A DNA stretch of 64,000 bases from Tichowtungia aerotolerans (GTDB taxonomy: Bacteria; Verrucomicrobiota; Kiritimatiellia; Kiritimatiellales; Tichowtungiaceae): the NCBI RefSeq assembly GCF_009905215.1, contig NZ_CP047593.1, forward strand, positions 558,001 through 622,000. The letters run 5' to 3'. The translations under genes were made by a program, and so were the position numbers. How positions within the stretch are numbered: the first letter of the stretch is position 1; the number at the start of each line of letters is the position of its first letter. Below are positions 1 through 64,000 of the stretch, in pieces. The notes beneath the pieces are model-generated. The model had not been told where the DNA came from, ran no database searches, and worked only from the letters and a program-made list of their open reading frames with translations.

Positions 1-494
1 GCCCCGATCGATACGAGCGTTGCCGGATTATCCACAATCAGGCCCATATTTTTCAGCCCGATAAAGGTAATAAACAGCCCGATCCCAGCCGCCGTGGCAA
101 TTCGCAGGCTCAGCGGAATGGCATTCACCACCTTTTCCCGGATTCCCGCCACGGTTAAGATAAAAAAGGCAACCCCGGACACAAAAACCACACCCAGCGC
201 CGTCTGCCAGCTGAGGCCCTGCCCCATCACCAGCGTGTACGTGAAAAATGCATTCAGCCCCATGCCCGGAGCCATCGCAAACGGCACATTGGCCCAAAGT
301 CCAACCAGCAGTGTACCCAGAGCCGCGGCCAGACAGGTCGCCGTAATCAGCGCCGGCTTATCCATCCCCGTCTCACTCAGAATCAGCGGATTCACAAAAA
401 TAATGTAAGCCATCGTCAGAAACGTGGTTAACCCACCGATGACTTCGGTTTTAACATCACTGCCGTTCTCACTCAGCTTAAACAGATTCTTCAC
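1..494 (-). CDS. NCS2-type purine permease (AzgA/PbuG-like), 3' end outside window
   Basis: An inner-membrane transporter that would import adenine, guanine or hypoxanthine by proton symport. About 164 N-terminal residues are visible and the frame runs off the left edge. The protein opens with a charged leader, then hydrophobic segments. The diagnostic APGMGLNAFFTY stretch of the AzgA branch of nucleobase/cation symporter-2 proteins lies near residue 75. I place the start at a GTG at 494, five bases after a GGAGG ribosome site; the first in-frame ATG is well inside the conserved region. It is the last gene of a same-strand run after the helicase gene, separated by about 185 bp with no clear promoter or riboswitch that I could recognise. 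The family call is confident; the exact purine cannot be told. Confidence 0.85.
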   Translation of the reverse strand, partial: MKNLFKLSENGSDVKTEVIGGLTTFLTMAYIIFVNPLILSETGMDKPALITATCLAAALGTLLVGLWANVPFAMAPGMGLNAFFTYTLVMGQGLSWQTALGVVFVSGVAFFILTVAGIREKVVNAIPLSLRIATAAGIGLFITFIGLKNMGLIVDNPATLVSIG

Positions 495-680
495 ACGCAC
501 CTCCGGTTACAGCCCAAACACACAGCAGGCATCCTAACAGACAGCCTGTCCAGTAAACCGGAAAATAAATCACAGCCGCCCCGAATCATCAATAATTTCT
601 CGACGAATTCTGCGGCAGCGAAACGACGGATTTCCAGACATTGTAACACGATGAATTCAGGTGAAATATAACTCAATCAT

Positions 681-2966
681 TCACCTTTGTGACTCTGCAT
701 CGGCCTGAAGCGGCCGGAACAGATCGTTCAGATCATTCTCGTTCCATTTAGCAAGTGCATCTTTCTGATCGCCGAGCAGGCCGTCGATCAGGTCCTTTTT
801 TCGCTCCTGCATGTCTAGAATCGTTTCTTCAACCGTGCCGGAGGCGATCATTTTATAGACGAAGACCGGCTTGTCCTGCCCGATTCGGTAGGCGCGGTCC
901 GTCGCCTGGCTCTCCGCCGCCGGATTCCACCACGGATCAAAATGAATGACCGTATCGGCCGCCGTCAGGTTCAGCCCCGTTCCCCCGGCCTTCAGGCTGA
1001 TCAGGAACACCGGAACCTCTTCCGCCTGAAAACGGGCGACCGGCGTTTTGCGGTCCTGCGTCTGCCCGGTAATTTGCACAAAGTTGATGTTTTGCTCATT
1101 CAGCATTTCTTCGATCAGTTTCAGCATACTCGTGAACTGAGAAAAAATCAGAATGCGCCGCCCTTCCGGAATCATTTCCGAAAGCATTTCCCGTAATGCA
1201 TTCAGCTTGGCGGAATGCATCAGTTCCTGTGCGGCTTCCAGCTTCAGCAATTGCGGATGACAGCACACCTGCCGCATTTTCAGCAACGCATCGAGCACAA
1301 TGATGTGCGAGCGCGCCAATCCTTTTTCTTTCACGGCATCGCGCACGCGTTCTTCCATGCCCGCACGTACCGTTTCGTAGAGTTCTTTCTGCTCCAGCGT
1401 CAGCTCAATGTGCTGGATCATCTCGGTTTTGGGCGGCAGTTCTTTCACCACCTCGTCCTTGGTGCGCCGCAACACAAACGGCGCGATGCGCCGGGCCAAC
1501 ACCTGCCGGACGACCGCACGCCCCTCTTTTTCAATCGGCGTGCGAAACACCTTCCGAAACACCCCGTGCGTTCCGAGCAACCCCGGCAGCACAAACGAAA
1601 ACAGCGACCACAGCTCATCAAGGTTGTTTTCGAGCGGCGTTCCGGTCAGAGCAATGCGCTGATGCGCATCGAACAGGCGTACAATTCGCGCGGCGATTGT
1701 TTTGTGGTTCCGAATAAACTGCGCCTCGTCGAGAATCAGCAAATGGAAACGATGCTTCAAGAGCTCCTCGCCGTCACGCACGAGCAGCGGATACGATGTT
1801 ACAATCAGGTCGTACTCCGAAAAATCTTCAAAATGATCCGCCCGGTCCGAGCCGTGCGACACATGCACATTGAGCGACGGCGCAAACTTTTTCGCCTCCG
1901 CCTCCCAGTTATAGAGCACGCTCGTCGGTGCAATAATCAGACACGGCGCATCCATGCGGCCGGACTCCTTTTCAGCCAGAATATGTGCCAGTGCCTGCAC
2001 GGTTTTCCCCAGCCCCATATCGTCGGCCAGTACGGCACCGAACCCGCAGTCACGCAGCAGCTGCAACCAGTTCAGCCCCAACTGCTGATAGTCGCGTAGA
2101 TCGGCCTGAAGCGCCTTCGGTTTCCGAACATTGGAAGGATTGGTTACCCGCGTAAGCCGTTCGGCTTTTTCCTGCAGCAGTTCAGGGAGAGTTGCCGAAA
2201 AATTTTCCAGGGTTTGGAAACGCGCCAGCTCCATCGCACGAATCCACGGAATTTCGAGCGTCTCCGCGTTTTCTTTGACGGCTTTGCGGTCAAAGAGCTC
2301 CAGCAGCGACGCCGTCAGCATTTCCAAACGATCTTCCGGAATCGGAATTCTGCGGCCGTCGTCCAGTGAAAGATAGTTCGAGGGGTTTCCGCCGCGCAGA
2401 TGGTCGAGCAGGAACGGCAGGATATTGATCCGGCGGTCCGACAGCTCAAACCCGACCGACAGCTCAAACTGCCCGCCGGTGGTTTCATTCAGATCCACAT
2501 ACCAGCGTTCCGGCGACTGCACCGAAATCCCGAAGGATTTGTCCATTTGGATCAGCCAGCCCTTTTCTTCAAGCTTTGGAACCGTTTGATCCAGAAAATC
2601 CAGCCATTCCTTTTCGGACCCGCAGGTTTTCCAGTCGGCACGAGCGTCTTCCCGGTCGATCCAGAAATACACTTTACTCAGCTTCTTCATCGAAAGCTGT
2701 TCAAGCGAGTCGAAAAGTGACTGTTCGGCCTTCAGATCACGCCGGATATTCCCGTCGTCCGACGCCAGCATTTTCTTTTTATGATCCGGGGCAATACAGA
2801 TCCCGTCATACTCAAACTCGATCTGAATACAATGGACCGGATCTTCCGATCCGCAGAAAAAATGATTGCGTTTAAAACGGCGCGGCGGCAGCGACAAAAA
2901 TGAAAGCACCCCGATCGGGGTGCCCTGCTTTTCAACCTGAGCTTCGAGAAAAAAATCCAGTTCCAT
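681..2966 (-). CDS. SNF2-family DEAD/DEAH-box helicase (Swi2/Snf2-like ATPase)
   Basis: Double-stranded DNA translocase of the bacterial SNF2 (HepA/RapA-related) type, probably acting in transcription or repair. Helicase motifs in order: DDMGLGKT (Walker A, about residue 312), DEAQ box near 409, LTGTPLENN (motif III), then in the second RecA lobe FSQFTSML, GGTGLNL and QATDRAYRIGQ near 685. The first 280 residues are not recognised as a SWIM zinc finger and are probably the bacterial SNF2-associated region. I chose the ATG at 2966; a TTG at 2975 would overlap the stop codon of the upstream small gene. Length (761 aa) is usual for short bacterial SNF2 proteins. Two near-copies of the TTCCAA-N3-TTGGAA palindrome lie inside it, at 2122-2136 and about 2208-2222. 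Confidence 0.92.
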   Translation of the reverse strand: MELDFFLEAQVEKQGTPIGVLSFLSLPPRRFKRNHFFCGSEDPVHCIQIEFEYDGICIAPDHKKKMLASDDGNIRRDLKAEQSLFDSLEQLSMKKLSKVYFWIDREDARADWKTCGSEKEWLDFLDQTVPKLEEKGWLIQMDKSFGISVQSPERWYVDLNETTGGQFELSVGFELSDRRINILPFLLDHLRGGNPSNYLSLDDGRRIPIPEDRLEMLTASLLELFDRKAVKENAETLEIPWIRAMELARFQTLENFSATLPELLQEKAERLTRVTNPSNVRKPKALQADLRDYQQLGLNWLQLLRDCGFGAVLADDMGLGKTVQALAHILAEKESGRMDAPCLIIAPTSVLYNWEAEAKKFAPSLNVHVSHGSDRADHFEDFSEYDLIVTSYPLLVRDGEELLKHRFHLLILDEAQFIRNHKTIAARIVRLFDAHQRIALTGTPLENNLDELWSLFSFVLPGLLGTHGVFRKVFRTPIEKEGRAVVRQVLARRIAPFVLRRTKDEVVKELPPKTEMIQHIELTLEQKELYETVRAGMEERVRDAVKEKGLARSHIIVLDALLKMRQVCCHPQLLKLEAAQELMHSAKLNALREMLSEMIPEGRRILIFSQFTSMLKLIEEMLNEQNINFVQITGQTQDRKTPVARFQAEEVPVFLISLKAGGTGLNLTAADTVIHFDPWWNPAAESQATDRAYRIGQDKPVFVYKMIASGTVEETILDMQERKKDLIDGLLGDQKDALAKWNENDLNDLFRPLQADAESQR

Positions 2967-2971
2967 CACGA

Positions 2972-3217
2972 TCAACCAACACCATTGCCGCGCCTTTTAT
3001 ACCGCATAATAAATGCCTGATATGCCGTGATCGTTCCTGCGAGCTCTGCGGATTTCAGAGGCCCGCGCCCCACCCAATCGAGACCTTCATATTTTTCAAT
3101 ACACTTGAGCTCGGCTTCAACAGCGGCAAGATCGAAACCATCCTGCGCAGACAACAGCTCCAGCCGCGCCAAAGTCTCCTGAAACGCATCGTCTTCAATC
3201 TGCTGTTCATCAATCAT
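2972..3217 (-). CDS. small hypothetical protein
   Basis: An 81-residue acidic, mostly helical protein that I do not recognise. It has no signal peptide, membrane segment or cysteine motif. The ATG at 3217 is preceded by AGGGG at a suitable distance; a GTG two codons upstream is also possible. It sits between purL (24 bp away) and the SNF2 helicase gene (5 bp away), all on one strand, so it is probably co-transcribed with them. It is not clearly related to either, and its role is unknown. Confidence 0.6.
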   Translation of the reverse strand: MIDEQQIEDDAFQETLARLELLSAQDGFDLAAVEAELKCIEKYEGLDWVGRGPLKSAELAGTITAYQAFIMRYKRRGNGVG

Positions 3218-3241
3218 GGCCACCCCTGATTGGCAGCGCCT

Positions 3242-6211
3242 TTACACTCCGTAAAGCGTCTCCTTAAAGGGATTCACAAGTGCATCAACATCCACATTCA
3301 CCGCACCGGCGACTTTCAGCTTCTTCTCTTCAGTCACGGTTCCGATTTTCGCAACCGGCAGTCCAGCAAAGAGCGCTTCGAGTTCAGCGGCCTTTTCCGG
3401 AGCAACAGTCACCACAAAACGACTGTTCGACTCAGAGAACAATGCCGTTGCGGCATCCTCAGAAACGCCGGACAGATCGACCTCTGCGCCGACCTGACCG
3501 CCGATTGTGGCCAGCGCCAGAGACACAGCCAGTCCACCCTTTGACGGAGTCGTCGCCGACTTGAGCAGTTCTGCATCAGTCGCCTTATTCATGGCGGAGT
3601 AGATTTTCAGCGCTTTCTCTCCGTCAACCGCCGGAACAGTTCCGCCGTAATTCATCGGCACGCCCTGTTCTTCGGCCAGCTTGCGGTAATAAGCCGAAGC
3701 CCCGAGCTCGTCTTTGGTTTCTCCGATCACGTAGATCACATCACCGGCATCTTTGAACGGCATGGTGACCGCTTTTTTGACGTCGTCGATCTGGCCGATT
3801 GAGGAGATGAGCAGCGTCGGCGGAATGGAAATCTTCTTGCCGCCGCGGGTCGAGTCGTTCTTGCAGGAATCCTTCCCGGAAACGGCAGGTGTTTTGTAAA
3901 GCGTGGTGTAGTCGTAGAGCGCTTTGTTGGAACGAACGAGCTGCGCCATTTTGTAGGCGCCGTCCGGCGTCTTTTCGGATTCAACCGGGTCCGGCCAGCA
4001 GAAGTTGTCGAGAATCGCAATGCGTTCCAGCGAACCGCCAACGGCAATCACGCGGCGAACCGCTTCGTCGATCACGGAAGCCGTCATATCGTAGGTGTCG
4101 ATGTCCGAGAACCACGGATTGATTCCTTCAGCCAGAACCGCGCCGCGGTCGTTATCGTACTCAACACGCATGACGGTGGCGTCGGACGGCACGTCGGAAT
4201 TCACGCCGACAAACGGCTTCACAACGCTAAGGCCTTTGACCTCACCGTCGTAGATGCGGCTTTTGTATTCGCGCGAACAGATATTCAGGTCGCCCATCAG
4301 TTTGGTGAGCGTTTCGGAATAGTCCTCTTTCTCTTCAACCGTCGGAGCCGGAATGCTCGGCTTTTTCCAGACGCCGGGCATCACCAGAGTCGGGCAGCCG
4401 GTTTCGTAGAGGAAATCCATGTCGAGGCTGGCAATGACTTTTCCATCCTGTTTGACGGTGAAATAGCCGGAATCGTTGTATTTGCCCATAAAGGACACTT
4501 CAACATCGCGTTTTTTAGCGAGCGCTTCAAATGCCTCGCGGCATTCGGGCTGTACGGCGAGCGTCATGCGTTCCTGCGCTTCGGACACGAGAACTTCCCA
4601 CGGCTGCAGGCCTTCGTATTTAAGCGGCGCGCCGGCGAGGTCGCATTCGCATCCGCCGGAGTATTTACCCATTTCACCGAATGAGCAGGAAATGCCGCCG
4701 GCACCGTTATCGGTGATGCAGCGGAACAGTCCGAGATCGCGCGCCTCGAGCAGGAACTCGTAGAGTTTGCGCTGCGTCAGCGGGTCCCCGATCTGCACCG
4801 CCTGCGCGGGCGATTCGGTACGCAGCTCTTCGGAGGAGAAGGTTGCGCCGTGAATTCCGTCCTTACCGATACGACCGCCGCACATGACAGTCCAGTCGCC
4901 GACTTCAATCTCTTTGCGCTCGGACGGACGTCCGGTCACGTTCACCGGAAGCGTGCCCATGGTCCCGCAATAAACGAGCGGCTTGCCGAGATAGCGTTCA
5001 TCGAAGCACTCGAAGCCGCGGCTGTACGGAATCCCGGACTGGTTGCCGCCATCGATCACCCCTTCGTGAACGCCGTCGCGAATGCGGCGCGGATGCATCA
5101 GGCCTTCCGGCACTTTTTTATCGTAGAACGGCGAACCGAGGCAGTAGCCCCAGACGTTGGAAACCAGAGCCGCGCCCATACCGGTACCGAGCGGGTCGCG
5201 GTTTACGCCGACAATTCCGGTCATCGATCCGCCGTACGGATCGAGTGCGGACGGAGAGTTGTGGGTTTCCACTTTATAGACCAGATGAAGGTCTTCGTTG
5301 AATTTCACCACGCCGGCGTTGTCCGTGAACACCGAAACCAGCCAGTCAATCGACTCCTCCACTTTCTTGGTGGATGCTTTAACATAGGTTTTATAGAGGG
5401 AATTAATCACTTCCTCTTCACCGGTCTCTTCATCCTTATAGTTGACCGTTCCGGCAAAAATTTTGTGCGAGCAGTGTTCCGACCAGGTCTGGGCGATGCA
5501 TTCGAGCTCTACATCCGTCGGCCATTCCGGCAGGTCGAGTTCTGCACGGTGCGCTTTCACGTCGTCGCGCAGGTAGTGGTTGCGGATCGTGCGCATTTCT
5601 TCGAGGGACAGCGACAGAATCCCGTCAGAGGAAATCTTCATCAGCGCCGCATCGTCATCGGGCAGCTCAATCACATTGACCTTGATTTCAGGGTGATCAT
5701 CAAAAACCGGCGCAGTCAGGTCCGGCTCAGAAGCCAGCCACTCCTCTTTGGAAAAGACCTGTATAGTCTGAATCAGCGTATTGGCCAGCAGGTCTTTGCC
5801 GAGATGCTCCACATCTTCGCGGGACAGGCTGCCGGAGAGGAAATACTGAATCGAAGTGTACACCTGTTCTTCCCATTTGAGATCGCGACCGACAATATCG
5901 CGCAGCGCACCGCGGGCTGTACGACCCACGTTATCGGTTACGCCCGGCTTAAACCCGACTTCGAGCATCCAGTCAAACGATTCCGGGGCCGGAAGGCGGC
6001 GGATGGCAGATTCGGCGACGACCGGGTCGGCAAAAGCGGTCTGCACTTCGGCGGCCTTGGCCTCGTCAATATTGGCGACCACCTTGTAGACGTCGCGCGT
6101 CCGGCACACATCAATCGTCATTCCGAGCGCACCCTGCGCCTGCCCGATCACTCCGCGCCCGCGCGCATCCGGAACGCCCTGTTTCAACCCGATTTCAATT
6201 CTGTAAAGCAT
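3242..6211 (-). CDS. purL: phosphoribosylformylglycinamidine synthase, PurS-PurL type
   Basis: Fourth step of purine biosynthesis: ATP-dependent conversion of FGAR to FGAM in the cytosol. The 989 residues begin with two PurS-like segments (about 1-75 and 80-150, with the echoed motifs GLKQGVPDARG and GFKPGVTDNVG). Two AIR-synthase-like halves follow, including ETHNSPSALDPYGG and DNGAGGISCSFGEMG. The C-terminal glutaminase domain of the roughly 1300-residue enterobacterial enzyme is missing, so ammonia must come from a separate PurQ, not seen here. This intermediate architecture fits the PurS-PurL fusions known from some anaerobes. The ATG at 6211 follows an AGGGGATTTTCC leader. The purine permease nearby hints at, but does not prove, common purine control. 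Confidence 0.93.
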   Translation of the reverse strand: MLYRIEIGLKQGVPDARGRGVIGQAQGALGMTIDVCRTRDVYKVVANIDEAKAAEVQTAFADPVVAESAIRRLPAPESFDWMLEVGFKPGVTDNVGRTARGALRDIVGRDLKWEEQVYTSIQYFLSGSLSREDVEHLGKDLLANTLIQTIQVFSKEEWLASEPDLTAPVFDDHPEIKVNVIELPDDDAALMKISSDGILSLSLEEMRTIRNHYLRDDVKAHRAELDLPEWPTDVELECIAQTWSEHCSHKIFAGTVNYKDEETGEEEVINSLYKTYVKASTKKVEESIDWLVSVFTDNAGVVKFNEDLHLVYKVETHNSPSALDPYGGSMTGIVGVNRDPLGTGMGAALVSNVWGYCLGSPFYDKKVPEGLMHPRRIRDGVHEGVIDGGNQSGIPYSRGFECFDERYLGKPLVYCGTMGTLPVNVTGRPSERKEIEVGDWTVMCGGRIGKDGIHGATFSSEELRTESPAQAVQIGDPLTQRKLYEFLLEARDLGLFRCITDNGAGGISCSFGEMGKYSGGCECDLAGAPLKYEGLQPWEVLVSEAQERMTLAVQPECREAFEALAKKRDVEVSFMGKYNDSGYFTVKQDGKVIASLDMDFLYETGCPTLVMPGVWKKPSIPAPTVEEKEDYSETLTKLMGDLNICSREYKSRIYDGEVKGLSVVKPFVGVNSDVPSDATVMRVEYDNDRGAVLAEGINPWFSDIDTYDMTASVIDEAVRRVIAVGGSLERIAILDNFCWPDPVESEKTPDGAYKMAQLVRSNKALYDYTTLYKTPAVSGKDSCKNDSTRGGKKISIPPTLLISSIGQIDDVKKAVTMPFKDAGDVIYVIGETKDELGASAYYRKLAEEQGVPMNYGGTVPAVDGEKALKIYSAMNKATDAELLKSATTPSKGGLAVSLALATIGGQVGAEVDLSGVSEDAATALFSESNSRFVVTVAPEKAAELEALFAGLPVAKIGTVTEEKKLKVAGAVNVDVDALVNPFKETLYGV

Positions 6212-6280
6212 TGGAAAATCCCCTTTTTGATCACGAATCGCCCGAATCTACACGAATGGGTGAAGATGCCAAAGCCGATT

Positions 6281-6295
6281 TTCCAATGGTTGGAA
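6281..6295. repeat. perfect TTCCAA-N3-TTGGAA palindrome
   Basis: TTCCAA TGG TTGGAA lies in the gap between the start of purL and the end of trmN6. One of eight perfect copies in the window; function unknown. Confidence 0.9.
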
Positions 6296-6310
6296 CATTT
6301 GGGCCGAAAA

Positions 6311-7021
6311 TCACATCAACAGATAGAAATCCCGGCAGAGTTCAATGAATTCCGGACTGTACTGTCCATCCGCTTGGCGAACTGTGATTTCTGAACGCCG
6401 GACGGACTCTGACGGGGTCCGCTGAAAACACAGCAGTTGACGATTAGCCGGACGGTCCGGCTTCGGGAGCACATCGCAGCAGTCCGACAAAACCCATCCG
6501 GTTTCCGGAGCCGCCTCGATGAGTCGCTGCGCGGCGTCAGACGGAAGGATCAGCGCCAGCCGCGACCCGCGGTGGCTCAACCGCGCAGCATCCCGCAACA
6601 GCTGACCGTGCGACAACTCGCCGCAATGCCGGGCCGTCTGCCGCTCCGGCGTTTTCAATGTCTGCCCAGGATTGAAATACGGCGGATTGCTGACCAGCAG
6701 ATCGTAAGGTCCGCCTTGGAAATCCTGCAGCGAACTGTGCATGCAACGGATTTTTTCCGCCCACGGACTGGCGGCCGCATTTTCTTCGGCCTGCGCCACT
6801 GCACCTGCATCCATATCAATTGCATCGATTTGGTACGCGCCCCGCTGCGCCAGCATCAGACTCAGAATCCCGCAGCCGGTTCCAATATCCAGCAGGCTGG
6901 ACGCATCGACCACCGGCGCCCACGCCCCCAGCAGCACCGCATCCGTCCCCACCTTCATCGCACAGCGATCATCAAAGACATGAAACCGCTTAAACGTGAA
7001 CCCGCTTCGTTGATTTTCCAT
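6311..7021 (-). CDS. trmN6: tRNA1(Val) (adenine(37)-N6)-methyltransferase-like protein
   Basis: SAM-dependent class I methyltransferase of the YfiC/TrmN6 family, which makes m6A37 in tRNA1(Val). The SAM-binding motif LLDIGTGCGILSL lies near residues 43-55, and the N6-adenine catalytic motif NPPYFNPG is in the middle. The following TARHCGELSHGQLL segment is typical of this family. At 236 residues the length is as expected. It reads away from tex, from which it is separated by about 200 bp, and its end faces purL. Other NPPY-type small methyltransferases cannot be fully excluded, but family-specific words before and after the motif favour TrmN6. Confidence 0.85.
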   Translation of the reverse strand: MENQRSGFTFKRFHVFDDRCAMKVGTDAVLLGAWAPVVDASSLLDIGTGCGILSLMLAQRGAYQIDAIDMDAGAVAQAEENAAASPWAEKIRCMHSSLQDFQGGPYDLLVSNPPYFNPGQTLKTPERQTARHCGELSHGQLLRDAARLSHRGSRLALILPSDAAQRLIEAAPETGWVLSDCCDVLPKPDRPANRQLLCFQRTPSESVRRSEITVRQADGQYSPEFIELCRDFYLLM

Positions 7022-7228
7022 ATAATTCTTTTTTCTGATACGAATTTTTCAGACAGGATAACAGGACCAACAAGACCGCAACAACCCGTCGCGTCACAAA
7101 CAAGAGTCAACAACGCTATAGACACGGTATCCTCACCATGTTTATGCAACAGACGAACGGCTTGACGACAGCGGCATATTTTCGGACGATCTGCGCTTTT
7201 GAAACCAACTGAAAGATGCGTCTCCACT

Positions 7229-9517
7229 ATGTCAGAAGAAATGCTGTTTGATCCCGTCCCGTTTGTCTCCAAAGACCTCAACATCGGCCCGCGACAGGTA
7301 TCGGCTGTCGCCAAGCTCTTCGCCGAAGGCGCGACGGTTCCGTTCATCGCCCGCTACCGCAAAGAGGCGCACGGCAACCTCGACGAGGTCCAGATTCTCA
7401 ACATCCAGGAAAAGCTGACCTACTACAACTCGCTCGAGTCACGCCGCCAGACGATCCTCAAAAGCATCGATGAACAGGGCAAGCTGACCGACGACCTGCG
7501 CCTGAAAATCGAAAAAACGATTTCCAAGACCGAACTTGAAGACCTATACCTGCCCTACAAGCCGAAACGCCGCACGCGCGCAACGATCGCCAAAGAAAAA
7601 GGCCTCGAGCCGCTGGCCGAGCTGATTCTTTTCCAAACATTGGAAAGTGATCCGGAAACCGAGGCGGCCAAATACATCAACGCCGAAAAAGAGGTCGAAG
7701 ACACCAAAGCCGCATTGGCCGGCGCGCGCGACATCGTCGCCGAGCAGGTCGCCGAAAAGGCCGAAGTGCGTTCGCTCATCCGCGAGGCCTATTTCAAAAG
7801 CGGCGTGATCGCCTCCAAACCGCTCAAAATGGATGCCAATCCGGAAACGTCCAAATACAAAGACTACTTTGATTTCAGCCAGCCGGTCGCCGACATTCCG
7901 TCGCACCGCTACCTCGCCATCCGCCGCGGCGAAGCCGAAGGCGAACTGATCCGCAGACTCGAAGTCGACGCCGACCCGCAGATCGAGCAGATCAAAGAGC
8001 TGTGCTGCCTCAACCCGGCCTCTCCATTTTCCGGCGAACTCGAAACCGCCATTCTCGACGCCTACAAACGCCTGCTGACCATCAGCGTCGAAATCGACGT
8101 ATCGGTTGAAATGAAAATGAAGGCCGACCGCGCCGCCGTCGAGATCTTTGCCAAAAACCTGCGTAATCTGCTGATGGCCGCGCCATACGGCGAGAAGCCG
8201 GTCATCGGCATCGACCCCGGCCTGCGCACCGGCTGCAAATGCGTCGCGCTCGACGCCACCGGCAAATACCTCGACACCATCACCATCTACCCCGGCCAGA
8301 GCGCCCAGAAAACACAGCAGGCGGAAATCGACCTCGCCAGGTTCATTGAAAAGTTCGACCCGCAGGCGATCGCCGTCGGCAACGGAACCGCCGGGCGCGA
8401 AACCGAGGCCTTCACCAAAAAGGTGCTCAGCCTGATGCAGAAAAAGATCAGCGTGGTTTCGGTCAGCGAAAGCGGCGCATCGGTCTACAGCGCCTCCGCC
8501 ATCGCCCGCGAAGAATTCCCGGATCTCGACCTGACGATCCGCGGCGCAATCTCGATTGCCCGCCGCCTGCAGGATCCGCTGGCCGAGCTGGTGAAGGTCG
8601 ATCCGAAATCCATCGGCGTCGGACAGTATCAGCACGATGTCTACCAGCAGCTTCTCAAAGACAAGCTTGATGAAGTCGTCGTCAGCTGCGTGAACCACGT
8701 CGGCGTGGAACTCAATACCGCCAGCGCGCCCCTGCTCTCGCGCGTCGCCGGCATCGGCGAAAGCCTCGCCAAAAAGATTGTCGACTACCGCAACGAGCAC
8801 GGCGCATTCAAAAGCCGCCAGGAACTGATGGATGTCGCCGGTCTCGGCCCGCGTGCGTTCGAACAGGCCGCCGGCTTCCTGCGCATTCACGGCGGCACCA
8901 ATCCGCTCGACGCCTCCGCCGTCCACCCCGAGCGCTACGAACTGGTCAAACAGATCGCCGCCGACCTCGGCGAACCGCTCGAAAAAATGGTCGGCAGTGT
9001 CGACATCGTCAGCAAGGTGAAGATTGAAAAATACAAAACCGAAGAGGTTGGCGAACTGACGCTCAAAGACATTATCGACGAGCTCAAAAAGCCGGGCCGC
9101 GACCCGCGTGAGCAGTTTGAGGAAGTCGGCTTCCGCGAAGATGTCATGACCATGAACGATCTCAAAGAGAGCATGGAACTCAAAGGCATCGTCACCAACG
9201 TCACCGCTTTCGGTGCCTTCATCGACATCGGAGTGCATCAGGACGGACTGGTTCACATTTCGCAGCTCGCCGACCGCTTTATCAGTGACCCGGCCGAAGT
9301 GGTCAAGACCGGCGACCGCATTACCGTTAAGGTTCTGGAGGTCGACATGGAGCGCAAACGAATTTCGCTCACTGCCCGCAAGAATCCGGAACAGGCTCCG
9401 CGCCGCGGCGGCGGAGGCCGCCCGCAGAAAAACCGGGGACCACGTCCGCAACAGAATCGCGACGGACGCCGTCAGCCGCCGCGCGGATTCAGCAACAACC
9501 CGTTTGCTGATCTTTAA
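7229..9517 (+). CDS. tex: Tex-family RNA-binding transcription accessory protein
   Basis: A cytosolic nucleic-acid-binding protein related to eukaryotic Spt6, conserved in most bacteria and linked to transcription fidelity and stress tolerance. Domain order: N-terminal helical Tex region with the VPFIARYRKE signature, YqgF/RNase-H-like domain with IGIDPGLRTGCKC near residue 330, helix-hairpin-helix repeats (RVAGIGESLAKKIV), and an S1 RNA-binding domain (GIVTNVTAFGAFIDIG) near 650-720. It ends in a basic Arg/Gly/Gln-rich tail. I use the ATG at 7229; a TTG at 7199 would add ten residues that do not resemble the family. The long frames on the opposite strand are shadows produced by codon bias. 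Confidence 0.95.
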   Translation: MSEEMLFDPVPFVSKDLNIGPRQVSAVAKLFAEGATVPFIARYRKEAHGNLDEVQILNIQEKLTYYNSLESRRQTILKSIDEQGKLTDDLRLKIEKTISKTELEDLYLPYKPKRRTRATIAKEKGLEPLAELILFQTLESDPETEAAKYINAEKEVEDTKAALAGARDIVAEQVAEKAEVRSLIREAYFKSGVIASKPLKMDANPETSKYKDYFDFSQPVADIPSHRYLAIRRGEAEGELIRRLEVDADPQIEQIKELCCLNPASPFSGELETAILDAYKRLLTISVEIDVSVEMKMKADRAAVEIFAKNLRNLLMAAPYGEKPVIGIDPGLRTGCKCVALDATGKYLDTITIYPGQSAQKTQQAEIDLARFIEKFDPQAIAVGNGTAGRETEAFTKKVLSLMQKKISVVSVSESGASVYSASAIAREEFPDLDLTIRGAISIARRLQDPLAELVKVDPKSIGVGQYQHDVYQQLLKDKLDEVVVSCVNHVGVELNTASAPLLSRVAGIGESLAKKIVDYRNEHGAFKSRQELMDVAGLGPRAFEQAAGFLRIHGGTNPLDASAVHPERYELVKQIAADLGEPLEKMVGSVDIVSKVKIEKYKTEEVGELTLKDIIDELKKPGRDPREQFEEVGFREDVMTMNDLKESMELKGIVTNVTAFGAFIDIGVHQDGLVHISQLADRFISDPAEVVKTGDRITVKVLEVDMERKRISLTARKNPEQAPRRGGGGRPQKNRGPRPQQNRDGRRQPPRGFSNNPFADL
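7631..7645. repeat. perfect TTCCAA-N3-TTGGAA palindrome inside tex
   Basis: TTCCAA ACA TTGGAA in the tex reading frame, where it encodes Phe-Gln-Thr-Leu-Glu. It shows that the palindrome is tolerated in coding sequence. Confidence 0.9.
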
Positions 9518-9563
9518 AGTAAAATGAGCCTTCACAGGCGTTACAGCCTATGCGCTCGTTGAT

Positions 9564-9584
9564 GAGCAAGCGGGACGCTTGCTC
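9564..9584. terminator. hairpin between convergent tex and UroD-family genes
   Basis: A 9-bp perfect stem (GAGCAAGCG / CGCTTGCTC) with a 3-nt loop lies between two converging genes. It is followed on the plus strand by TACTTTAG, so the U tract is weak. A second short stem (AGGC/GCCT) lies just to the left. It probably ends transcription from both sides, but could also be a dispersed hairpin repeat. Confidence 0.5.
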
Positions 9585-9588
9585 TACT

Positions 9589-10650
9589 TTAGAGCTGCCG
9601 CCAGGCAAGTTCTTCGTAGACTTCGTTATAGTAGAGCGCGTTTTCGACGGGGGTGTTGGCAGGGATGTGGTTGCCGACGGCCATGATGAAGCCGGGGCAT
9701 TTCCTGCCGATGTCCACGCAGCGCTGCACTTCGGCGCGAATTTCGTCTTTGGTTCCGCTGAGCAGAACGCGGGTGTCGGCGTTGCCGATGAAGGCATGGG
9801 TTTTTCCGTACTTTTCGGCGATGTACGCCATGTCGGTCATCGGTTCCATCACAAAGCCGGTTATGCCCACATCAGCGATATCATCGATGAACATGGAATA
9901 ATCGCCATCAGAGGTATACATCAGCTTCTTGCCGGATTCATGAATGGGGGCGAACAGCTTTTTGTAGTTAGGAAAAATAAATTCGCGATACCAGTCGGGC
10001 GACGTGAAAGGCCCGGAGGTCCAGACGATGTCGTCGTGGATCATGACGCAGGGGGCGTCGCAGTCGGCCAGTGCGTTGAAGTATTGCTGAATCCATGAGG
10101 CGTAGCGGTTGGCGACTTCACCGAATTCTTCAGGGTCGGCCATGGCCATGAGCATCATGTCCCAGCCGAATATTTCTATGAGGCCGGACATGAGTGAGAT
10201 ATAGATGCCGGTTACGTTGACCGAATTCGGGTATTTTTTGCATTGAAGCGCATAGTGGTCGTTATAGCCCTGTACCAGTTCGGTATGGCTGCGCTCGCCG
10301 TAGGCGGCCCAAGGGTCAAAAGCAAGCACCTCTTCCGGAGTACTGAACGGACACGACACCGTCTCACGCAGATCGACTCCGCCAGCGGCATACTCTGCAT
10401 GGCCCATATCGGTGCGGCAGGCGTCGAGCTCTTTGGCGACGGTCAGGCAGGTCCAGAAAAAGCCGTAATCCCACTTTTTGACGAACGCGCTGCTTCCGGC
10501 CTGCTGATCTTCCGGCGTGGATGTGGGCAACAGGTTCGAGCCGGTGACGGTGTTGACCAGATCCCAGTGCATGTGGGCGGAGTATTCACAGCGCGGCACC
10601 TTGGGCGGCATTTCAAGGTTGATGGCGGCCCATCCGTTTTCATAGCTCAT
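9589..10650 (-). CDS. uroporphyrinogen decarboxylase (UroD/MtaA-like) family protein
   Basis: A TIM-barrel protein of the URO-D superfamily, 353 residues. The superfamily includes true haem-pathway decarboxylases and corrinoid-linked methyltransferases such as MtaA and CmuA. Placement at the end of a sugar-degradation operon, with no haem genes nearby, argues against a haem role. C1 transfer or demethylation of a methylated sugar is one possibility (inference only). The ATG at 10650 has AGGAAG upstream; a longer start at 10674 would overlap the previous stop codon. The first 15 residues are almost the same as those of a broken relic at 12649-12720. It is the last gene of the operon that starts with the sulfatase at 16404. 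Confidence 0.75.
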   Translation of the reverse strand: MSYENGWAAINLEMPPKVPRCEYSAHMHWDLVNTVTGSNLLPTSTPEDQQAGSSAFVKKWDYGFFWTCLTVAKELDACRTDMGHAEYAAGGVDLRETVSCPFSTPEEVLAFDPWAAYGERSHTELVQGYNDHYALQCKKYPNSVNVTGIYISLMSGLIEIFGWDMMLMAMADPEEFGEVANRYASWIQQYFNALADCDAPCVMIHDDIVWTSGPFTSPDWYREFIFPNYKKLFAPIHESGKKLMYTSDGDYSMFIDDIADVGITGFVMEPMTDMAYIAEKYGKTHAFIGNADTRVLLSGTKDEIRAEVQRCVDIGRKCPGFIMAVGNHIPANTPVENALYYNEVYEELAWRQL

Positions 10651-10663
10651 GGTTCTTTTCTTC

Positions 10664-11764
10664 CTAATAGACATTAAATATTAAATCGCTCTCAAAGTTC
10701 TGATCTCCGGCAACGGTCAGGTATTCCAGCTTTTCAATTAAATGCTTCGGAACCTGTGCTGTCTTGAAGACCGGGAGAATAGGGCCATTGTCGCGATTTT
10801 TCGGATAATATGTTCCTGCCTCCTGAACACACAATGTTGCCTGGGAGTCGTATCCGTTAAAGTCTCCAAATACAATATCGATTTCCACCGGGACATCAGG
10901 CTCCAGCTCAAACCAGTCTCCGACAATTGTTGCTGAGCGTCCCTGATAATATTCGTAGCTTTCATCTGCAGAAGATCGCCAGTCCGTGATCTTGTCCCGC
11001 AGAGCCCGCCAGCCGAAAAAACCGACTTCAACCTTGTTGATTCGTACGGCCAGTACGGCCAGCCCCCGCCCCCATAAACGATATTTCCCGCCGGATTGTG
11101 ATTTGATTTTACCTGTGTAATGAACCAGCCACTGTTCAGTGTTCAGGTTGTCGGGGATGCCGAAGCTTCTGGGGATTTGTTCAAATGGAACTGTCGGCAG
11201 GTAGACAAAGGTTGTGTACAGGTTTTGCGGCCATCGGTAGTAATGAGCCAATGATCGGGGATTCCATCCGGATTCAAAAAAATTATGAAGGATGCGCTCA
11301 TACGAATCATCGGTTTGTTTGCCTCTGCGATCCAGGGACAGGGAATAAAAGGTCCCTTCCCAGTCGTTGCCGACGGCCATGGATCTCTTTGAGCCAAGAA
11401 GGGTCAGGGCGGCTGGGTCGGGCATCAGTTCAAAACCGTCGAAGCCTTTGCCGAGGCCTTCTGTCATTCCGGTGGTTTCCGGGAGCTGGATTCCCGTCAT
11501 GGATTGCACATTTTTCGACGAAATCCGCTGTGCGGCCTGCGGACGTACCCATTTTTTCACTTTGACCTTCGGTTTTTTAAGTTCCATTTTCGGGCGTTTG
11601 ACTGCGGGCGGCGGCTCAAACTTTTTCTCCTGTTTCTGGACGATTGTAAAAACAACCAGTCCGCCGGCAATTAAAAGCACTCCAAGGTGAACCAGGGCGC
11701 TGACGAACACTGCGGTCGGAGCGCCTTTAATTAATCCGTTTGTTTTATTGATCAGCTTTTTCAT
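10664..11764 (-). CDS. membrane-anchored protein with Pro/Lys-rich linker and PA14-like domain
   Basis: No firm family. It is a 366-residue protein with one N-terminal membrane segment (about residues 16-42) and then a TonB-like Pro/Lys-rich stretch (EPPPAVKRPKMELKKPKVKV). The rest is a soluble region of about 250 residues. Words such as YRLWGRGLAVLAVRINK, FFESGWNP and EQWLVHYTGKI resemble PA14-type beta-barrels, which often bind glycans. No TonB C-terminal motif is seen. It would sit on the periplasmic or outer side of the inner membrane. It lies 23 bp after the SHD1 protein gene and 13 bp before the UroD-family gene, so it is probably part of the same transcript. Confidence 0.55.
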   Translation of the reverse strand: MKKLINKTNGLIKGAPTAVFVSALVHLGVLLIAGGLVVFTIVQKQEKKFEPPPAVKRPKMELKKPKVKVKKWVRPQAAQRISSKNVQSMTGIQLPETTGMTEGLGKGFDGFELMPDPAALTLLGSKRSMAVGNDWEGTFYSLSLDRRGKQTDDSYERILHNFFESGWNPRSLAHYYRWPQNLYTTFVYLPTVPFEQIPRSFGIPDNLNTEQWLVHYTGKIKSQSGGKYRLWGRGLAVLAVRINKVEVGFFGWRALRDKITDWRSSADESYEYYQGRSATIVGDWFELEPDVPVEIDIVFGDFNGYDSQATLCVQEAGTYYPKNRDNGPILPVFKTAQVPKHLIEKLEYLTVAGDQNFESDLIFNVY

Positions 11765-11787
11765 CCTTAAATGCTTCCTTCACTTAT

Positions 11788-12576
11788 TCAGTACTGTTCG
11801 GTTCGACAGAACCATGCCGGTCGGGGAGGCGAGATTTTTTTGAAGCTCTCTTTAAAGTGGCAGCTGTCCGGAGATCCGTATCCCTCCTCATATAGGCTGC
11901 GCAGTTTTTCAGTCGCCCGCGACAGATCTTTTTCAATCCAGTCGGTGCCTGTTCCGTTTTCTTCACAGGCAATCATGCGGCCCTGCGAATCGAAAACAGC
12001 GGCAATATATCCCACGTACTCTTTTCCGCGTTTTGAGGCCGCGCGTGAAACACTGCTGTAAAAATTCTCGAATCGAACATCTTCAACCAGAATTTCACAG
12101 ATGCTTTTTCTGCTGGGGGGCAGCCGGCATGCTGAGCTGCTGTGGTGCATCAGCACGAAAGAATCATTGGACTCGCAGGCCAGGTCATGTCCAATCACGA
12201 AAAGTTCAACGGACAATTCTCCCTTGTAATCAAGCTTGCCGGTTTTCTCCAATGTGATTGAGAACGTGTAAAGCGCAGTATGATAATCCGGGCTGGACCA
12301 GGCATATTTCGGCAGTTTGCGACTTACTTTGCGAACTGTTATTTCCAGTTCCGGCGGGACATGAGCGGAAAGATAGTCTTGTTCTGCTTTGGACAATGAA
12401 TGAATCGGGACAGAGCGGGTTCGTCCATTTTGATCTTTGATTAGAATTCGCCCCAGCAATATTTTGGAAAATTCACCGGCGAAACGGTTTCCATCCGCAT
12501 CGGTCCACATCCTCATTTCTGCAGAAACAAACCCGCATAATAACAGGTTTGTAAATATCAGTACCAACACTCTCAT
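11788..12576 (-). CDS. secreted protein with SLA1 homology domain 1 (SHD1)
   Basis: A 262-residue exported protein. A signal peptide (MRVLVLIFTNLLLCGFVSA) is followed directly by MRMWTDADGNRFAGEF and VPIHSLSKAEQDYL. These are hallmarks of the SHD1 domain, which is abundant in Planctomycetes, Verrucomicrobia and relatives and of unknown binding function there. The remaining 190 residues are not recognised; they contain several cysteines. It starts just after a truncated relic of a uroD-like gene and precedes a PA14-like membrane protein. The pair seems to have been placed between the symporter and the intact UroD-family gene. Confidence 0.65.
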   Translation of the reverse strand: MRVLVLIFTNLLLCGFVSAEMRMWTDADGNRFAGEFSKILLGRILIKDQNGRTRSVPIHSLSKAEQDYLSAHVPPELEITVRKVSRKLPKYAWSSPDYHTALYTFSITLEKTGKLDYKGELSVELFVIGHDLACESNDSFVLMHHSSSACRLPPSRKSICEILVEDVRFENFYSSVSRAASKRGKEYVGYIAAVFDSQGRMIACEENGTGTDWIEKDLSRATEKLRSLYEEGYGSPDSCHFKESFKKISPPRPAWFCRTEQY

Positions 12577-12648
12577 TGTATGGCTCTCTTATAATAAGGG
12601 GTTCCTGCTGGAGCGAGTGACTCTGGTTGCCTCTCGTGCGCTCTTGGC

Positions 12649-12720
12649 TCATGCCCGTGCAGCAAGCATTCCTGGCAGCATATCCAGATTGATGGCTGCC
12701 CATCCGTTTTTATAGCTCAT
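12649..12720 (-). pseudogene. 5' relic of a second UroD-family gene
   Basis: The first 15 codons match the start of the intact UroD-family gene at 10650: MSYKNGWAAINLDM here against MSYENGWAAINLEM there. About 46 nt align with some seven mismatches. The similarity then stops and the frame closes after 23 codons. The ATG overlaps the stop codon of the symporter gene as ATGA, the typical coupled-operon join, so this was probably once a full third gene of the operon. The seven mismatches indicate a diverged paralogue or an old event, not a recent copy. Confidence 0.7.
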
Positions 12721-14438
12721 GATTTTTCACTCCGGCGCAAATGAACAACGAAAGCGGCGCTGAGAATCAGCAAAAGTGTAGCCATGGCGGCCAATGGTTT
12801 CCATTGGTCGCCGCTCAAGGGAATCAGAATGAGCATGGCAAGCCCCAGAATACCGAGGCTGCCCGCCATCACCTGCGACGGCAGACGCGACGAGCTCGCC
12901 GGCGGCGGCGCATCGTCGACCACCGCAGCGGCGGTGGCCTCCTGCAAGCGCTGCCATTCCGGACAATGCGATGTGCCTCGGAGTTCCGCAACCAGCAGAA
13001 TCAGCAGCGGCACAAGAACCCCGACAAACAGGTCGCTCTCACGCGGATGGGTTGAAACATATTCAACCATTCCCGATAGCGCCTCCGTTCCACTGAACCA
13101 TCCGTCCGCAGAAAACCCGAACTTCAGCAGCACACCGGCTCCCACACCGCCGACGAGGGTTGCCCAAACCACGCCGGCTCCGATCCGGTTGGAAAAGAGC
13201 GCCCAGATGGTCGGAAGCAGGATGGCAGGACCGATCAGGCTGCCAACCAGAATAACGATATCGCGGTAGCTTCCAAGCCTTGGAAGAATCAGCGCGCCTG
13301 CCAAAATGTAGATACCGATCAGCACAGTAAAAATCCGCCCGGCCCGCAGCGTCTGGGCGTCGGTAGCATCGGGCCGCAGGCGGCGGTAGACATCATCGGT
13401 CAGCACCCCGGCAAATACATTGAGTACACTGGACAGCGAGCTGGCGGTGGCCGAAAACATGGCGGCAACCATCATGCCGATCATCCCGACCGGCAGAACA
13501 CTTTTGCAGGCGAGGATATAGGCCTCCTGCGGGTCGGCATCCGGAACCATAGAGCGGTAGATCAGCGGCGGGGCCATCCAGAGAAACGGCGTGACCAGAT
13601 AAAGCCAGCCAAACAAATACATGCCTTTCTTCGCATCCTTTGCAGAAGGCACACAGAGATGTCTCTGAATGAAATGCCACTCGGCACCAAGCTGGAAACA
13701 GTTCACCAGCATCCAGCCGCCCAGCACAAACCAGGAATAGCCGGGCGCGGTCGGCTTCAAAAATCCTTCGGGGACATTGGCGGTAATCTGTTCAAGCCCG
13801 CCCGCCTGCGTCACGATCATCGGCACCACCACCACCACGCACAGGCTGAGCACAATAAACTGAAGCATATCAGTCATCAGCACGGCCCAAAGCCCACCGA
13901 TCATGGTATAACCAACCACAATGGCGGCAAGGATGGCACAGGTCCAGTCGATCGACAGAGCACCCGTTTCCGGATTCTGCAGAAAATGTCCGTCCGGCAG
14001 CGGCATGAGCGGACAGAGCATCACAGCCAGCGCATACAGCGACAGCCCGGACATGGCCAGATAAATGCCGCGGTAGACTGTGTAGAAATTAAACGCCTTT
14101 TTGCTGAAGCGTACATTTACAAATTCGGCGGCCGTCGACAGGTTGGTGTCATGCCACTTGCCGGCAAAAAAGCGACCAGCCAGAAAGGCGGCAATGCCGT
14201 ACATCGAACAGATGACGGCCCCGACCAGTCCAAACTCATAGGTAATGCCACCCCACACGACGAAAGTGCCGGCCGAAAACATCGTCATATAGGCCGAAAC
14301 GCCTGACAGCCACCACGGCGAGGAGCGACCCGCCACAAACATGTCCGAAGCGTTCTTATTCGAACGTGCAAAAATAACTCCGACGGCCAGCAGTCCGGCA
14401 CAGTACAATCCAATGATGACCCAATCTATACCTGTCAT
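12717..14438 (-). CDS. sodium:solute symporter (SSS family)
   Basis: An inner-membrane Na+-coupled transporter of the SSS/SGLT family, about 573 residues with roughly 13 hydrophobic segments. Early motifs GVIFARSNKNASDMFVAGRS and SAYMTMFSAGTFV are typical of this family. The substrate cannot be deduced, but placement between a sulfatase and UroD-like genes points to a desulfated sugar from the polysaccharide. The start is the ATG at 14438 with GAGG five bases upstream; the longer frame to 14474 overlaps the end of the sulfatase gene. The stop codon overlaps the start of the uroD relic (ATGA). A perfect TTCCAA-N3-TTGGAA palindrome lies inside at 13271. Confidence 0.9.
   Translation of the reverse strand: MTGIDWVIIGLYCAGLLAVGVIFARSNKNASDMFVAGRSSPWWLSGVSAYMTMFSAGTFVVWGGITYEFGLVGAVICSMYGIAAFLAGRFFAGKWHDTNLSTAAEFVNVRFSKKAFNFYTVYRGIYLAMSGLSLYALAVMLCPLMPLPDGHFLQNPETGALSIDWTCAILAAIVVGYTMIGGLWAVLMTDMLQFIVLSLCVVVVVPMIVTQAGGLEQITANVPEGFLKPTAPGYSWFVLGGWMLVNCFQLGAEWHFIQRHLCVPSAKDAKKGMYLFGWLYLVTPFLWMAPPLIYRSMVPDADPQEAYILACKSVLPVGMIGMMVAAMFSATASSLSSVLNVFAGVLTDDVYRRLRPDATDAQTLRAGRIFTVLIGIYILAGALILPRLGSYRDIVILVGSLIGPAILLPTIWALFSNRIGAGVVWATLVGGVGAGVLLKFGFSADGWFSGTEALSGMVEYVSTHPRESDLFVGVLVPLLILLVAELRGTSHCPEWQRLQEATAAAVVDDAPPPASSSRLPSQVMAGSLGILGLAMLILIPLSGDQWKPLAAMATLLLILSAAFVVHLRRSEKS
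13271..13285. repeat. perfect TTCCAA-N3-TTGGAA palindrome inside symporter gene
   Basis: TTCCAA GCC TTGGAA within the symporter coding sequence. Confidence 0.9.
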
Positions 14439-14448
14439 AAGAACCTCT

Positions 14449-16404
14449 TTATTCAGCTGAATCAAACAACACAATCAGGCTTGGACGACTGACTTCCGCA
14501 TCATATTCATTCCCTCTAAACTTGATCACCCGCCGGTCGGCAGTCTCGTCCTCCAACCTGATGGCTACGCAGAGAGCCGACCCCGAATCCAGTGCAGCCT
14601 GCACGGCATCAATCATCTCCGGAGAACTCTCGAAAACGAGTTTTGTTTTCTGCGACGGGTCAACAGAGGTTTTTTGCAGCCGGGCCCCCAACCTGTCGAC
14701 GGAATGATTCCAGCAAGTTTCATTTTCCACAACCGAACCGTCATACAAATAAAGCCCCGCATCCACAGCTCCAGCCGGTGAAGCTTTATCGTTCATCTGA
14801 TAGAGCTGCAGTTCAACACTCTGAACCACCGCGCCGGCTGGGACGGCCGATAAATCAAAATCAAGCAACGCGCGGAACATTTCGCCCGGCTTGTTGTTGC
14901 CGACAAGGAGATCCCCTTCATGTCGGCTGGTCGACACCGGATACTCACTCCAGACCGCAACTGCATTCTGCGCAACCAGCCGGGCCGGCGAAGCCACCGA
15001 AGACATGGGAACACTGTTTTTATGAACTGTTTTCGAAGCGGACTGACTGACCGGAGGCGGCAACTGCGCAACAAAGTCCTGATAGGATTTCAGCAGCACC
15101 GCGACGGTTTCGGGATGCGTCTGGGAAAGATCATTTGTTTCACCGATATCTTCCCGAAGATCAAAAAGGCGGTGGAGATCCTGATAGACATACAGCTTCC
15201 AGTTATCCCGGCGAACAGCTCCGCTGACGCCGGAATGCCAGAACAGCAAATCATGCGGAGTCCCGGCTTTTTCGTTGTTCAGGAACGGCAGAAGATTGAC
15301 GCCGTCCAGCTGCGTCCCGTCGGCAACAGCGGCGCCGGCCGCGGCGCAGAAGGTTGGATAAAGGTCGAGCGTATTAACGGGTTCGTTATAGACCTGTCCG
15401 CCCTTGAGGCGGGCGGGCCAGCGGATGATATAAGGGACACGAATGCCTCCCTCCATATACTGCCCCTTATGTCCGTTGAGCGGCCCGGCACTGCCAAGCA
15501 GTTCTTTCGGCCACTCTTCGGGCCAGCCCGCGTTGTAGGCAAAAGTCGGACCGTTATCGCTGACGAACGCGACAATCGTATTGTCCGTCAGGCCATGCCT
15601 ATCCAACGCGTCCAAAACCTTACCGACGTTTTCATCCATGGAAAGCAGCATGGCCCCATAATAACGCAGAGCCTCGGACGGAAGGTGAGCCACCGCAGCT
15701 CGGTGACTTTTCTTTGCCTGCAGGGGACTGTGCGGGGCATTGAAAGCCAGATACAGGAAAAAGGGTTCTTTGGCATGCCGATCAATGAACTCCACGGATT
15801 GCCGCCCCAGCCGATCCGTCAGATATTCATCGCCCGCGCGCTCCGGCCCCCAGAGAATGCGCTTGAAGTTAGACTGGGCCTTTGCTTCGTCCACGCCGCC
15901 GTAATGACCATCCGCGTCGGGAAAATAGTTGCCGCCAAAATGCATGATGGACATCGATTCCTGGAATGAGGTTTTGGGATAGCACGGAAGGTTCCACTTC
16001 CCGGCCATCCCCGTCGCGTATCCAGCGGCTTCCAACGTTTGATGGATCAGTTTTTGCGAAGAAGGAATGCGGTTGTTATCGAGCGTTTCCACCCGGCCGG
16101 GAAGAACGGCATAGGCGTCGTTGTTCCACTGGATCCCAAGACGCTGCTGATAGATTCCCGACAGCAGGCCGTAACGGCTGGGGCCGCAAACCGGGGCTGT
16201 CACATACCCATCTGTAAAACGAACGCCTTCCGCGGCAAGACGATCGATATTCGGAGTCGGAACCAGATTGGAACCGCCGTAGCAACCGGCATCGCCATAG
16301 CCCATATCATCGGCGTATATCATAATAATATTCGGTTTGACCTCGGTATAAGCAATATGCACGGCGAACAAAGGAACCAGCCAAACAGGTTTTATAATTT
16401 TCAT
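14449..16404 (-). CDS. secreted S1 sulfatase with C-terminal CBM96/DNRLRE-like domain
   Basis: A type I (formylglycine) sulfatase that would remove sulfate esters from a polysaccharide fragment. Signal peptide at 1-20; metal-site words [14 protein letters not shown]; modification signature CGPSR with the Cys at residue 73. Conserved FVSDNGPT follows in the catalytic domain. After about residue 470 a beta-sandwich follows ([16 protein letters not shown] ... VELQLY) that resembles DNRLRE/CBM96 modules. The catalytic part is closely similar to the sulfatase at 29717, which lacks this extra domain. It is the first gene of its operon, and the start codon stands 32 nt after the ATAG of a shared upstream motif. 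A separate sulfatase-activating enzyme is needed and is not in the window. Confidence 0.9.
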
Positions 16405-16436
16405 GGAGCCTTTCTAACAAAGGAACAGCTGGACGC

Positions 16437-16473
16437 CTATCCCTAGGCACGTATCATATATTCACATTTACGC
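16437..16473 (-). promoter_or_regulatory. GCGCA-N15-TGCGC-N8-ATAG site (GCGTA/TACGT variant)
   Basis: Read on the minus strand: GCGTA, 15 nt, TACGT, 8 nt, ATAG, then exactly 32 nt to the sulfatase ATG. Both half-sites carry the matching change, so the inverted repeat is kept. One of six sites with the same spacing in the locus; probable binding site for the XylR-type regulator. Confidence 0.7.
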
Positions 16474-16541
16474 CACAGCATTCGTGAGGTCACGGACAGA
16501 TCACCCAATTGCCGCATCCCAAAAGCAGCATTGTCCCTATC

Positions 16542-18524
16542 CTATTCTCCTACAAGTCGATAAAAACCCTGTTCCGGCATTCGCCCGGGCCGGGGGTCCG
16601 TAAACATCTCGCTCCTCGGATCAGAATCAGGCGTTGGTGTGCGCGGCCCATCGACCACCGCGTTGAACCCATTCGTAAGAGTGTCGGTGAACTTCAGCAT
16701 ATAACTCCCATCAGGATCCAGCCCGACCGCCCGGACCACAAAGTTCGCACCATCAACAAAGGCCTCAGAAACCATCAACTCGCCGTAACCGGAAGCCGGA
16801 ACCGTCATGACGGCGTCAGCCCGGGCATTATTGCTCTGGCGCGTATTGCGCACAGAACCGGCGTTTCCGGAAGCAAACGGGTACGATCCCAGATAGACCC
16901 AGCCGGATTCACCCAAGGTGCCCTCCACCGTATGCACATCCTGACCACCGTTATACGATACGGTAATTTCCGCATTGGGATCGCTACCCGAATGAACCAC
17001 TTTGTAATAATAAACGTCGTACACACCGGCTGCCGCAAACTGTAAATTCCACTGAGCATACGCACCGGCCTCGTCGGAATAGCGGGTACCACTGCCGCGG
17101 TATCCGCTCAGCGAACTATTTTTCCAACTCCCGAATTCGCTGTAGCCGGGATCACCGTTATCGATAACATCACCGGCCGATTCCTCATAATCGTTGTGAA
17201 TCAGCTCAACTTCATCCACATAGAGCCACTGGCCGTCCGAACCCTGAGCCGTGAAACCAAGGTCGATTTCATGCGTAGTGACTTCGATATTATCGATCAC
17301 AACCTGAGTCCAGTCAGGCAGCAACGGAATATCAAAAGAGCGTTCTCCACTTCCGTTCGACCCTGCGTGCATGCGACACTCCGTCATTCCGCCGGAACTC
17401 CTGACCCATGCGGAGAGTGTATAGGTGCCGTTGGGAATGTGGTCCAGCCGCATACAGGAGGTCATCGGCGGCGCACCGGACTTGCCGAAATGGCGCAAAT
17501 ACGCCAGACCCGCAAAGGCATTCCCGTCATTGTAAAGCACATCGCTCTGGTCAGAATAAAGGTTGTCGTAGATGCCGTCATACGCAATCCATCCGACCAC
17601 GGCCGAGCTGCTGGATCCCTGGCTCTCAAAGCCTGAATTACCGACAGAATTCCCGGACGACGGTTTGGTGTAATAACGGAAGTAGTCCACCCGCATGGCC
17701 GCATTCGCGTCGGGATATCCGTCACCTCCCCACCACTCGCTGTTATTGGCAAGACCGGTCAACCAAATCTCCTGAGGGGCAACACGATCATCATGGGCAT
17801 CATAGGAAAAGCGATGACGCTCTATTCCGTCCACATAATAAACAATCGTTCCGGGCCGCCACTCAAACCCGATAGTGATCCACTCATCCGTATCCATATA
17901 GGAAGCACTGAAACTCTTATGCGCGTCTTCAGGCGTACTCGACTCCGGCATGTGCCAGTGAAAGTTGCAGCCGCCCTTGTTATAATTTGAATCCAGCTCG
18001 ATGGCATCGATTTCGAGCGCCGAGTTTTTCCAAGGCACGCGGTCCGCAAACGCATCCTCGTTATACAGATAGTCGTCTGAATAGCTGGTGTATCGTGCAA
18101 GGCCGTGATTCCAGAAAGACTGATGAAACCCGACCTCTTCGTCGTAGAATTTGATCCGGGCTTCATAGTAGCCGTACCCGAATGTCGTGGTTGAAATCAC
18201 CCCACCGCCGACAGGGTCGGGTTGTCCGTCTCCGTCCACATCCTCGCGAGTGTAAGCGATTTTCAACATGCCGATTTCGTTCTCTGTGACAACCGACACA
18301 TTTTTCTTTTTACCGTATCCGCCCAGACGCGGTTCATCGTGAGCTCGGAAATACCAGTCATTCGTGTTCAAAACACCGTCATTAAATTCATCCCGATACA
18401 CCAGCAGATAACCCGTCTTGGGGTGCATGCCCTCGCTCGGTTCCACCGACAAGGCAGGGACTGACCAGAAGCTCAGCGCAGCAGTACAAAGAAGTATTTC
18501 GACTTGTCTCCTTAAGCGATACAC
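16542..18524 (-). CDS. GH16 endo-glycanase with CBM4/9-like and golvesin-like domains
   Basis: A secreted beta-jelly-roll glycanase that would cut the backbone of a beta-galactan (agar, porphyran or carrageenan type) or a related beta-glucan. Counting from the GTG at 18524 (AAGGA upstream): signal peptide at about 7-27; GH16 domain to about 300 with the catalytic signature EIDAIE (Glu171, Asp173, Glu176). A CBM4/9-like sandwich follows (about 310-460), then a golvesin C-terminal-like domain (IDNGDPGYSEFGSWKNS to ADAVMTVPA). A longer frame to 18644 would overlap the preceding gene and breaks the signal peptide. It is the last gene of the operon starting at 24113, 26 bp after the frameshifted GH86-like gene. 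Fine specificity cannot be read. Confidence 0.85.
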   Translation of the reverse strand: MYRLRRQVEILLCTAALSFWSVPALSVEPSEGMHPKTGYLLVYRDEFNDGVLNTNDWYFRAHDEPRLGGYGKKKNVSVVTENEIGMLKIAYTREDVDGDGQPDPVGGGVISTTTFGYGYYEARIKFYDEEVGFHQSFWNHGLARYTSYSDDYLYNEDAFADRVPWKNSALEIDAIELDSNYNKGGCNFHWHMPESSTPEDAHKSFSASYMDTDEWITIGFEWRPGTIVYYVDGIERHRFSYDAHDDRVAPQEIWLTGLANNSEWWGGDGYPDANAAMRVDYFRYYTKPSSGNSVGNSGFESQGSSSSAVVGWIAYDGIYDNLYSDQSDVLYNDGNAFAGLAYLRHFGKSGAPPMTSCMRLDHIPNGTYTLSAWVRSSGGMTECRMHAGSNGSGERSFDIPLLPDWTQVVIDNIEVTTHEIDLGFTAQGSDGQWLYVDEVELIHNDYEESAGDVIDNGDPGYSEFGSWKNSSLSGYRGSGTRYSDEAGAYAQWNLQFAAAGVYDVYYYKVVHSGSDPNAEITVSYNGGQDVHTVEGTLGESGWVYLGSYPFASGNAGSVRNTRQSNNARADAVMTVPASGYGELMVSEAFVDGANFVVRAVGLDPDGSYMLKFTDTLTNGFNAVVDGPRTPTPDSDPRSEMFTDPRPGRMPEQGFYRLVGE

Positions 18525-18549
18525 ATCGATTCCTTCTGTTAAATCTTTA

Positions 18550-20515
18550 TTATTCCTGCCCCTGAAGATCTGCACGCAAAGTTGCAATTTTTGCATTCCA
18601 CTTGAAACCCGGGGTTTCCAGGATGAATGTAAAGGTGTTATCACCAGATTTCAGAACACCGACCGGGAGTTCAAAGTGAACCGGTGCGAATAGATCAACG
18701 ATCCCCTCCGTGTAGCCAAGGTCGACGGAGTTCGTATATCCATTCACCCCAACCGTAAGGACCGTGCCCGCCACAAAGCCTTTCGGTGCAGAGATGGAGG
18801 GAACCAGAACGGCATCCCCGGCAGCGTCCGGAATGGAGATCGTCAGCTCGGCATCCTGCTGATAAATATCCACCAGTGTCTGGTTTGAATAAAAACGTTC
18901 GCTGACCATTTTCTTCGACGGCTTTTCTGTCACCAGCGGGAACTGAACAATCGCAACTTCCTCGGCGGCCAGCGTCAGAGCCGACGGATCGACTTTTTCC
19001 AATGCCTGGAAATCCATGCGCCATCGTCCATTCGTTTTTTGCGTGTATTCCTGCGGCACCGCCCCTTCCCAGCGCATGCGGGCGATGCGCGCCTCAGGAA
19101 TTCCGGCATCCAGATTCAGATCGAGCGAACGCGGCAGGGCGTTGTGCAGCAAAATCTGCAGCTCATCGCCCTTGCGAACGGCGATGGCATAAAGCCCCTG
19201 CCGCTCGGCTTCGGTCAACTGCTGCCACTCACAGACCACCCGTTCACCATCCAAGCCTTGGAAAAATTTGTAGAAACCAAGCAGCGGAGTCGCAATGACC
19301 GACGGATCTGCCGGGTCCTCGGGACGGGTATACAGGGCCTGTCCGCGTTGACGGGCATAGCCAGCGTCGCCCCACGGCAGAATAAACGGAACGGTCAGCT
19401 GCACCTCCGGCCGATCCATAAAGTTCATCCACATGCGGGTCACCGTTGTGCCGTAAAGGTAATAGAGATAATCGCCGGCCCTCGGCCCCTTCTGCGGGGT
19501 GATCCCCTGCCTTCCGAACTCGGATATGATAACCGGCAGCGACGGAGCGCTCCATGTCGCCTGATGATGCGCATAGACCAGATCGAGGTAAGCCTCCGCC
19601 TTGCCGAAATCCCAAATGTAGGGGTTTCCGTTTTTCAGGCCCTCATAAAGGTTGGGCGTTGGAAGCTTTTTTTTCTGATCAAACGAAGGAGACTCCTTGG
19701 AATAGGCCCAGTATTCCTTGCTGTAGAGATGGAAGTCATAAGCCCCGAGCACATCGCCTGCGGTTTCAATGTATTTGCGCTCCCACCCCGAATGGGTCCA
19801 GCGTTTCCAGTCGCCCTTTGGGTGTCCCCACGCCGTGCAGGGGCCCGCAATTTTACTTCGGGATATTTGCCTTTGAGTGCCAATGCCATTTTGCGTCCGA
19901 AGTTGGCGTGATCCTGAACCGGCGACGGCGTATTTTTCCAGCACCCATCCGGCTCATTGATCGGTGAAAACCAGGATGGCAGGGGGCCGCCGCCCTGGCG
20001 GATGACATCCAGCCAGCGATCAATCAGTTCAATGCAGAAATCAAAGTCGTCCGGATGAACCCCTTTGCGGTGGCTGGTTTTCATCGTTGAATCCACCTCG
20101 CCCAAAGCCGTTTCGTCCGAAGTTTTCGCAGGCTCCGGATAGTTGCCGCCGGCCATGGGTGTGGAGCACCCGGATAACGCTTGGCGGCCTTGCGGTAGAA
20201 CGCCGCATATTTCTTAAACTGATCCTTGAGCTCCGGGCTCCAGCCCGCCCGCAGGGAATCGCCGCCATTATAGGCGAGATAAGGCCCTGTGCCGCGGCCC
20301 GGAGCAATGCGCAGCGCATTCAGCTCGGCGGCCTGCTCATCGCTGTACATGCCGGGAATGTGATAGGTTCGGAAATAGCGATCCCGGCTGATATCAGAAA
20401 CCGCATGCGGACCCGCGCGCAGTTCGAGCGCAACATCCGGATACACACGAAGCGTTTCCGCCTGAACCTGAAAAACGGATGGAAAGATTAACCCAACCAA
20501 TATTTTTTTCATCAT
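18550..20515 (-). pseudogene. clan GH-A (GH86-like) glycoside hydrolase, two frameshifts
   Basis: A gene homologous along its length to the intact protein at 27647-29707 but split over three frames: about 20515-20155, 20155-19853 and 19853-18550. Repairing one missing C near 20155 (CACCC before ATGGCC) and one missing A near 19853 (GTAAAATTG) restores about 655 residues. The restored protein has a signal peptide, the acid/base motif INEPD and the nucleophile motif ISEFGRQ. Both lesions are single-base losses in short homopolymers, and the remaining 430 codons are free of damage. A sequencing or assembly error is therefore as likely as true decay. It sits between a sulfatase gene and the GH16 gene. 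AAGGG precedes the double ATG at 20515. The GH86-like label is from catalytic spacing and overall look. Confidence 0.75.
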
Positions 20516-20526
20516 TACACCCTTAT

Positions 20527-22374
20527 TTACAAATTGGATTTTTCGGCGGCCTTCCGATAGTAGTCCGTGTTCTGCGAAAGCGGCTGGGGCGGCACCCGAC
20601 CGTATTCCGGATCAAACAGGGGAATCCCCATGCCCTGCGGGGTCTGCCATCCTTCGAACGGTTTGTGCGTCACGTATGCATAGTACGGGGTGACCGCTTT
20701 TTCCCCATCGAGAAAAACGGGAGCCAGTGTGGTAATGCCTTTCGTGAGCTTTACCCTAAACGTGACTTCGTGAGCCCCGGCCGGAATGTCTTTCGACAGA
20801 TCCAAACCGGCGACGCACAGCTGCGCCGTTTTAAAATCAAATCCCTTGTAGCCGTTCGGATCGTTAATGGCTTTATCGGCTTCAACCGGCCAGCGGCGCA
20901 GGGAGATTTCATACTCGCCGTCCTGCTCAACCAGAACAACCCACTTGGCTTCACGGGCCGCACCGCCGAGCATCACCAGCGATTGACTCCACGCAACTTT
21001 ATCCGCCAGCCAATCATGCGAACAAAGCGTTACAACCGGAGCCTTGTCGGAACCGATGATAATATAGCTGTTTAGATCATGCTCCTGGGAAACATCCGCC
21101 CAGAAGGTTTCATAATCTCCGCGGAGTCTCTGGAAGACTTCAGGATACCGACCATGAACGTCGGTCTGCTGCCCCGTATCGCTGTTCATATCATACAGCT
21201 TTTTGCCGTCAATCAGCCGCCAGCGATCCGTCATCACCGCGCACTGTCTCCATTTGACAGGATTGATGACCCGCTGTGATTCGACCACCAGCAAACGCTC
21301 CGGCCAGTCGGCCGTGTTGCCGTAGAGCAGATTGCGCAGGCTTTTGCCGTCGAACTGAATCTTTGGAGTGTTGAGGCCGCACAGGTCGATCAATGTTGGT
21401 AGAATATCCATATGCGCGGTCAACGGCTCGACCACATGGCCAGCCTGCAGCCTGCCGCCGGGCCAGCGGATCATGAACGGCACGCGGTGTCCACCGTCAT
21501 ATTGCGAACCTTTCTTCCCCTTCATTCCGGCGTTGAATCCGCCGGCCGCCGACCCGTTGTCGGTGGTGAAGACCAGAATGGTATTGTCCTCAATGCCCTC
21601 CTCTTTCAGCAACTGGATAAGCTTCGCCATGTTGTCGTCAATATTTTCAATCATGCCGAAAAATTCGGGGACGGGAATGTCCGGGTTGCCTTCATACTTT
21701 TCTGAATATTCTTTGGGACAGTAATAGGGGCCGTGCGGTGCATTCGGAGCGATGTAGGCAAAGAACGGCTTGTGGTTCTGCACCTGATCACGGATAAAAT
21801 TCATGCCTTCTCTAAACCACACATCCGTACAAAAGCCTTCAAAACGAACCGGCTTGCCGTTTTTGAAATAGGTGTCGTCGAAATAATCGTTTCCCCAGTA
21901 ATCGGGAGCTTGTCCGATTCCACCGGCGCTAAAACAGACTACATGCTGAAAGCCGCGGTCCTGCGGACGAAAGGGATAGCAGTCGCCCAAATGCCACTTG
22001 CCGAACAGACCGGTGGCGTATCCATTCTGTCCGAAGATGTCGGCCATTGTAATTTCTCGGCGGCGAAGCATGTTGCGTCCCTGGATGGTGTGCCATACGC
22101 CGACGCGGTCGGAATGCCGTCCGGTCAGCAGTGCCGCACGGGTCGGTGCGCAGGTGGGGTCGACATGATAGTTGTTCAGCCGAACCGACTGCCGGCTCAG
22201 CCGGTCGATGTTCGGAGTGTTGATTGCTTCATTACCATTGCAGGCAAGATCGCCGAACCCCTGGTCATCTGTAATGACAAATACCACGTTAGGAGGTCCT
22301 GCCTGTGTTTGAAAAGCAAGAGCCAGAGCCGATATCGGGAAAATATATTTTATCTGTTTCATCATATTGTTCAT
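20527..22374 (-). CDS. secreted S1 arylsulfatase with C-terminal beta-sandwich
   Basis: Formylglycine sulfatase, 615 residues. Signal peptide at about 1-25; [15 protein letters not shown] metal site; modification signature [11 protein letters not shown] with Cys at residue 75; GKWHLGD and [11 protein letters not shown] further on. After about residue 450 there is an extra beta-rich region ([17 protein letters not shown]) seen in many PVC-group arylsulfatases. A GTG at 22377 is also possible; I prefer the following ATG. The gene begins 8 bp after the previous sulfatase stop codon and 12 bp before the frameshifted GH86-like gene. It would act in the periplasm or outside the cell on sulfated oligosaccharides; the sulfate position attacked cannot be told. 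Confidence 0.9.
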
Positions 22375-22382
22375 CACGTTGG

Positions 22383-24113
22383 TTAATCCTCTTTCTGATG
22401 CGTCAGGTGATATTCCAACCGTTCACTTTCCAGTTGAAGAACCACCGGCTGAACGGACGCGTCTCCGCGCGCTTTTTTGACCAGCTGTTGGCAGACAGTC
22501 CGCATGGTATTCAGTCGATCCGTGCAGGTCGGGTCATTGGCCAGATTGTTGGTTTCAGACGGATCCAGCTTTAAGTGGTACAACTCTTCATAGACGGGTG
22601 GCTCCCCGTTTATAGAGGCGTCCAGCCATTGCCGGTAAGTTTCCGCCTGCCGATTGGAGGTAAGATAGCGTGTCAGCCCTTTCAGGGTCGGGTTATACAG
22701 GGATCGGTCGTTGAAAAAATAGCGGATGTATTTCCAGCCCTCTCCGCGCACGCTTTCGATGCGCGGAAGGCCAAACTGAGTGCTCCACAGATTTTCAGAG
22801 AATGCATACGTGCGCCACGGAACATCCTTGCCATTCACCAGCGGCTTCAGCGACGCCCCGCTCATGTTGGCGGGGATGTCGGCGCCGGCATAATCGAGCA
22901 GCGTGGCTGCAATATCGACTGTCTGCACCTGCTCACTGCGCCGCTGACCTTTGGCTGCTGATGCCGGATCATAGATGATCATCGGAACTTTCAGGCATGT
23001 ATCATAGTTCATCGACTTGCCGCCCAGTCCGAATTCTCCGCGAAGGATGCCGTGGTCAGATGTCAGAATGATCACCGTGTTCTCAGCCAGCCCGAGTTTC
23101 TGGAGCTGTTTGCGCAGGCGCCCCACCAGTTGGTCGATTCCGGTAATTGCCTGATAGCGCCGGATAATCCGCTCCGTCATTGTTTCGGGAGTATCAACAT
23201 AGTCATAACTGTTCTGACGGTGCTGTGCATAGAGAACATCCGCGGGCAGCTTCGGGGTTTGGATATCTGCTTTTGCCACATAGGTGGATGGCAGTCCGGC
23301 GCGAATGACCGCACGCGAGTTATGATATCCGGTTTTATACAGTTCCGGATCAGACGGGCGGTCTTCCATGCTTCCGGTTCCCGCATCGTGCGGAAGGTTA
23401 AAACAAAGCGACAGACAGAATGGACGGTCTGCCGGGCGTTTTTCCAGAAAACGCGCGGCCCGGTTGTAGAAATCCTGGTTCGGGCTTAAAAAATTGTCCA
23501 CACCTTCCTGCAGAATCTCAATCTGGGTTTCTGCCTTTGCGTTATCGAACATGTGTTCATCAATGCCTTTGATTCGTGACACCCGGGCCGGGCGTTCCTT
23601 GGGGTAAAAATAAATGTGAGTATGTCCTGCATACCAGTAATCAAAACTGGAATCCATCAGGCCGGTGGCATAGCCCGCCGCTCCGACCGGTACATGGTTT
23701 TTGCCGACATATCCCACAAAATATCCGGCTTTGCGAAGCAGCATCGGGTAGGTCTGCTGCCAGGCTGCCGGAGACAGTGCCGTTCCGGAATTGAAATTGA
23801 TCCCGTGGCGGCGCTCGTACATACCGGCAAAGATCGACGCCCGGCTTGGCGTGCAGATTGCGCTGGTTACTGTGGCTTCAGTGAACAATGTTCCTTCAGT
23901 AGCCAGCTGATCGATATTCGGGGTCTGAACCACTGGATTGCCGGTGCAGCCGAGCGTGTCATAGCGCTGGTCATCAGTCAGGATAAAGATCAGGTTCGGT
24001 TGTGTCGCCACCGCTGCAACGGCTTCGTATGCGCCGAAAATTCCAGCCGTCAGCAGTGCAAAGGTATAGCCGCGCAATGTTCGCGTGCCCAAAGTATAAA
24101 CACTTATTTTCAT
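22383..24113 (-). CDS. secreted S1 sulfatase
   Basis: Formylglycine sulfatase of 576 residues, first gene of the four-gene operon to 16542. N-terminal hydrophobic signal (about 15-34), [14 protein letters not shown] metal site, modification signature [11 protein letters not shown] with Cys at residue 87, and later LTSDHG. It differs clearly from its neighbour at 20527 and from the pair at 14449 and 29717, so it probably attacks a different sulfate position. The ATG stands exactly 32 nt after the ATAG of the upstream shared motif. The leader (TTCTTTGGTAGAAA, then CACC before ATG) is also similar to that of the sulfatase at 16404: 20 of 32 positions match. Confidence 0.9.
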
Positions 24114-24145
24114 GGTGCGTTTCTACCAAAGAAAAAGACCGGTAT

Positions 24146-24182
24146 CTATCCGGCTGAACGCAAATTATATTCATTTTTGCGC
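24146..24182 (-). promoter_or_regulatory. GCGCA-N15-TGCGC-N8-ATAG site
   Basis: Minus strand: GCGCA, 15 nt including TATAAT, TGCGT, 8 nt, ATAG, then exactly 32 nt to the sulfatase ATG at 24113. Same spacing as five other sites. Confidence 0.75.
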
Positions 24183-24297
24183 CATAAGCAGAGACTGGAA
24201 TGTCGGAATAATGGATTGCCGGATGGCTGAAACCGCAAATGAATACGAATTTATCAGCCTGAAAGGGACGGTGCGGATCAGTTTTTCTGCCACGAAA

Positions 24298-24321
24298 GAG
24301 CGCAGGGATCGCAAAGAAAAC
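24298..24321 (+). repeat. CGCAAAG-type repeat, left copy
   Basis: GAGCGCAGGGATCGCAAAGA resembles, in opposite orientation, the sequence at 27381-27400, so the two copies flank the Avs-like gene as an imperfect inverted repeat. Similar words make up the large hairpin at 44691-44734. Confidence 0.55.
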
Positions 24322-24396
24322 TTCATCTAAAGATTGCACAGACAAACGCAGATCTTCCGAACCTTGGAAAAAAGATCTGTGCCGCAACGCAGTTGC

Positions 24397-24411
24397 TTCC
24401 AAGGGTTGGAA
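24397..24411. repeat. perfect TTCCAA-N3-TTGGAA palindrome
   Basis: TTCCAA GGG TTGGAA, middle one of three clustered copies (two imperfect) just beyond the 3' end of the Avs-like gene. Confidence 0.9.
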
Positions 24412-24474
24412 GAAGCATCGTTCGTTTTTCCAACCATCGGAAAAACAGCATCCGTTTCTATCAGGCTTTACCTT

Positions 24475-26970
24475 TCATCCATCAACTTCTATGGAGGACA
24501 AACACTGGACTTCCTTCCTAGGTTCTTTGGCGCAAACAACAGACATTCTTCGTCTTGCCCACGTATGCCGGCGTTGCTTCTCAGGAATGAACTCGGGACG
24601 CACTTCACGATAAATCTCAGCAAACCAAACGGCCACAGAATCTTCTTTCATCAACAAATCATCTAGTCGGTCGGAATCTATCTGAAGATGCTCCACTGTT
24701 TCTGAAACGCCCAAATCCAATCGCTCAAACGTCGCGACAACCAAACCATCCTTATCCGCAAATTCTCTATAATCTTTCGCCCCATCCCCTCGAACAATGC
24801 CCAGTGATTTAGAGTAGAATGGTGACGGGAAATACAACATCGTTTCACCTCCATCGTGCAACCAATGTGTTTTCGCTGATAAATACCTCAACTCCACCGA
24901 GAACAGGTCTCCTTTGCTATCAAGCGAATCATAAGATTCATCACAGTCGTCTATAGTTTTCACAAATGGTGCCCAACAAACTACCGACGGAGAATGATAA
25001 CAGGCTCCATCAATCCCTGCGCAACGCACATCGCCGACATCACAACGCGGAACTATTGCTCCAGCTAACGCATCACGTTTAAAAATTTCGAACTGAGAAC
25101 GGGGAACCAAAAGACATGTAATTCGCGACATCTGACTAGCTGCAGAATGCGCTTCAACTCCATGAATCCAGGAGCAAATACTTAGCTGCCTACCCGCAGA
25201 AATGACCTTTTCAACCTTTGGCCATTCCGCATTATTTACCCAATCCGTTGATCGTTGGAGTTGGTTATCGCCCTGCGCATGGTATTCCTGCCAGAAATGA
25301 TCAGGAAATCTCGATTCTTTGCCGCTGTCAGGCCCATATTCCACCCCGCGCCTGCCATCAAAGGGATCTGGCATTTCTTCTCCAACATCAGAAAAACACA
25401 TTACCGGTTCGAATTCCGCATTACAGAAATCCTTTATTGGCAACCTGTCAGCAAAATCACCAGCAACCTCATTTATCGCTAACCATATATATTTCTCTGC
25501 AAATGAAGCAATGGGACTGCGAGCACCATGGGTTGCTGGATAATGCTCACGAGAAATCGATACATCCGCCCCGAGGATTTCTCCCTCTTCACCACCATTA
25601 GGTTTTCCATAAAACACATCGGCATCCCACCCCTGCGAATAGACAAAATCCAAGATCAAGCCATCCCTTAGCTGCTCGGGAGTCAGCACATCCAACCCAT
25701 ATATCTTCTTATAATTATCCATCAAAGATTCAGCCTCTGGCGAATACTCCGTTTCGTATTTCATGTGTACGGCTTTGACAACATCTAGATCTAGTTCATT
25801 TTCTACATCTTGGTTTTCACTCGGAATCTCTTCATCAAGTATTTTATTAGATATCGGACGATAATCCCTCGAAGAGGCATTCCAAATGGATTCACGTTTT
25901 CTTCGAGCAGCCTCCATTTGAGCCCATAACACCTCTACCTTTTCATACGCTTTTTCTTCGAGATCAATACGCCTTTCGACGACGGCCTTGGCAACTTCAC
26001 TCTTGGGATACCTCACCTCATCCTCAGAACAAAAATTATTTTTGCGAATTTGTTCAAAAAAAAGCCTTGAGGCTTGCTTGACCACATACCGCTCAAGGTC
26101 TCCACTTATTGGATTTTCAGACCACCCTTCTGGTTTTTTCATGTATGCCAATAATTGTGACCCGGCCTGATAGGGCGGCCGAGCTCTTCCAACCTGACTT
26201 TCTGAAATCAAATCATATGCATAGGCTCTTTCAACGACAATGCGTGCGGCATGTCGGCAAACTGAATTCCTTGTCGAGCAAGTCGGGGATTCCGAGAAGA
26301 ACATCCGAGAACACTGAGCCGACAATGCATGTAGCCCATCTCTATCTTCCGTACAACAGGCGGCTCCAACAGCAGCCGTTAAAATACTTTCAAGAATCTG
26401 ATAATCATTACATGACTCCAGCTCCGACAGAAGAATCGCCATCTCTTTAGGATTCAAGCTGCCCCAAATAGCCAGTTGGGTTCTAGCGGCCCGAACACGC
26501 TTGGCAACAACAGAGGAACAACTCCACGCCAAAAGAAGAGGCATATCCCCCCAGAAAATGAACTCAATGTTGTTATAGGAGGCATCAAACTCTTCCCATC
26601 GATCCACCTGGGATTTCCCTTTGTTTCCTGCTCCTCTGGATGCTTGTAGCTCAAGAGGCATACATACAATGTATCGAGTCAAGGTTGGATGGCGTTGCGT
26701 TGCACTTTTGATCGACTTATGAAGTTGCTTAACCTGCTTATCATCAAATTTTTCACGAAACCACTTTGCCTGAAGGCCAATAACAGATCCGTCCTTATGA
26801 CGCGCAAAAGCTTCCACCCCGCCATCGCCACCTTTTCCGTCAGTATAAATGATTCGCTCTATATCCTCACCATAAGTGTAGCTACACCATTTAGAGAACA
26901 AATGTCGCCCAAGTGCCTCAAATGCCTTAGTACAATCTTCGTGTCGTGTTTTAAAATCTGCCCATTCCAT
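24475..26970 (-). CDS. Avs-like protein with N-terminal PD-(D/E)XK nuclease domain, candidate defence gene
   Basis: An 831-residue protein with no signal peptide. Residues 1-170 look like the Mrr/DUF4297-type nuclease found at the N-terminus of Avs defence ATPases: FEALGRHLF at 17-25, GGDGGVEAF at 47-55 (Asp49, Glu53), LQAKWF at 66-71 (Gln67, Lys69), then KSIKSATQRHP. A segment near 495-515 (EKYIWLAINEVAGDFADRLP) recalls the C-terminal part of large Avs/STAND-like ATP-binding proteins. I see no convincing STAND NTPase between these parts and the protein is about half the usual Avs length. The gene is visibly AT-richer than its neighbours and stands alone, bounded by repeats, in the middle of a polysaccharide locus, which suggests acquisition by transfer. 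Antiphage function is inference. Confidence 0.55.
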   Translation of the reverse strand: MEWADFKTRHEDCTKAFEALGRHLFSKWCSYTYGEDIERIIYTDGKGGDGGVEAFARHKDGSVIGLQAKWFREKFDDKQVKQLHKSIKSATQRHPTLTRYIVCMPLELQASRGAGNKGKSQVDRWEEFDASYNNIEFIFWGDMPLLLAWSCSSVVAKRVRAARTQLAIWGSLNPKEMAILLSELESCNDYQILESILTAAVGAACCTEDRDGLHALSAQCSRMFFSESPTCSTRNSVCRHAARIVVERAYAYDLISESQVGRARPPYQAGSQLLAYMKKPEGWSENPISGDLERYVVKQASRLFFEQIRKNNFCSEDEVRYPKSEVAKAVVERRIDLEEKAYEKVEVLWAQMEAARRKRESIWNASSRDYRPISNKILDEEIPSENQDVENELDLDVVKAVHMKYETEYSPEAESLMDNYKKIYGLDVLTPEQLRDGLILDFVYSQGWDADVFYGKPNGGEEGEILGADVSISREHYPATHGARSPIASFAEKYIWLAINEVAGDFADRLPIKDFCNAEFEPVMCFSDVGEEMPDPFDGRRGVEYGPDSGKESRFPDHFWQEYHAQGDNQLQRSTDWVNNAEWPKVEKVISAGRQLSICSWIHGVEAHSAASQMSRITCLLVPRSQFEIFKRDALAGAIVPRCDVGDVRCAGIDGACYHSPSVVCWAPFVKTIDDCDESYDSLDSKGDLFSVELRYLSAKTHWLHDGGETMLYFPSPFYSKSLGIVRGDGAKDYREFADKDGLVVATFERLDLGVSETVEHLQIDSDRLDDLLMKEDSVAVWFAEIYREVRPEFIPEKQRRHTWARRRMSVVCAKEPRKEVQCLSSIEVDG

Positions 26971-27380
26971 AAAATATCTACCTGATAATCGTCACCACTA
27001 AACTAAATTCTAATCCACCCGTACATTCAGTCCGTACCTCATCACGCACAGCTGATACCCATTACTCTCACTCCCTGACAATATGCGGGTGATGGTATAA
27101 GGTTTTTCTGGATGCTGAAAGAACAAGACCTGAAAGATTTTACAGGAATGTTCCCTGCGCGCAAAGCGATAGAAAAAGGTGCTGTCCGGCTGTTGGACTA
27201 CCTGCAAGACGGCTTCCCCGGGACGGACTGCCCGCCCGTCCCGTCAAAAACGGCCCTGCACCGATCCGCGTCTTTTTGCGCTACTATCTGTCATCTTTTT
27301 GTTTTCTTGGCACGTTTTGTCTCTCGCCTGTTCGCTGTGCTCACTCAAGCCGCAAAGTCGCCAAGTTTGCTAAATGGATT

Positions 27381-27400
27381 CTTCGCGATCTTTGCGCCTC
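27381..27400 (-). repeat. CGCAAAG-type repeat, right copy
   Basis: Read on the minus strand, GAGGCGCAAAGATCGCGAAG aligns with the left copy at 24298 with one indel and few mismatches, giving inverted flanks around the Avs-like gene. Confidence 0.5.
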
Positions 27401-27443
27401 GGCGCCTGCGAGAAATCTCTTTTAGTTGAGGTTAGAAAATATG

Positions 27444-27458
27444 TTCCAAGGTTTGGAA
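27444..27458. repeat. perfect TTCCAA-N3-TTGGAA palindrome
   Basis: TTCCAA GGT TTGGAA, followed 28 bp later by a copy with one mismatch. Confidence 0.9.
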
Positions 27459-27510
27459 GAAGGCTGAGCCTTCACCCCATCGAGTTTTCAAGGGTTGGAA
27501 AATCCGTCTG

Positions 27511-27547
27511 GCGCATATGTGCCCATTCCCTGCGCATTAAGACGTAG
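27511..27547 (+). promoter_or_regulatory. GCGCA-N15-TGCGC-N8-(A/G)TAG site
   Basis: GCGCA, 15 nt, TGCGC, 8 nt, GTAG; 99 nt before the GH86-like start codon at 27647. Both half-sites are exact. Confidence 0.7.
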
Positions 27548-27646
27548 CCTGAATAATCGGCACCTGTTTTAATGACTCAAATACAAAAAGAACAGTCCAG
27601 CTCGACAAGCGTTACTGCTAAACTGAGCATGCCGCGAGAGGAAATT

Positions 27647-29707
27647 ATGAATAGAAAAACCAAACTCTGCACATTCACTCTGAGCCTGTGGGCCGTCATC
27701 TGTTTCGCAATAACAGCTGAAGTCATTGAGGCCGCCTCATCGACTGTTCCTAATGGGGTACGCATGCTGACGGCGAAGGTGGATCCGTTGACTGAAGTTA
27801 GTATTCAGGTTGGCCCTCATCAGCGCAGTGTTCTGGAACGCGAAAGATATTTTGTTGTTTACCATCCTCCGGGCCATTACAGCGATGAACGGGCGGCAGA
27901 ATTAAAGAGTATTAATGTGCTGCCCGCTCGCGGGACCGGCCCGTACTATCCGACGTTTGGGCTGCCTGAGCATCATGATGAAGGCGCGGACGAAAAGAGT
28001 GTCAATCAAAGCTGGGTCAAACGGTATCTCAGGGCAAAGGAGCGGTACGGAAAGACACCTCATGCCTTGGCTGGCGGCATGCTCGGCCCTGAAATCAATG
28101 CTTCCCAGCACAAATCCTCCGCAAAAAAAAGCGGTACGGAAGCAACGATGCAGGTGAAATACTCCAAAGCGATTCGCAGCGATGCGTATGACAAGGCAGC
28201 CCAAAAGCTGCTGTCCTGGGTCAGGACACTTCGGGCGGCCGGGGCCTCAATGCCAACCTGGTATACGGCGATTAACGAGCCGGACGCATCCTGGAAGGGG
28301 ACGGAGAATCCGAATGTCGATCACGCCCGCTACACGCGGCATCTTGCCAAAGTTTTTGCGGCGGCAGAGCCGGAAATCAAAATTGCAGGGCCGTGTTCGT
28401 CCTGGCCTTACCCGCAACCCAACTGGGCCCGCTGGCGTGATGACGGCACGGAGAAAGCGTTTATCGATATCGCAGGCGATGTTGTCGGCACCTACGATTT
28501 TCATTTTTACAGTAAGGGCTACTGGGCGGACGACCGGAAGCCGAAGCTCCGTCAGCCGCACCCCAGTCTGGTTCTGGGACAGTATAACGGCAATCAGAAC
28601 GTGTGGGACTATGGACGGATGGAGGCCTATCTCGATCTGATTGCGGCGTACCATCAACATCGCTGGAAAACACCGCCGAAAGAAGTGATCATCAGCGAGT
28701 TCGGGCGCCAGGCAGTTATGCCGCAACTAGGCCCGTGGGAAAATGAATTCAAAGAGTGGCTGTATATGACCACCGTCAACCGGATCTGGATGGGGTTGAT
28801 TGACCGGGCGGAGGTTTCTTTGGCTGTTCCATTTATTCTGGCGGAATCGGATCACAATTATGGACCGAAACGCGGACAGACAATGTATACGCGCCCGAAC
28901 GCCCCTGAAGATCTTAGCCTGAAGCGGACACGTTTTTTTGACTTCTACGGCTTTTATGACCAGCTGCACGGAACCCGGGTGGCAACATCTGTTCAGGGCG
29001 CGAAGCCGAACGAGGATTGCCTCCGAACTCTTTCTTTCAGGGCCGGCCGCATGCTTTATATCTGGCTGCATAATCCGTCGGCCATTGCTGGAGAGCCTGT
29101 CGGAGTCGCTTTGGATATCTCCGGTGCGACCCGGAACGATTTTAAAAAAGCCCGCATTCGCCGGATGTTCTGGGACGGCCCGATCCCCAAACGGCACTCC
29201 GATTCAGACGTCGAGGGGACGCTAAGGATTGATCGCCAATTTGAACCCTTCGACTTAAGCTCGCCGCTTGTTTTACAGGGCGAAGAAACCGTCATTCTGG
29301 AAGTGCCCTTATCGGATCTCGCTGGACATGAGCGCGTTCAATCTGTGCGGCAGACTTTCTTTGCCGAAAATGTGATGGTTGATCTGGAGGATAAATCAAC
29401 GGCTCATACAGACGTGGTTCTTCCGGCGCTTGATAGCGTCCAGAAAGTTTCAATTCACTTCGGGCTGGCCCGCGATCAGGGGTTTGATAATGACTTGCGG
29501 CTTGTCATCAACGGGCATCCCGCAGGAATACTTGACCTCTCCAGTTCGAAAGGCATTGCAGCATTCCACCGGCGCATGACTGTGGATGTTGCCCCATCAA
29601 TCCTGAAGGCGGGCAGCAACCGTGTGGAGATTGTTTCAGAAATTCCGCTGCAGGGTGGAACTCCGAAATGGGTCAGCACGGCAATTGATCTGACGCACTC
29701 AAAATAG
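27647..29707 (+). CDS. clan GH-A glycoside hydrolase, GH86-like (beta-agarase/porphyranase candidate)
   Basis: A secreted enzyme of 686 residues. From the ATG at 27647 (AGAGGA upstream) there is a clear signal peptide (MNRKTKLCTFTLSLWAVICF and on). A TIM barrel follows with acid/base motif INEPD (Glu211) and nucleophile motif ISEFGRQ (Glu351). C-terminal beta-rich regions end the protein. The 140-residue spacing of the two Glu residues and the barrel-plus-two-sandwich layout suit GH86 endo-galactanases, but other clan GH-A families are possible. The frame extends to 27572 without a ribosome site. It is the intact counterpart of the frameshifted gene at 18550-20515. A sulfatase gene follows after 9 bp, so the two are probably co-transcribed from the motif at 27511. 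Confidence 0.75.
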   Translation: MNRKTKLCTFTLSLWAVICFAITAEVIEAASSTVPNGVRMLTAKVDPLTEVSIQVGPHQRSVLERERYFVVYHPPGHYSDERAAELKSINVLPARGTGPYYPTFGLPEHHDEGADEKSVNQSWVKRYLRAKERYGKTPHALAGGMLGPEINASQHKSSAKKSGTEATMQVKYSKAIRSDAYDKAAQKLLSWVRTLRAAGASMPTWYTAINEPDASWKGTENPNVDHARYTRHLAKVFAAAEPEIKIAGPCSSWPYPQPNWARWRDDGTEKAFIDIAGDVVGTYDFHFYSKGYWADDRKPKLRQPHPSLVLGQYNGNQNVWDYGRMEAYLDLIAAYHQHRWKTPPKEVIISEFGRQAVMPQLGPWENEFKEWLYMTTVNRIWMGLIDRAEVSLAVPFILAESDHNYGPKRGQTMYTRPNAPEDLSLKRTRFFDFYGFYDQLHGTRVATSVQGAKPNEDCLRTLSFRAGRMLYIWLHNPSAIAGEPVGVALDISGATRNDFKKARIRRMFWDGPIPKRHSDSDVEGTLRIDRQFEPFDLSSPLVLQGEETVILEVPLSDLAGHERVQSVRQTFFAENVMVDLEDKSTAHTDVVLPALDSVQKVSIHFGLARDQGFDNDLRLVINGHPAGILDLSSSKGIAAFHRRMTVDVAPSILKAGSNRVEIVSEIPLQGGTPKWVSTAIDLTHSK

Positions 29708-29716
29708 AAAAATCTT

Positions 29717-31129
29717 ATGAAAAAATTCGATATTCCATTGATTGCCGCTGCTATTATATTGTCCGGCCTGATTCCGGCTGCTGCAACAAACCATGACGTA
29801 TCATCGGCCCGGCCGAATGTGGTTTTGATTATTGGCGATGATGTTGGCTACGGTGACCTCAGCTGCTACGGCTATGACAATCTGGTTCCGACTCCAAACC
29901 TTGACCGGTTGGCCGCAGAAGGAGTGCGTTTCACGGATGCCTATGTTACCTCTCCTGTTTGCGGACCGACCCGTTATGCCCTGCTTTCGGGGGCTTATTC
30001 GCAGCGCTTCGGCGTACAGTGGAACACGGACTGTTGGTCGAAGTTGCCCGGACTGGAAGAAACCCTTGATAACCACCGCGTTCCTCCGACTCAGAAACTG
30101 CTGCATGAAACACTAACAGACGCCGGATATGCCACAGGCCTTGTCGGTCACTGGGGACTGCCGTGTTATCCCCAGACAACACACGATGAGACCAAATCCA
30201 TTGTCCACTATATGGCGCATTACTGGCCGGACGAAACCGGACATTACCTCGGCGTGAATGAGCCGATAGCCATTTCCCCGAGAAAGCGGGTTATCTGGGG
30301 CCCGGAGCGCGAAGGCGATGAATATTTCACAGACCGGCTGGGCAGGCAGTCCGTTGAATTTATCGAAAAACACGCAGGCGAACCGTTTTATCTGAATCTG
30401 GCGTTTACCGCTCCGCACAGTCCAATGCAGGCCAAAAAAGTTCATCAGGATGCCGTGAAGCACCTGCCGTCTGAAGCTTTGCGCCTCTACGGAGCCATGC
30501 TTATTTCGATGGATGAAAACGTCGGGAAAGTTTTGGATGCTTTGGATAAAAACGGGCTGGCAGAGAATACGATTGTTATCTTTTTCAGCGACAACGGACC
30601 CTCGCCGGCGTTCAACGAGGATTGGCCCGAAGAGTGGTCCCGAGACGTAGTGCTGGGAACCGCCGGTCCGCTGCGCGACACCAAAGGAACGTTCTATGAG
30701 GGCGGAATTAAAATCCCGTATATCATTCGCTGGCCGGCCGGTCTGGAAAAAGGCCAGGTTTATGAAAAGACCATCAGTTCACTGGATATCTACCCAACCG
30801 TCTGCAACGCGGCCAACGCATCGGTTTCTGAAACAACCCGGCTGGATGGTGTCGATCTGATGCCGTATCTGACCGGTAAGAAAACGGATACGCCCAACAA
30901 GACGCTGTTTTGGTGGGGAGGGAGTAAAGGCGGTGCTGTCAAAGACGGGAAATGGAAGCTCTGGATCGGTCCGGGCGGCGGGGGTGAACGCAAGCTCTTC
31001 AACCTCGAAGAGGACCTTGGCGAAACCACAGACCTCTGCAAAATACATCCGGAAATTGTAGCCAGTCTGGAAGTGAAATTCTCTGATTTCTGCGCGCAAA
31101 TGCCGCCGCCGCTGAATCCGAAGAAGTAG
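29717..31129 (+). CDS. secreted S1 sulfatase
   Basis: Formylglycine sulfatase, 470 residues, with a signal peptide (1-23), metal-site words PNVVLIIGDDVGYGD, modification signature CGPTRYALLSG (Cys82) and FFSDNGPS. It is strongly similar over its whole length to the catalytic part of the sulfatase at 14449-16404 (shared [29 protein letters not shown]-type words) but ends before the CBM96-like module. The two are probably paralogues with the same or a related cleavage position. It directly follows the GH86-like gene (9 bp). Confidence 0.92.
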   Translation: MKKFDIPLIAAAIILSGLIPAAATNHDVSSARPNVVLIIGDDVGYGDLSCYGYDNLVPTPNLDRLAAEGVRFTDAYVTSPVCGPTRYALLSGAYSQRFGVQWNTDCWSKLPGLEETLDNHRVPPTQKLLHETLTDAGYATGLVGHWGLPCYPQTTHDETKSIVHYMAHYWPDETGHYLGVNEPIAISPRKRVIWGPEREGDEYFTDRLGRQSVEFIEKHAGEPFYLNLAFTAPHSPMQAKKVHQDAVKHLPSEALRLYGAMLISMDENVGKVLDALDKNGLAENTIVIFFSDNGPSPAFNEDWPEEWSRDVVLGTAGPLRDTKGTFYEGGIKIPYIIRWPAGLEKGQVYEKTISSLDIYPTVCNAANASVSETTRLDGVDLMPYLTGKKTDTPNKTLFWWGGSKGGAVKDGKWKLWIGPGGGGERKLFNLEEDLGETTDLCKIHPEIVASLEVKFSDFCAQMPPPLNPKK

Positions 31130-31166
31130 ACGTCAATCGAGCCTGAATGCGGGTTGTTTTTCGGTG

Positions 31167-31203
31167 GCGCAAATGTGATTATTTAATGCGCATGCGTGAA
31201 TAG
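31167..31203 (+). promoter_or_regulatory. GCGCA-N15-TGCGC-N8-ATAG site
   Basis: All elements exact: GCGCA, 15 nt, TGCGC, 8 nt, ATAG; 89 nt before the ATG at 31293. TTATAC further on (31229) could be an alternative -10. Confidence 0.75.
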
Positions 31204-31292
31204 CGACTCCCGACCGATAAGAATAGCTTATACACTGAAGCCCGGGGTTTACCAACAGGCAAGGGGCTCTTACTAACGGAACAGGAGAAATC

Positions 31293-33929
31293 ATGAGAAA
31301 ATACATTATACTATTGATCGCAACCCTGATTGCGGCATCAGGCTACACGGAATTATCCAGCTATCTTGACTCGGTAGGAAGCCCGTCTGATGGCGGTGCC
31401 GGCCCTGCGTTGTGGTATAAAATCGCCCGATCTCCCAATGACGGTTCTGCCGGAGCCTCATACACGCTGACAAGCAGCGGAACCATGACCAGCCTGATCG
31501 CCGACTACTGGGGCAATACGGACTCGGCCTTCGGTCTCATCGACAACAGCAACCCGGCAGGGGTAGCCGGATCATCCGGCCTCTTCTGCTCTGGAACAAA
31601 CGGAACGGTTTCGTTTCTTGTAAAAACGCCCGACACCCTGAGCGGGTTCAAAAGCGTGTTCAATCAGGGTGTATATTCTGACAGTACACAGTTCGAACTC
31701 GGACTCAACGGCGACACCTTTCGGTTGGGCATACAGAACGGCGACACGAAGTCCAATGTCAACTTAATCACGGCTGCCACCGGCACATGGTACTATGTCT
31801 GTTTGCGCTGGGATTTGTCAGCAGGATCGGACAATCTGACCTGGTACTGCGGCGAAGCAGGGCAGTCGCTGAGTTCAGGAACCGTGACAATTACTACTGC
31901 AGGAAGCGTTAGCAACCCCATTTATTTTGGCGGTCGTAAAAACACGTCCTATTATTCACTGATCGGAGGATACTTCCAAAGTATTGCGGTTTATGAGCGC
32001 ACGCTTTCGGATTCCGCTGTTCAAAACCAATTCGCAAAATTAGCCAGTTCCTCAATACTTCGTCTCGCGGCATACGAAGCAACCGTCGAAACTCCAACTG
32101 ACGAAGGCGGCGGTCCAGTGCTGTATTACTCCAATGCAGGCACTGCAGATTCCAACGGTCACATGTTCAGTACAGGATCAGACAACGCAGTCATCTACAA
32201 TATGGGCGATCTTACCGGAACCGGCGCTTTTGGGAATCCAGACTATGCCGTTGAAGGTCGTATAAACATGGGCATCTCCGGTTCCAGTACGTCTGAGAAC
32301 CTGATAAATCATCTTGCGGGCGACAACGGGACCGTCAGCCTGCTTTTCAAAACCCCGACCACGATGAGCGGGTACCAAAGCCTGTTCAATCGCGGCATTT
32401 ACGCACAATCACAAGCTCTTGAAATCGGCATCAGCGACGGGAAGCTTCGTTTTATTAACAACAGCACTAAAATTACAGATGTAGGATTGTTGACGGCAGA
32501 CACATGGTATTATGTCGCCCTGAGTTTTGACCTCACCAAAACATCGGATGACCTGACCTGGTTCTATGGAGAATTCGGATCCGTAACCCTGAACTCAGGA
32601 AGCATTACAATTGACAACAGCGCCCGCCCAAGCACCACGATCTATATCGGAGGAAGAACTGGATCCGCGGGATTCGGCGGCCTGATCCAGGAAGTTGCAA
32701 CCTGGGACCGCACGTTGAGCGAACAGGCCATCACAGACCAGTTTAACCAAACATTGGACGCAATTCCATATCCCGCGGTCGACGGTCCCGAAAGCCTCAT
32801 TGTTAATGGCGATTTCACCCAGTCTGCAAATGAAACTGTCCCCGATCTGTCATCCTACCGGGTGACAGGCTCCAACGGAGATTATCCCGGCAACGACGGT
32901 AATTATGCCGATGTCGTCGGGTGGATACACTACAACGCTGACCCGAACGCACTTGCCAGCTATACAGATCTTGGCGAAGTGCTCGACGGAACCGACAAGC
33001 TCAGCACGACCTTTAAGCCGACTTTGGGACGGATCTACTTGAGCTCATCAATGGACTATCGGAACGGAATGATACAGACGAATATTTTCAACGGGGTTTC
33101 CATCAATCCAAACCTTGATTACGAGTTGTCTGTCGATGTTGCTCAGGTTTCTTCGAAAGATCATTCCCAGACAACCTTTACGGCCACTCTGACAACCGGA
33201 TCCGGATCCGCCGCCACAAATATTGCCAATGCAGTTCCCGGCGCACTGATCCAGGTTTCTCCGACAACTGGAATGCCAACGGCACTCCTTGACACGCCCT
33301 ACACGGTTACAGTCAGTGGCAGCGATCTGGTGGCAGCGCAATCCGGCGGACCGGTCAATGTCCTGTTTGAATCATTGAATGCAGAAGATATTGCCAACTT
33401 CCCGGAAGGACCGATTGATCCGCTGAATGCAGATGAAATGTCCCAGGTGTTTGTCGGCACTGTTTCGCTGACTGCAATCCTTCCCGCCGGAGACGGAAAC
33501 AAGGACGGGGTTGTAGGTCGGGATGATCTTCTCTCCGCCCAGCTCTACCTGGCTACGGCAGCAGACCGTCAGAGTCAACTGTACGATCTGGGGTACACCG
33601 CAGCGGAAGCTCTGGCTTATCTCAATCTGGAAATGTATGACATGGATGCGGACAACGACTTTGATGCCGATGACCTGGCAGCAATGATTGCCATTGCCGC
33701 ACCGTTCAATATTCAGCTCTCAGGAAATGGAACCACCTTTGACATCGAGTGGGCCAGCCTGCCCGGTAAGGTTTATGATCTTGAATCCTCCGCCTCCCTC
33801 TCTCCTGCAGCATGGACGCCCTATGCAGACTACACAAACATTGCGGCTGACGTGAGCGGAACCAACAGCGTCACCGACCTGCCGGCTTCGGAGTTGAGCC
33901 GCTTTTTCAAGGTGATCGAAAAAGACTAA
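31293..33929 (+). CDS. secreted multidomain protein: two LamG domains, dockerin-like repeat
   Basis: An 878-residue exported protein without a catalytic motif I can see. ACAGGAG precedes the ATG. Order: signal peptide (1-18); LamG-like sandwich 1 (about 20-250); LamG-like sandwich 2 (about 255-485); an unrecognised beta region opening with NGDFTQ (about 495-725); two dockerin/EF-hand-like calcium loops (GDGNKDGVVGRDDL and MDADNDFDADDL, about 730-800). The C-terminal sandwich has the word YDLESSASLSPAAWTPY, common in PVC-group secreted proteins. LamG 1 is closely related to the module fused to the GH16 enzyme encoded next (shared ALWYKIAR and YYSLIGGYFQ). It may bind polysaccharide or hold enzymes at the surface (inference). 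Confidence 0.75.
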   Translation: MRKYIILLIATLIAASGYTELSSYLDSVGSPSDGGAGPALWYKIARSPNDGSAGASYTLTSSGTMTSLIADYWGNTDSAFGLIDNSNPAGVAGSSGLFCSGTNGTVSFLVKTPDTLSGFKSVFNQGVYSDSTQFELGLNGDTFRLGIQNGDTKSNVNLITAATGTWYYVCLRWDLSAGSDNLTWYCGEAGQSLSSGTVTITTAGSVSNPIYFGGRKNTSYYSLIGGYFQSIAVYERTLSDSAVQNQFAKLASSSILRLAAYEATVETPTDEGGGPVLYYSNAGTADSNGHMFSTGSDNAVIYNMGDLTGTGAFGNPDYAVEGRINMGISGSSTSENLINHLAGDNGTVSLLFKTPTTMSGYQSLFNRGIYAQSQALEIGISDGKLRFINNSTKITDVGLLTADTWYYVALSFDLTKTSDDLTWFYGEFGSVTLNSGSITIDNSARPSTTIYIGGRTGSAGFGGLIQEVATWDRTLSEQAITDQFNQTLDAIPYPAVDGPESLIVNGDFTQSANETVPDLSSYRVTGSNGDYPGNDGNYADVVGWIHYNADPNALASYTDLGEVLDGTDKLSTTFKPTLGRIYLSSSMDYRNGMIQTNIFNGVSINPNLDYELSVDVAQVSSKDHSQTTFTATLTTGSGSAATNIANAVPGALIQVSPTTGMPTALLDTPYTVTVSGSDLVAAQSGGPVNVLFESLNAEDIANFPEGPIDPLNADEMSQVFVGTVSLTAILPAGDGNKDGVVGRDDLLSAQLYLATAADRQSQLYDLGYTAAEALAYLNLEMYDMDADNDFDADDLAAMIAIAAPFNIQLSGNGTTFDIEWASLPGKVYDLESSASLSPAAWTPYADYTNIAADVSGTNSVTDLPASELSRFFKVIEKD

Positions 33930-33983
33930 TGACGCCTGCATATGTTCTGACGAATTATGAAAACATTCCGTGCAGGTAAAAAC

Positions 33984-35879
33984 ATGATGAACGCGCGAGG
34001 GGCAACCCTCGCGCTTTTAACGTTTGCGCTCCATGCGTTCCCCGTTCCGCCTTCATACACAGACTTCAATCTGGTTTTTGAAGACAACTTCGACGCAACC
34101 CTGGACACAAACAACTGGGAAGTCATAAGCGATTCCGGCTCATGGATTCTTTCTTCCAGGGGACCGGAAAATATTGAGGTTTCAAACGGAAGACTGATCC
34201 TCAAAACGCTGAATAATCCTCCGGAATATCCTCAGGAATGGTCTACCGGACATTTGCGAACCCGATGGACGCAGAAATATGGATACTTTGAAGCCAGGTT
34301 CAAATATGCAAACCACCCATGGCTGAACAATGCATTCTGGCTTTTTGGTTCGGGAACCGTCGGAGAAACAGGAAATCAACTGGAAATCGACATAAACGAA
34401 GGCCGCGCGCCGAATGAAATCACTCAGAACTATCACATCCATCCGGATTTTGCCCAATCACACAGACTGTATCCAACAGCTGACCTGACTGACAGTTGGC
34501 ACACCTACGCTGCCGAGTGGACGCCCCGTCATATCACCTATTATTTCGACGATAAAAAGACCCATACAGTATACCTGAACACATCATCCAATTTCCCCCG
34601 CGACGTGCGCTTCAGTACAGCCGTTTTAGAGTTCCTGGTAAATCGCACACCGGACGAGTCCCGGGATCTCGACGGATGTGATATGGAAGTTGATTACGTC
34701 AAAGTCTGGCAGCGCCAGGACAACTACACCAATGCCGCACTTTACTGCACGGCAGGGCAATCCGGCTTAATCAGCTATCTGGATGCAATTGAAGCCCCGT
34801 CTGACGGAAGCGCTCCGCCTGTCCTGTGGTATAAAATCGCCCGAACCCCCAACTTCGGATCTGGAGACCCGCTCAACGCGCTAACCAGCAGGGCCGCGAT
34901 CACCAACATGACGACCGATTACTGGAGCAACCCCGATTCGGCCTTTGGGCTCATGCCCGGAAGCTATCCGCCGGCGATTTCCGGTTCCACCGGGAACTTT
35001 ACGACCAGAACAAACGGGACCGTCTGTTTCATGTTTAAAACCCCGGAAACCCTCAATGGGTTTAAAAGCCTGTTCAATCAGGGATATTATGGACAATCGA
35101 CCCAATTTGAAATCGGCATCAACGGAAACGTATTGCGCCTCGGCGTCCAGAACGGAGATGCTCAGCCTCTTAAAAATCTCGGCACCCTCGCCCCCGAAAC
35201 GTGGTACTACGTCGCAATGGCATGGGATCTTTCCGCCCCCGATAACAACCTGAGCTGGTATTACGGCGAAGCAGGAAGTTCATCCCTGTACTCAGGCACA
35301 GTAACCGCAACATCAGCCGGCTCCACCAGCGAGGCGATATCCATCGCCGGGCGAAAAAACACAGACTACTATTCCCTGATCGGAGGATATTTCCAAAACA
35401 TCGCCGTCTATTCCCAACCCCTCCCCGGCAGCGCAATATCAAACCAGTTTTCCGCCATATCCGCACCGTTATCCCCCGGCTATGCAGGCTTTACAGAGTT
35501 CTATCAAATCAACGAAAAGCCAAATTCCGATCCCGCCGACGATTATGACGGCGACGGACAATCAAATGTCTACGAGTACGGACTCGGAGGAGACCCGCGA
35601 AACCCGGCCGATACCGGAACGAAACCTGTTCTTTATTATGGGTCGGACCATAACACCAGTTTCTATAATGTTCTTTTAGCCGACCCCGATGCAGACATTA
35701 CCTATACCGTCGAACATTCGGAAAACCTTCTCAGTCCGTCATGGAGCAATGCCGGGTGGAATCTGATTGCCACCAACACAACGGATAATGTTGCCTTTAA
35801 TATCGTTCAGCACCGCATCGACAGCAGTGCTATGGATCAGCTTTATGTCCGTTTGCGGATCTCTCATGCAGCGCCCTGA
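33984..35879 (+). CDS. GH16 endo-glycanase fused to LamG domain
   Basis: A secreted glycanase. From the ATG at 33984 (GCAGGT upstream) the signal peptide is MMNARGATLALLTFALHAFP. GH16 domain to about 260 with the catalytic signature EIDINE (Glu134, Asp136, Glu139) and WTQKYGYFEARFKY before it. A LamG-like domain follows at about 275-500, then a Ca-type linker (DDYDGDGQSNVYEYGLGGDP) and a terminal sandwich frequent in PVC proteins. A longer frame starts at 33957. The signal-peptide codons overlap a strong terminator-like hairpin (33993-34018), so expression may depend on read-through or translation of the leader. EIDINE is common in agarase/laminarinase-type GH16; the substrate is not certain. 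Confidence 0.85.
   Translation: MMNARGATLALLTFALHAFPVPPSYTDFNLVFEDNFDATLDTNNWEVISDSGSWILSSRGPENIEVSNGRLILKTLNNPPEYPQEWSTGHLRTRWTQKYGYFEARFKYANHPWLNNAFWLFGSGTVGETGNQLEIDINEGRAPNEITQNYHIHPDFAQSHRLYPTADLTDSWHTYAAEWTPRHITYYFDDKKTHTVYLNTSSNFPRDVRFSTAVLEFLVNRTPDESRDLDGCDMEVDYVKVWQRQDNYTNAALYCTAGQSGLISYLDAIEAPSDGSAPPVLWYKIARTPNFGSGDPLNALTSRAAITNMTTDYWSNPDSAFGLMPGSYPPAISGSTGNFTTRTNGTVCFMFKTPETLNGFKSLFNQGYYGQSTQFEIGINGNVLRLGVQNGDAQPLKNLGTLAPETWYYVAMAWDLSAPDNNLSWYYGEAGSSSLYSGTVTATSAGSTSEAISIAGRKNTDYYSLIGGYFQNIAVYSQPLPGSAISNQFSAISAPLSPGYAGFTEFYQINEKPNSDPADDYDGDGQSNVYEYGLGGDPRNPADTGTKPVLYYGSDHNTSFYNVLLADPDADITYTVEHSENLLSPSWSNAGWNLIATNTTDNVAFNIVQHRIDSSAMDQLYVRLRISHAAP
33993..34018 (+). terminator. terminator-like hairpin inside GH16 signal-peptide codons
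   Basis: Perfect 9-bp stem GCGCGAGGG / CCCTCGCGC closed by a GCAA tetraloop and followed directly by TTTT. It lies 64 nt after the stop codon of the LamG protein gene, where a terminator is expected, but also within codons 4-12 of the GH16 gene. Confidence 0.75.
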
Positions 35880-35916
35880 GCACCATAAACGCCCAACGGT
35901 GCGAACCAGGTTTCAG

Positions 35917-35953
35917 CCGCAAAAATGCACATCATAAACGCAAACCAACATAG
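35917..35953 (+). promoter_or_regulatory. degenerate GCGCA-N15-TGCGC-N8-ATAG site
   Basis: CCGCA, 15 nt, AACGC, 8 nt, ATAG; 84 nt before the start codon of the first tandem GH86-like gene. Half-sites are degraded, but the spacing and the ATAG are exact. Confidence 0.5.
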
Positions 35954-36037
35954 CTCATATGCGAAAATAAGGTTATCAACAAATCTCAGATAAACAGTCT
36001 ATGTGGCAACCTGAACAACAAGAGGAAGGATCATCGA

Positions 36038-37993
36038 ATGAAAATGCTATCATGTATGCTTTTCTCTCTGCTGGCAACCGACAGTCTTACAACTGCTGAA
36101 ACGATCCGCGTCACAACCGACTTCTCCCGAAGTTACAGCATTATGGGGGAGCAGCATTTGGATCGAACAACGTTTTTCAACCTTCACGGTAATCTTGGCT
36201 CCCAGCCCTCATCAACGGCCTGGATGGAGGAGCGAGCGGTTTATGACTACAGGTGGATTCCTTCCCGGGGATTTCTGCGAACAGACGGCGCCCCGGAAAG
36301 CACTAACAATTTGGGGTTTACTGATCCGGATTACTGGACGCAGGATGGCCTGAAAAACTGGCGATTTAAAACGGCAGAAAACCGTTTCCCGGGGCTCACT
36401 CATTCGCAGGTGCTGGTCAATAAACCGCTCTACTTTCCTCTCTACATGGGAGAATATCTTTATTATGGGGAGATTGATGACGACAACGGGGTTTTAACTC
36501 CTGTCAACGACGAGGCGTACGCAGATATCACGATGTACGCAATTACCAATATGGTTAAATACAATAGCCCGATTCCGGATTATATGGAGTTCAGAAATGA
36601 AACCGACTGTATTGGTAATTGGGGCTACCACTGGGGTACCAATTCATATGAACTGATTCGACTGTTCAGTAATACAATGGGTGAAAAACTTCACGATGCT
36701 TTTCCTGGACTCAGGATGTGTGCTCCTAGTTATGCGTGGCCCTTTATGGAAGTGGATAATTTTGACCACTGGGAAACAAAGTTTGCCAAGTTTGCCTATA
36801 GCCCTGAAAACGAAATTGACTGTTATGCCCTTCACCTTTTCGAGCGGGATTACTGTTCACGGAACGGAAGCTTGAACCAATACTCGGCTCAATATGAAAC
36901 CGATAATTGTATTTTAAGTCAGGGTAAGCTGAGAGCTCATCTGGATCTGATTGATAATTACAGATATGAAAACGACAACGGATCGCTTCCTGAATATATT
37001 TTCACGGCCTGTGCTCCGCTTATTTACTCCAATGCCGTAGGCTATCCGCGGAATAATGATATTACAACTTGGCAAGCAGCGGATTTCTATCAGGTTGCAC
37101 GGGGGCTGAATTCCATGATCCTTCAGCTGATGGAACGACCGGATCGCACTGAGAAAATTGTTCCTTTTATTAACTTTTGTGCAAGCATCTGGGGCACTTG
37201 GGCTCCGGAATATCCATGGGTTCTTTTTGAGGAAAATGTTCCGGGATCAACAAATGAAACGGACTTTTCCGAAACGGAATTTGTCAACTTTCTCAGGATG
37301 TGGACAGACATTGATGGAGACTTTCTCTCCTGCAGCTCCAGCAATCAGGATCAGGTTCTCAGTAAGGCGTTTGTCACAAACGATACCGTGTTCATTGTTG
37401 CCCAGAACATCTTCTCAAATAACCTGACCGTTTCTTTCGATAACATTCTTGGAACAAATTCCATTCAGACGATGAAGCGGAAGCGCTATCGTCTCGACAC
37501 GTCCGGGGTTGTTCATTACTACGACTGGGCAACTGTTACATTTGATATTTCCAATGTAACCCTCTATCCCGATGAGCTGTTCATGCTGAAAGTATCTTTA
37601 AGCGATACGATCAGTTACACCGCGCCGCATATCGATGAAAATCTGTATTATGCCAATAAATACATGCAGTACATCGCAGCCAACACTGAGAAGCGGTTTG
37701 GAATAACGCTTCCGAATCCGTTGCCGGTCACAGAGTATGTTTACCTGGATTTCGGACTGTTTCGTGACGGCGGATTTTCCGGGGATCCAACCTATGTTCG
37801 CCTCAACGACAACTATGATCTGGCATCTCTGGATTTGAGTTCTTCTTTGGGGATAACGAACTATTGGAAAACTCTTCGTCTTTCCGTTCCCTCTGAATAC
37901 CTGACGGACGGCTACAACACTGTTCAGATTAAATTTCCTTCCGGCGGTGGATACATCACGTCCTGCAAGCTGGTTCTGGGAGAAACTGATTAA
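36038..37993 (+). CDS. GH86-like clan GH-A protein lacking the presumed nucleophile
   Basis: A secreted 651-residue protein, aligned without gaps over at least the first 330 residues with its tandem neighbour (38037). The signal peptides are nearly the same (MKMLSC, then LLATDSLTTA). The acid/base Glu188 is kept but in RNETD instead of MNEPS. At the nucleophile position 324 it has Ala (FTACAPLIY) where the neighbour has Glu (FSEAGGLIY). The codon change is GAA to GCC, so it is not a single-base error. Length and reading frame are intact, which points to selection for a non-hydrolytic role such as binding, or to a changed mechanism. AGAGGAAGG precedes the ATG. GH86 membership is likely but not certain. 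Confidence 0.7.
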   Translation: MKMLSCMLFSLLATDSLTTAETIRVTTDFSRSYSIMGEQHLDRTTFFNLHGNLGSQPSSTAWMEERAVYDYRWIPSRGFLRTDGAPESTNNLGFTDPDYWTQDGLKNWRFKTAENRFPGLTHSQVLVNKPLYFPLYMGEYLYYGEIDDDNGVLTPVNDEAYADITMYAITNMVKYNSPIPDYMEFRNETDCIGNWGYHWGTNSYELIRLFSNTMGEKLHDAFPGLRMCAPSYAWPFMEVDNFDHWETKFAKFAYSPENEIDCYALHLFERDYCSRNGSLNQYSAQYETDNCILSQGKLRAHLDLIDNYRYENDNGSLPEYIFTACAPLIYSNAVGYPRNNDITTWQAADFYQVARGLNSMILQLMERPDRTEKIVPFINFCASIWGTWAPEYPWVLFEENVPGSTNETDFSETEFVNFLRMWTDIDGDFLSCSSSNQDQVLSKAFVTNDTVFIVAQNIFSNNLTVSFDNILGTNSIQTMKRKRYRLDTSGVVHYYDWATVTFDISNVTLYPDELFMLKVSLSDTISYTAPHIDENLYYANKYMQYIAANTEKRFGITLPNPLPVTEYVYLDFGLFRDGGFSGDPTYVRLNDNYDLASLDLSSSLGITNYWKTLRLSVPSEYLTDGYNTVQIKFPSGGGYITSCKLVLGETD

Positions 37994-38036
37994 ATAATCT
38001 AAGCGAAAACCTGAACAACACCGGAAGGATCATTGA

Positions 38037-39980
38037 ATGAAAATGCTATCATGTATACTTTTCTCCCTGCTGGCAACCGACAGTCTGACGACGGCTGAAC
38101 CGATCCAGGTCAAAACAGACTTTTCCCGCAGCTACAGCATCATGGGGGAGCAGCATCTGGATCGTACAGCATTCTTCAACCTGCATGGCAATCTGGGCGC
38201 GGAGCCCGGCACACATACATGGATGGAAGAAACGGTCGTGAACGACTACAACTGGATTCCCTCCCGCGGATTCCTCGGGACAGACAGTGCCCCTGAAAGC
38301 ACGAACAACCCGGGATTCACTGATCCCGCCTACTGGACCAGTCAGGGGCTGAAAAACTGGCGTTTCAAAAATGCCGACACCCGGTTCCCGAACCTGGATC
38401 ATTCCCAGATCTGGTGCAACAAGCCGGAGCGATTCCCGGAATATATGGGCGAATATCTTTATTACGGGGAGGTTGATGTGACCAACGGCGCGTTAACCCC
38501 CACTGATGATGATGCCTATGCGGATATCGCCATGCATACAATCTCCAACCTGGTTTGCTACAACAGCTCCGTTCCGGACTATTTTGAATTTATGAACGAA
38601 CCCAGCACGGCTGAAAACTGGGGATATCATTGGAACACCAACGCATATGATTATTTGCTGTTATTCTGCAATACGATGGGGAGTGTATTGCACGATATAT
38701 TTCCGGCTATAAAAGTCTGTGCTCCGACCTATGCCTGGCCGTACATGGAGGTAAACAATTTTGACAAATGGGAAACCAAATACGCTAAATTCGCTTATTC
38801 TGGAAACAATCAGATCGATTGCTATACCCAGCACCTTTATGAACGTGACTACAGTTCGCGCAACGGGAGCGCCAACCAGTATGCCGCTCAATACGAGACC
38901 GATAATAAAATTTTGAGTCAGGGCAAACTGCGGGCGCATCTGGACCTGATGGATAACTACCGCTACAAAAATGACAGCGGCGCGCTGCCGAAATATCTTT
39001 TCTCCGAAGCCGGCGGGCTGATTTATACAAACACAGCCGGTTACCCGAGAAAAAACGACATCACCCTGTGGTCATCTGCCGATTTTTACAATGCATCCAA
39101 GGTGATGAGCACCATGATACTTACCCTTATGGAGAGGCCGGACCGATTGGAAAAATTTGTTCCGTTCATCAACCTGCGCGCGGACAACTGGACAGACGAC
39201 TACCCGTGGGTGGTCTTTCAGGAAACGCCGGGCGGCACCAACGAGTCGGACTATACGGCGACGGAATTCATCAATTTTCTGGATGTGTGGTCCGATATCG
39301 AAGGCGATTCACTCCTGTGCACCTCGGATGATCAGGACAAGGTTCTCAGCAAGGCATTTGTCACCAACGACACGGCCTATATCATTGCTCAGAACATCTT
39401 TTCCAACAATATTACGGTGTCCTTCACGAATGCTCTGGGCGACAACACTGTCAGTTCGATGAAGCGTAAGCGCTACCGTATGAACAGCACGGGAACCGTT
39501 TCGTTCTATGACTGGGCAACCGTCACCTTTGACATCAGCAATGTCATGCTCTATCCGGATGAACTGTTCGTGCTGCGTGTCGATCTGGATAACAACATCG
39601 ACTACACCGAATCTCACATTGACGAGAACGTTTATTATGCGAATAAATATATGGAGTACATTTCTTCCAATACGGAAGAACGGTTTGGAATCAACCTGCC
39701 GAACCCGCTGCCCTCTACAGAATATATTTATCTGGACCTCGGACTCTTTCGAGATGACGGCTTTTCGGCCGATCCGGTCTATGTGCGAGTCAACGACACG
39801 AGCAATCTGGCAACTCCAGACCTGAGCGCGTCGATCGGCATCACCGATTACTGGAAAACAACCCGCATTGCCGTTCCAAGCAGTACTCTGAACGGCGGCT
39901 ATAACACCGTTCAGGTCAAATTCGCAGCAGGCGGCGGATATATTACCTCATGCAAACTCACGCTCGGCGAAACCGACTAA
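38037..39980 (+). CDS. GH86-like clan GH-A glycoside hydrolase (active-site complete)
   Basis: Secreted enzyme of 647 residues, second of a tandem pair, 43 bp after the first. Signal peptide at 1-20; TIM-barrel with acid/base motif FMNEPS (Glu188) and nucleophile motif FSEAGG (Glu324), 136 residues apart; C-terminal beta domains. DRTAFFNLHGN near residue 43 is the type of word found at the start of GH86 barrels. The two tandem genes share the leader GGAAGGATCAT before the ATG, so the duplication included the ribosome site. It would cut internal linkages of a red-algal galactan (inference from family). It differs from the branch at 27647 in most of its length. Confidence 0.75.
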   Translation: MKMLSCILFSLLATDSLTTAEPIQVKTDFSRSYSIMGEQHLDRTAFFNLHGNLGAEPGTHTWMEETVVNDYNWIPSRGFLGTDSAPESTNNPGFTDPAYWTSQGLKNWRFKNADTRFPNLDHSQIWCNKPERFPEYMGEYLYYGEVDVTNGALTPTDDDAYADIAMHTISNLVCYNSSVPDYFEFMNEPSTAENWGYHWNTNAYDYLLLFCNTMGSVLHDIFPAIKVCAPTYAWPYMEVNNFDKWETKYAKFAYSGNNQIDCYTQHLYERDYSSRNGSANQYAAQYETDNKILSQGKLRAHLDLMDNYRYKNDSGALPKYLFSEAGGLIYTNTAGYPRKNDITLWSSADFYNASKVMSTMILTLMERPDRLEKFVPFINLRADNWTDDYPWVVFQETPGGTNESDYTATEFINFLDVWSDIEGDSLLCTSDDQDKVLSKAFVTNDTAYIIAQNIFSNNITVSFTNALGDNTVSSMKRKRYRMNSTGTVSFYDWATVTFDISNVMLYPDELFVLRVDLDNNIDYTESHIDENVYYANKYMEYISSNTEERFGINLPNPLPSTEYIYLDLGLFRDDGFSADPVYVRVNDTSNLATPDLSASIGITDYWKTTRIAVPSSTLNGGYNTVQVKFAAGGGYITSCKLTLGETD

Positions 39981-40084
39981 CCCGTATCTGGAAAAGGTCC
40001 AATGGTTGGAACTTTTAGAACAGTGCTTCCGCGCCGTTTTTCAACCCTTGGAACTGCCGGGCGAATTTTTTCCGCGGGCGGTTG

Positions 40085-40121
40085 GCGCAAATGTGCCTAA
40101 TTTGTGCGCGAACGGTTCTAT
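40085..40121 (+). promoter_or_regulatory. GCGCA-N15-TGCGC-N8 site (CTAT in place of ATAG)
   Basis: GCGCA, 15 nt, TGCGC, 8 nt, CTAT, then exactly 32 nt to the ATG at 40154. It precedes the operon that contains the XylR-type regulator, suggesting autoregulation. Two TTCCAA-type near-palindromes lie just upstream (39997-40011 and 40039-40053). Confidence 0.7.
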
Positions 40122-40153
40122 TGGCAGGCGGGGGCAGGTCGTACGATGTACAC

Positions 40154-41155
40154 ATGAACATTACCTTAAAATTCAGTCTGGCGGATCAAATATGCCCTGT
40201 TCCGCCCACTGCCTGCCTTTTTGATCCGGACTGGTTTATCTGGGGCGCGTCCATGGTGCGTGACCTGGAAGGACTCTGTCATCTCTTTTATTCCCGCTGG
40301 CCGAAAGAGTGTGGCTTCAACGCATGGACAACTCATTCAGAAATTGCACATGCCACATCGGACAATCCCTTGGGGCCGTACCTCCATCGGGATATCGCGT
40401 TGCGGGAACGAAGTTCAGAATGCTGGGACGGAGCCTGTACGCACAACCCGACTGTGCTGGAACATGATGGAAGATATTTTCTCTATTACATGGGAACAAC
40501 CGGCGACAAAAAACTTGAACCGGATCAATCCTCCTTTAACTGGATTCATCGCAATAATCAGCGTATTGGTGTCGCTGTGGCCGACCACCCGAACGGCCCA
40601 TGGTGCCGGAGCGAAAGACCGCTGATCGATGCCGACTCTAACTCCATCATGGTGTCGAATCCGGCTGTCACCCGTCGGCCGGATGGCGGATTCTTAATGA
40701 TCTACAAAGAGGTCGGAGCACGCAAGCCTCTGCCCTTTGGCGGGCCGGTAGTCCATAGGGTGGCAACGAGCGATGCGCCCGATGGGCCGTTTACCCCGCA
40801 CCCCAATCCGGTATTCACCTGCGGCGAGGTGATGTTCCCCGCCGAAGATCCGTTTATCTGGACTCAAAACGGACAGTATTATGCGATCCTGAAGGATATG
40901 AACGGGTATTTTACCCGGGGAAACCGGTCGCTGGTTCTGTTTGAGTCACATGACGGTTTCGACTGGAGGTTGTCTGACCCGTGTCTGATTTCCGACCGGA
41001 CAGTTCGTTTTGAAAACGGCAGCGTAAAAAAATTCGATTATCTCGAACGGCCTCAGCTTTATTTGGAAGACGGTAATCCGTCCGTTCTTTTCTGTGCCGC
41101 ACGGGATAGCGGTGAAAGCTGCAACCTTCATATTCCATTAAAATCCATGGAATGA
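40154..41155 (+). CDS. GH43/GH117-like five-bladed beta-propeller glycosidase
   Basis: A 333-residue protein with no signal peptide, so it probably acts in the cytoplasm on imported oligosaccharides. Propeller words: DPDWFIWGASMVRD, LFYSRWPK, SEIAHATSDNPLGPY, WDGACTHNPTVL and AEDPFIWT. These suit the broad GH43/GH117 fold group. In agar and porphyran loci, GH117 enzymes remove 3,6-anhydro-L-galactose from neoagaro-oligosaccharides, which would fit the GH86-like and GH16 endo-enzymes here, but direct GH117 membership is not proven. The start is an ATG 32 nt after the shared regulatory motif. An FAD oxidoreductase gene follows 25 bp after the stop codon. Confidence 0.7.
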   Translation: MNITLKFSLADQICPVPPTACLFDPDWFIWGASMVRDLEGLCHLFYSRWPKECGFNAWTTHSEIAHATSDNPLGPYLHRDIALRERSSECWDGACTHNPTVLEHDGRYFLYYMGTTGDKKLEPDQSSFNWIHRNNQRIGVAVADHPNGPWCRSERPLIDADSNSIMVSNPAVTRRPDGGFLMIYKEVGARKPLPFGGPVVHRVATSDAPDGPFTPHPNPVFTCGEVMFPAEDPFIWTQNGQYYAILKDMNGYFTRGNRSLVLFESHDGFDWRLSDPCLISDRTVRFENGSVKKFDYLERPQLYLEDGNPSVLFCAARDSGESCNLHIPLKSME

Positions 41156-41180
41156 TGTATTGCTGAATATGGAAAGAATC

Positions 41181-43454
41181 ATGATCAAAGAATCCTTCGT
41201 ATTATCCCGCAGGTTGAAAACCGAAATTCTTCGTACCGACCTGTGTGTAGCTGGCGGCGGACTTGCCGGAGTTTGTGCTGCAATCACTGCCGCACGGGCC
41301 GGTATTCGCGTTGTTCTTGTCCAGGATCGGCCGGTGCTTGGTGGCAATGCCTCCAGCGAAGTGCGGCTCTGGACGCTTGGTGCCACTTCTCACATGGGCA
41401 ATAATAACCGCTGGGCGCGCGAAGGCGGACTCATCAATGAGCTGCTCACCGAAAACCTCTATCGAAATCCCGAAGGCAATGCGCTGCTGTTCGATGCTCT
41501 GCTGTTTGAAAAGGCAACTGCGGAATCCAATTTAACCTTGCTGCTCAACACCGCCGTTTTTGACGCATCAAAATCCGCTGACGACCGAATTGAGTCCGTC
41601 AAAGCCTTTAACAGTCAGAACAGCACACACTACGAAATTTTCGCGCCGCTTTTCCTCGATGCCTCAGGTGACGGAATCCTCGGTTTTCTCTCCGGTGCGG
41701 CTTTCCGCATCGGCCAGGAAGCCCGCGATGAATTCGGAGAGCTGTACGCGCCCGAGAATCCATCGAGCGACCTGCTCGGCCACACCGTCTACTTCACCAG
41801 CAAAGACACCGGACAACCGGTCAAATTCATTCCGCCTGCCAACGCGCTCGATATGGATGAAGTTCGCAAAATCCGTCGCTATCGAGGCTTCGACTCCACA
41901 TCGCAGGCCTGCAACTTCTGGTGGCTTGAGTACGGAGGACATCTCGATACCGTTCACCAAAGCGAAGACATCAAGCAGGAATTGTGGCGCGTCGTCTACG
42001 GAGTCTGGAACTACATCAAAAATTCCGGTAAATTCCCTGACGCCGAAACCATGACCCTCGAATGGGTTGGCACCGTTCCCGGGAAACGGGAAAGCCGTCG
42101 CTTTGAAGGCGAAACCATGATGATTCAGCAGGATATAATTGAGCAGCGCGAACACCCCGATGCTGTTTCATTCGGCGGCTGGGCCATCGACCACCATCCG
42201 GTCGGCGGACTCTACAGCAAAGACTCCGGCTGTACCCAGTGGCACAGCAAAGGCGTCTTCCAGATTCCTTACCGCGCCCTCTACAGCCGCAACATCGAAA
42301 ACCTTTTTCTCGGCGGGCGTCTCATCAGCGCAAGTCACATTGCATTTGGTTCAACCCGCGTAATGGCCACCTGCGCCCATACAGGGCAGGCGACCGGCAT
42401 TGCCGCCGCGCAATGCATTCGCGACGGCCTGAATCCGCGCGACCTGCTCGAGCCGGCCCGTATGGAAGCGCTCCAGCAGGAACTGCTGCGCGAAGGCCAG
42501 TACATTCCCGGGAAAAAGTTCCAATGGTTGGAAACTCCTCGAGTCAGCGCATCGAGCACATGTGTTGTCGACCGTTTCGCGCCCGACGGCCCGAAGCAAA
42601 AACTTACGCATGCGCAGGCCGTTATGCTGCCCGTGCAGCCGGGTTCGCTTCCGGAAATCACCTATCGTTTGGACGTTGCCGAATCGACAACACTGCGTGC
42701 GGAGTTGCGGGTCAGCTCCAGGCCGGACAACCACACCCCGAACGTTACGCTCGAAACGATAGAGCTGTCGCTGGATGCCGGCAATGAACAGTCCGTTATT
42801 TTGAATTTTAAAAAGAAAATCGAGACGAAGTGCTATGCCTTTGTCTGTCTCATGCCGAATCCGGCTGTTTCCGTTCAGCTCAGCAAAGAACGTCGCACCG
42901 GCATCCTGACCGTCTATCAAAAGTTTGACGAAAAAGTCGCAAAAACTCCGGCGCAGACTCCGCCCGGGAACAGCGGCATCGATTCCTTCGAATTCTGGAT
43001 TCCGCAGCGCCGGCCCGACGGGCAGAACCCGGCCATTGAGTTGAACCCGCCGCTGGAATGCTTCGCGCCGAAAAATGTTTCCAACGGTTGGAACCGACCC
43101 GTCCGACAGGTCAATGCGTGGGTTGCCGATCCGGCCGATTCGGCTCCGGTCCTGACGCTGGAGTGGGATGCTCCGCAAACCATTTCCCGTATCGATCTCT
43201 TTTTCGACGGCGACTACGACCATCCGATGGAAACCGTACTCTGGGGCCACCCCGAGCGCGAAGTTCCGTTTTGCGTCAAACAGTATCGAGTTCTGGATGG
43301 CGACGGCAATGTGCAGGCCGAGGTGCAGGACAATCATCAGGCACAAAATACGATTCGTCTGGAGTCGCCGGTCATAACGGATCGGTTGCGCCTGGAGAAT
43401 CTCCAAACCGGCACTCCGGTTCCGCCGGCCATTTTTGAAGTGAGGTGTTACTGA
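41181..43454 (+). CDS. FAD-dependent oxidoreductase (FAD_oxidored family) with C-terminal sandwich
   Basis: A 757-residue flavoprotein. The dinucleotide-binding motif CVAGGGLAGVCAAITAARAG and VLGGNASSEVRLW near the N-terminus define the PF12831-type family common in PVC bacteria with sugar loci. The second half (from about 440) is a beta-rich region of unknown role. No signal peptide, so cytosolic oxidation of a sugar or sugar lactone is possible (inference). I use the ATG at 41181 with GGAAAG upstream; TTG 41160 and ATG 41169 are alternatives. It carries two perfect TTCCAA-N3-TTGGAA palindromes (42519 and 43079). It lies between the propeller glycosidase and regulator genes in one operon. 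Confidence 0.82.
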   Translation: MIKESFVLSRRLKTEILRTDLCVAGGGLAGVCAAITAARAGIRVVLVQDRPVLGGNASSEVRLWTLGATSHMGNNNRWAREGGLINELLTENLYRNPEGNALLFDALLFEKATAESNLTLLLNTAVFDASKSADDRIESVKAFNSQNSTHYEIFAPLFLDASGDGILGFLSGAAFRIGQEARDEFGELYAPENPSSDLLGHTVYFTSKDTGQPVKFIPPANALDMDEVRKIRRYRGFDSTSQACNFWWLEYGGHLDTVHQSEDIKQELWRVVYGVWNYIKNSGKFPDAETMTLEWVGTVPGKRESRRFEGETMMIQQDIIEQREHPDAVSFGGWAIDHHPVGGLYSKDSGCTQWHSKGVFQIPYRALYSRNIENLFLGGRLISASHIAFGSTRVMATCAHTGQATGIAAAQCIRDGLNPRDLLEPARMEALQQELLREGQYIPGKKFQWLETPRVSASSTCVVDRFAPDGPKQKLTHAQAVMLPVQPGSLPEITYRLDVAESTTLRAELRVSSRPDNHTPNVTLETIELSLDAGNEQSVILNFKKKIETKCYAFVCLMPNPAVSVQLSKERRTGILTVYQKFDEKVAKTPAQTPPGNSGIDSFEFWIPQRRPDGQNPAIELNPPLECFAPKNVSNGWNRPVRQVNAWVADPADSAPVLTLEWDAPQTISRIDLFFDGDYDHPMETVLWGHPEREVPFCVKQYRVLDGDGNVQAEVQDNHQAQNTIRLESPVITDRLRLENLQTGTPVPPAIFEVRCY
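42519..42533. repeat. perfect TTCCAA-N3-TTGGAA palindrome in FAD oxidoreductase gene
   Basis: TTCCAA TGG TTGGAA, in frame as Phe-Gln-Trp-Leu-Glu; same central bases as the copy at 6281. Confidence 0.9.
43079..43093. repeat. perfect TTCCAA-N3-TTGGAA palindrome in FAD oxidoreductase gene
   Basis: TTCCAA CGG TTGGAA, read in a different frame (Ser-Asn-Gly-Trp-Asn) from the copy at 42519, so the DNA and not the peptide is conserved. Confidence 0.9.
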
Positions 43455-43478
43455 AAAGAGGGTATACATATCATCGAT

Positions 43479-44615
43479 ATGCAAAAAACTCCGGACACCA
43501 TTTTTCGCGTAGCTATTCTGGTGGACACGACTACATCGTGGTCGCGAGCTCTCATTGAAGGGATTCTTGACTACACCAAAGAGCATGGCCCCTGGCACAT
43601 CCATTTGGAGCCGCAGCCGCGCGACGATCAACTGCATCTGCCCGAAAACTGGCAGGGGCATGGCATCATTGGACGGGTTTCCACAAAAAAAATGGCCAAG
43701 CAGCTGGATGCGAGAAAAACGCCGGTCGTCAATATTTCATCAGTTCAGATCAAAGGAATTTCATATCCGCGGGTCATTACAGATCCTCAGTCGGAAGCCC
43801 GGCTGGCTTACGACACCTTCCGCGCCCGCGGCTTCAATCATTTTTCCTATATCGGCGATCTGCGACAGGAATATGTGGCAGAACACTTCCGGGCCTATGA
43901 AGGCGAGCTCAAAAATGCAGGCTGCACGCCGCTGGTCTTTAATCCTGAAGTGGATGGACTGTTGGAAGAGTGGTTGAAGCAGCTTCCCAAACCGATTGGA
44001 ATCTATTGCTGGGGGCCGAGCATCGGGCATCAGGTCATTGACGCCTGCCAACTGGCGGGGATCAACGTGCCTCACGATGTGGCGGTTCTCGGTTCCAACT
44101 ATGACGAACTTCTCAGCGAGGCCTCTTATCCCCCTCAAGCCGGCATCCGTATGAACGCCGAGCAGATCGGAAAAACCGCTGCATCCATTCTGGACGATAT
44201 GATGCACGGGAAAAAACCACAGCAGATGGAGTGGCATTTGGAGCCGAAAGGCGTGGTTGAGAAGCTGTCTGTTGACACGATGGCGGTGGAGGACCACCGT
44301 ATGGCATCCGTTATGCGCTACCTCAATGAACATGCGCTTGAGCCGATCACCGTCGATGATGTGCTAAAAAAAAACCCGATGGCCCGGCGCTCTTTGGAGC
44401 GCAAGTTCCGGCAGCTGTTTGGCTGTTCAATTGTTGAGCAGATCCGGCAGCTGCGCATCAACCATGCGCGCCTGCTGCTGGCCAATACAGATGAACCCAT
44501 CACACTGATCGCTGAACTCTGCGGAATATCTTCATACAACTATCTCAATCGCATATTCAAAGAATGCACCGGGCTTTCTCCAAGCCAATACCGGGCTCAA
44601 TACCGATCCATATAA
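43479..44615 (+). CDS. XylR-type transcription regulator (LacI-like sensor + AraC HTH)
   Basis: A 378-residue DNA-binding regulator. Residues 1-265 form a periplasmic-binding-protein-like sugar sensor (VAILVDTTTSWSRALIEGILDY, then DVAVLGSNYDELLSEASYPP). Residues 275-378 are an AraC-type double helix-turn-helix (LERKFRQLFG, ITLIAELCGISSYNYLNRIFKE, TGLSPSQYR). This order is that of E. coli XylR, which activates promoters by binding next to or over the -35 region. It is the last gene of the operon starting at 40154. It is the only regulator found in the locus, hence the best candidate for reading the six GCGCA-N15-TGCGC sites. The inducer is probably a mono- or disaccharide from the degraded polymer. 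Confidence 0.9.
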   Translation: MQKTPDTIFRVAILVDTTTSWSRALIEGILDYTKEHGPWHIHLEPQPRDDQLHLPENWQGHGIIGRVSTKKMAKQLDARKTPVVNISSVQIKGISYPRVITDPQSEARLAYDTFRARGFNHFSYIGDLRQEYVAEHFRAYEGELKNAGCTPLVFNPEVDGLLEEWLKQLPKPIGIYCWGPSIGHQVIDACQLAGINVPHDVAVLGSNYDELLSEASYPPQAGIRMNAEQIGKTAASILDDMMHGKKPQQMEWHLEPKGVVEKLSVDTMAVEDHRMASVMRYLNEHALEPITVDDVLKKNPMARRSLERKFRQLFGCSIVEQIRQLRINHARLLLANTDEPITLIAELCGISSYNYLNRIFKECTGLSPSQYRAQYRSI

Positions 44616-44690
44616 CACCATCTCCGCTTGCAACTGCGCGAACAGCGGCTGCACCAAAAACCCGTTTGCTGATCTGTTAAAAATGCCTCC

Positions 44691-44734
44691 CGCAAAGCCG
44701 CAAAGTGAACTCAAAGTTTCTTTGCGGCTTTGCG
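44691..44734. terminator. 15-bp perfect inverted repeat between convergent operons
   Basis: CGCAAAGCCGCAAAG, 14-nt loop, CTTTGCGGCTTTGCG, between the end of the regulator gene and the end of the hydrogenase gene. It probably acts as a two-way terminator. The words belong to the CGCAAAG-type repeat also seen at 24298 and 27381. Confidence 0.65.
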
Positions 44735-44766
44735 CCTTAAGAGAGCGTCGTAAACGGGTGAGAAAA

Positions 44767-46197
44767 CTAACTGTCTTTTAAAAGGGCATTGAGCTGTCGG
44801 GCGGCGGTTTTGGGATTGCTTAAGACACCGGGACCGCTCATGCAGCCGCCTTCGCAGCACATGACTTCGACGAAGTTTCCGCCACAACCACGGGTGGCGG
44901 CCATTTTGAGCTGAAGCAGGGCTTTTTTATCGAGGCCGTCAAAACCAACGGGTTGCAGATTATTTTCCTGATCAGCAAACTGTGTCTGGATGGCTCCGGT
45001 CACACCGCCGCTGACGGCGAAGCCGCGCCCGGCAGCTTCGGCGGGCTCATCAATCACCGCGGCTTCGCATTCCTGAACATCAATGCCGGCGGCAATAAGC
45101 ATGGCTCCCAGCTCTTCAAAGGTCAGAACATAATCCACATCGGAGCTCTGAAGTGCTTCCACTCGTTTGGCCATACACGGGCCAATGAAAACCGTGACAG
45201 CATCCGGCGACGTTTCGCGGACGAAACCGGCGCTGATCGCCATCGGCGACGGCGTATGCGACACGAATTTTCCAATCTCTGGAATATGTTTTCTGACCGC
45301 TTCGACGTAAGCCGGGCAGCAGGAGGTGGTCATAAAAGCATCACCGGATTCGATCCGCTCTTTCCACTCTGCGGCTTCACGCCGGGCGGTCTCGTCTGCG
45401 CCAGTGGCAACTTCTTCGACCGCATCAAAGCCAAGCCGGCGGAGAGCGGTTATAATCTGTTCGAGATTCCCGGGGAACTGTCCGATTACCGATGGTGCCA
45501 GCATGGCGACGACCGGCCGATCTTCTTTCAGTCGACCCAGCACGTCGATCATCTGCGAGCGTTCCTGAATGGCAGCAAAGGGGCAGGCCCGAGTGCACTG
45601 CCCGCAGGAAATACATTTTTCCTGGTCAATGATTTCACGCCCGGTTTCATCTTTGGAAACCGCATTGACCGGACAGATTTCTTCGCAGGGAACGGGACTT
45701 CGCACAACAGCGTTGTAAGGACAGGCTTTCATGCAGAGTCCGCAATCAACACATTTCCCGGAATCGATCACGGCCCGGCCGTTGACGATTTCGATGGCAT
45801 CTTTCGGACAGTTGGTCTGGCAGGCCCTCCCGAGACAGCCCCGGCAGGTGTCAGTAATCACATAGCGGCTTTTCTGGCAGGCATGACAGGCAATATCAAT
45901 CACTGTCAGCCCGATATCTTTCACGCAGGTGCGCTGCTGCGCTTTTTCGTAGTATTCATGGAGCGAGGTCAGTTCATCGGTTTCGTCTTCGACTCCAAAC
46001 CCCAACGCCGCCATAGCCCGATACTTGAGAACCTCGCGATCTTTATAAACGCAGCAGCGGGAGGACTCGCCGGACCGCGGCCGCATGTCAATCGGGATGC
46101 GATCAATGGCGCGGAGCTCTTCTGAAAAAAATGCCCTGGCAACCCGCACGAGCACCTCTTTGCGGATTCGATTGGCCTGGTTATCATACTGTTTCAT
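44767..46197 (-). CDS. [FeFe]-hydrogenase, monomeric group B-like
   Basis: An H-cluster enzyme for H2 evolution or oxidation, 476 residues, cytosolic. N-terminal cysteine-rich region (CHACQKS, CRGCLGRACQTNC) and two 4Fe-4S ferredoxin motifs (CVDCGLCMKACP, CISCGQCTRACP). The H-cluster motifs follow: TTSCCPAY (Cys293, Cys294), GPCMAKRVEA (Cys341) and EVMCCEGGC (Cys448, Cys452). The TSCCP proton-relay Cys is present, unlike in the sensory homologue at 47654. It is the last gene of a five-gene cluster and overlaps the preceding [2Fe-2S] protein gene by 14 nt. No HydEFG maturation genes are visible. It probably disposes of electrons as H2 during sugar fermentation. Confidence 0.9.
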   Translation of the reverse strand: MKQYDNQANRIRKEVLVRVARAFFSEELRAIDRIPIDMRPRSGESSRCCVYKDREVLKYRAMAALGFGVEDETDELTSLHEYYEKAQQRTCVKDIGLTVIDIACHACQKSRYVITDTCRGCLGRACQTNCPKDAIEIVNGRAVIDSGKCVDCGLCMKACPYNAVVRSPVPCEEICPVNAVSKDETGREIIDQEKCISCGQCTRACPFAAIQERSQMIDVLGRLKEDRPVVAMLAPSVIGQFPGNLEQIITALRRLGFDAVEEVATGADETARREAAEWKERIESGDAFMTTSCCPAYVEAVRKHIPEIGKFVSHTPSPMAISAGFVRETSPDAVTVFIGPCMAKRVEALQSSDVDYVLTFEELGAMLIAAGIDVQECEAAVIDEPAEAAGRGFAVSGGVTGAIQTQFADQENNLQPVGFDGLDKKALLQLKMAATRGCGGNFVEVMCCEGGCMSGPGVLSNPKTAARQLNALLKDS

Positions 46198-46468
46198 AAT
46201 TCATTCCTTTTTCTCCACTGAGCAGAAGGTCGCAGGCCGCCACCAGATTTTCGACGGACGCATTTTCGATTAAAGCTCCGTTAACCGTTGCAAACGGAGG
46301 TCGCCCGTTATCCGGCACACTGCAAACCCCCAAACAGCGTGCGAAGCGGATGCTCACAGATCCTTTCAATCGCTCCGGCAGCTCTTCGGCGAGGCTCATT
46401 AAATGTCCTGCTCCCATTACGAAGCAGGTTGTTCCTGTACAAATCTCGACATCAACAATCTTATCCAT
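46184..46468 (-). CDS. thioredoxin-like [2Fe-2S] ferredoxin (NuoE C-terminal type)
   Basis: A 94-residue electron carrier. The cysteine pattern CTGTTC, then CLGVC about 30 residues later is that of the thioredoxin-like [2Fe-2S] fold in NuoE/HydC-type subunits. The long helical N-terminal half of full NuoE is absent. It is translationally coupled by overlap with the hydrogenase gene downstream and lies 13 bp after the SpoIIE phosphatase gene. It likely passes electrons to or from the hydrogenase. Confidence 0.85.
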   Translation of the reverse strand: MDKIVDVEICTGTTCFVMGAGHLMSLAEELPERLKGSVSIRFARCLGVCSVPDNGRPPFATVNGALIENASVENLVAACDLLLSGEKGMNYETV

Positions 46469-46481
46469 GCTCTCTCCAGTT

Positions 46482-47654
46482 TCAGATGTATCGAATATTC
46501 ACTTCCTTTAAGTACTTCTCCTCCAGAACCCGCTTGATGCGCTTCATCAGGTTGCGACGGATTTCTAGATCCACCGGCAAATTGGGATCCTGATGCGCAT
46601 CGTTAATGCGTGTTCCGACCACCAGTTCAATGACATCACTTTCCAGCAGCAGGTCGACGAGCTGGGTCGCCGCATTTGCAGTCGGCGACGAATCTCCGTG
46701 GTCCAGCCGGCGCAGCACTTCGGTCAGCGTTAGAATCCCCTCGGTGACCAGATCCACGCCTTCCATCCGTGATACCGGCGGCAATGTGGAGCGCCCGCGC
46801 AGGATTGGCGTGTGCAGCGGCCGCCCCAGTTCGCGCGAAACAATCTCGGCACTGGTTCCCCCGCAAACGGCCGTGCGCCCGTCGAATTCAGCGAGGAGTC
46901 CGGCGACCTCCCGGTCGCGGGAGGAATCGTAGGGCGGTCCGGAAAGAACCAGTGTGCGTCGCGGACGCCGCACATAAACGGCGGCACAGGTCGTGTCGTC
47001 TCCCGCCCGCCGGGACGGTTCTTTGTTCAACGCTTCGCGGACAATGCGACGGACGAGTGTCCGGGCGGAGATTTCAGGATCGTCCGATAGCAGAGACTGC
47101 ACAAAGTGTACAACGCCGCTGTGTCGCCATCCCAATCGATAATTCGGAGTGCCCATTCCGGATTCAGTGATGCCGTCTGAAAAGAAAATGATGCGATCCT
47201 CCGGCTGCGGAACACAGGTCGTAATGCGTACCGTCCGGTAATCCCGCTGACGGCTGCCAAGCTCTTCAAACGGCAGGTCGATCACGCGGCCCTGACGAAT
47301 ATAAATAAAACGGGGACTGCCCTGCTCAACGATGCGGATCGAACGATGCCCCTGACAGTCAACAATCGTATAGGTCGCATAACCGATCTTACGAACGGCA
47401 CAGATCGGCAGAGCATTCATCATGATTTCCGCCGACCGCTCCATATCCAGCTCGCTCAGGGTGAATTTCAGCGCCATCTGGGCGGTCATAGCAGCCAGCA
47501 CATTGGCTTTCACGCCACTGCCAAGGCCGTCCGACAGCACCGAAACAAGCCGATCGGTCAACGGATCGCGATTGGACAGGAAGACATCCCCGCACGCGAG
47601 CTCCGATGCTTTGCGCACCTGATACACCTCGACTTCTTTGAAGAGATTTTCCAT
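46482..47654 (-). CDS. SpoIIE-family (PP2C) serine/threonine phosphatase
   Basis: Signal-transduction phosphatase, 390 residues. PP2C metal motifs: LSDGLGSG near residue 40, FFSDGITESG near 165 and GDDTT near 220. The last 130 residues are an unrecognised domain with a predicted alpha/beta pattern. Its start overlaps the stop codon of the sensory hydrogenase gene by one base (TAATG). Pairing of a PAS-containing group C [FeFe]-hydrogenase with a SpoIIE phosphatase is a known arrangement in fermentative anaerobes. It suggests that H2 or redox state sensed by the hydrogenase changes phosphorylation of an unknown target. No membrane segment is seen. Confidence 0.88.
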   Translation of the reverse strand: MENLFKEVEVYQVRKASELACGDVFLSNRDPLTDRLVSVLSDGLGSGVKANVLAAMTAQMALKFTLSELDMERSAEIMMNALPICAVRKIGYATYTIVDCQGHRSIRIVEQGSPRFIYIRQGRVIDLPFEELGSRQRDYRTVRITTCVPQPEDRIIFFSDGITESGMGTPNYRLGWRHSGVVHFVQSLLSDDPEISARTLVRRIVREALNKEPSRRAGDDTTCAAVYVRRPRRTLVLSGPPYDSSRDREVAGLLAEFDGRTAVCGGTSAEIVSRELGRPLHTPILRGRSTLPPVSRMEGVDLVTEGILTLTEVLRRLDHGDSSPTANAATQLVDLLLESDVIELVVGTRINDAHQDPNLPVDLEIRRNLMKRIKRVLEEKYLKEVNIRYI

Positions 47655-49366
47655 TACGGCTTCCTCTCCGTTACATAATCTTCGGCGATCGAACGCAGCA
47701 GGATCTCGGTGTCGGCCATGTGCTCGCCAAGCTTAAACGCCAGCTCCTGAACGGTGGCCAGATTCTTGTCGATCACTTCGCGCGCGCGGGTGGCAATATG
47801 CTCACGGCGCAGTTCCGCAGAGGTCACATCCAGCAGAATTCCGCCAACCGTTTCGTGCGGCTCAATGGAAAACACCGTCAGACTGATCAGGCGCTCATCA
47901 ATGTGTATGATGTCGCGATGCTGTTCCTGCCCGCTGTCGAGAACGCGCTGAAAGATTTCCGGGAACGGCACCACCTTGCGCAGGTCCACGCCTTCGAGGC
48001 CGGGCCGGGCCTGATAGCCCAGCAGCAGGTCGCCGCCGAACATGCGGGCAAGGTTTTCATTACATTCCACCACGCGCAGATTGCTGTCGGCAATCACCAC
48101 ACCGGACGGCATACTGCGCAGCAGCGCATTGGCTTTGCGCTGCGCTTTTTTCCGAAGGTTGGAAACGCACATGGACGGCTCGGCACGCCCGGCGAGCACC
48201 GCCAGCGCAAAAGCGCGGCAGGTGTCATACCCGCAGCCGCCGCAGTTGATTTCGTCTTCTGCAGTGCGTTTGCCGATGCGGGCCAGCGCCATACGGACCT
48301 GCGAACTTTCCACCGGACTTTCCGGCGGATCGCAACTGACAAACTGACGATTCAGGTTGGGCACCTGAGTTTCAGAGACACTGGCAGCACACGGCACATG
48401 CCGACGAATGTCGAGCTCTCCTCCCAATGTATTTTCTTTCTCCACACAGGGACCGCCCAGACATCCGCCGCTGCAGGCCAGCAGTTCCAGAAACACCGGC
48501 TCAACCGGCGGGCGCAGCCGAAACCCTTCGAGGGCATGTTTAATGTTATTAAGCCCCGCAACGCTGAGCAGACGTGTCGAACTGTCTCCAAGAAGAGAAC
48601 GCAGGGTTTCGTTCATGCCGCCTGCGACCGGATATAATGCACCATCGCCGGCCGAATGCGGAACAAACGGGTTGTCCATTCCATCCGGCACATCGGCATC
48701 CAGTGCAAGATCCTCTTCATCCAGCCAGCGGAGCAGATCTTCGAATGTCAGAGCCGCATCCACCCACTGACGACATTCGTCGGCTTCGGATTTTTTTGCG
48801 ATGCACGGGCCGACAAACACTACGCCGATATCCTCTCCGTAAGATCTGCGCAGAAACTGTCCATGCGCCAGCATCGGCGAAACAATCGGCGTAAAAGCAT
48901 CCGTCATATCCGGTATGTACTTGCGGATATAATCAACCGCAACCGGACAGGCCGTCGAAAGCGTCACAGCCCGTTCATTGCGCCCGAGCAGTTCACTGAC
49001 CGCCTGATTGACCAGTTCGGCACCCAATGCTGTTTCGCTGACACCTTCAAACCCCAGCTTTTTCAACGCGGCCACCAGAGCTCCGGGCGCAACACCCGGA
49101 AATGCAGCCGGATAGGATGGAGCCAGCGACACAAAGACCTTCGCCTTGCGGCTGAGCAGATATTGAACCCGGCCCAGGTCATCACGGATCCGCTTGGCAC
49201 CCGCCGGACAGACTTCAACACAGCGACCGCAGGCAATACAGGCATCGGGAATCACGGCCGCCCGCCCCTTTTCCACCTTGATCGCTTTGACCGGGCACTG
49301 GCGCAGGCACTTGTAGCAGTCCTGACACTCTGCTTCGACTGTATACACTGGAAACACCTTATTCAT
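47654..49366 (-). CDS. hydS: sensory [FeFe]-hydrogenase (group C, HydS-like) with PAS domain
   Basis: A 570-residue soluble sensor. Order: two 4Fe-4S motifs (CQDCYKCLRQCP, CIACGRCVEVCP); H-cluster domain with STACPVA (Cys140, with Ala139 in place of the usual proton-relay Cys), GPCIAKKSEAD and LLACSGGCLGG. A CGGCGYDTC iron-sulphur motif follows near 385, then a PAS domain (about 415-525) and a coiled C-terminal helix. Replacement of the relay Cys is in keeping with a slow, sensing enzyme. GGAGGA stands just before the ATG at 49366, which overlaps the previous stop codon. It is divergent from adhE, a plausible output. The target of signalling is not known. Confidence 0.88.
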   Translation of the reverse strand: MNKVFPVYTVEAECQDCYKCLRQCPVKAIKVEKGRAAVIPDACIACGRCVEVCPAGAKRIRDDLGRVQYLLSRKAKVFVSLAPSYPAAFPGVAPGALVAALKKLGFEGVSETALGAELVNQAVSELLGRNERAVTLSTACPVAVDYIRKYIPDMTDAFTPIVSPMLAHGQFLRRSYGEDIGVVFVGPCIAKKSEADECRQWVDAALTFEDLLRWLDEEDLALDADVPDGMDNPFVPHSAGDGALYPVAGGMNETLRSLLGDSSTRLLSVAGLNNIKHALEGFRLRPPVEPVFLELLACSGGCLGGPCVEKENTLGGELDIRRHVPCAASVSETQVPNLNRQFVSCDPPESPVESSQVRMALARIGKRTAEDEINCGGCGYDTCRAFALAVLAGRAEPSMCVSNLRKKAQRKANALLRSMPSGVVIADSNLRVVECNENLARMFGGDLLLGYQARPGLEGVDLRKVVPFPEIFQRVLDSGQEQHRDIIHIDERLISLTVFSIEPHETVGGILLDVTSAELRREHIATRAREVIDKNLATVQELAFKLGEHMADTEILLRSIAEDYVTERKP

Positions 49367-49637
49367 CGTCCTCCTCCCCGGCTGGACAAAACTCATTCAG
49401 GATATCAAGCAGAGTTTCCCGATCGACCCGCCCGAAGCGCCGACCGTTAACCGTTACGTTCGGCCCGTCGGCACAGCAGCCTTCGCAGCGGCTCCCGGCA
49501 AGAACCACGCGCGCCTCCATGCCGTGCTCTTCCAGATAGTCCTCAATCACCTCCAGGTTGGTTCCGTTTCCGCGCGCATAGCAGGAACTTCCCATACAGA
49601 TCGTCATCTCAATTGTTTCATTTTCCGTCTGGCTCAT
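49359..49637 (-). CDS. thioredoxin-like [2Fe-2S] ferredoxin (NuoE C-terminal type)
   Basis: A 92-residue electron carrier, first gene of the hydrogenase cluster. CMGSSC, then CEGCC are the four-cysteine [2Fe-2S] ligands. The start is the ATG at 49637 with GGGAGA upstream; a longer frame to 49694 runs into the adhE promoter region. Its stop codon overlaps the hydS start by 8 nt. Paralogue of the protein at 46184; probably the electron partner of the sensory hydrogenase. Confidence 0.85.
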   Translation of the reverse strand: MSQTENETIEMTICMGSSCYARGNGTNLEVIEDYLEEHGMEARVVLAGSRCEGCCADGPNVTVNGRRFGRVDRETLLDILNEFCPAGEEDDE

Positions 49638-49667
49638 CTCAATCTCCCGGCAGCCCTGTAAAATTTT

Positions 49668-49745
49668 TTGATATTTCGATTGCATACAGTACACTGTTAT
49701 CGATATATGTCAATCGATTTAACGATATCGATCCTGCCCGATCGA
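49668..49745 (+). promoter_or_regulatory. divergent hydrogenase/adhE control region with CGAT-rich repeats
   Basis: TTGATA-N16-TACACT at 49668-49695 is a plausible sigma-70 promoter toward adhE. Just downstream come five CGAT words (49701, 49714, 49723, 49729, 49739), several within short palindromes (ATCGAT, GATATC). Operator function is inference. Confidence 0.4.
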
Positions 49746-49775
49746 AATTTTGCAAACCCTCAAACCGGGAGAGAG

Positions 49776-52355
49776 ATGATGACGACGACGGAAATGAAAC
49801 AACTGGATAAGATGATCCAGAAGGTAAAGGCAGCGCAGGCTGCTTATGCGGACTTCCCGCAGGAAAAGGTGGATGCGATTTTCCGCAAAGCGGCCATCGC
49901 AGCCAACGTGGCCCGTATCGAACTGGCCAAGGACGCCGTGACAGAAACCGGCATGGGAATCGTGGAAGACAAGGTGACCAAAAACCACTTCGCTTCTGAG
50001 TACATCTACAACAAGTACAAATGCACGCAGACCTGCGGCGTACTCGAACGCGATGAAACCTTCGGGATCACCAAAGTCGCCGAGCCCATCGGAATCATCG
50101 CCGGAGTCGTGCCGACCACAAACCCGACGTCGACTGCGATTTTCAAAGCTCTGATCGCGCTGAAAACGCGAAATGGAATTATTTTTTCTCCGCATCCGCG
50201 CGCAAAAGTATGCACTGCAAAAGCTGCCGCAATCGTCTGCAAAGCAGCCGAAGAGGCCGGCGCACCGGAAGGGCTGATCGCCTGCATCGAAGAACCGTCT
50301 GTCGCATTGAGTAATGCGCTGATGAGTCACCCGGACATCGCGCTGATTCTCGCGACCGGTGGACCGGGTATGGTGAAAGCGGCTTACAGCAGCGGAACTC
50401 CCGCTGTGGGGGTCGGCGCCGGGAACACGCCCGCCATCATCGACGAGACCGCCTGCATTAAAACGGCCGTCAACAGCATCCTGATTTCCAAGACCTTTGA
50501 TAACGGCGTTATCTGCGCATCGGAACAAAGCGTCGTCGTCGTCGATGAAGTTTACGCCGAAGTGAAAGCGGAGTTCAAAAAGCGCGGAGCCACCATCCTG
50601 ACCGCCGCCCAGAAGAAAAAAGTCGGCGCAACCATTATGGTCGACGGGCACCTCAACGCGAAAATCGTGGGACAACCCGCCGCTAAAATCGCTGAGCTGG
50701 CCGGGATCAAAGTCAATGCCGACACCAAAGTGCTCATCGGTGAAGCGAGCAAAATCGGCGCCGACGAACCGTTCAGCTACGAAAAACTCAGCCCGGTTCT
50801 GGGCCTGTACAAAGCTTCTGACTTTGCTGACGCCGTCGTCAAAGCCGAAGCGCTGGTGGCCGCGGGCGGGATCGGTCACACCTCGGTACTCTATACCGAC
50901 CCGCTGAACGACGACCGCATCAGCGAATTCGGCGCCAAAATGAAAACCGGGCGAATTCTGGTCAACACCCCGAGTTCGCAGGGAGCCATCGGTGATTTGT
51001 ACAACTTTAAACTCGAACCCTCGCTGACTCTCGGTTGCGGAAGCTGGGGCGGCAACAGTGTCAGCGAAAACGTAGGAGTGAAACATCTGATGAATGTGAA
51101 AACGGTCGCGGAGCGCCGCGAAAACATGCTGTGGTACAACGTGCCGAAAAACATCTATTTCAAGTACGGCTGCCTGCCGGTCGCTCTGCGCGATCTGGCC
51201 GACTGCAAACGTGCCTTGATTGTGACCGACAAGCCGCTGCTGGAACTCGGCCTCGTCACCAAAGTGACCGACGCACTGACGGCCGTTAACGTAGACTATC
51301 AGGTCTTTGCAGACGTCAAGCCGGATCCGGATCTGAGCACGATCAAAGCCGGGCTCAAAATGATGAACGGATACAACCCGGACGTCATCATCGCCCTCGG
51401 CGGCGGCTCTCCGATGGATGCAGCCAAAATCATGTGGCTGATGTACGAAAGCCCGGAAACCAGGTTCGAAGATCTTGCGATGCGCTTCATGGATATCCGC
51501 AAACGCATCTGCACCTTCCCGGAACTGGGCAAAAAGGCCAAAATGGTCTGTATCCCGACCACCAGCGGAACCGGTTCGGAAGTTACGCCGTTCGCCGTCG
51601 TCACCGACGACAAGACAGGCGCGAAATATCCGATTGCCGACTACGCCCTGACGCCGGACATGGCCATCTGCGATCCGGAATTCGTGATGGGCATGCCGAA
51701 ATCTCTGACGGCGTTCGGCGGTATCGATGCGGTCACGCATGCGCTCGAAGCGATCGTCAGCGTGATCAGCACCGAGTTCACCAACCCGCAGGCGCTCGAA
51801 GCACTCCGACTGCTCTTCAAATACCTGCCGGAATCCTACGAAACCGGCGATCGCAAAGCGCGCGAAAAAGTGCACTACGCCGCAACGCTGGCCGGCATCA
51901 GCTTCGCCAACGCCTTCCTGGGCATCTGCCACAGTATGGCGCACAAACTCGGCGCGGCCTATCACCTGCCGCACGGACTGGCCAATGCGCTGCTGATCAA
52001 TGAAGTGATCAAGTTCAACGCCACGGACAATCCGATCAAGCAGGCTGCGTTCTCGCAGTACAGCTGGCCGACCGCGAAAGAGCGTTATGCCCGCGTAGCC
52101 GACTACCTCGGACTCGGCGGCGACACCAACGACCAGAAGGTGAAACTGCTGATCAAAGCGATCGAGGAGCTGAAAGCCAAACTCGGCATTCCGAAAAGCA
52201 TCAAGGACGCCGGCGTGGATAAAACGGAGTTCTACGCGAACCTCGATCAGCTCGCAGAAAACGCATTCGATGACCAGTGCACCGGCGCCAACCCGCGCTA
52301 CCCGCTGATCAGCGAACTGAAAGAACTATATACAGCAGCCTACGAAGGCAAATAA
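49776..52355 (+). CDS. adhE: bifunctional acetaldehyde-CoA/alcohol dehydrogenase
   Basis: Reduces acetyl-CoA to acetaldehyde and then ethanol with NADH, closing the redox balance of fermentation. About 859 residues, cytosolic, expected to form spirosome filaments. N-terminal aldehyde dehydrogenase half (to about 440) with GNTPAIID and the catalytic Cys in NGVICASEQS. C-terminal iron-dependent alcohol dehydrogenase half with GGGSPMDAAK and iron ligands in the region HSMAHKLGAAYHLPHG. The start is the first of two ATGs, with GGGAGAG just upstream; the frame reaching back to 49668 is not coding-like. It is divergent from the sensory-hydrogenase cluster, which suggests shared redox control. Confidence 0.95.
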   Translation: MMTTTEMKQLDKMIQKVKAAQAAYADFPQEKVDAIFRKAAIAANVARIELAKDAVTETGMGIVEDKVTKNHFASEYIYNKYKCTQTCGVLERDETFGITKVAEPIGIIAGVVPTTNPTSTAIFKALIALKTRNGIIFSPHPRAKVCTAKAAAIVCKAAEEAGAPEGLIACIEEPSVALSNALMSHPDIALILATGGPGMVKAAYSSGTPAVGVGAGNTPAIIDETACIKTAVNSILISKTFDNGVICASEQSVVVVDEVYAEVKAEFKKRGATILTAAQKKKVGATIMVDGHLNAKIVGQPAAKIAELAGIKVNADTKVLIGEASKIGADEPFSYEKLSPVLGLYKASDFADAVVKAEALVAAGGIGHTSVLYTDPLNDDRISEFGAKMKTGRILVNTPSSQGAIGDLYNFKLEPSLTLGCGSWGGNSVSENVGVKHLMNVKTVAERRENMLWYNVPKNIYFKYGCLPVALRDLADCKRALIVTDKPLLELGLVTKVTDALTAVNVDYQVFADVKPDPDLSTIKAGLKMMNGYNPDVIIALGGGSPMDAAKIMWLMYESPETRFEDLAMRFMDIRKRICTFPELGKKAKMVCIPTTSGTGSEVTPFAVVTDDKTGAKYPIADYALTPDMAICDPEFVMGMPKSLTAFGGIDAVTHALEAIVSVISTEFTNPQALEALRLLFKYLPESYETGDRKAREKVHYAATLAGISFANAFLGICHSMAHKLGAAYHLPHGLANALLINEVIKFNATDNPIKQAAFSQYSWPTAKERYARVADYLGLGGDTNDQKVKLLIKAIEELKAKLGIPKSIKDAGVDKTEFYANLDQLAENAFDDQCTGANPRYPLISELKELYTAAYEGK

Positions 52356-52680
52356 GTAACTCCAAAGCTTTCCAGAGGTTGGACCTGCCGAACCGGTTAG
52401 GCTGCTCCGGTTTCCAACCTTTGGAAGGCTCCTTCTCTTTGTCAGAAAATTCGTTATTCTTTAGGGCAAAGCCATTTTCAAAGCATCCGTTTTACCAGTC
52501 TACGTGCAGGAATAATTATAGCTCCAGTGCTATGCCATGTTGACCGCAAGATACTTCTCTTAGCAGCAATCAGGCAAAAATTGATCGCGTCGCACCCGAG
52601 AAAGGACAACCAAAGCCCCGGAATGACAGAACCTCATTTTATTTCCAGAGCTTCGTCGTACGATCATAGATACAAACAAC
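52356..52680. other. gap between convergent adhE and secreted-protein gene
   Basis: Contains an imperfect (52374-52388) and a perfect (52412-52426) TTCCAA-N3-TTGGAA palindrome about 20-70 bp after the adhE stop codon. They may help end transcription. No gene or other signal is recognised. Confidence 0.6.
52412..52426. repeat. perfect TTCCAA-N3-TTGGAA palindrome
   Basis: TTCCAA CCT TTGGAA, downstream of adhE and followed by GGCTCCTTCTCTTT. Confidence 0.9.
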
Positions 52681-54486
52681 TCACTCGCTCAGTTCCACTT
52701 CGAGCTTCAGAAACGACTGCGTTTCCTCTGCGGTTGATATCCGGGTGGTTACGCTCTCGAATTCGTCATCAATTGGAGACGAACTAAGTTCTTTGATCAC
52801 ATTGGTCATGGCAGCAGTTACCAGTTCGGTACCTGACACAACCGTATAGCTCAACTGGCGATCGGCAGCATCGAGACGGCGAATGTAGGTGTAATATAAC
52901 CAGTTCGATCCTCCGTCTTCGCCTATACTGAAGACCGGCAGCACACTCGCGGCATCGGAGCCTGTCGGGTTTCCGCCCAGAGCATACTCAAGCAGGTTGT
53001 TCATAGAGTCCTGGTCAGGATCGTCAGCATAGCCGGACGATTCTCCGAGCATCGGGTACTGGTCGATCCATGTGGAATAAGTGTTGAGTTCCAAAACGGC
53101 AGGCAGCACCTGCAGTTTAAAATTGTCGAAAACAGCTTCCGGCGAACTCCCGGAAGATTCTCCGTGCCAGAGATAAAGACCGCCGTAACCGCCGTCAAAA
53201 ACCACCGAAGAGGCCGATGATACAATCTGGTTTAAAACCGTGCTGCTCCCTTTTTCAGTGATTGTATAATCAATGGTTCCCGCCGAGTCGCAGGAGACCG
53301 TAAAAGTATACATTTTCCCAGCTACCGAGTTGGAAATCATGCTGGCATTACCGGCTTCCACATTGGAAATCGATCCGTTCACCACTTTCACAACCTGCGC
53401 CTGAGTGGTTCCGGTTTTGATACGAAGCGCATAAAAGTTGTTTTCGTCCTGAATATTAAAAGCCACGCCTGCATACGTTCCGATGTTTTTTGTCCGAACA
53501 TCCGCCGTAAACATCCAGTTGGTTCCGTCTCCTGCGGTCCCCGCATTCATGGCCAGGCCGGTATTGTATATCATATAGTTCATATCAATGTCTGCAGGCG
53601 CATCAAAGTTCAGCTCGTCACCCTTTCTGGCAATCCGAAAGGCATTTATAGTTTCATAAGGATTGACCCAGCCTACTCCGATAGCCTCGACGGCATTTGT
53701 GGAATAGTACCACGATCCATCAAACGGATCATACAGCTCTGTTCCCTGCGAATAATCAACGGGTACAACTGTCTGAATGCTGAAATTATCGAAACCCGCC
53801 TCGGGAGAGTTGCCGGCAGCTTCTCCGTGCCAAAGATAAAGCCCCCCGTACCCGCCGTCGAAAACAACTGAAGCGGTCGATGATGTAACCTGATTGAGTA
53901 CGATACTGCTTCCCTTTTCGGTGATGGTGTAATCAATGGTCCCCGCTTCGTCGCATGTAATGGTAAAAGTGTACAGCTGCCCTGCCTCTGTGTTCGATAC
54001 CATACTGGTGCTGCCGGCTTCTACATTGGAGACCGATCCGTTCACCACTTTCACAACCTGGGCCTGAGTAGTTCCGGTTTTGATGCGAAGCGCATAGAAG
54101 TTGTTTTCGTCCTGAATATTGAAGGCAACTCCGGCATAAGTACCGTTGATTTTCGTCCGGACATCCGCGGAAAGAGTCCAATTGGTTCCGTCGCCTGCCG
54201 AAGTTCCAGCGGCCAGTTCCATCCCTGTATTGTAGATTATGTAGTTCATGTCGATACCCGAAGGTGCATCGAAATTCAATTCATTATCTTTGATAGCAAC
54301 CCGGAAGGCGCTTGTGGTTTCATAGGGGTTGACCCAACCCGCTCCTATCGACTCGGCGGCATTCGTAGAATAGCTGGTTGCACCGTCAAATGTATCTGTA
54401 AAACTAAACCCTGCGGCCCAACCTGAGCTGTACCCCAGACAAAGCAAAACGATCATTGCCGTTCCTGCTGTTTTTATTCTCTTCAT
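52681..54486 (-). CDS. secreted protein with two tandem beta-sandwich domains
   Basis: A 601-residue exported protein, signal peptide at about 1-25. It consists of two repeats of about 210 residues (27-238 and 243-455) that are almost the same in long stretches (AGVAFNIQDENNFYALRIKT occurs in both). Each ends in a FDNF word. The domain looks like the concanavalin-type sandwiches of 3-keto-disaccharide hydrolase or LamG proteins, and a single copy ends the protein encoded at 55929-58508. The C-terminus has a DPDQDSMNNLLEYALGGNP calcium-type linker and a terminal sandwich common in PVC secreted proteins. No catalytic residues could be assigned. AAAGGAG precedes the ATG and a consensus promoter lies about 90 bp upstream. 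Confidence 0.7.
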   Translation of the reverse strand: MKRIKTAGTAMIVLLCLGYSSGWAAGFSFTDTFDGATSYSTNAAESIGAGWVNPYETTSAFRVAIKDNELNFDAPSGIDMNYIIYNTGMELAAGTSAGDGTNWTLSADVRTKINGTYAGVAFNIQDENNFYALRIKTGTTQAQVVKVVNGSVSNVEAGSTSMVSNTEAGQLYTFTITCDEAGTIDYTITEKGSSIVLNQVTSSTASVVFDGGYGGLYLWHGEAAGNSPEAGFDNFSIQTVVPVDYSQGTELYDPFDGSWYYSTNAVEAIGVGWVNPYETINAFRIARKGDELNFDAPADIDMNYMIYNTGLAMNAGTAGDGTNWMFTADVRTKNIGTYAGVAFNIQDENNFYALRIKTGTTQAQVVKVVNGSISNVEAGNASMISNSVAGKMYTFTVSCDSAGTIDYTITEKGSSTVLNQIVSSASSVVFDGGYGGLYLWHGESSGSSPEAVFDNFKLQVLPAVLELNTYSTWIDQYPMLGESSGYADDPDQDSMNNLLEYALGGNPTGSDAASVLPVFSIGEDGGSNWLYYTYIRRLDAADRQLSYTVVSGTELVTAAMTNVIKELSSSPIDDEFESVTTRISTAEETQSFLKLEVELSE

Positions 54487-54574
54487 CCCCGACTCCTTTC
54501 TTTTTTGTTTTCACCTCAACGGACCCCGGATCGGCACCGATCCCGCCCAAAATCACTTCTTTTGCAACGGATCT

Positions 54575-54602
54575 ATTATATCCGAACCCTCGTCAATGTC
54601 AA
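54575..54602 (-). promoter_or_regulatory. consensus sigma-70 promoter
   Basis: Minus strand TTGACA-N16-TATAAT, matching both hexamers exactly, preceded by an AT-rich, UP-like stretch. The leader of about 80 nt holds the inverted repeat GGATCGG-TG-CCGATCC before the ribosome site of the gene at 54486. Confidence 0.75.
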
Positions 54603-54762
54603 AAAATTTTTACAATATACCCCTTTTTGTATACTATATATACTCAAAAGGCGAGATTTCCTGTTTACTGAAATAATCCAACTCGCCGAAAAAACAAAAG
54701 GAAGCACAAATAGATACCCCAAGACACTGGTAAAAATGTGTTTACAAAAACAGGACCCGCCA

Positions 54763-55899
54763 CTAATCGGAAGGAGCGCTAACCACTTGATTCAATTCAA
54801 CCGTTTCCGAAGCGGATTTTTTTAGAATCACATCTTCTTCGCTAAACGTTGCCATATAAATATGACGTTCTTCAGTACGGTTATAATCATAAACAATCCG
54901 AATAAGCCCATCAGATGACTGCTGTCCATCCGGATAAGACACTCCGTGTCGTTTATCAAGCAGCAAACCACCAACCCAGGTTCCCCCATCATCGGTGGAA
55001 AGAAAAGCCGTCAGGTGCGAGCGCCCGGTTTTTTTCATAATAGCCCCGTGTTTAACAAGCAAGAGATTTCCGGAAGCCAAACGAGTAATAAAAAATCGAC
55101 TGCTGGGATGCAAAATGTCAGAAGGAGTCAGAGCGGTCCATGTCGACCCCCGATCCATTGATATACTTTCTCCGATTCCATATTTTGTGCGTACCAGCAT
55201 CCAAAGAGTTCCATTTTTACGTTCGACAATCGTGTGCTCATCGTACGCACGGACATCAACCGGAATATTACACCCTCCGCGTACCGCCCAGGTTTTTCCA
55301 GAATCCTTTGATACAACCATTCGAGCGCTACAATCCATTGTTTTCCAAATGGAAACCGGAAGAACCCATTCCCCGGTTAAAAGCACAACCGGCTTACACA
55401 TCATAACACCGTCCGTCAGACGACGAGGACAGCCCCACTGCGGGCTCTCCAAATCGGGAGTATCAGTGGTTAGGCACCACACCCCGGCAACACTGCCGTC
55501 ATGCCCCACAGCTTGCGCCCAAAACAGGAACAACCTGCCATCAGGGGCCACCCAGACCTCCGGGTCAAACGCACGCACCGGACCAGTTCCATCAGGATCA
55601 ACCACCAATACTTCTTTCCACGTCTTCCCGCCATCTGCGCTTGTACTGACAACAACATAATTATTCTCATCTTCATCAGGCGTAACTCCGGCGTACCAGA
55701 CACTCCATAGACGGCCACCGGCAGCAACAGCCAAACTTGGAATGCCTTGAAACTGCCGGTCGGCAACTGCATGTCCGGCCTCCGGCGGTCCAAGATATCG
55801 GGGAGGATGCTTGAATAAATCAGGAACTTCAGCGGCTGATAGTAACATCGGGGACAGCACCGAAAACAGAAGGATCATGGCTGCACACATCATATTCAT
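54763..55899 (-). CDS. secreted sialidase-fold (BNR/Asp-box) protein
   Basis: A six-bladed beta-propeller with four Asp-box repeats: STSADGGKTW, SKDSGKTW, SMDRGSTW and STDDGGTW. It begins with a signal peptide (MNMMCAAMILLFSVLSPML) from the ATG at 55899, which has GGGAGAG at good distance. A start at 55929 (TGATG join with the previous stop codon) is also possible. About 378 residues, near the size of a bare GH33-type catalytic domain; many PVC relatives are exo-alpha-sialidase-like with unknown substrate. Last gene of the operon that starts beyond the right edge. Confidence 0.78.
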   Translation of the reverse strand: MNMMCAAMILLFSVLSPMLLSAAEVPDLFKHPPRYLGPPEAGHAVADRQFQGIPSLAVAAGGRLWSVWYAGVTPDEDENNYVVVSTSADGGKTWKEVLVVDPDGTGPVRAFDPEVWVAPDGRLFLFWAQAVGHDGSVAGVWCLTTDTPDLESPQWGCPRRLTDGVMMCKPVVLLTGEWVLPVSIWKTMDCSARMVVSKDSGKTWAVRGGCNIPVDVRAYDEHTIVERKNGTLWMLVRTKYGIGESISMDRGSTWTALTPSDILHPSSRFFITRLASGNLLLVKHGAIMKKTGRSHLTAFLSTDDGGTWVGGLLLDKRHGVSYPDGQQSSDGLIRIVYDYNRTEERHIYMATFSEEDVILKKSASETVELNQVVSAPSD

Positions 55900-55928
55900 A
55901 AGAAGGCTCTCCCGTTTTTTTATCTTCA

Positions 55929-58508
55929 TCAGTGCATCATCACTGAAAAATTATCAAATAAGACATCCGGCACATCAGAGCTGGACGCCGAACGCACATA
56001 CAATCCGGCAGCTCCGCCCGTAAAATTCTGAGCAGCATCCTTGCCCTCTGTCGTTGGATTCAGAATTGCGGTACCCGCCGGATCGGTAATTTCAAAATTA
56101 AACTGATACTCCTCTGTGGACCGAACCCGAATAGTATAAAGTGTTCCAACCGAAAACTCTGTGAGCGCATCCTCTTTGGTGACACAGGCGGAAATGACCC
56201 CATTCACCACTCTGACGAGCTGATACCAGCGCGTTCCCGCCCGGAACCGCACGGCATAGAAATTATCCTGATCCTGATAATTGAAGACGACGCCGCCCCA
56301 AGCGTAGGTAAACATTCCGGCAACATCTGCTGAAACATCAAACCCACGTCCGTCGCCACTGATCGTTTCCTGTGCGGTATGCTGTAAAACGTATTCTCCG
56401 GCAACGTTGTAATCCGCTGCAAGCATCCCGTTCTGAAGCGCCCAGTTGACCGGGGATTCAGAAGTCCATTCATCGCCGATAACCTCGGTATTAGAAGAAA
56501 AGGTCGTGTCTGCACGGTCAAAACTGTCTTGGACCTCATCGTTAAACTTCAGGGTGAACAGTTCCGCCTTTTCAAGTGAAATCCGAAGTTTGACCGGAGC
56601 CGACGGCAAATTCATAACGCCGCCATTCGACCAGCTTAGCGGCGCGTACACGTCATCCCCTTTAAACACAGCAGCGTTTTGTCCGCAGTATTCGGCCAAT
56701 TCATTTCCGTATGTATCCAACACCTCCACCACAATGCATCCGTCGGGATCCGTCGCAGCATTGATCGAAAGTCCACCGGCAACCAACAACGGTTTTGTAA
56801 TAATTTCTGCCTGGCATTGTTCCGGAGAAGCACCGATCCAGCCATCCTGTCGATAACGCATAAACACCGGTGTAAACATCTGCGTTTTGGTCATGTCGCA
56901 GATTTCCTGCCAGGAGTCGTACCAGTTCATCACCGGAGAATTCTCCACGCCGTACTCTCCAACCATACGCCCGTCAAAACGGTCGGCATAAAACTCCGGT
57001 GTCACAAACGAGCGGTCATCCTTACTGTAAACAGACATGAACATAAAATGCAGAACATTGATGCACTGCATAGGTTCGTAACAATATCGGTCCCAGCTCA
57101 TGCGAGTACGGTTGCCGGTTGTGATGGAATATCCGTAGTTGAAGGTTCCGGGTGCGCCGTTTCGGAGAAACGGCTCTCCACCCGGCACCCGGTTCCAGCA
57201 AATCCCGTCTCGGCTGTATGCCAGCTCCGTGTACACCTTCTGGCGCTGTACGTCGTATATCTTGTGATAGGCAAACTCCAGGCGGCGGTCCTCTTCGTAC
57301 CACATGTCCACACCATAGTGCTGCGTGGACCACGGATCGTCGAGCGTCGGGGCGTCAAAGAAACGCGGCGTCCAGTTCACCCCGTTGGTTGTGCTCCACG
57401 TGACCATAATCCGCTCCGCCAGATTGTTGTCGTAATGCACAAGAAAAGGATCGTGCCGCGGAATCAGGCGGGACTGATAACAACTCAGAGTCTTTCCGTC
57501 CCGACTCAGGCGGGCCTCACCGAAATTATCATTGGAGTCCGCCCACGTTCCAATCTCATCCAATGCAAAAAGATGCTTATCAATCGTAATCGGATCGCCT
57601 AAAATTAAAACTTCGCCGCCAGGCTTTTCCCACACGGCAATCCGACTGCGGTACGGAATCGGAATATCCCCCCACATAACATTTTCTTCTGTTCCCGACC
57701 AGCGGACCCTCACCTGAGACAAATCGACTTCTCCATCCACCGCCGGATCATACCTTCTGTAAATCGGATTAGCCGGCGCCGTGGACGGCGTTGATAAATT
57801 GACGAGCGAACAATCCTTATGCCGAGCCGCAGGAGCAGAAACCACAGTCCAGTTTTCCAAGTCGGTACTCTGCACCCAGTAATTGCTCACCGTCTGTCGC
57901 GAAGCCGTTTGGGCCAGAATTTCTACGTTAAGCTTTCCATTGGAATCCATCCAGAAACTCTGGATTGAGTTTCTGGGACATTTGAGTTCAGGCCGGCTGT
58001 TCCAAGGTTCAACCGGAACCAGTTCCGCCGGGTGAACCTCCCGTTTCAGTCCGCGGGTTTGTTCCAGATACCAGTCGTCGACAAAAAACATTTTGTCGCC
58101 ACCGACAGAAAACGGCCCGTCCGGCGGCTCGGGAGGAATGATTGTCTGCTTGCGAATGCCGCGCACCAGAGGCTCCGCAGCATCCCCGTCCACCGAAACA
58201 AACACCTTATATTCCCCGTCCGGCCAGCTGCTGATATCAATCAGCTCTTCACTGCGCAACCCCGGCCCGGAAAGCGTAACCGTCTGAGGGGGTGCCGGAA
58301 CCTGCAATGTATTCTGCTCCTGAAACGACATCGTCACCGACATAACATCATCGGCGCTGTGTCTCTCAAATACCATAATCGCTGTATCCGTATTCAGATA
58401 AGCCGGCAGCCTGGATTCCACATTCAGCTGGTCTGTTTGCACTGCGGAAGCTGTTTCGACCGCAAAGAACAGATTCAGCAATACCGTTATTCCCGAGAAC
58501 CAATGCAT
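55929..58508 (-). CDS. secreted GH32/43-like beta-propeller protein with C-terminal sandwich
   Basis: An 859-residue exported protein of no named family. Signal peptide to about 23; a beta-sandwich; then propeller-like words GGDKMFFVDDWYLEQ, IAVWEKPGGEVLILGDP and FDAPTLDDPWSTQHYGVDMW. These recall uncharacterised PVC proteins with a GH32/GH43-like fold. About 650 residues are closely similar to the next gene upstream (58553-60523). The extra C-terminal 200 residues are the same type of sandwich as in the protein at 52681. GGAGGT precedes the double ATG at 58511/58508. Gene order suggests a glycosidase or lyase acting with the GH78-like enzyme; no catalytic residues are assigned. Confidence 0.6.
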   Translation of the reverse strand: MHWFSGITVLLNLFFAVETASAVQTDQLNVESRLPAYLNTDTAIMVFERHSADDVMSVTMSFQEQNTLQVPAPPQTVTLSGPGLRSEELIDISSWPDGEYKVFVSVDGDAAEPLVRGIRKQTIIPPEPPDGPFSVGGDKMFFVDDWYLEQTRGLKREVHPAELVPVEPWNSRPELKCPRNSIQSFWMDSNGKLNVEILAQTASRQTVSNYWVQSTDLENWTVVSAPAARHKDCSLVNLSTPSTAPANPIYRRYDPAVDGEVDLSQVRVRWSGTEENVMWGDIPIPYRSRIAVWEKPGGEVLILGDPITIDKHLFALDEIGTWADSNDNFGEARLSRDGKTLSCYQSRLIPRHDPFLVHYDNNLAERIMVTWSTTNGVNWTPRFFDAPTLDDPWSTQHYGVDMWYEEDRRLEFAYHKIYDVQRQKVYTELAYSRDGICWNRVPGGEPFLRNGAPGTFNYGYSITTGNRTRMSWDRYCYEPMQCINVLHFMFMSVYSKDDRSFVTPEFYADRFDGRMVGEYGVENSPVMNWYDSWQEICDMTKTQMFTPVFMRYRQDGWIGASPEQCQAEIITKPLLVAGGLSINAATDPDGCIVVEVLDTYGNELAEYCGQNAAVFKGDDVYAPLSWSNGGVMNLPSAPVKLRISLEKAELFTLKFNDEVQDSFDRADTTFSSNTEVIGDEWTSESPVNWALQNGMLAADYNVAGEYVLQHTAQETISGDGRGFDVSADVAGMFTYAWGGVVFNYQDQDNFYAVRFRAGTRWYQLVRVVNGVISACVTKEDALTEFSVGTLYTIRVRSTEEYQFNFEITDPAGTAILNPTTEGKDAAQNFTGGAAGLYVRSASSSDVPDVLFDNFSVMMH

Positions 58509-58552
58509 CATTCACCTCCATAGCCTGAACAACCGAGAGCTATCCATAATCG

Positions 58553-60523
58553 TTAAAACGTCAGTGCAAAAACTTCTGCCTTCTCCAGCGTGATCCGCAG
58601 CTTGAACGGCCCGACCGGCAACTCCCTGATTATTCCATTCGACCAGGCCAGAGATGCGTTCACATCATCACCTTTAAACACTGCGGCGTTCCGCCCGCTG
58701 TATTCCTCAATTTCGTTGCCGTCGGAATCGAGCACTTCGACCATCAAAAAGCCGTCCGGTTTGGTTTCTGCATTCACGGCCAGTCCGCCTGCGGAGAGCA
58801 GAGGTTTGGTGACAATCTGTGCGCGGCGCTTGGCCGGCGACGCACCGATCCAGCCATCCTGCCGATACCGCACAAACGTCGGTGTGAACATTTGCGTTTT
58901 GGCAACTTCACACATTTCCTCCCATGAGCTGTGCCAGTTCATGATCGGCGAATTTTCGACCCCGTGTTCCCCGACCATGCGCCCGCCGAACCGCGTGGCG
59001 AAAAATTCCGGCGTCACGAATGAACGGTCATCCTTTCGGTTCACCTGAAGGAACATAAAGTGCAGCACGTTGATGCACTGCGCCGGCTCATAGTAATAGC
59101 CGTCCCATGCCATCCGGGTCCGGTTTCCGGTTGTAATGGAATATCCGTAATTAAATGTTCCCGGAGCACCGTTATCCATAAACGGCTTGCCGTTCTTCAT
59201 CCGGTTCCAGGAAATCCCGTCACGGCTGGAAAGCACCTCCGTGTAGACTTTCTGATGCTGCACATCATAGATCTTCAAATACGCGAACGCCAGGCGGCGA
59301 TCCTCTTCGTACCAGATATCCACACCGTAGTGCTGCGTGCCCCATGGATCTTCGAGCGTCGGCGCATCGAAAAAGCTCGGGTTCCAATCCACGCCGTTGG
59401 TCGTGCTCCACGTAACGAGAATCCGGTCGGACAGGTTATTGTCATAGTAGGCCCGGAACGGATCATGCCGCGGGATGCGGCGGGCCTGATAGCAACTCAG
59501 CGTTTTCCCGTCCGGACTGAAGCGCACGTCACCGAAATTATCATTCGAATCCCGCCACGTACCGATTTCGTCATCGTCAAAATTTCCTTTATCCACCGTA
59601 ATGGGGTCTCCCAACACGAGGACTTCTCCGCCCGGTTTTTCCCACACAGCAATCCGGCTGCGGTGAGGAATCGGGATATCGCCCCACATCTGGTTTTTCT
59701 TAAAGCCTGAATAACGAACCCGCACCTGAGATAAATCGACCTTGCCGTCCGCCTCCGGGTCGTAGCGCCTGTACACGGGATGATCGGGCAACCGGGATAC
59801 ATTCGCCGACAAATCAGCCAGCCGGCAGTCGCTGTGCCTCGCACCCGGACCGTCCACAATGGTCCAGTTTTCCAAATCGGTGCTTTGCGCCCAGTAGTTG
59901 GTGCCCGACTTCATTGACGACGTTTTCGCCTCAATCTTCACATTGAACCGGCCGTCCGAATCCACCCGGAAATCCTGAATCGAGTTTCTGACATGCTTGA
60001 GCTTCGGATTGCTCTTCCACGGCTCCACCGGAACCAGTTCCGCCGGATGGATTTCCCGCTGCAATCCGGCAGTGGTTTCAAAATACCAGTCATCCACAAA
60101 ATACATTTTGTCACCACCGACAGAAAACGGTCCGGACGGAGCCTGCGGCGGCAGTGTGGTCTGTTTGCGAATACCGCGCACCAAAGGAGCTTCGACAGAA
60201 CCGGTTTCGGAAATAAACACCTTGAATTCCCCATCCGGCCAGTCGCTGATATCCAGCGAAAGTTCCGTCCGGTGGCTCGGCCCCGAAAGTGTGAACGTTT
60301 TGGGCTCCGCCGGAACAAACTGCGTATTCTGCTCGCGGAATGAAAGCGTAACGGAAATCTCCTCCACAACATCGTCCCGCTCAAAAACCAGCACGGCCGT
60401 ATCCATATTCAGATAGGCCGACAGGCGCGATTCCACCCGAATCCGGCCCGCCAGGGTTTCAGAAAAAGCAGTACCTGCCGCCAACAGGCTCAACAGAACA
60501 ATCAGATTCAAAAACAGCCTCAT
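58553..60523 (-). CDS. secreted GH32/43-like beta-propeller protein, short paralogue
   Basis: A 656-residue paralogue of the preceding description, collinear with it from the signal peptide (residues 1-21) to KLRITLEKAEVFALTF and ending there, without the C-terminal sandwich. Conserved charged words shared by both (GTWxDSNDNFG, RIPRHDPF, GVDIWYEEDRRL, RYRQDGWIGASP) are candidates for the active site. GAGGAGAT precedes the ATG, which directly follows the transporter stop codon (TAAATG). The tandem pair suggests division of labour on related linkages. Confidence 0.6.
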   Translation of the reverse strand: MRLFLNLIVLLSLLAAGTAFSETLAGRIRVESRLSAYLNMDTAVLVFERDDVVEEISVTLSFREQNTQFVPAEPKTFTLSGPSHRTELSLDISDWPDGEFKVFISETGSVEAPLVRGIRKQTTLPPQAPSGPFSVGGDKMYFVDDWYFETTAGLQREIHPAELVPVEPWKSNPKLKHVRNSIQDFRVDSDGRFNVKIEAKTSSMKSGTNYWAQSTDLENWTIVDGPGARHSDCRLADLSANVSRLPDHPVYRRYDPEADGKVDLSQVRVRYSGFKKNQMWGDIPIPHRSRIAVWEKPGGEVLVLGDPITVDKGNFDDDEIGTWRDSNDNFGDVRFSPDGKTLSCYQARRIPRHDPFRAYYDNNLSDRILVTWSTTNGVDWNPSFFDAPTLEDPWGTQHYGVDIWYEEDRRLAFAYLKIYDVQHQKVYTEVLSSRDGISWNRMKNGKPFMDNGAPGTFNYGYSITTGNRTRMAWDGYYYEPAQCINVLHFMFLQVNRKDDRSFVTPEFFATRFGGRMVGEHGVENSPIMNWHSSWEEMCEVAKTQMFTPTFVRYRQDGWIGASPAKRRAQIVTKPLLSAGGLAVNAETKPDGFLMVEVLDSDGNEIEEYSGRNAAVFKGDDVNASLAWSNGIIRELPVGPFKLRITLEKAEVFALTF

Positions 60524-61981
60524 TTATATCTCCTCTTTGTTTTTGCGCATTTTTTCCATAAATCCACGGTCCACCGGATATTTGCGTAGAAGAACAAAAG
60601 ATACCGCCAACAGGACCGGGCCACACAGGAAAGTTATCACGGAAATATTGCGGGCGGCTTCAACGGTCTGGCTGTCTGCTTTGGAAACAATCCCGGCCAG
60701 TGCAATGAGTTGGCCCGTCAGCATCATGCCGATGCCATTGGAGGCCTTCATGAAAAAGCTCAACACAGAAGCATATCCCCCATCATTTGCATTCCCGGTT
60801 TTTTCCTGATGAATCTCTGATACGTCTGCAATCATGGATGTGGCCAGCGGAATCATAACCCCGCAGCCACCCCACCAAAGGGCCTGCAGGATTCCAAAAA
60901 CAATGACAGCGATCGGGATCTGAAAACCGGCGACCGTACAAACAGCCTGAGGCGACAATATGCCTCCGGTAAAAGTGATCAGCAGTGCAAGCGATCCGAC
61001 TGCGCTGATGCCCATCCCGATAAATCCGGCCCGCTTTTTGTCGAACCGCTTCACCAGAACCGGCAGGTTCAGCGCGAACAGCGCAAATGCCAGCATGCCG
61101 CCGCAATGCACAAAGGCCTTTTGCATCCCGGTAAATTTCATATAAAACACATAGGTAAACATCTGGACCTGAGACGTCAGGAAAATACCCAGCAGAGCAA
61201 CCCCGAGGAATCCGAATACATACCAGGCCAGGCGGTCTTTCAGAATCGCTCCTATCTCCTGCGCAAACACTTTGAGGCTTTTACCCTCAAGCTGTTCCTG
61301 GCGATTATCGACCGCATACCGGCGCGTATTGAAAACACAGGCGCCGACCGCGATCAGAATCGCGACGGTTAAACACCCACCCATGATCAAATAATTCTGA
61401 GCAATCAGCGTTCCGTCGATGCGCTCTCCGCCTTCGCCGACTCCGTCCTTAAAAAACAGAGTCCAGGCCAGCATTGTAAAAAGCAAGTTGGTCGTCTGGT
61501 TCACAAAAAAGCGTGCACCCTGCAGCCGGGAACGGTCCACATATTCGGGACACATCTCAAAACCCAGAGCCAAATACGGAATAATGAAAACGGTCGAAGC
61601 CGTGCGCAGCAGAACATTCATCAGAAGCACGCAGAAAAACACACCGGCCATAGACGACAGCCGGCCCGGCAGCACCCAAAGCAGAAAAAAGGAGAGCGCC
61701 AGCACCACACCGCCGCCAACCATATAAGGAATGCGCCGGCCAAACCGGCTGCGCGTATTGTCGGAAATACACCCCATCAGAGGGTCCGTGATTGCATCCC
61801 AGAACAGCGTAATGCTGAGCGCCAGCCCCGCATGAACCGGATTCAACCCGAGAACCTGCGTGTAATACAACATCGCAAAAGTCGCGATTCCGTTCATCGT
61901 GATTGACACCGCCCCGTCACCGAGGGCATACCCGAAAATCTTACCACCGGAAACCGGCTTCACATCAACGCCCGAACTCAT
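60524..61981 (-). CDS. GPH-family sugar:cation symporter (MelB-like)
   Basis: Inner-membrane transporter of the glycoside-pentoside-hexuronide family in the MFS, 485 residues, about 12 membrane segments. The diagnostic loop DAITDPLMGCISDNTRSRFG occurs near residue 60. It imports a mono- or oligosaccharide with Na+ or H+, probably one released by the GH78-like enzyme. The start is the ATG at 61981 with AAGGGG upstream; it overlaps the end of the GH78-like gene by 17 nt, so the two are translationally coupled. Confidence 0.9.
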   Translation of the reverse strand: MSSGVDVKPVSGGKIFGYALGDGAVSITMNGIATFAMLYYTQVLGLNPVHAGLALSITLFWDAITDPLMGCISDNTRSRFGRRIPYMVGGGVVLALSFFLLWVLPGRLSSMAGVFFCVLLMNVLLRTASTVFIIPYLALGFEMCPEYVDRSRLQGARFFVNQTTNLLFTMLAWTLFFKDGVGEGGERIDGTLIAQNYLIMGGCLTVAILIAVGACVFNTRRYAVDNRQEQLEGKSLKVFAQEIGAILKDRLAWYVFGFLGVALLGIFLTSQVQMFTYVFYMKFTGMQKAFVHCGGMLAFALFALNLPVLVKRFDKKRAGFIGMGISAVGSLALLITFTGGILSPQAVCTVAGFQIPIAVIVFGILQALWWGGCGVMIPLATSMIADVSEIHQEKTGNANDGGYASVLSFFMKASNGIGMMLTGQLIALAGIVSKADSQTVEAARNISVITFLCGPVLLAVSFVLLRKYPVDRGFMEKMRKNKEEI

Positions 61982-64000
61982 ACAAACGCCCCTTCTCTGT
62001 TTCATTCATTCCCATCGAATTCAGCTCAATGGAAACCCCATAAAGACTCTCATTTTCCCTGAACGACACCTCCATGTCCGGCGGCGCCTCATAAGAGATA
62101 AAACATTTACTTTCTTCACGCCTCCAGGCCACCCGCAAATCTCCCCGCACGGTCTTCACAACGCCCTCGGCCTCACTCAACCCGCAAAATCGCGGACTGA
62201 TTTCAAAAGAAGAACCACCGACGCCCGTCTGGCGCACTCCCAGTATAATTCTCTGGAAGAAATAGATGGGAGATGCCGACCATCCATGACAATGACTTCG
62301 GGTCGGGAAACCATCTTGAGCCAACGTTCCCTGCGCATAACTTTCCCACGCCGTTGAAGCGCCAATCTCCAGCATCGGACGGTAGGCCTGCCCAATCAAA
62401 TCAATCACCCGTTCGGAAAAACCGGTTTTTTCCAGCGCCTCATACATGTACATCGTGGCGAACGGAGAACCGGCCTCGATGGTCTCTTCGGACGGGTTGA
62501 GCATGTTGTTCACGACCTCATCGACATGAACCGGCTCAACAATATCATACAGCAAAGACAGAAAAGCCGTGTGCTGCGATGAAGACCCACTGGCCAATCC
62601 GTCATCGTGAAGGCTGTCCGGATAAGACTTTTTCTCCGCATTCCAGAAGCGGTTGATGGAACCGGTCAGCGCCTGCGCCAGTTCTGAAAACCGCGAGACT
62701 CCCTCTTCATCCCGCATTGCTTCCGCACAGCTGACCGCAGCCTGCAGCGCACCGACAAAAAGCATGTTGTTATGAAAAACAGTCCGATGCTCCTTATCAA
62801 TTTTCGCCCAGTCGAAAAAGTTCCAGTATTCCGCACTGAAAAGCCCCTGATCTGACATCCGTTTTTCGGCGGACTGAATATTTTTCACTACGGCAGGATA
62901 GAGCGCTTCCAGCCCCGCTTGGTCGCCGGTGTACCAGAAGTATTCCCACACGGCGATCCCCCAAAGAAAACTCCACGCAGGCAACACCATATCCCAGCAG
63001 GAAGGCACCTGAGAGCCGACCATTCCGTATCGGGACACAGACTCGGCAGCGAGTCGCAGAGAATTCCACGCAATATCGGTTGCCCCAAACGCATAATAAC
63101 CATAGAGCGCTTCATTTCGAAGGTCACCTACCCAGAGCGTCTGTTCGTAGAGCGGACAGTCGGTATACACATCCTCCATGCAAAGCTTCAACGTCCGAAC
63201 AGACAGCTCGGCAACGGCATTCAATTGCGGGTTGCTGCATGAGAAAAGGCCGGCATCATCCACCGGATAGGTAGACTCGATCAGTTTTACATTTCGGAGA
63301 CGAACCGGCTGACTCAGGTTTCGCAACGTTATGAAAAGATAACGGCCGGCCCGACGCTTCATTGACGTATAACAGTTCGTTCCCTGCCGCGTGATATATC
63401 GGAATCCATTGCGGTTTTTTTCGGAAAACTGGATTGCACCGTTGCTGTGAATGTATTCCACCATAAACAGGTCAACAACCACCCCATGCTCTGCAACCAG
63501 GTCAAAATCAATGTAGCCGCAGTTTTCCTCGCCCAAATCATAAACTAGTTCCACATCGCCTTCACAGGCAGGCACTTCCGTCCATGATTCATCGTCAGAA
63601 AGCAACGCATTCGGGAACTGAACCAACTCGTTTATATTCCCAATCTCACGTCGACTGCAGAAATCAAGATAAGAGTCCTCAACAAACATCTCACCGGACG
63701 GAATATTTTCAGCCGCAGATCCCAAGCAGGAAATGAAATCATCAACCTGCCGGATCTCGGACAACCAGGAATCGGTCAGTTTCTCGTACGCAACATCCCG
63801 GCCCTCGGAAAGCGGCTCGGCAAACCACCGCCAGACCATGTCATCCTGAACAAACGCATAGTCCCGCATCGGAAGATAGCACCACGGATTTGCATACATC
63901 CCGTCCAGCGGATTCCTTAACACCAGATCGTCCGGGCCGGACAACCCGAACGCCACCGTCTTGTCGTTATTCAGAATATTCCGTGCAAATCCCAAAACCA
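61965..64000 (-). CDS. GH78 alpha-L-rhamnosidase-like protein, 5' end outside window
   Basis: An (alpha/alpha)6-barrel glycosidase, about 677 residues visible, continuing past the right edge; the TTG near 63995 is internal. The region TDCPLYEQTLWVGDLRNEAL matches the catalytic loop of GH78 (usual form TDCPQRDER followed by GWTGD). Pro-Trp words around SCWDMVLPAWSFLWG and HGWSASPIYFFQRIILGV near the end are also typical. It would remove terminal rhamnose (or another 6-deoxy sugar) from oligosaccharides. The fully canonical acidic residue set is not obvious, so specificity may differ. It is coupled by overlap to the GPH symporter gene. Confidence 0.78.
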   Translation of the reverse strand, partial: VLGFARNILNNDKTVAFGLSGPDDLVLRNPLDGMYANPWCYLPMRDYAFVQDDMVWRWFAEPLSEGRDVAYEKLTDSWLSEIRQVDDFISCLGSAAENIPSGEMFVEDSYLDFCSRREIGNINELVQFPNALLSDDESWTEVPACEGDVELVYDLGEENCGYIDFDLVAEHGVVVDLFMVEYIHSNGAIQFSEKNRNGFRYITRQGTNCYTSMKRRAGRYLFITLRNLSQPVRLRNVKLIESTYPVDDAGLFSCSNPQLNAVAELSVRTLKLCMEDVYTDCPLYEQTLWVGDLRNEALYGYYAFGATDIAWNSLRLAAESVSRYGMVGSQVPSCWDMVLPAWSFLWGIAVWEYFWYTGDQAGLEALYPAVVKNIQSAEKRMSDQGLFSAEYWNFFDWAKIDKEHRTVFHNNMLFVGALQAAVSCAEAMRDEEGVSRFSELAQALTGSINRFWNAEKKSYPDSLHDDGLASGSSSQHTAFLSLLYDIVEPVHVDEVVNNMLNPSEETIEAGSPFATMYMYEALEKTGFSERVIDLIGQAYRPMLEIGASTAWESYAQGTLAQDGFPTRSHCHGWSASPIYFFQRIILGVRQTGVGGSSFEISPRFCGLSEAEGVVKTVRGDLRVAWRREESKCFISYEAPPDMEVSFRENESLYGVSIELNSMGMNETEKGRLYEFGR

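Follow-up and report, generated by a model that had tools for sequence, protein, structure and literature searches.

An Avs2-type nuclease gene without its STAND NTPase, probably a deletion relic

The gene at 24475..26970 on the minus strand of the window (the whole 64,000-nucleotide stretch of the Tichowtungia aerotolerans genome that was analysed) encodes an Avs2-type protein of 831 residues without the STAND NTPase. Two modules are present, a nuclease and a sensor-side region; the part between them is missing, the two halves have a common ancestry, and the position of the join can be located. There is good support for regarding the gene as a deletion derivative of Avs2. It is probably an acquired Avs2 whose NTPase was lost by one in-frame deletion, leaving a defective and harmless relic that gives no triggered defence. 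The mechanism of the deletion and its effect are what we infer from these features.

The Avs proteins that have been studied bind a phage protein with their sensor; the assembly that activates the N-terminal effector is driven by the nucleotide-bound NTPase. STAND proteins carry this central NTPase between an N-terminal effector and a C-terminal sensor, and nuclease action of Avs1-4 follows recognition of a phage protein (PMC12931631). Immunity by Avs5 requires the Walker A, Walker B-like and arginine-finger residues (PMC12931631).

Nuclease domain

Residues 1-142 (26545..26970, minus strand) form an N-terminal PD-(D/E)XK (Mrr-like) nuclease domain, as indicated by the PADLOC Avs2 model, the fold search and the tree. 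Residues 2-142 match positions 5-146 of the PADLOC Avs2 model PDLC02164 with E = 9e-38, far beyond chance. In the nuclease tree the domain lies on a long branch inside the core Avs2 subclade (support 100/99). Together these two results identify an Avs2-type nuclease. The Pfam family Mrr_cat gives a sub-threshold match (E 0.006; 17.2 bits against a cut-off of 21).

The motifs GGDGGVEAF and LQAKWF, which the preliminary description assigned to an Avs-type PD-(D/E)XK nuclease, are present where it placed them. The first occupies residues 47-55 (26806..26832, minus strand) and contains D49 and E53. The second occupies residues 66-71 and contains the active-site residues Q67-A-K69-W70 (26761..26772, minus strand). 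Both are read directly from the translation and are conserved in the relatives. The residues D49, E53 and Q67-x-K69 are all intact and follow the PD-(D/E)XK active-site pattern D...(E/Q)xK on the common fold. Also missing from the protein is RIxxLLxELGxEGLRRYWF, the helix at the C-terminal end of the nuclease module in the relatives.

C-terminal region and structure

The Avs2 C-terminal (sensor-side) region comprises residues 144-831 (24478..26541, minus strand) and consists of helical repeats followed by alpha/beta domains. It is matched by positions 779-1482 of the A3 profile, which was built from the relatives, with 823 bits; it is 23-30% identical to 11 relatives. Positions 686-962 of the NCBIfam profile NF041813 match residues 174-454 (E = 3e-8), and profile positions 1-685 are skipped; these two matches identify the helical and alpha/beta sensor side of Avs2. 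The curated NF041813 score of the protein is 32.1 bits, below the cut-off of 1000. The most conserved block of the region, residues 459-496 (GGEEGEILGAD ... SFAEKYIW; 25483..25596, minus strand), is nearly invariant among the relatives. The segment EKYIWLAINEVAGDFADRLP, residues 492-511, which had been recognised earlier as recalling the C-terminal part of large Avs-like ATPases, is indeed a conserved motif of the Avs2 C-region, and FxEKYxW occurs in all aligned family members.

An AlphaFold2 model, made from an 11-row alignment, has a low mean pLDDT of 58.7, with good values in the nuclease and in parts of the C-region. The fold search gives as its best PDB match the terminase-bound Avs3 (8dgc; E 3.7e-4, probability 1.00, 760 columns). 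The global TM-score is low (0.25), so that this likeness is one of modules only, in a low-confidence model. Given the low mean confidence, the fold of the C-region is read no further than the Avs3 match. Avs3 has about 2,000 residues including an NTPase, whereas the window protein has 831 and no NTPase. The next matches are the PD-(D/E)XK enzymes EcoO109I, EndoMS/NucS and Card1, which bears out the nuclease fold proposed for the N-terminus. A profile of the protein's own parts found no relative in the PDB. A profile of the full-length family finds the solved Avs2 structure 9o4e (E = 1.5e-31, profile positions 185-1098), and this match starts in the part that is absent from the window protein.

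Taken by its sequence, the protein belongs precisely to Avs2 (AVAST type 2; PADLOC PDLC02161-02166, NF041813, PDB 9o4e), to which the nuclease and C-region are homologous along their length and in the same N-to-C order. It differs from Avs2 in having no STAND NTPase of about 690 residues, and in being 831 residues long where Avs2 proteins have 1,317-1,576. Avs4 (NF041815) has the Mrr-like nuclease in common with it (residues 2-122, E 3.8e-6). That match is restricted to the nuclease, and the NTPase is again absent from the window protein.

Absence of the NTPase and position of the join

The lack of a convincing NTPase core between the modules, noticed at the outset, is upheld: a Pfam profile search of the protein gives no Walker or AAA match, and the full-length relative from Anabaena gives AAA_22 and NPHP3_N matches. 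The central STAND NTPase with Walker motifs, by which Avs2 is recognised, is absent. The A3 profile matches the protein in two pieces, 1-128 and 779-1482, with nothing between them.

The join lies at residues 140-144 (W-G-D-M-P; 26539..26553, minus strand), where the end of the nuclease, LW[DGN][ED], is fused to the C-region motif WxxxPLLxAW. Residues 137-149 read FIFW-GDM-PLLLAW. As the WxxxPLLxAW spacing at the join equals that of the C-region, the cross-over is placed at the Trp codon. Compared with the window protein, six full-length relatives have 681-749 more residues between LW[DGN][ED] and PLLxAW, and about 690 residues, the NTPase region, separate the same two points in all relatives that have both flanks. 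The plasmid protein WP_015081596.1 of Anabaena sp. 90 (1,517 residues) is an unnamed Avs2 from the same subclade, 36% identical to the window protein in the nuclease and 25% in the C-region. It has an NTPase with the Walker A motif GNPGVGKT and 754 residues between the two join points.

Four of six relatives carry an in-register repeat at the two join sites: TGGGAT in L005 and L068, TGGGA in L011 and CTGGG in L007. No repeat of this kind is present in L009 and L010. The two Trp codons share one phase, so that a deletion between short repeats at this place would automatically be in frame, and the neat join at a domain edge is therefore by itself no evidence of selection. The mechanism proposed here is read from the relatives.

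Origin and constraint

Apart from the nuclease tree, a tree of the C-region places the protein with the cyanobacterial branch of Avs2 (support 98/99), again on a long branch. The GC3 value is 0.39 before the join and 0.40 after it, against 0.57-0.63 in the neighbouring genes. Since both halves lie in the core clade and GC3 is uniform across the join, they derive from one ancestral gene and not from two fused sources; a fusion of two unrelated genes was rejected on these grounds. By composition and phylogeny the whole gene is foreign to its surroundings and of single origin.

Of 73 conserved positions in the C-region, 56 (77%) are retained, against 76% in each of the full-length peers L009 and L010, and the lost positions do not cluster at the join. 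Accelerated decay of the C-region was rejected because its conservation equals that of the full-length peers. Under neutral drift, more than 0.026 substitutions per site should have left a stop codon with 95% probability, and the frame is open throughout. The long branch was thus run almost entirely under ordinary constraint. An open frame and an undecayed C-region point either to a recent deletion or to a product that selection has tolerated or kept, and the sequence data fit both alike.

Relatives and the search for a second copy

The profile search did recover Avs2 relatives, and it recovered none that shares the NTPase-less architecture. The closest relatives that carry both flanks are Avs2 proteins about 1,450-1,530 residues long, from cyanobacteria, Clostridium uliginosum and a Nitrospirales MAG; members cut by contig ends come from a Methanomicrobiales MAG and from a contig binned as Parabacteroides. 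A Walker A motif, G(N/E/D)PG(V/T/A)GKT, lies between the nuclease and the C-region in 10 of 11 core members, the eleventh (L008) being cut by a contig end.

Three cyanobacterial members (L065, L066 and L067) have the Avs2 NTPase and C-region behind a short non-nuclease N-terminus (about 50 residues before the match), and their effector appears to have been replaced or lost. Swapping of the effector therefore occurs in the family, whereas NTPase loss is unseen elsewhere.

The same architecture was not found in independent genomes by about 1,900 genome searches together with species genomes, plasmids, phages and viral contigs. No second NTPase-less copy was present in 289 and 388 genomes of the source phylum (overlapping draws), in 346 genomes of the source class, in 391 of a cyanobacterial order, in 232 of the archaeal class or in 246 of the phylum of the Nitrospirales MAG. 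A pattern scan of 84,980 species genomes, which detects exact pattern matches only, gave none either, nor did plasmids, phages or IMG/VR viral contigs. With zero further cases in the genome, plasmid, phage and viral collections, a conserved family of NTPase-less Avs variants was rejected. The proposal of an undescribed defence variant is not supported either: all relatives have the NTPase, none has the same architecture, and one in-phase short-repeat deletion explains the join.

Broken Avs2 copies are common. L006 and L097/L104 are split, L069 is truncated, L071 has a TGA, L023 is a nuclease remnant, and L099 and L100 are 124-residue remnants; the Avs2 of Nostoc C057 is split and without a nuclease. 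Their frequency raises the prior for a degenerate copy.

Two loci come from the order and the class of the source organism. The remnant in L023 (L023:5241-5747), from a genome of the same order, is a lone 168-residue Avs2-type nuclease ending at a TGA. A 1,485-residue Avs2-like gene from the same class (L024:2980-7437) stands between a large DNA-methyltransferase-like gene and a PglZ-like gene, and may be embedded in a BREX-like locus; its neighbours are named by reading their sequences only.

Proposed history and function

By combining these observations, it is possible to outline the probable history of the gene. An Avs2 gene (nuclease, STAND NTPase, sensor) would have been acquired horizontally. 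A single deletion inside the gene, about 2.1 kb long and bounded by two short repeats that lie in phase around the Trp codons, would then have left an in-frame fusion of nuclease and sensor. With the NTPase gone, the product should be unable to switch the nuclease on, while binding of the trigger is perhaps kept. Since the activating module is missing, the product is most likely inert, in keeping with an intact nuclease active site being tolerated. The relic reading is favoured because no relative with both flanks lacks the NTPase region, both halves have one ancestry, the join fits a short in-register repeat, the architecture occurs once, broken Avs2 copies are frequent, no NTPase is found in trans and Avs5 needs its NTPase residues. 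It is weakened by the fully open frame, the intact active site and a C-region conserved as in full-length peers.

These same three features would be expected of the main rival, a functional minimal Avs that works with no NTP switch. Its C-region would bind a phage protein and exert direct control over the nuclease, through allostery or ligand-templated dimerisation. The join precisely at a domain edge and a plausible ribosome-binding site also speak for such a protein. Its single occurrence speaks against it, as do the in-phase repeat that explains the join without selection, the need for NTP binding in Avs5 (PMC12931631), the loss of the C-terminal helix of the nuclease module and the lack of a promoter-like signal above chance. 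It is thus possible but unlikely, and it is rather improbable that a nuclease fused directly to the Avs2 sensor can detect a phage protein and cut DNA with no nucleotide switch involved. If it does, the STAND module would be dispensable in at least one lineage, and the gene would be a natural test of the need for the STAND NTPase in coupling phage-protein sensing to the nuclease.

The kept and conserved sensor side might also suit a decoy or brake, which would not fire itself and would bind either the phage trigger or a full-length Avs2 present in the same cell. A decoy has no need of an intact nuclease active site, and a search for a second Avs2 in the source genome found none, making this very improbable. 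Nor is the suggestion of a partner elsewhere borne out, as searches of the same genome (3.88 Mb) for an NTPase homologue gave none, one of them being without a positive control.

If the gene is the non-functional relic favoured here, it would illustrate a route by which a large Avs gene decays, through one in-phase short-repeat deletion. An open, annotatable 'mini-Avs' of this kind could pass for a new system in a defence catalogue; it should not be entered as a working Avs2, because the NTPase was searched for and is absent.

Gene and locus

Read directly, the 831-residue frame starts with ATG and has zero internal stops. A putative ribosome-binding site, AGGTAG (26978..26983, minus strand), lies 7 nucleotides before the ATG. 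A promoter-like signal above chance was not found for the gene. The description of a lone AT-rich gene within a sugar locus holds: the gene has 45-46% GC against 53-58%, and it stands alone between sulfatase and carbohydrate genes. Homologues about 50% identical to the neighbouring sulfatase occur elsewhere in the same order; their surroundings are not syntenic, so that no empty site could be read from them.

The genome might instead contain a full-length Avs2 from which about 2.1 kb was lost in assembly. Small assembly errors are conceivable, as the paralogue at 18.6-20.5 kb is frame-broken. The end repeats in the relatives, at about 6 nucleotides, are far too short to collapse an assembly, however, and the genome is a single contig of 3.88 Mb, 98.4% complete, with no leftover NTPase sequence and with the reading frame of the gene preserved. 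Such an artefact is scarcely to be expected, and a genuine deletion is the preferred reading.

Palindromes of the form TTCCAANNNTTGGAA have 29 matches in the window on both strands, where 0.6 are expected (for example at 13271, 24355-24442, 27444-27500, 42519, 43079 and 52412), with some of them clustered to either side of the Avs2 gene. They were considered as the ends of a mobile element and rejected, being dispersed through the window and not specific to the gene.

The paralogue mentioned above (18610-20467, minus strand) is 33-39% identical to the carbohydrate gene at 27572-29707 and is spread over three frames; it is either a frame-broken copy or one that carries indel errors of the assembly.
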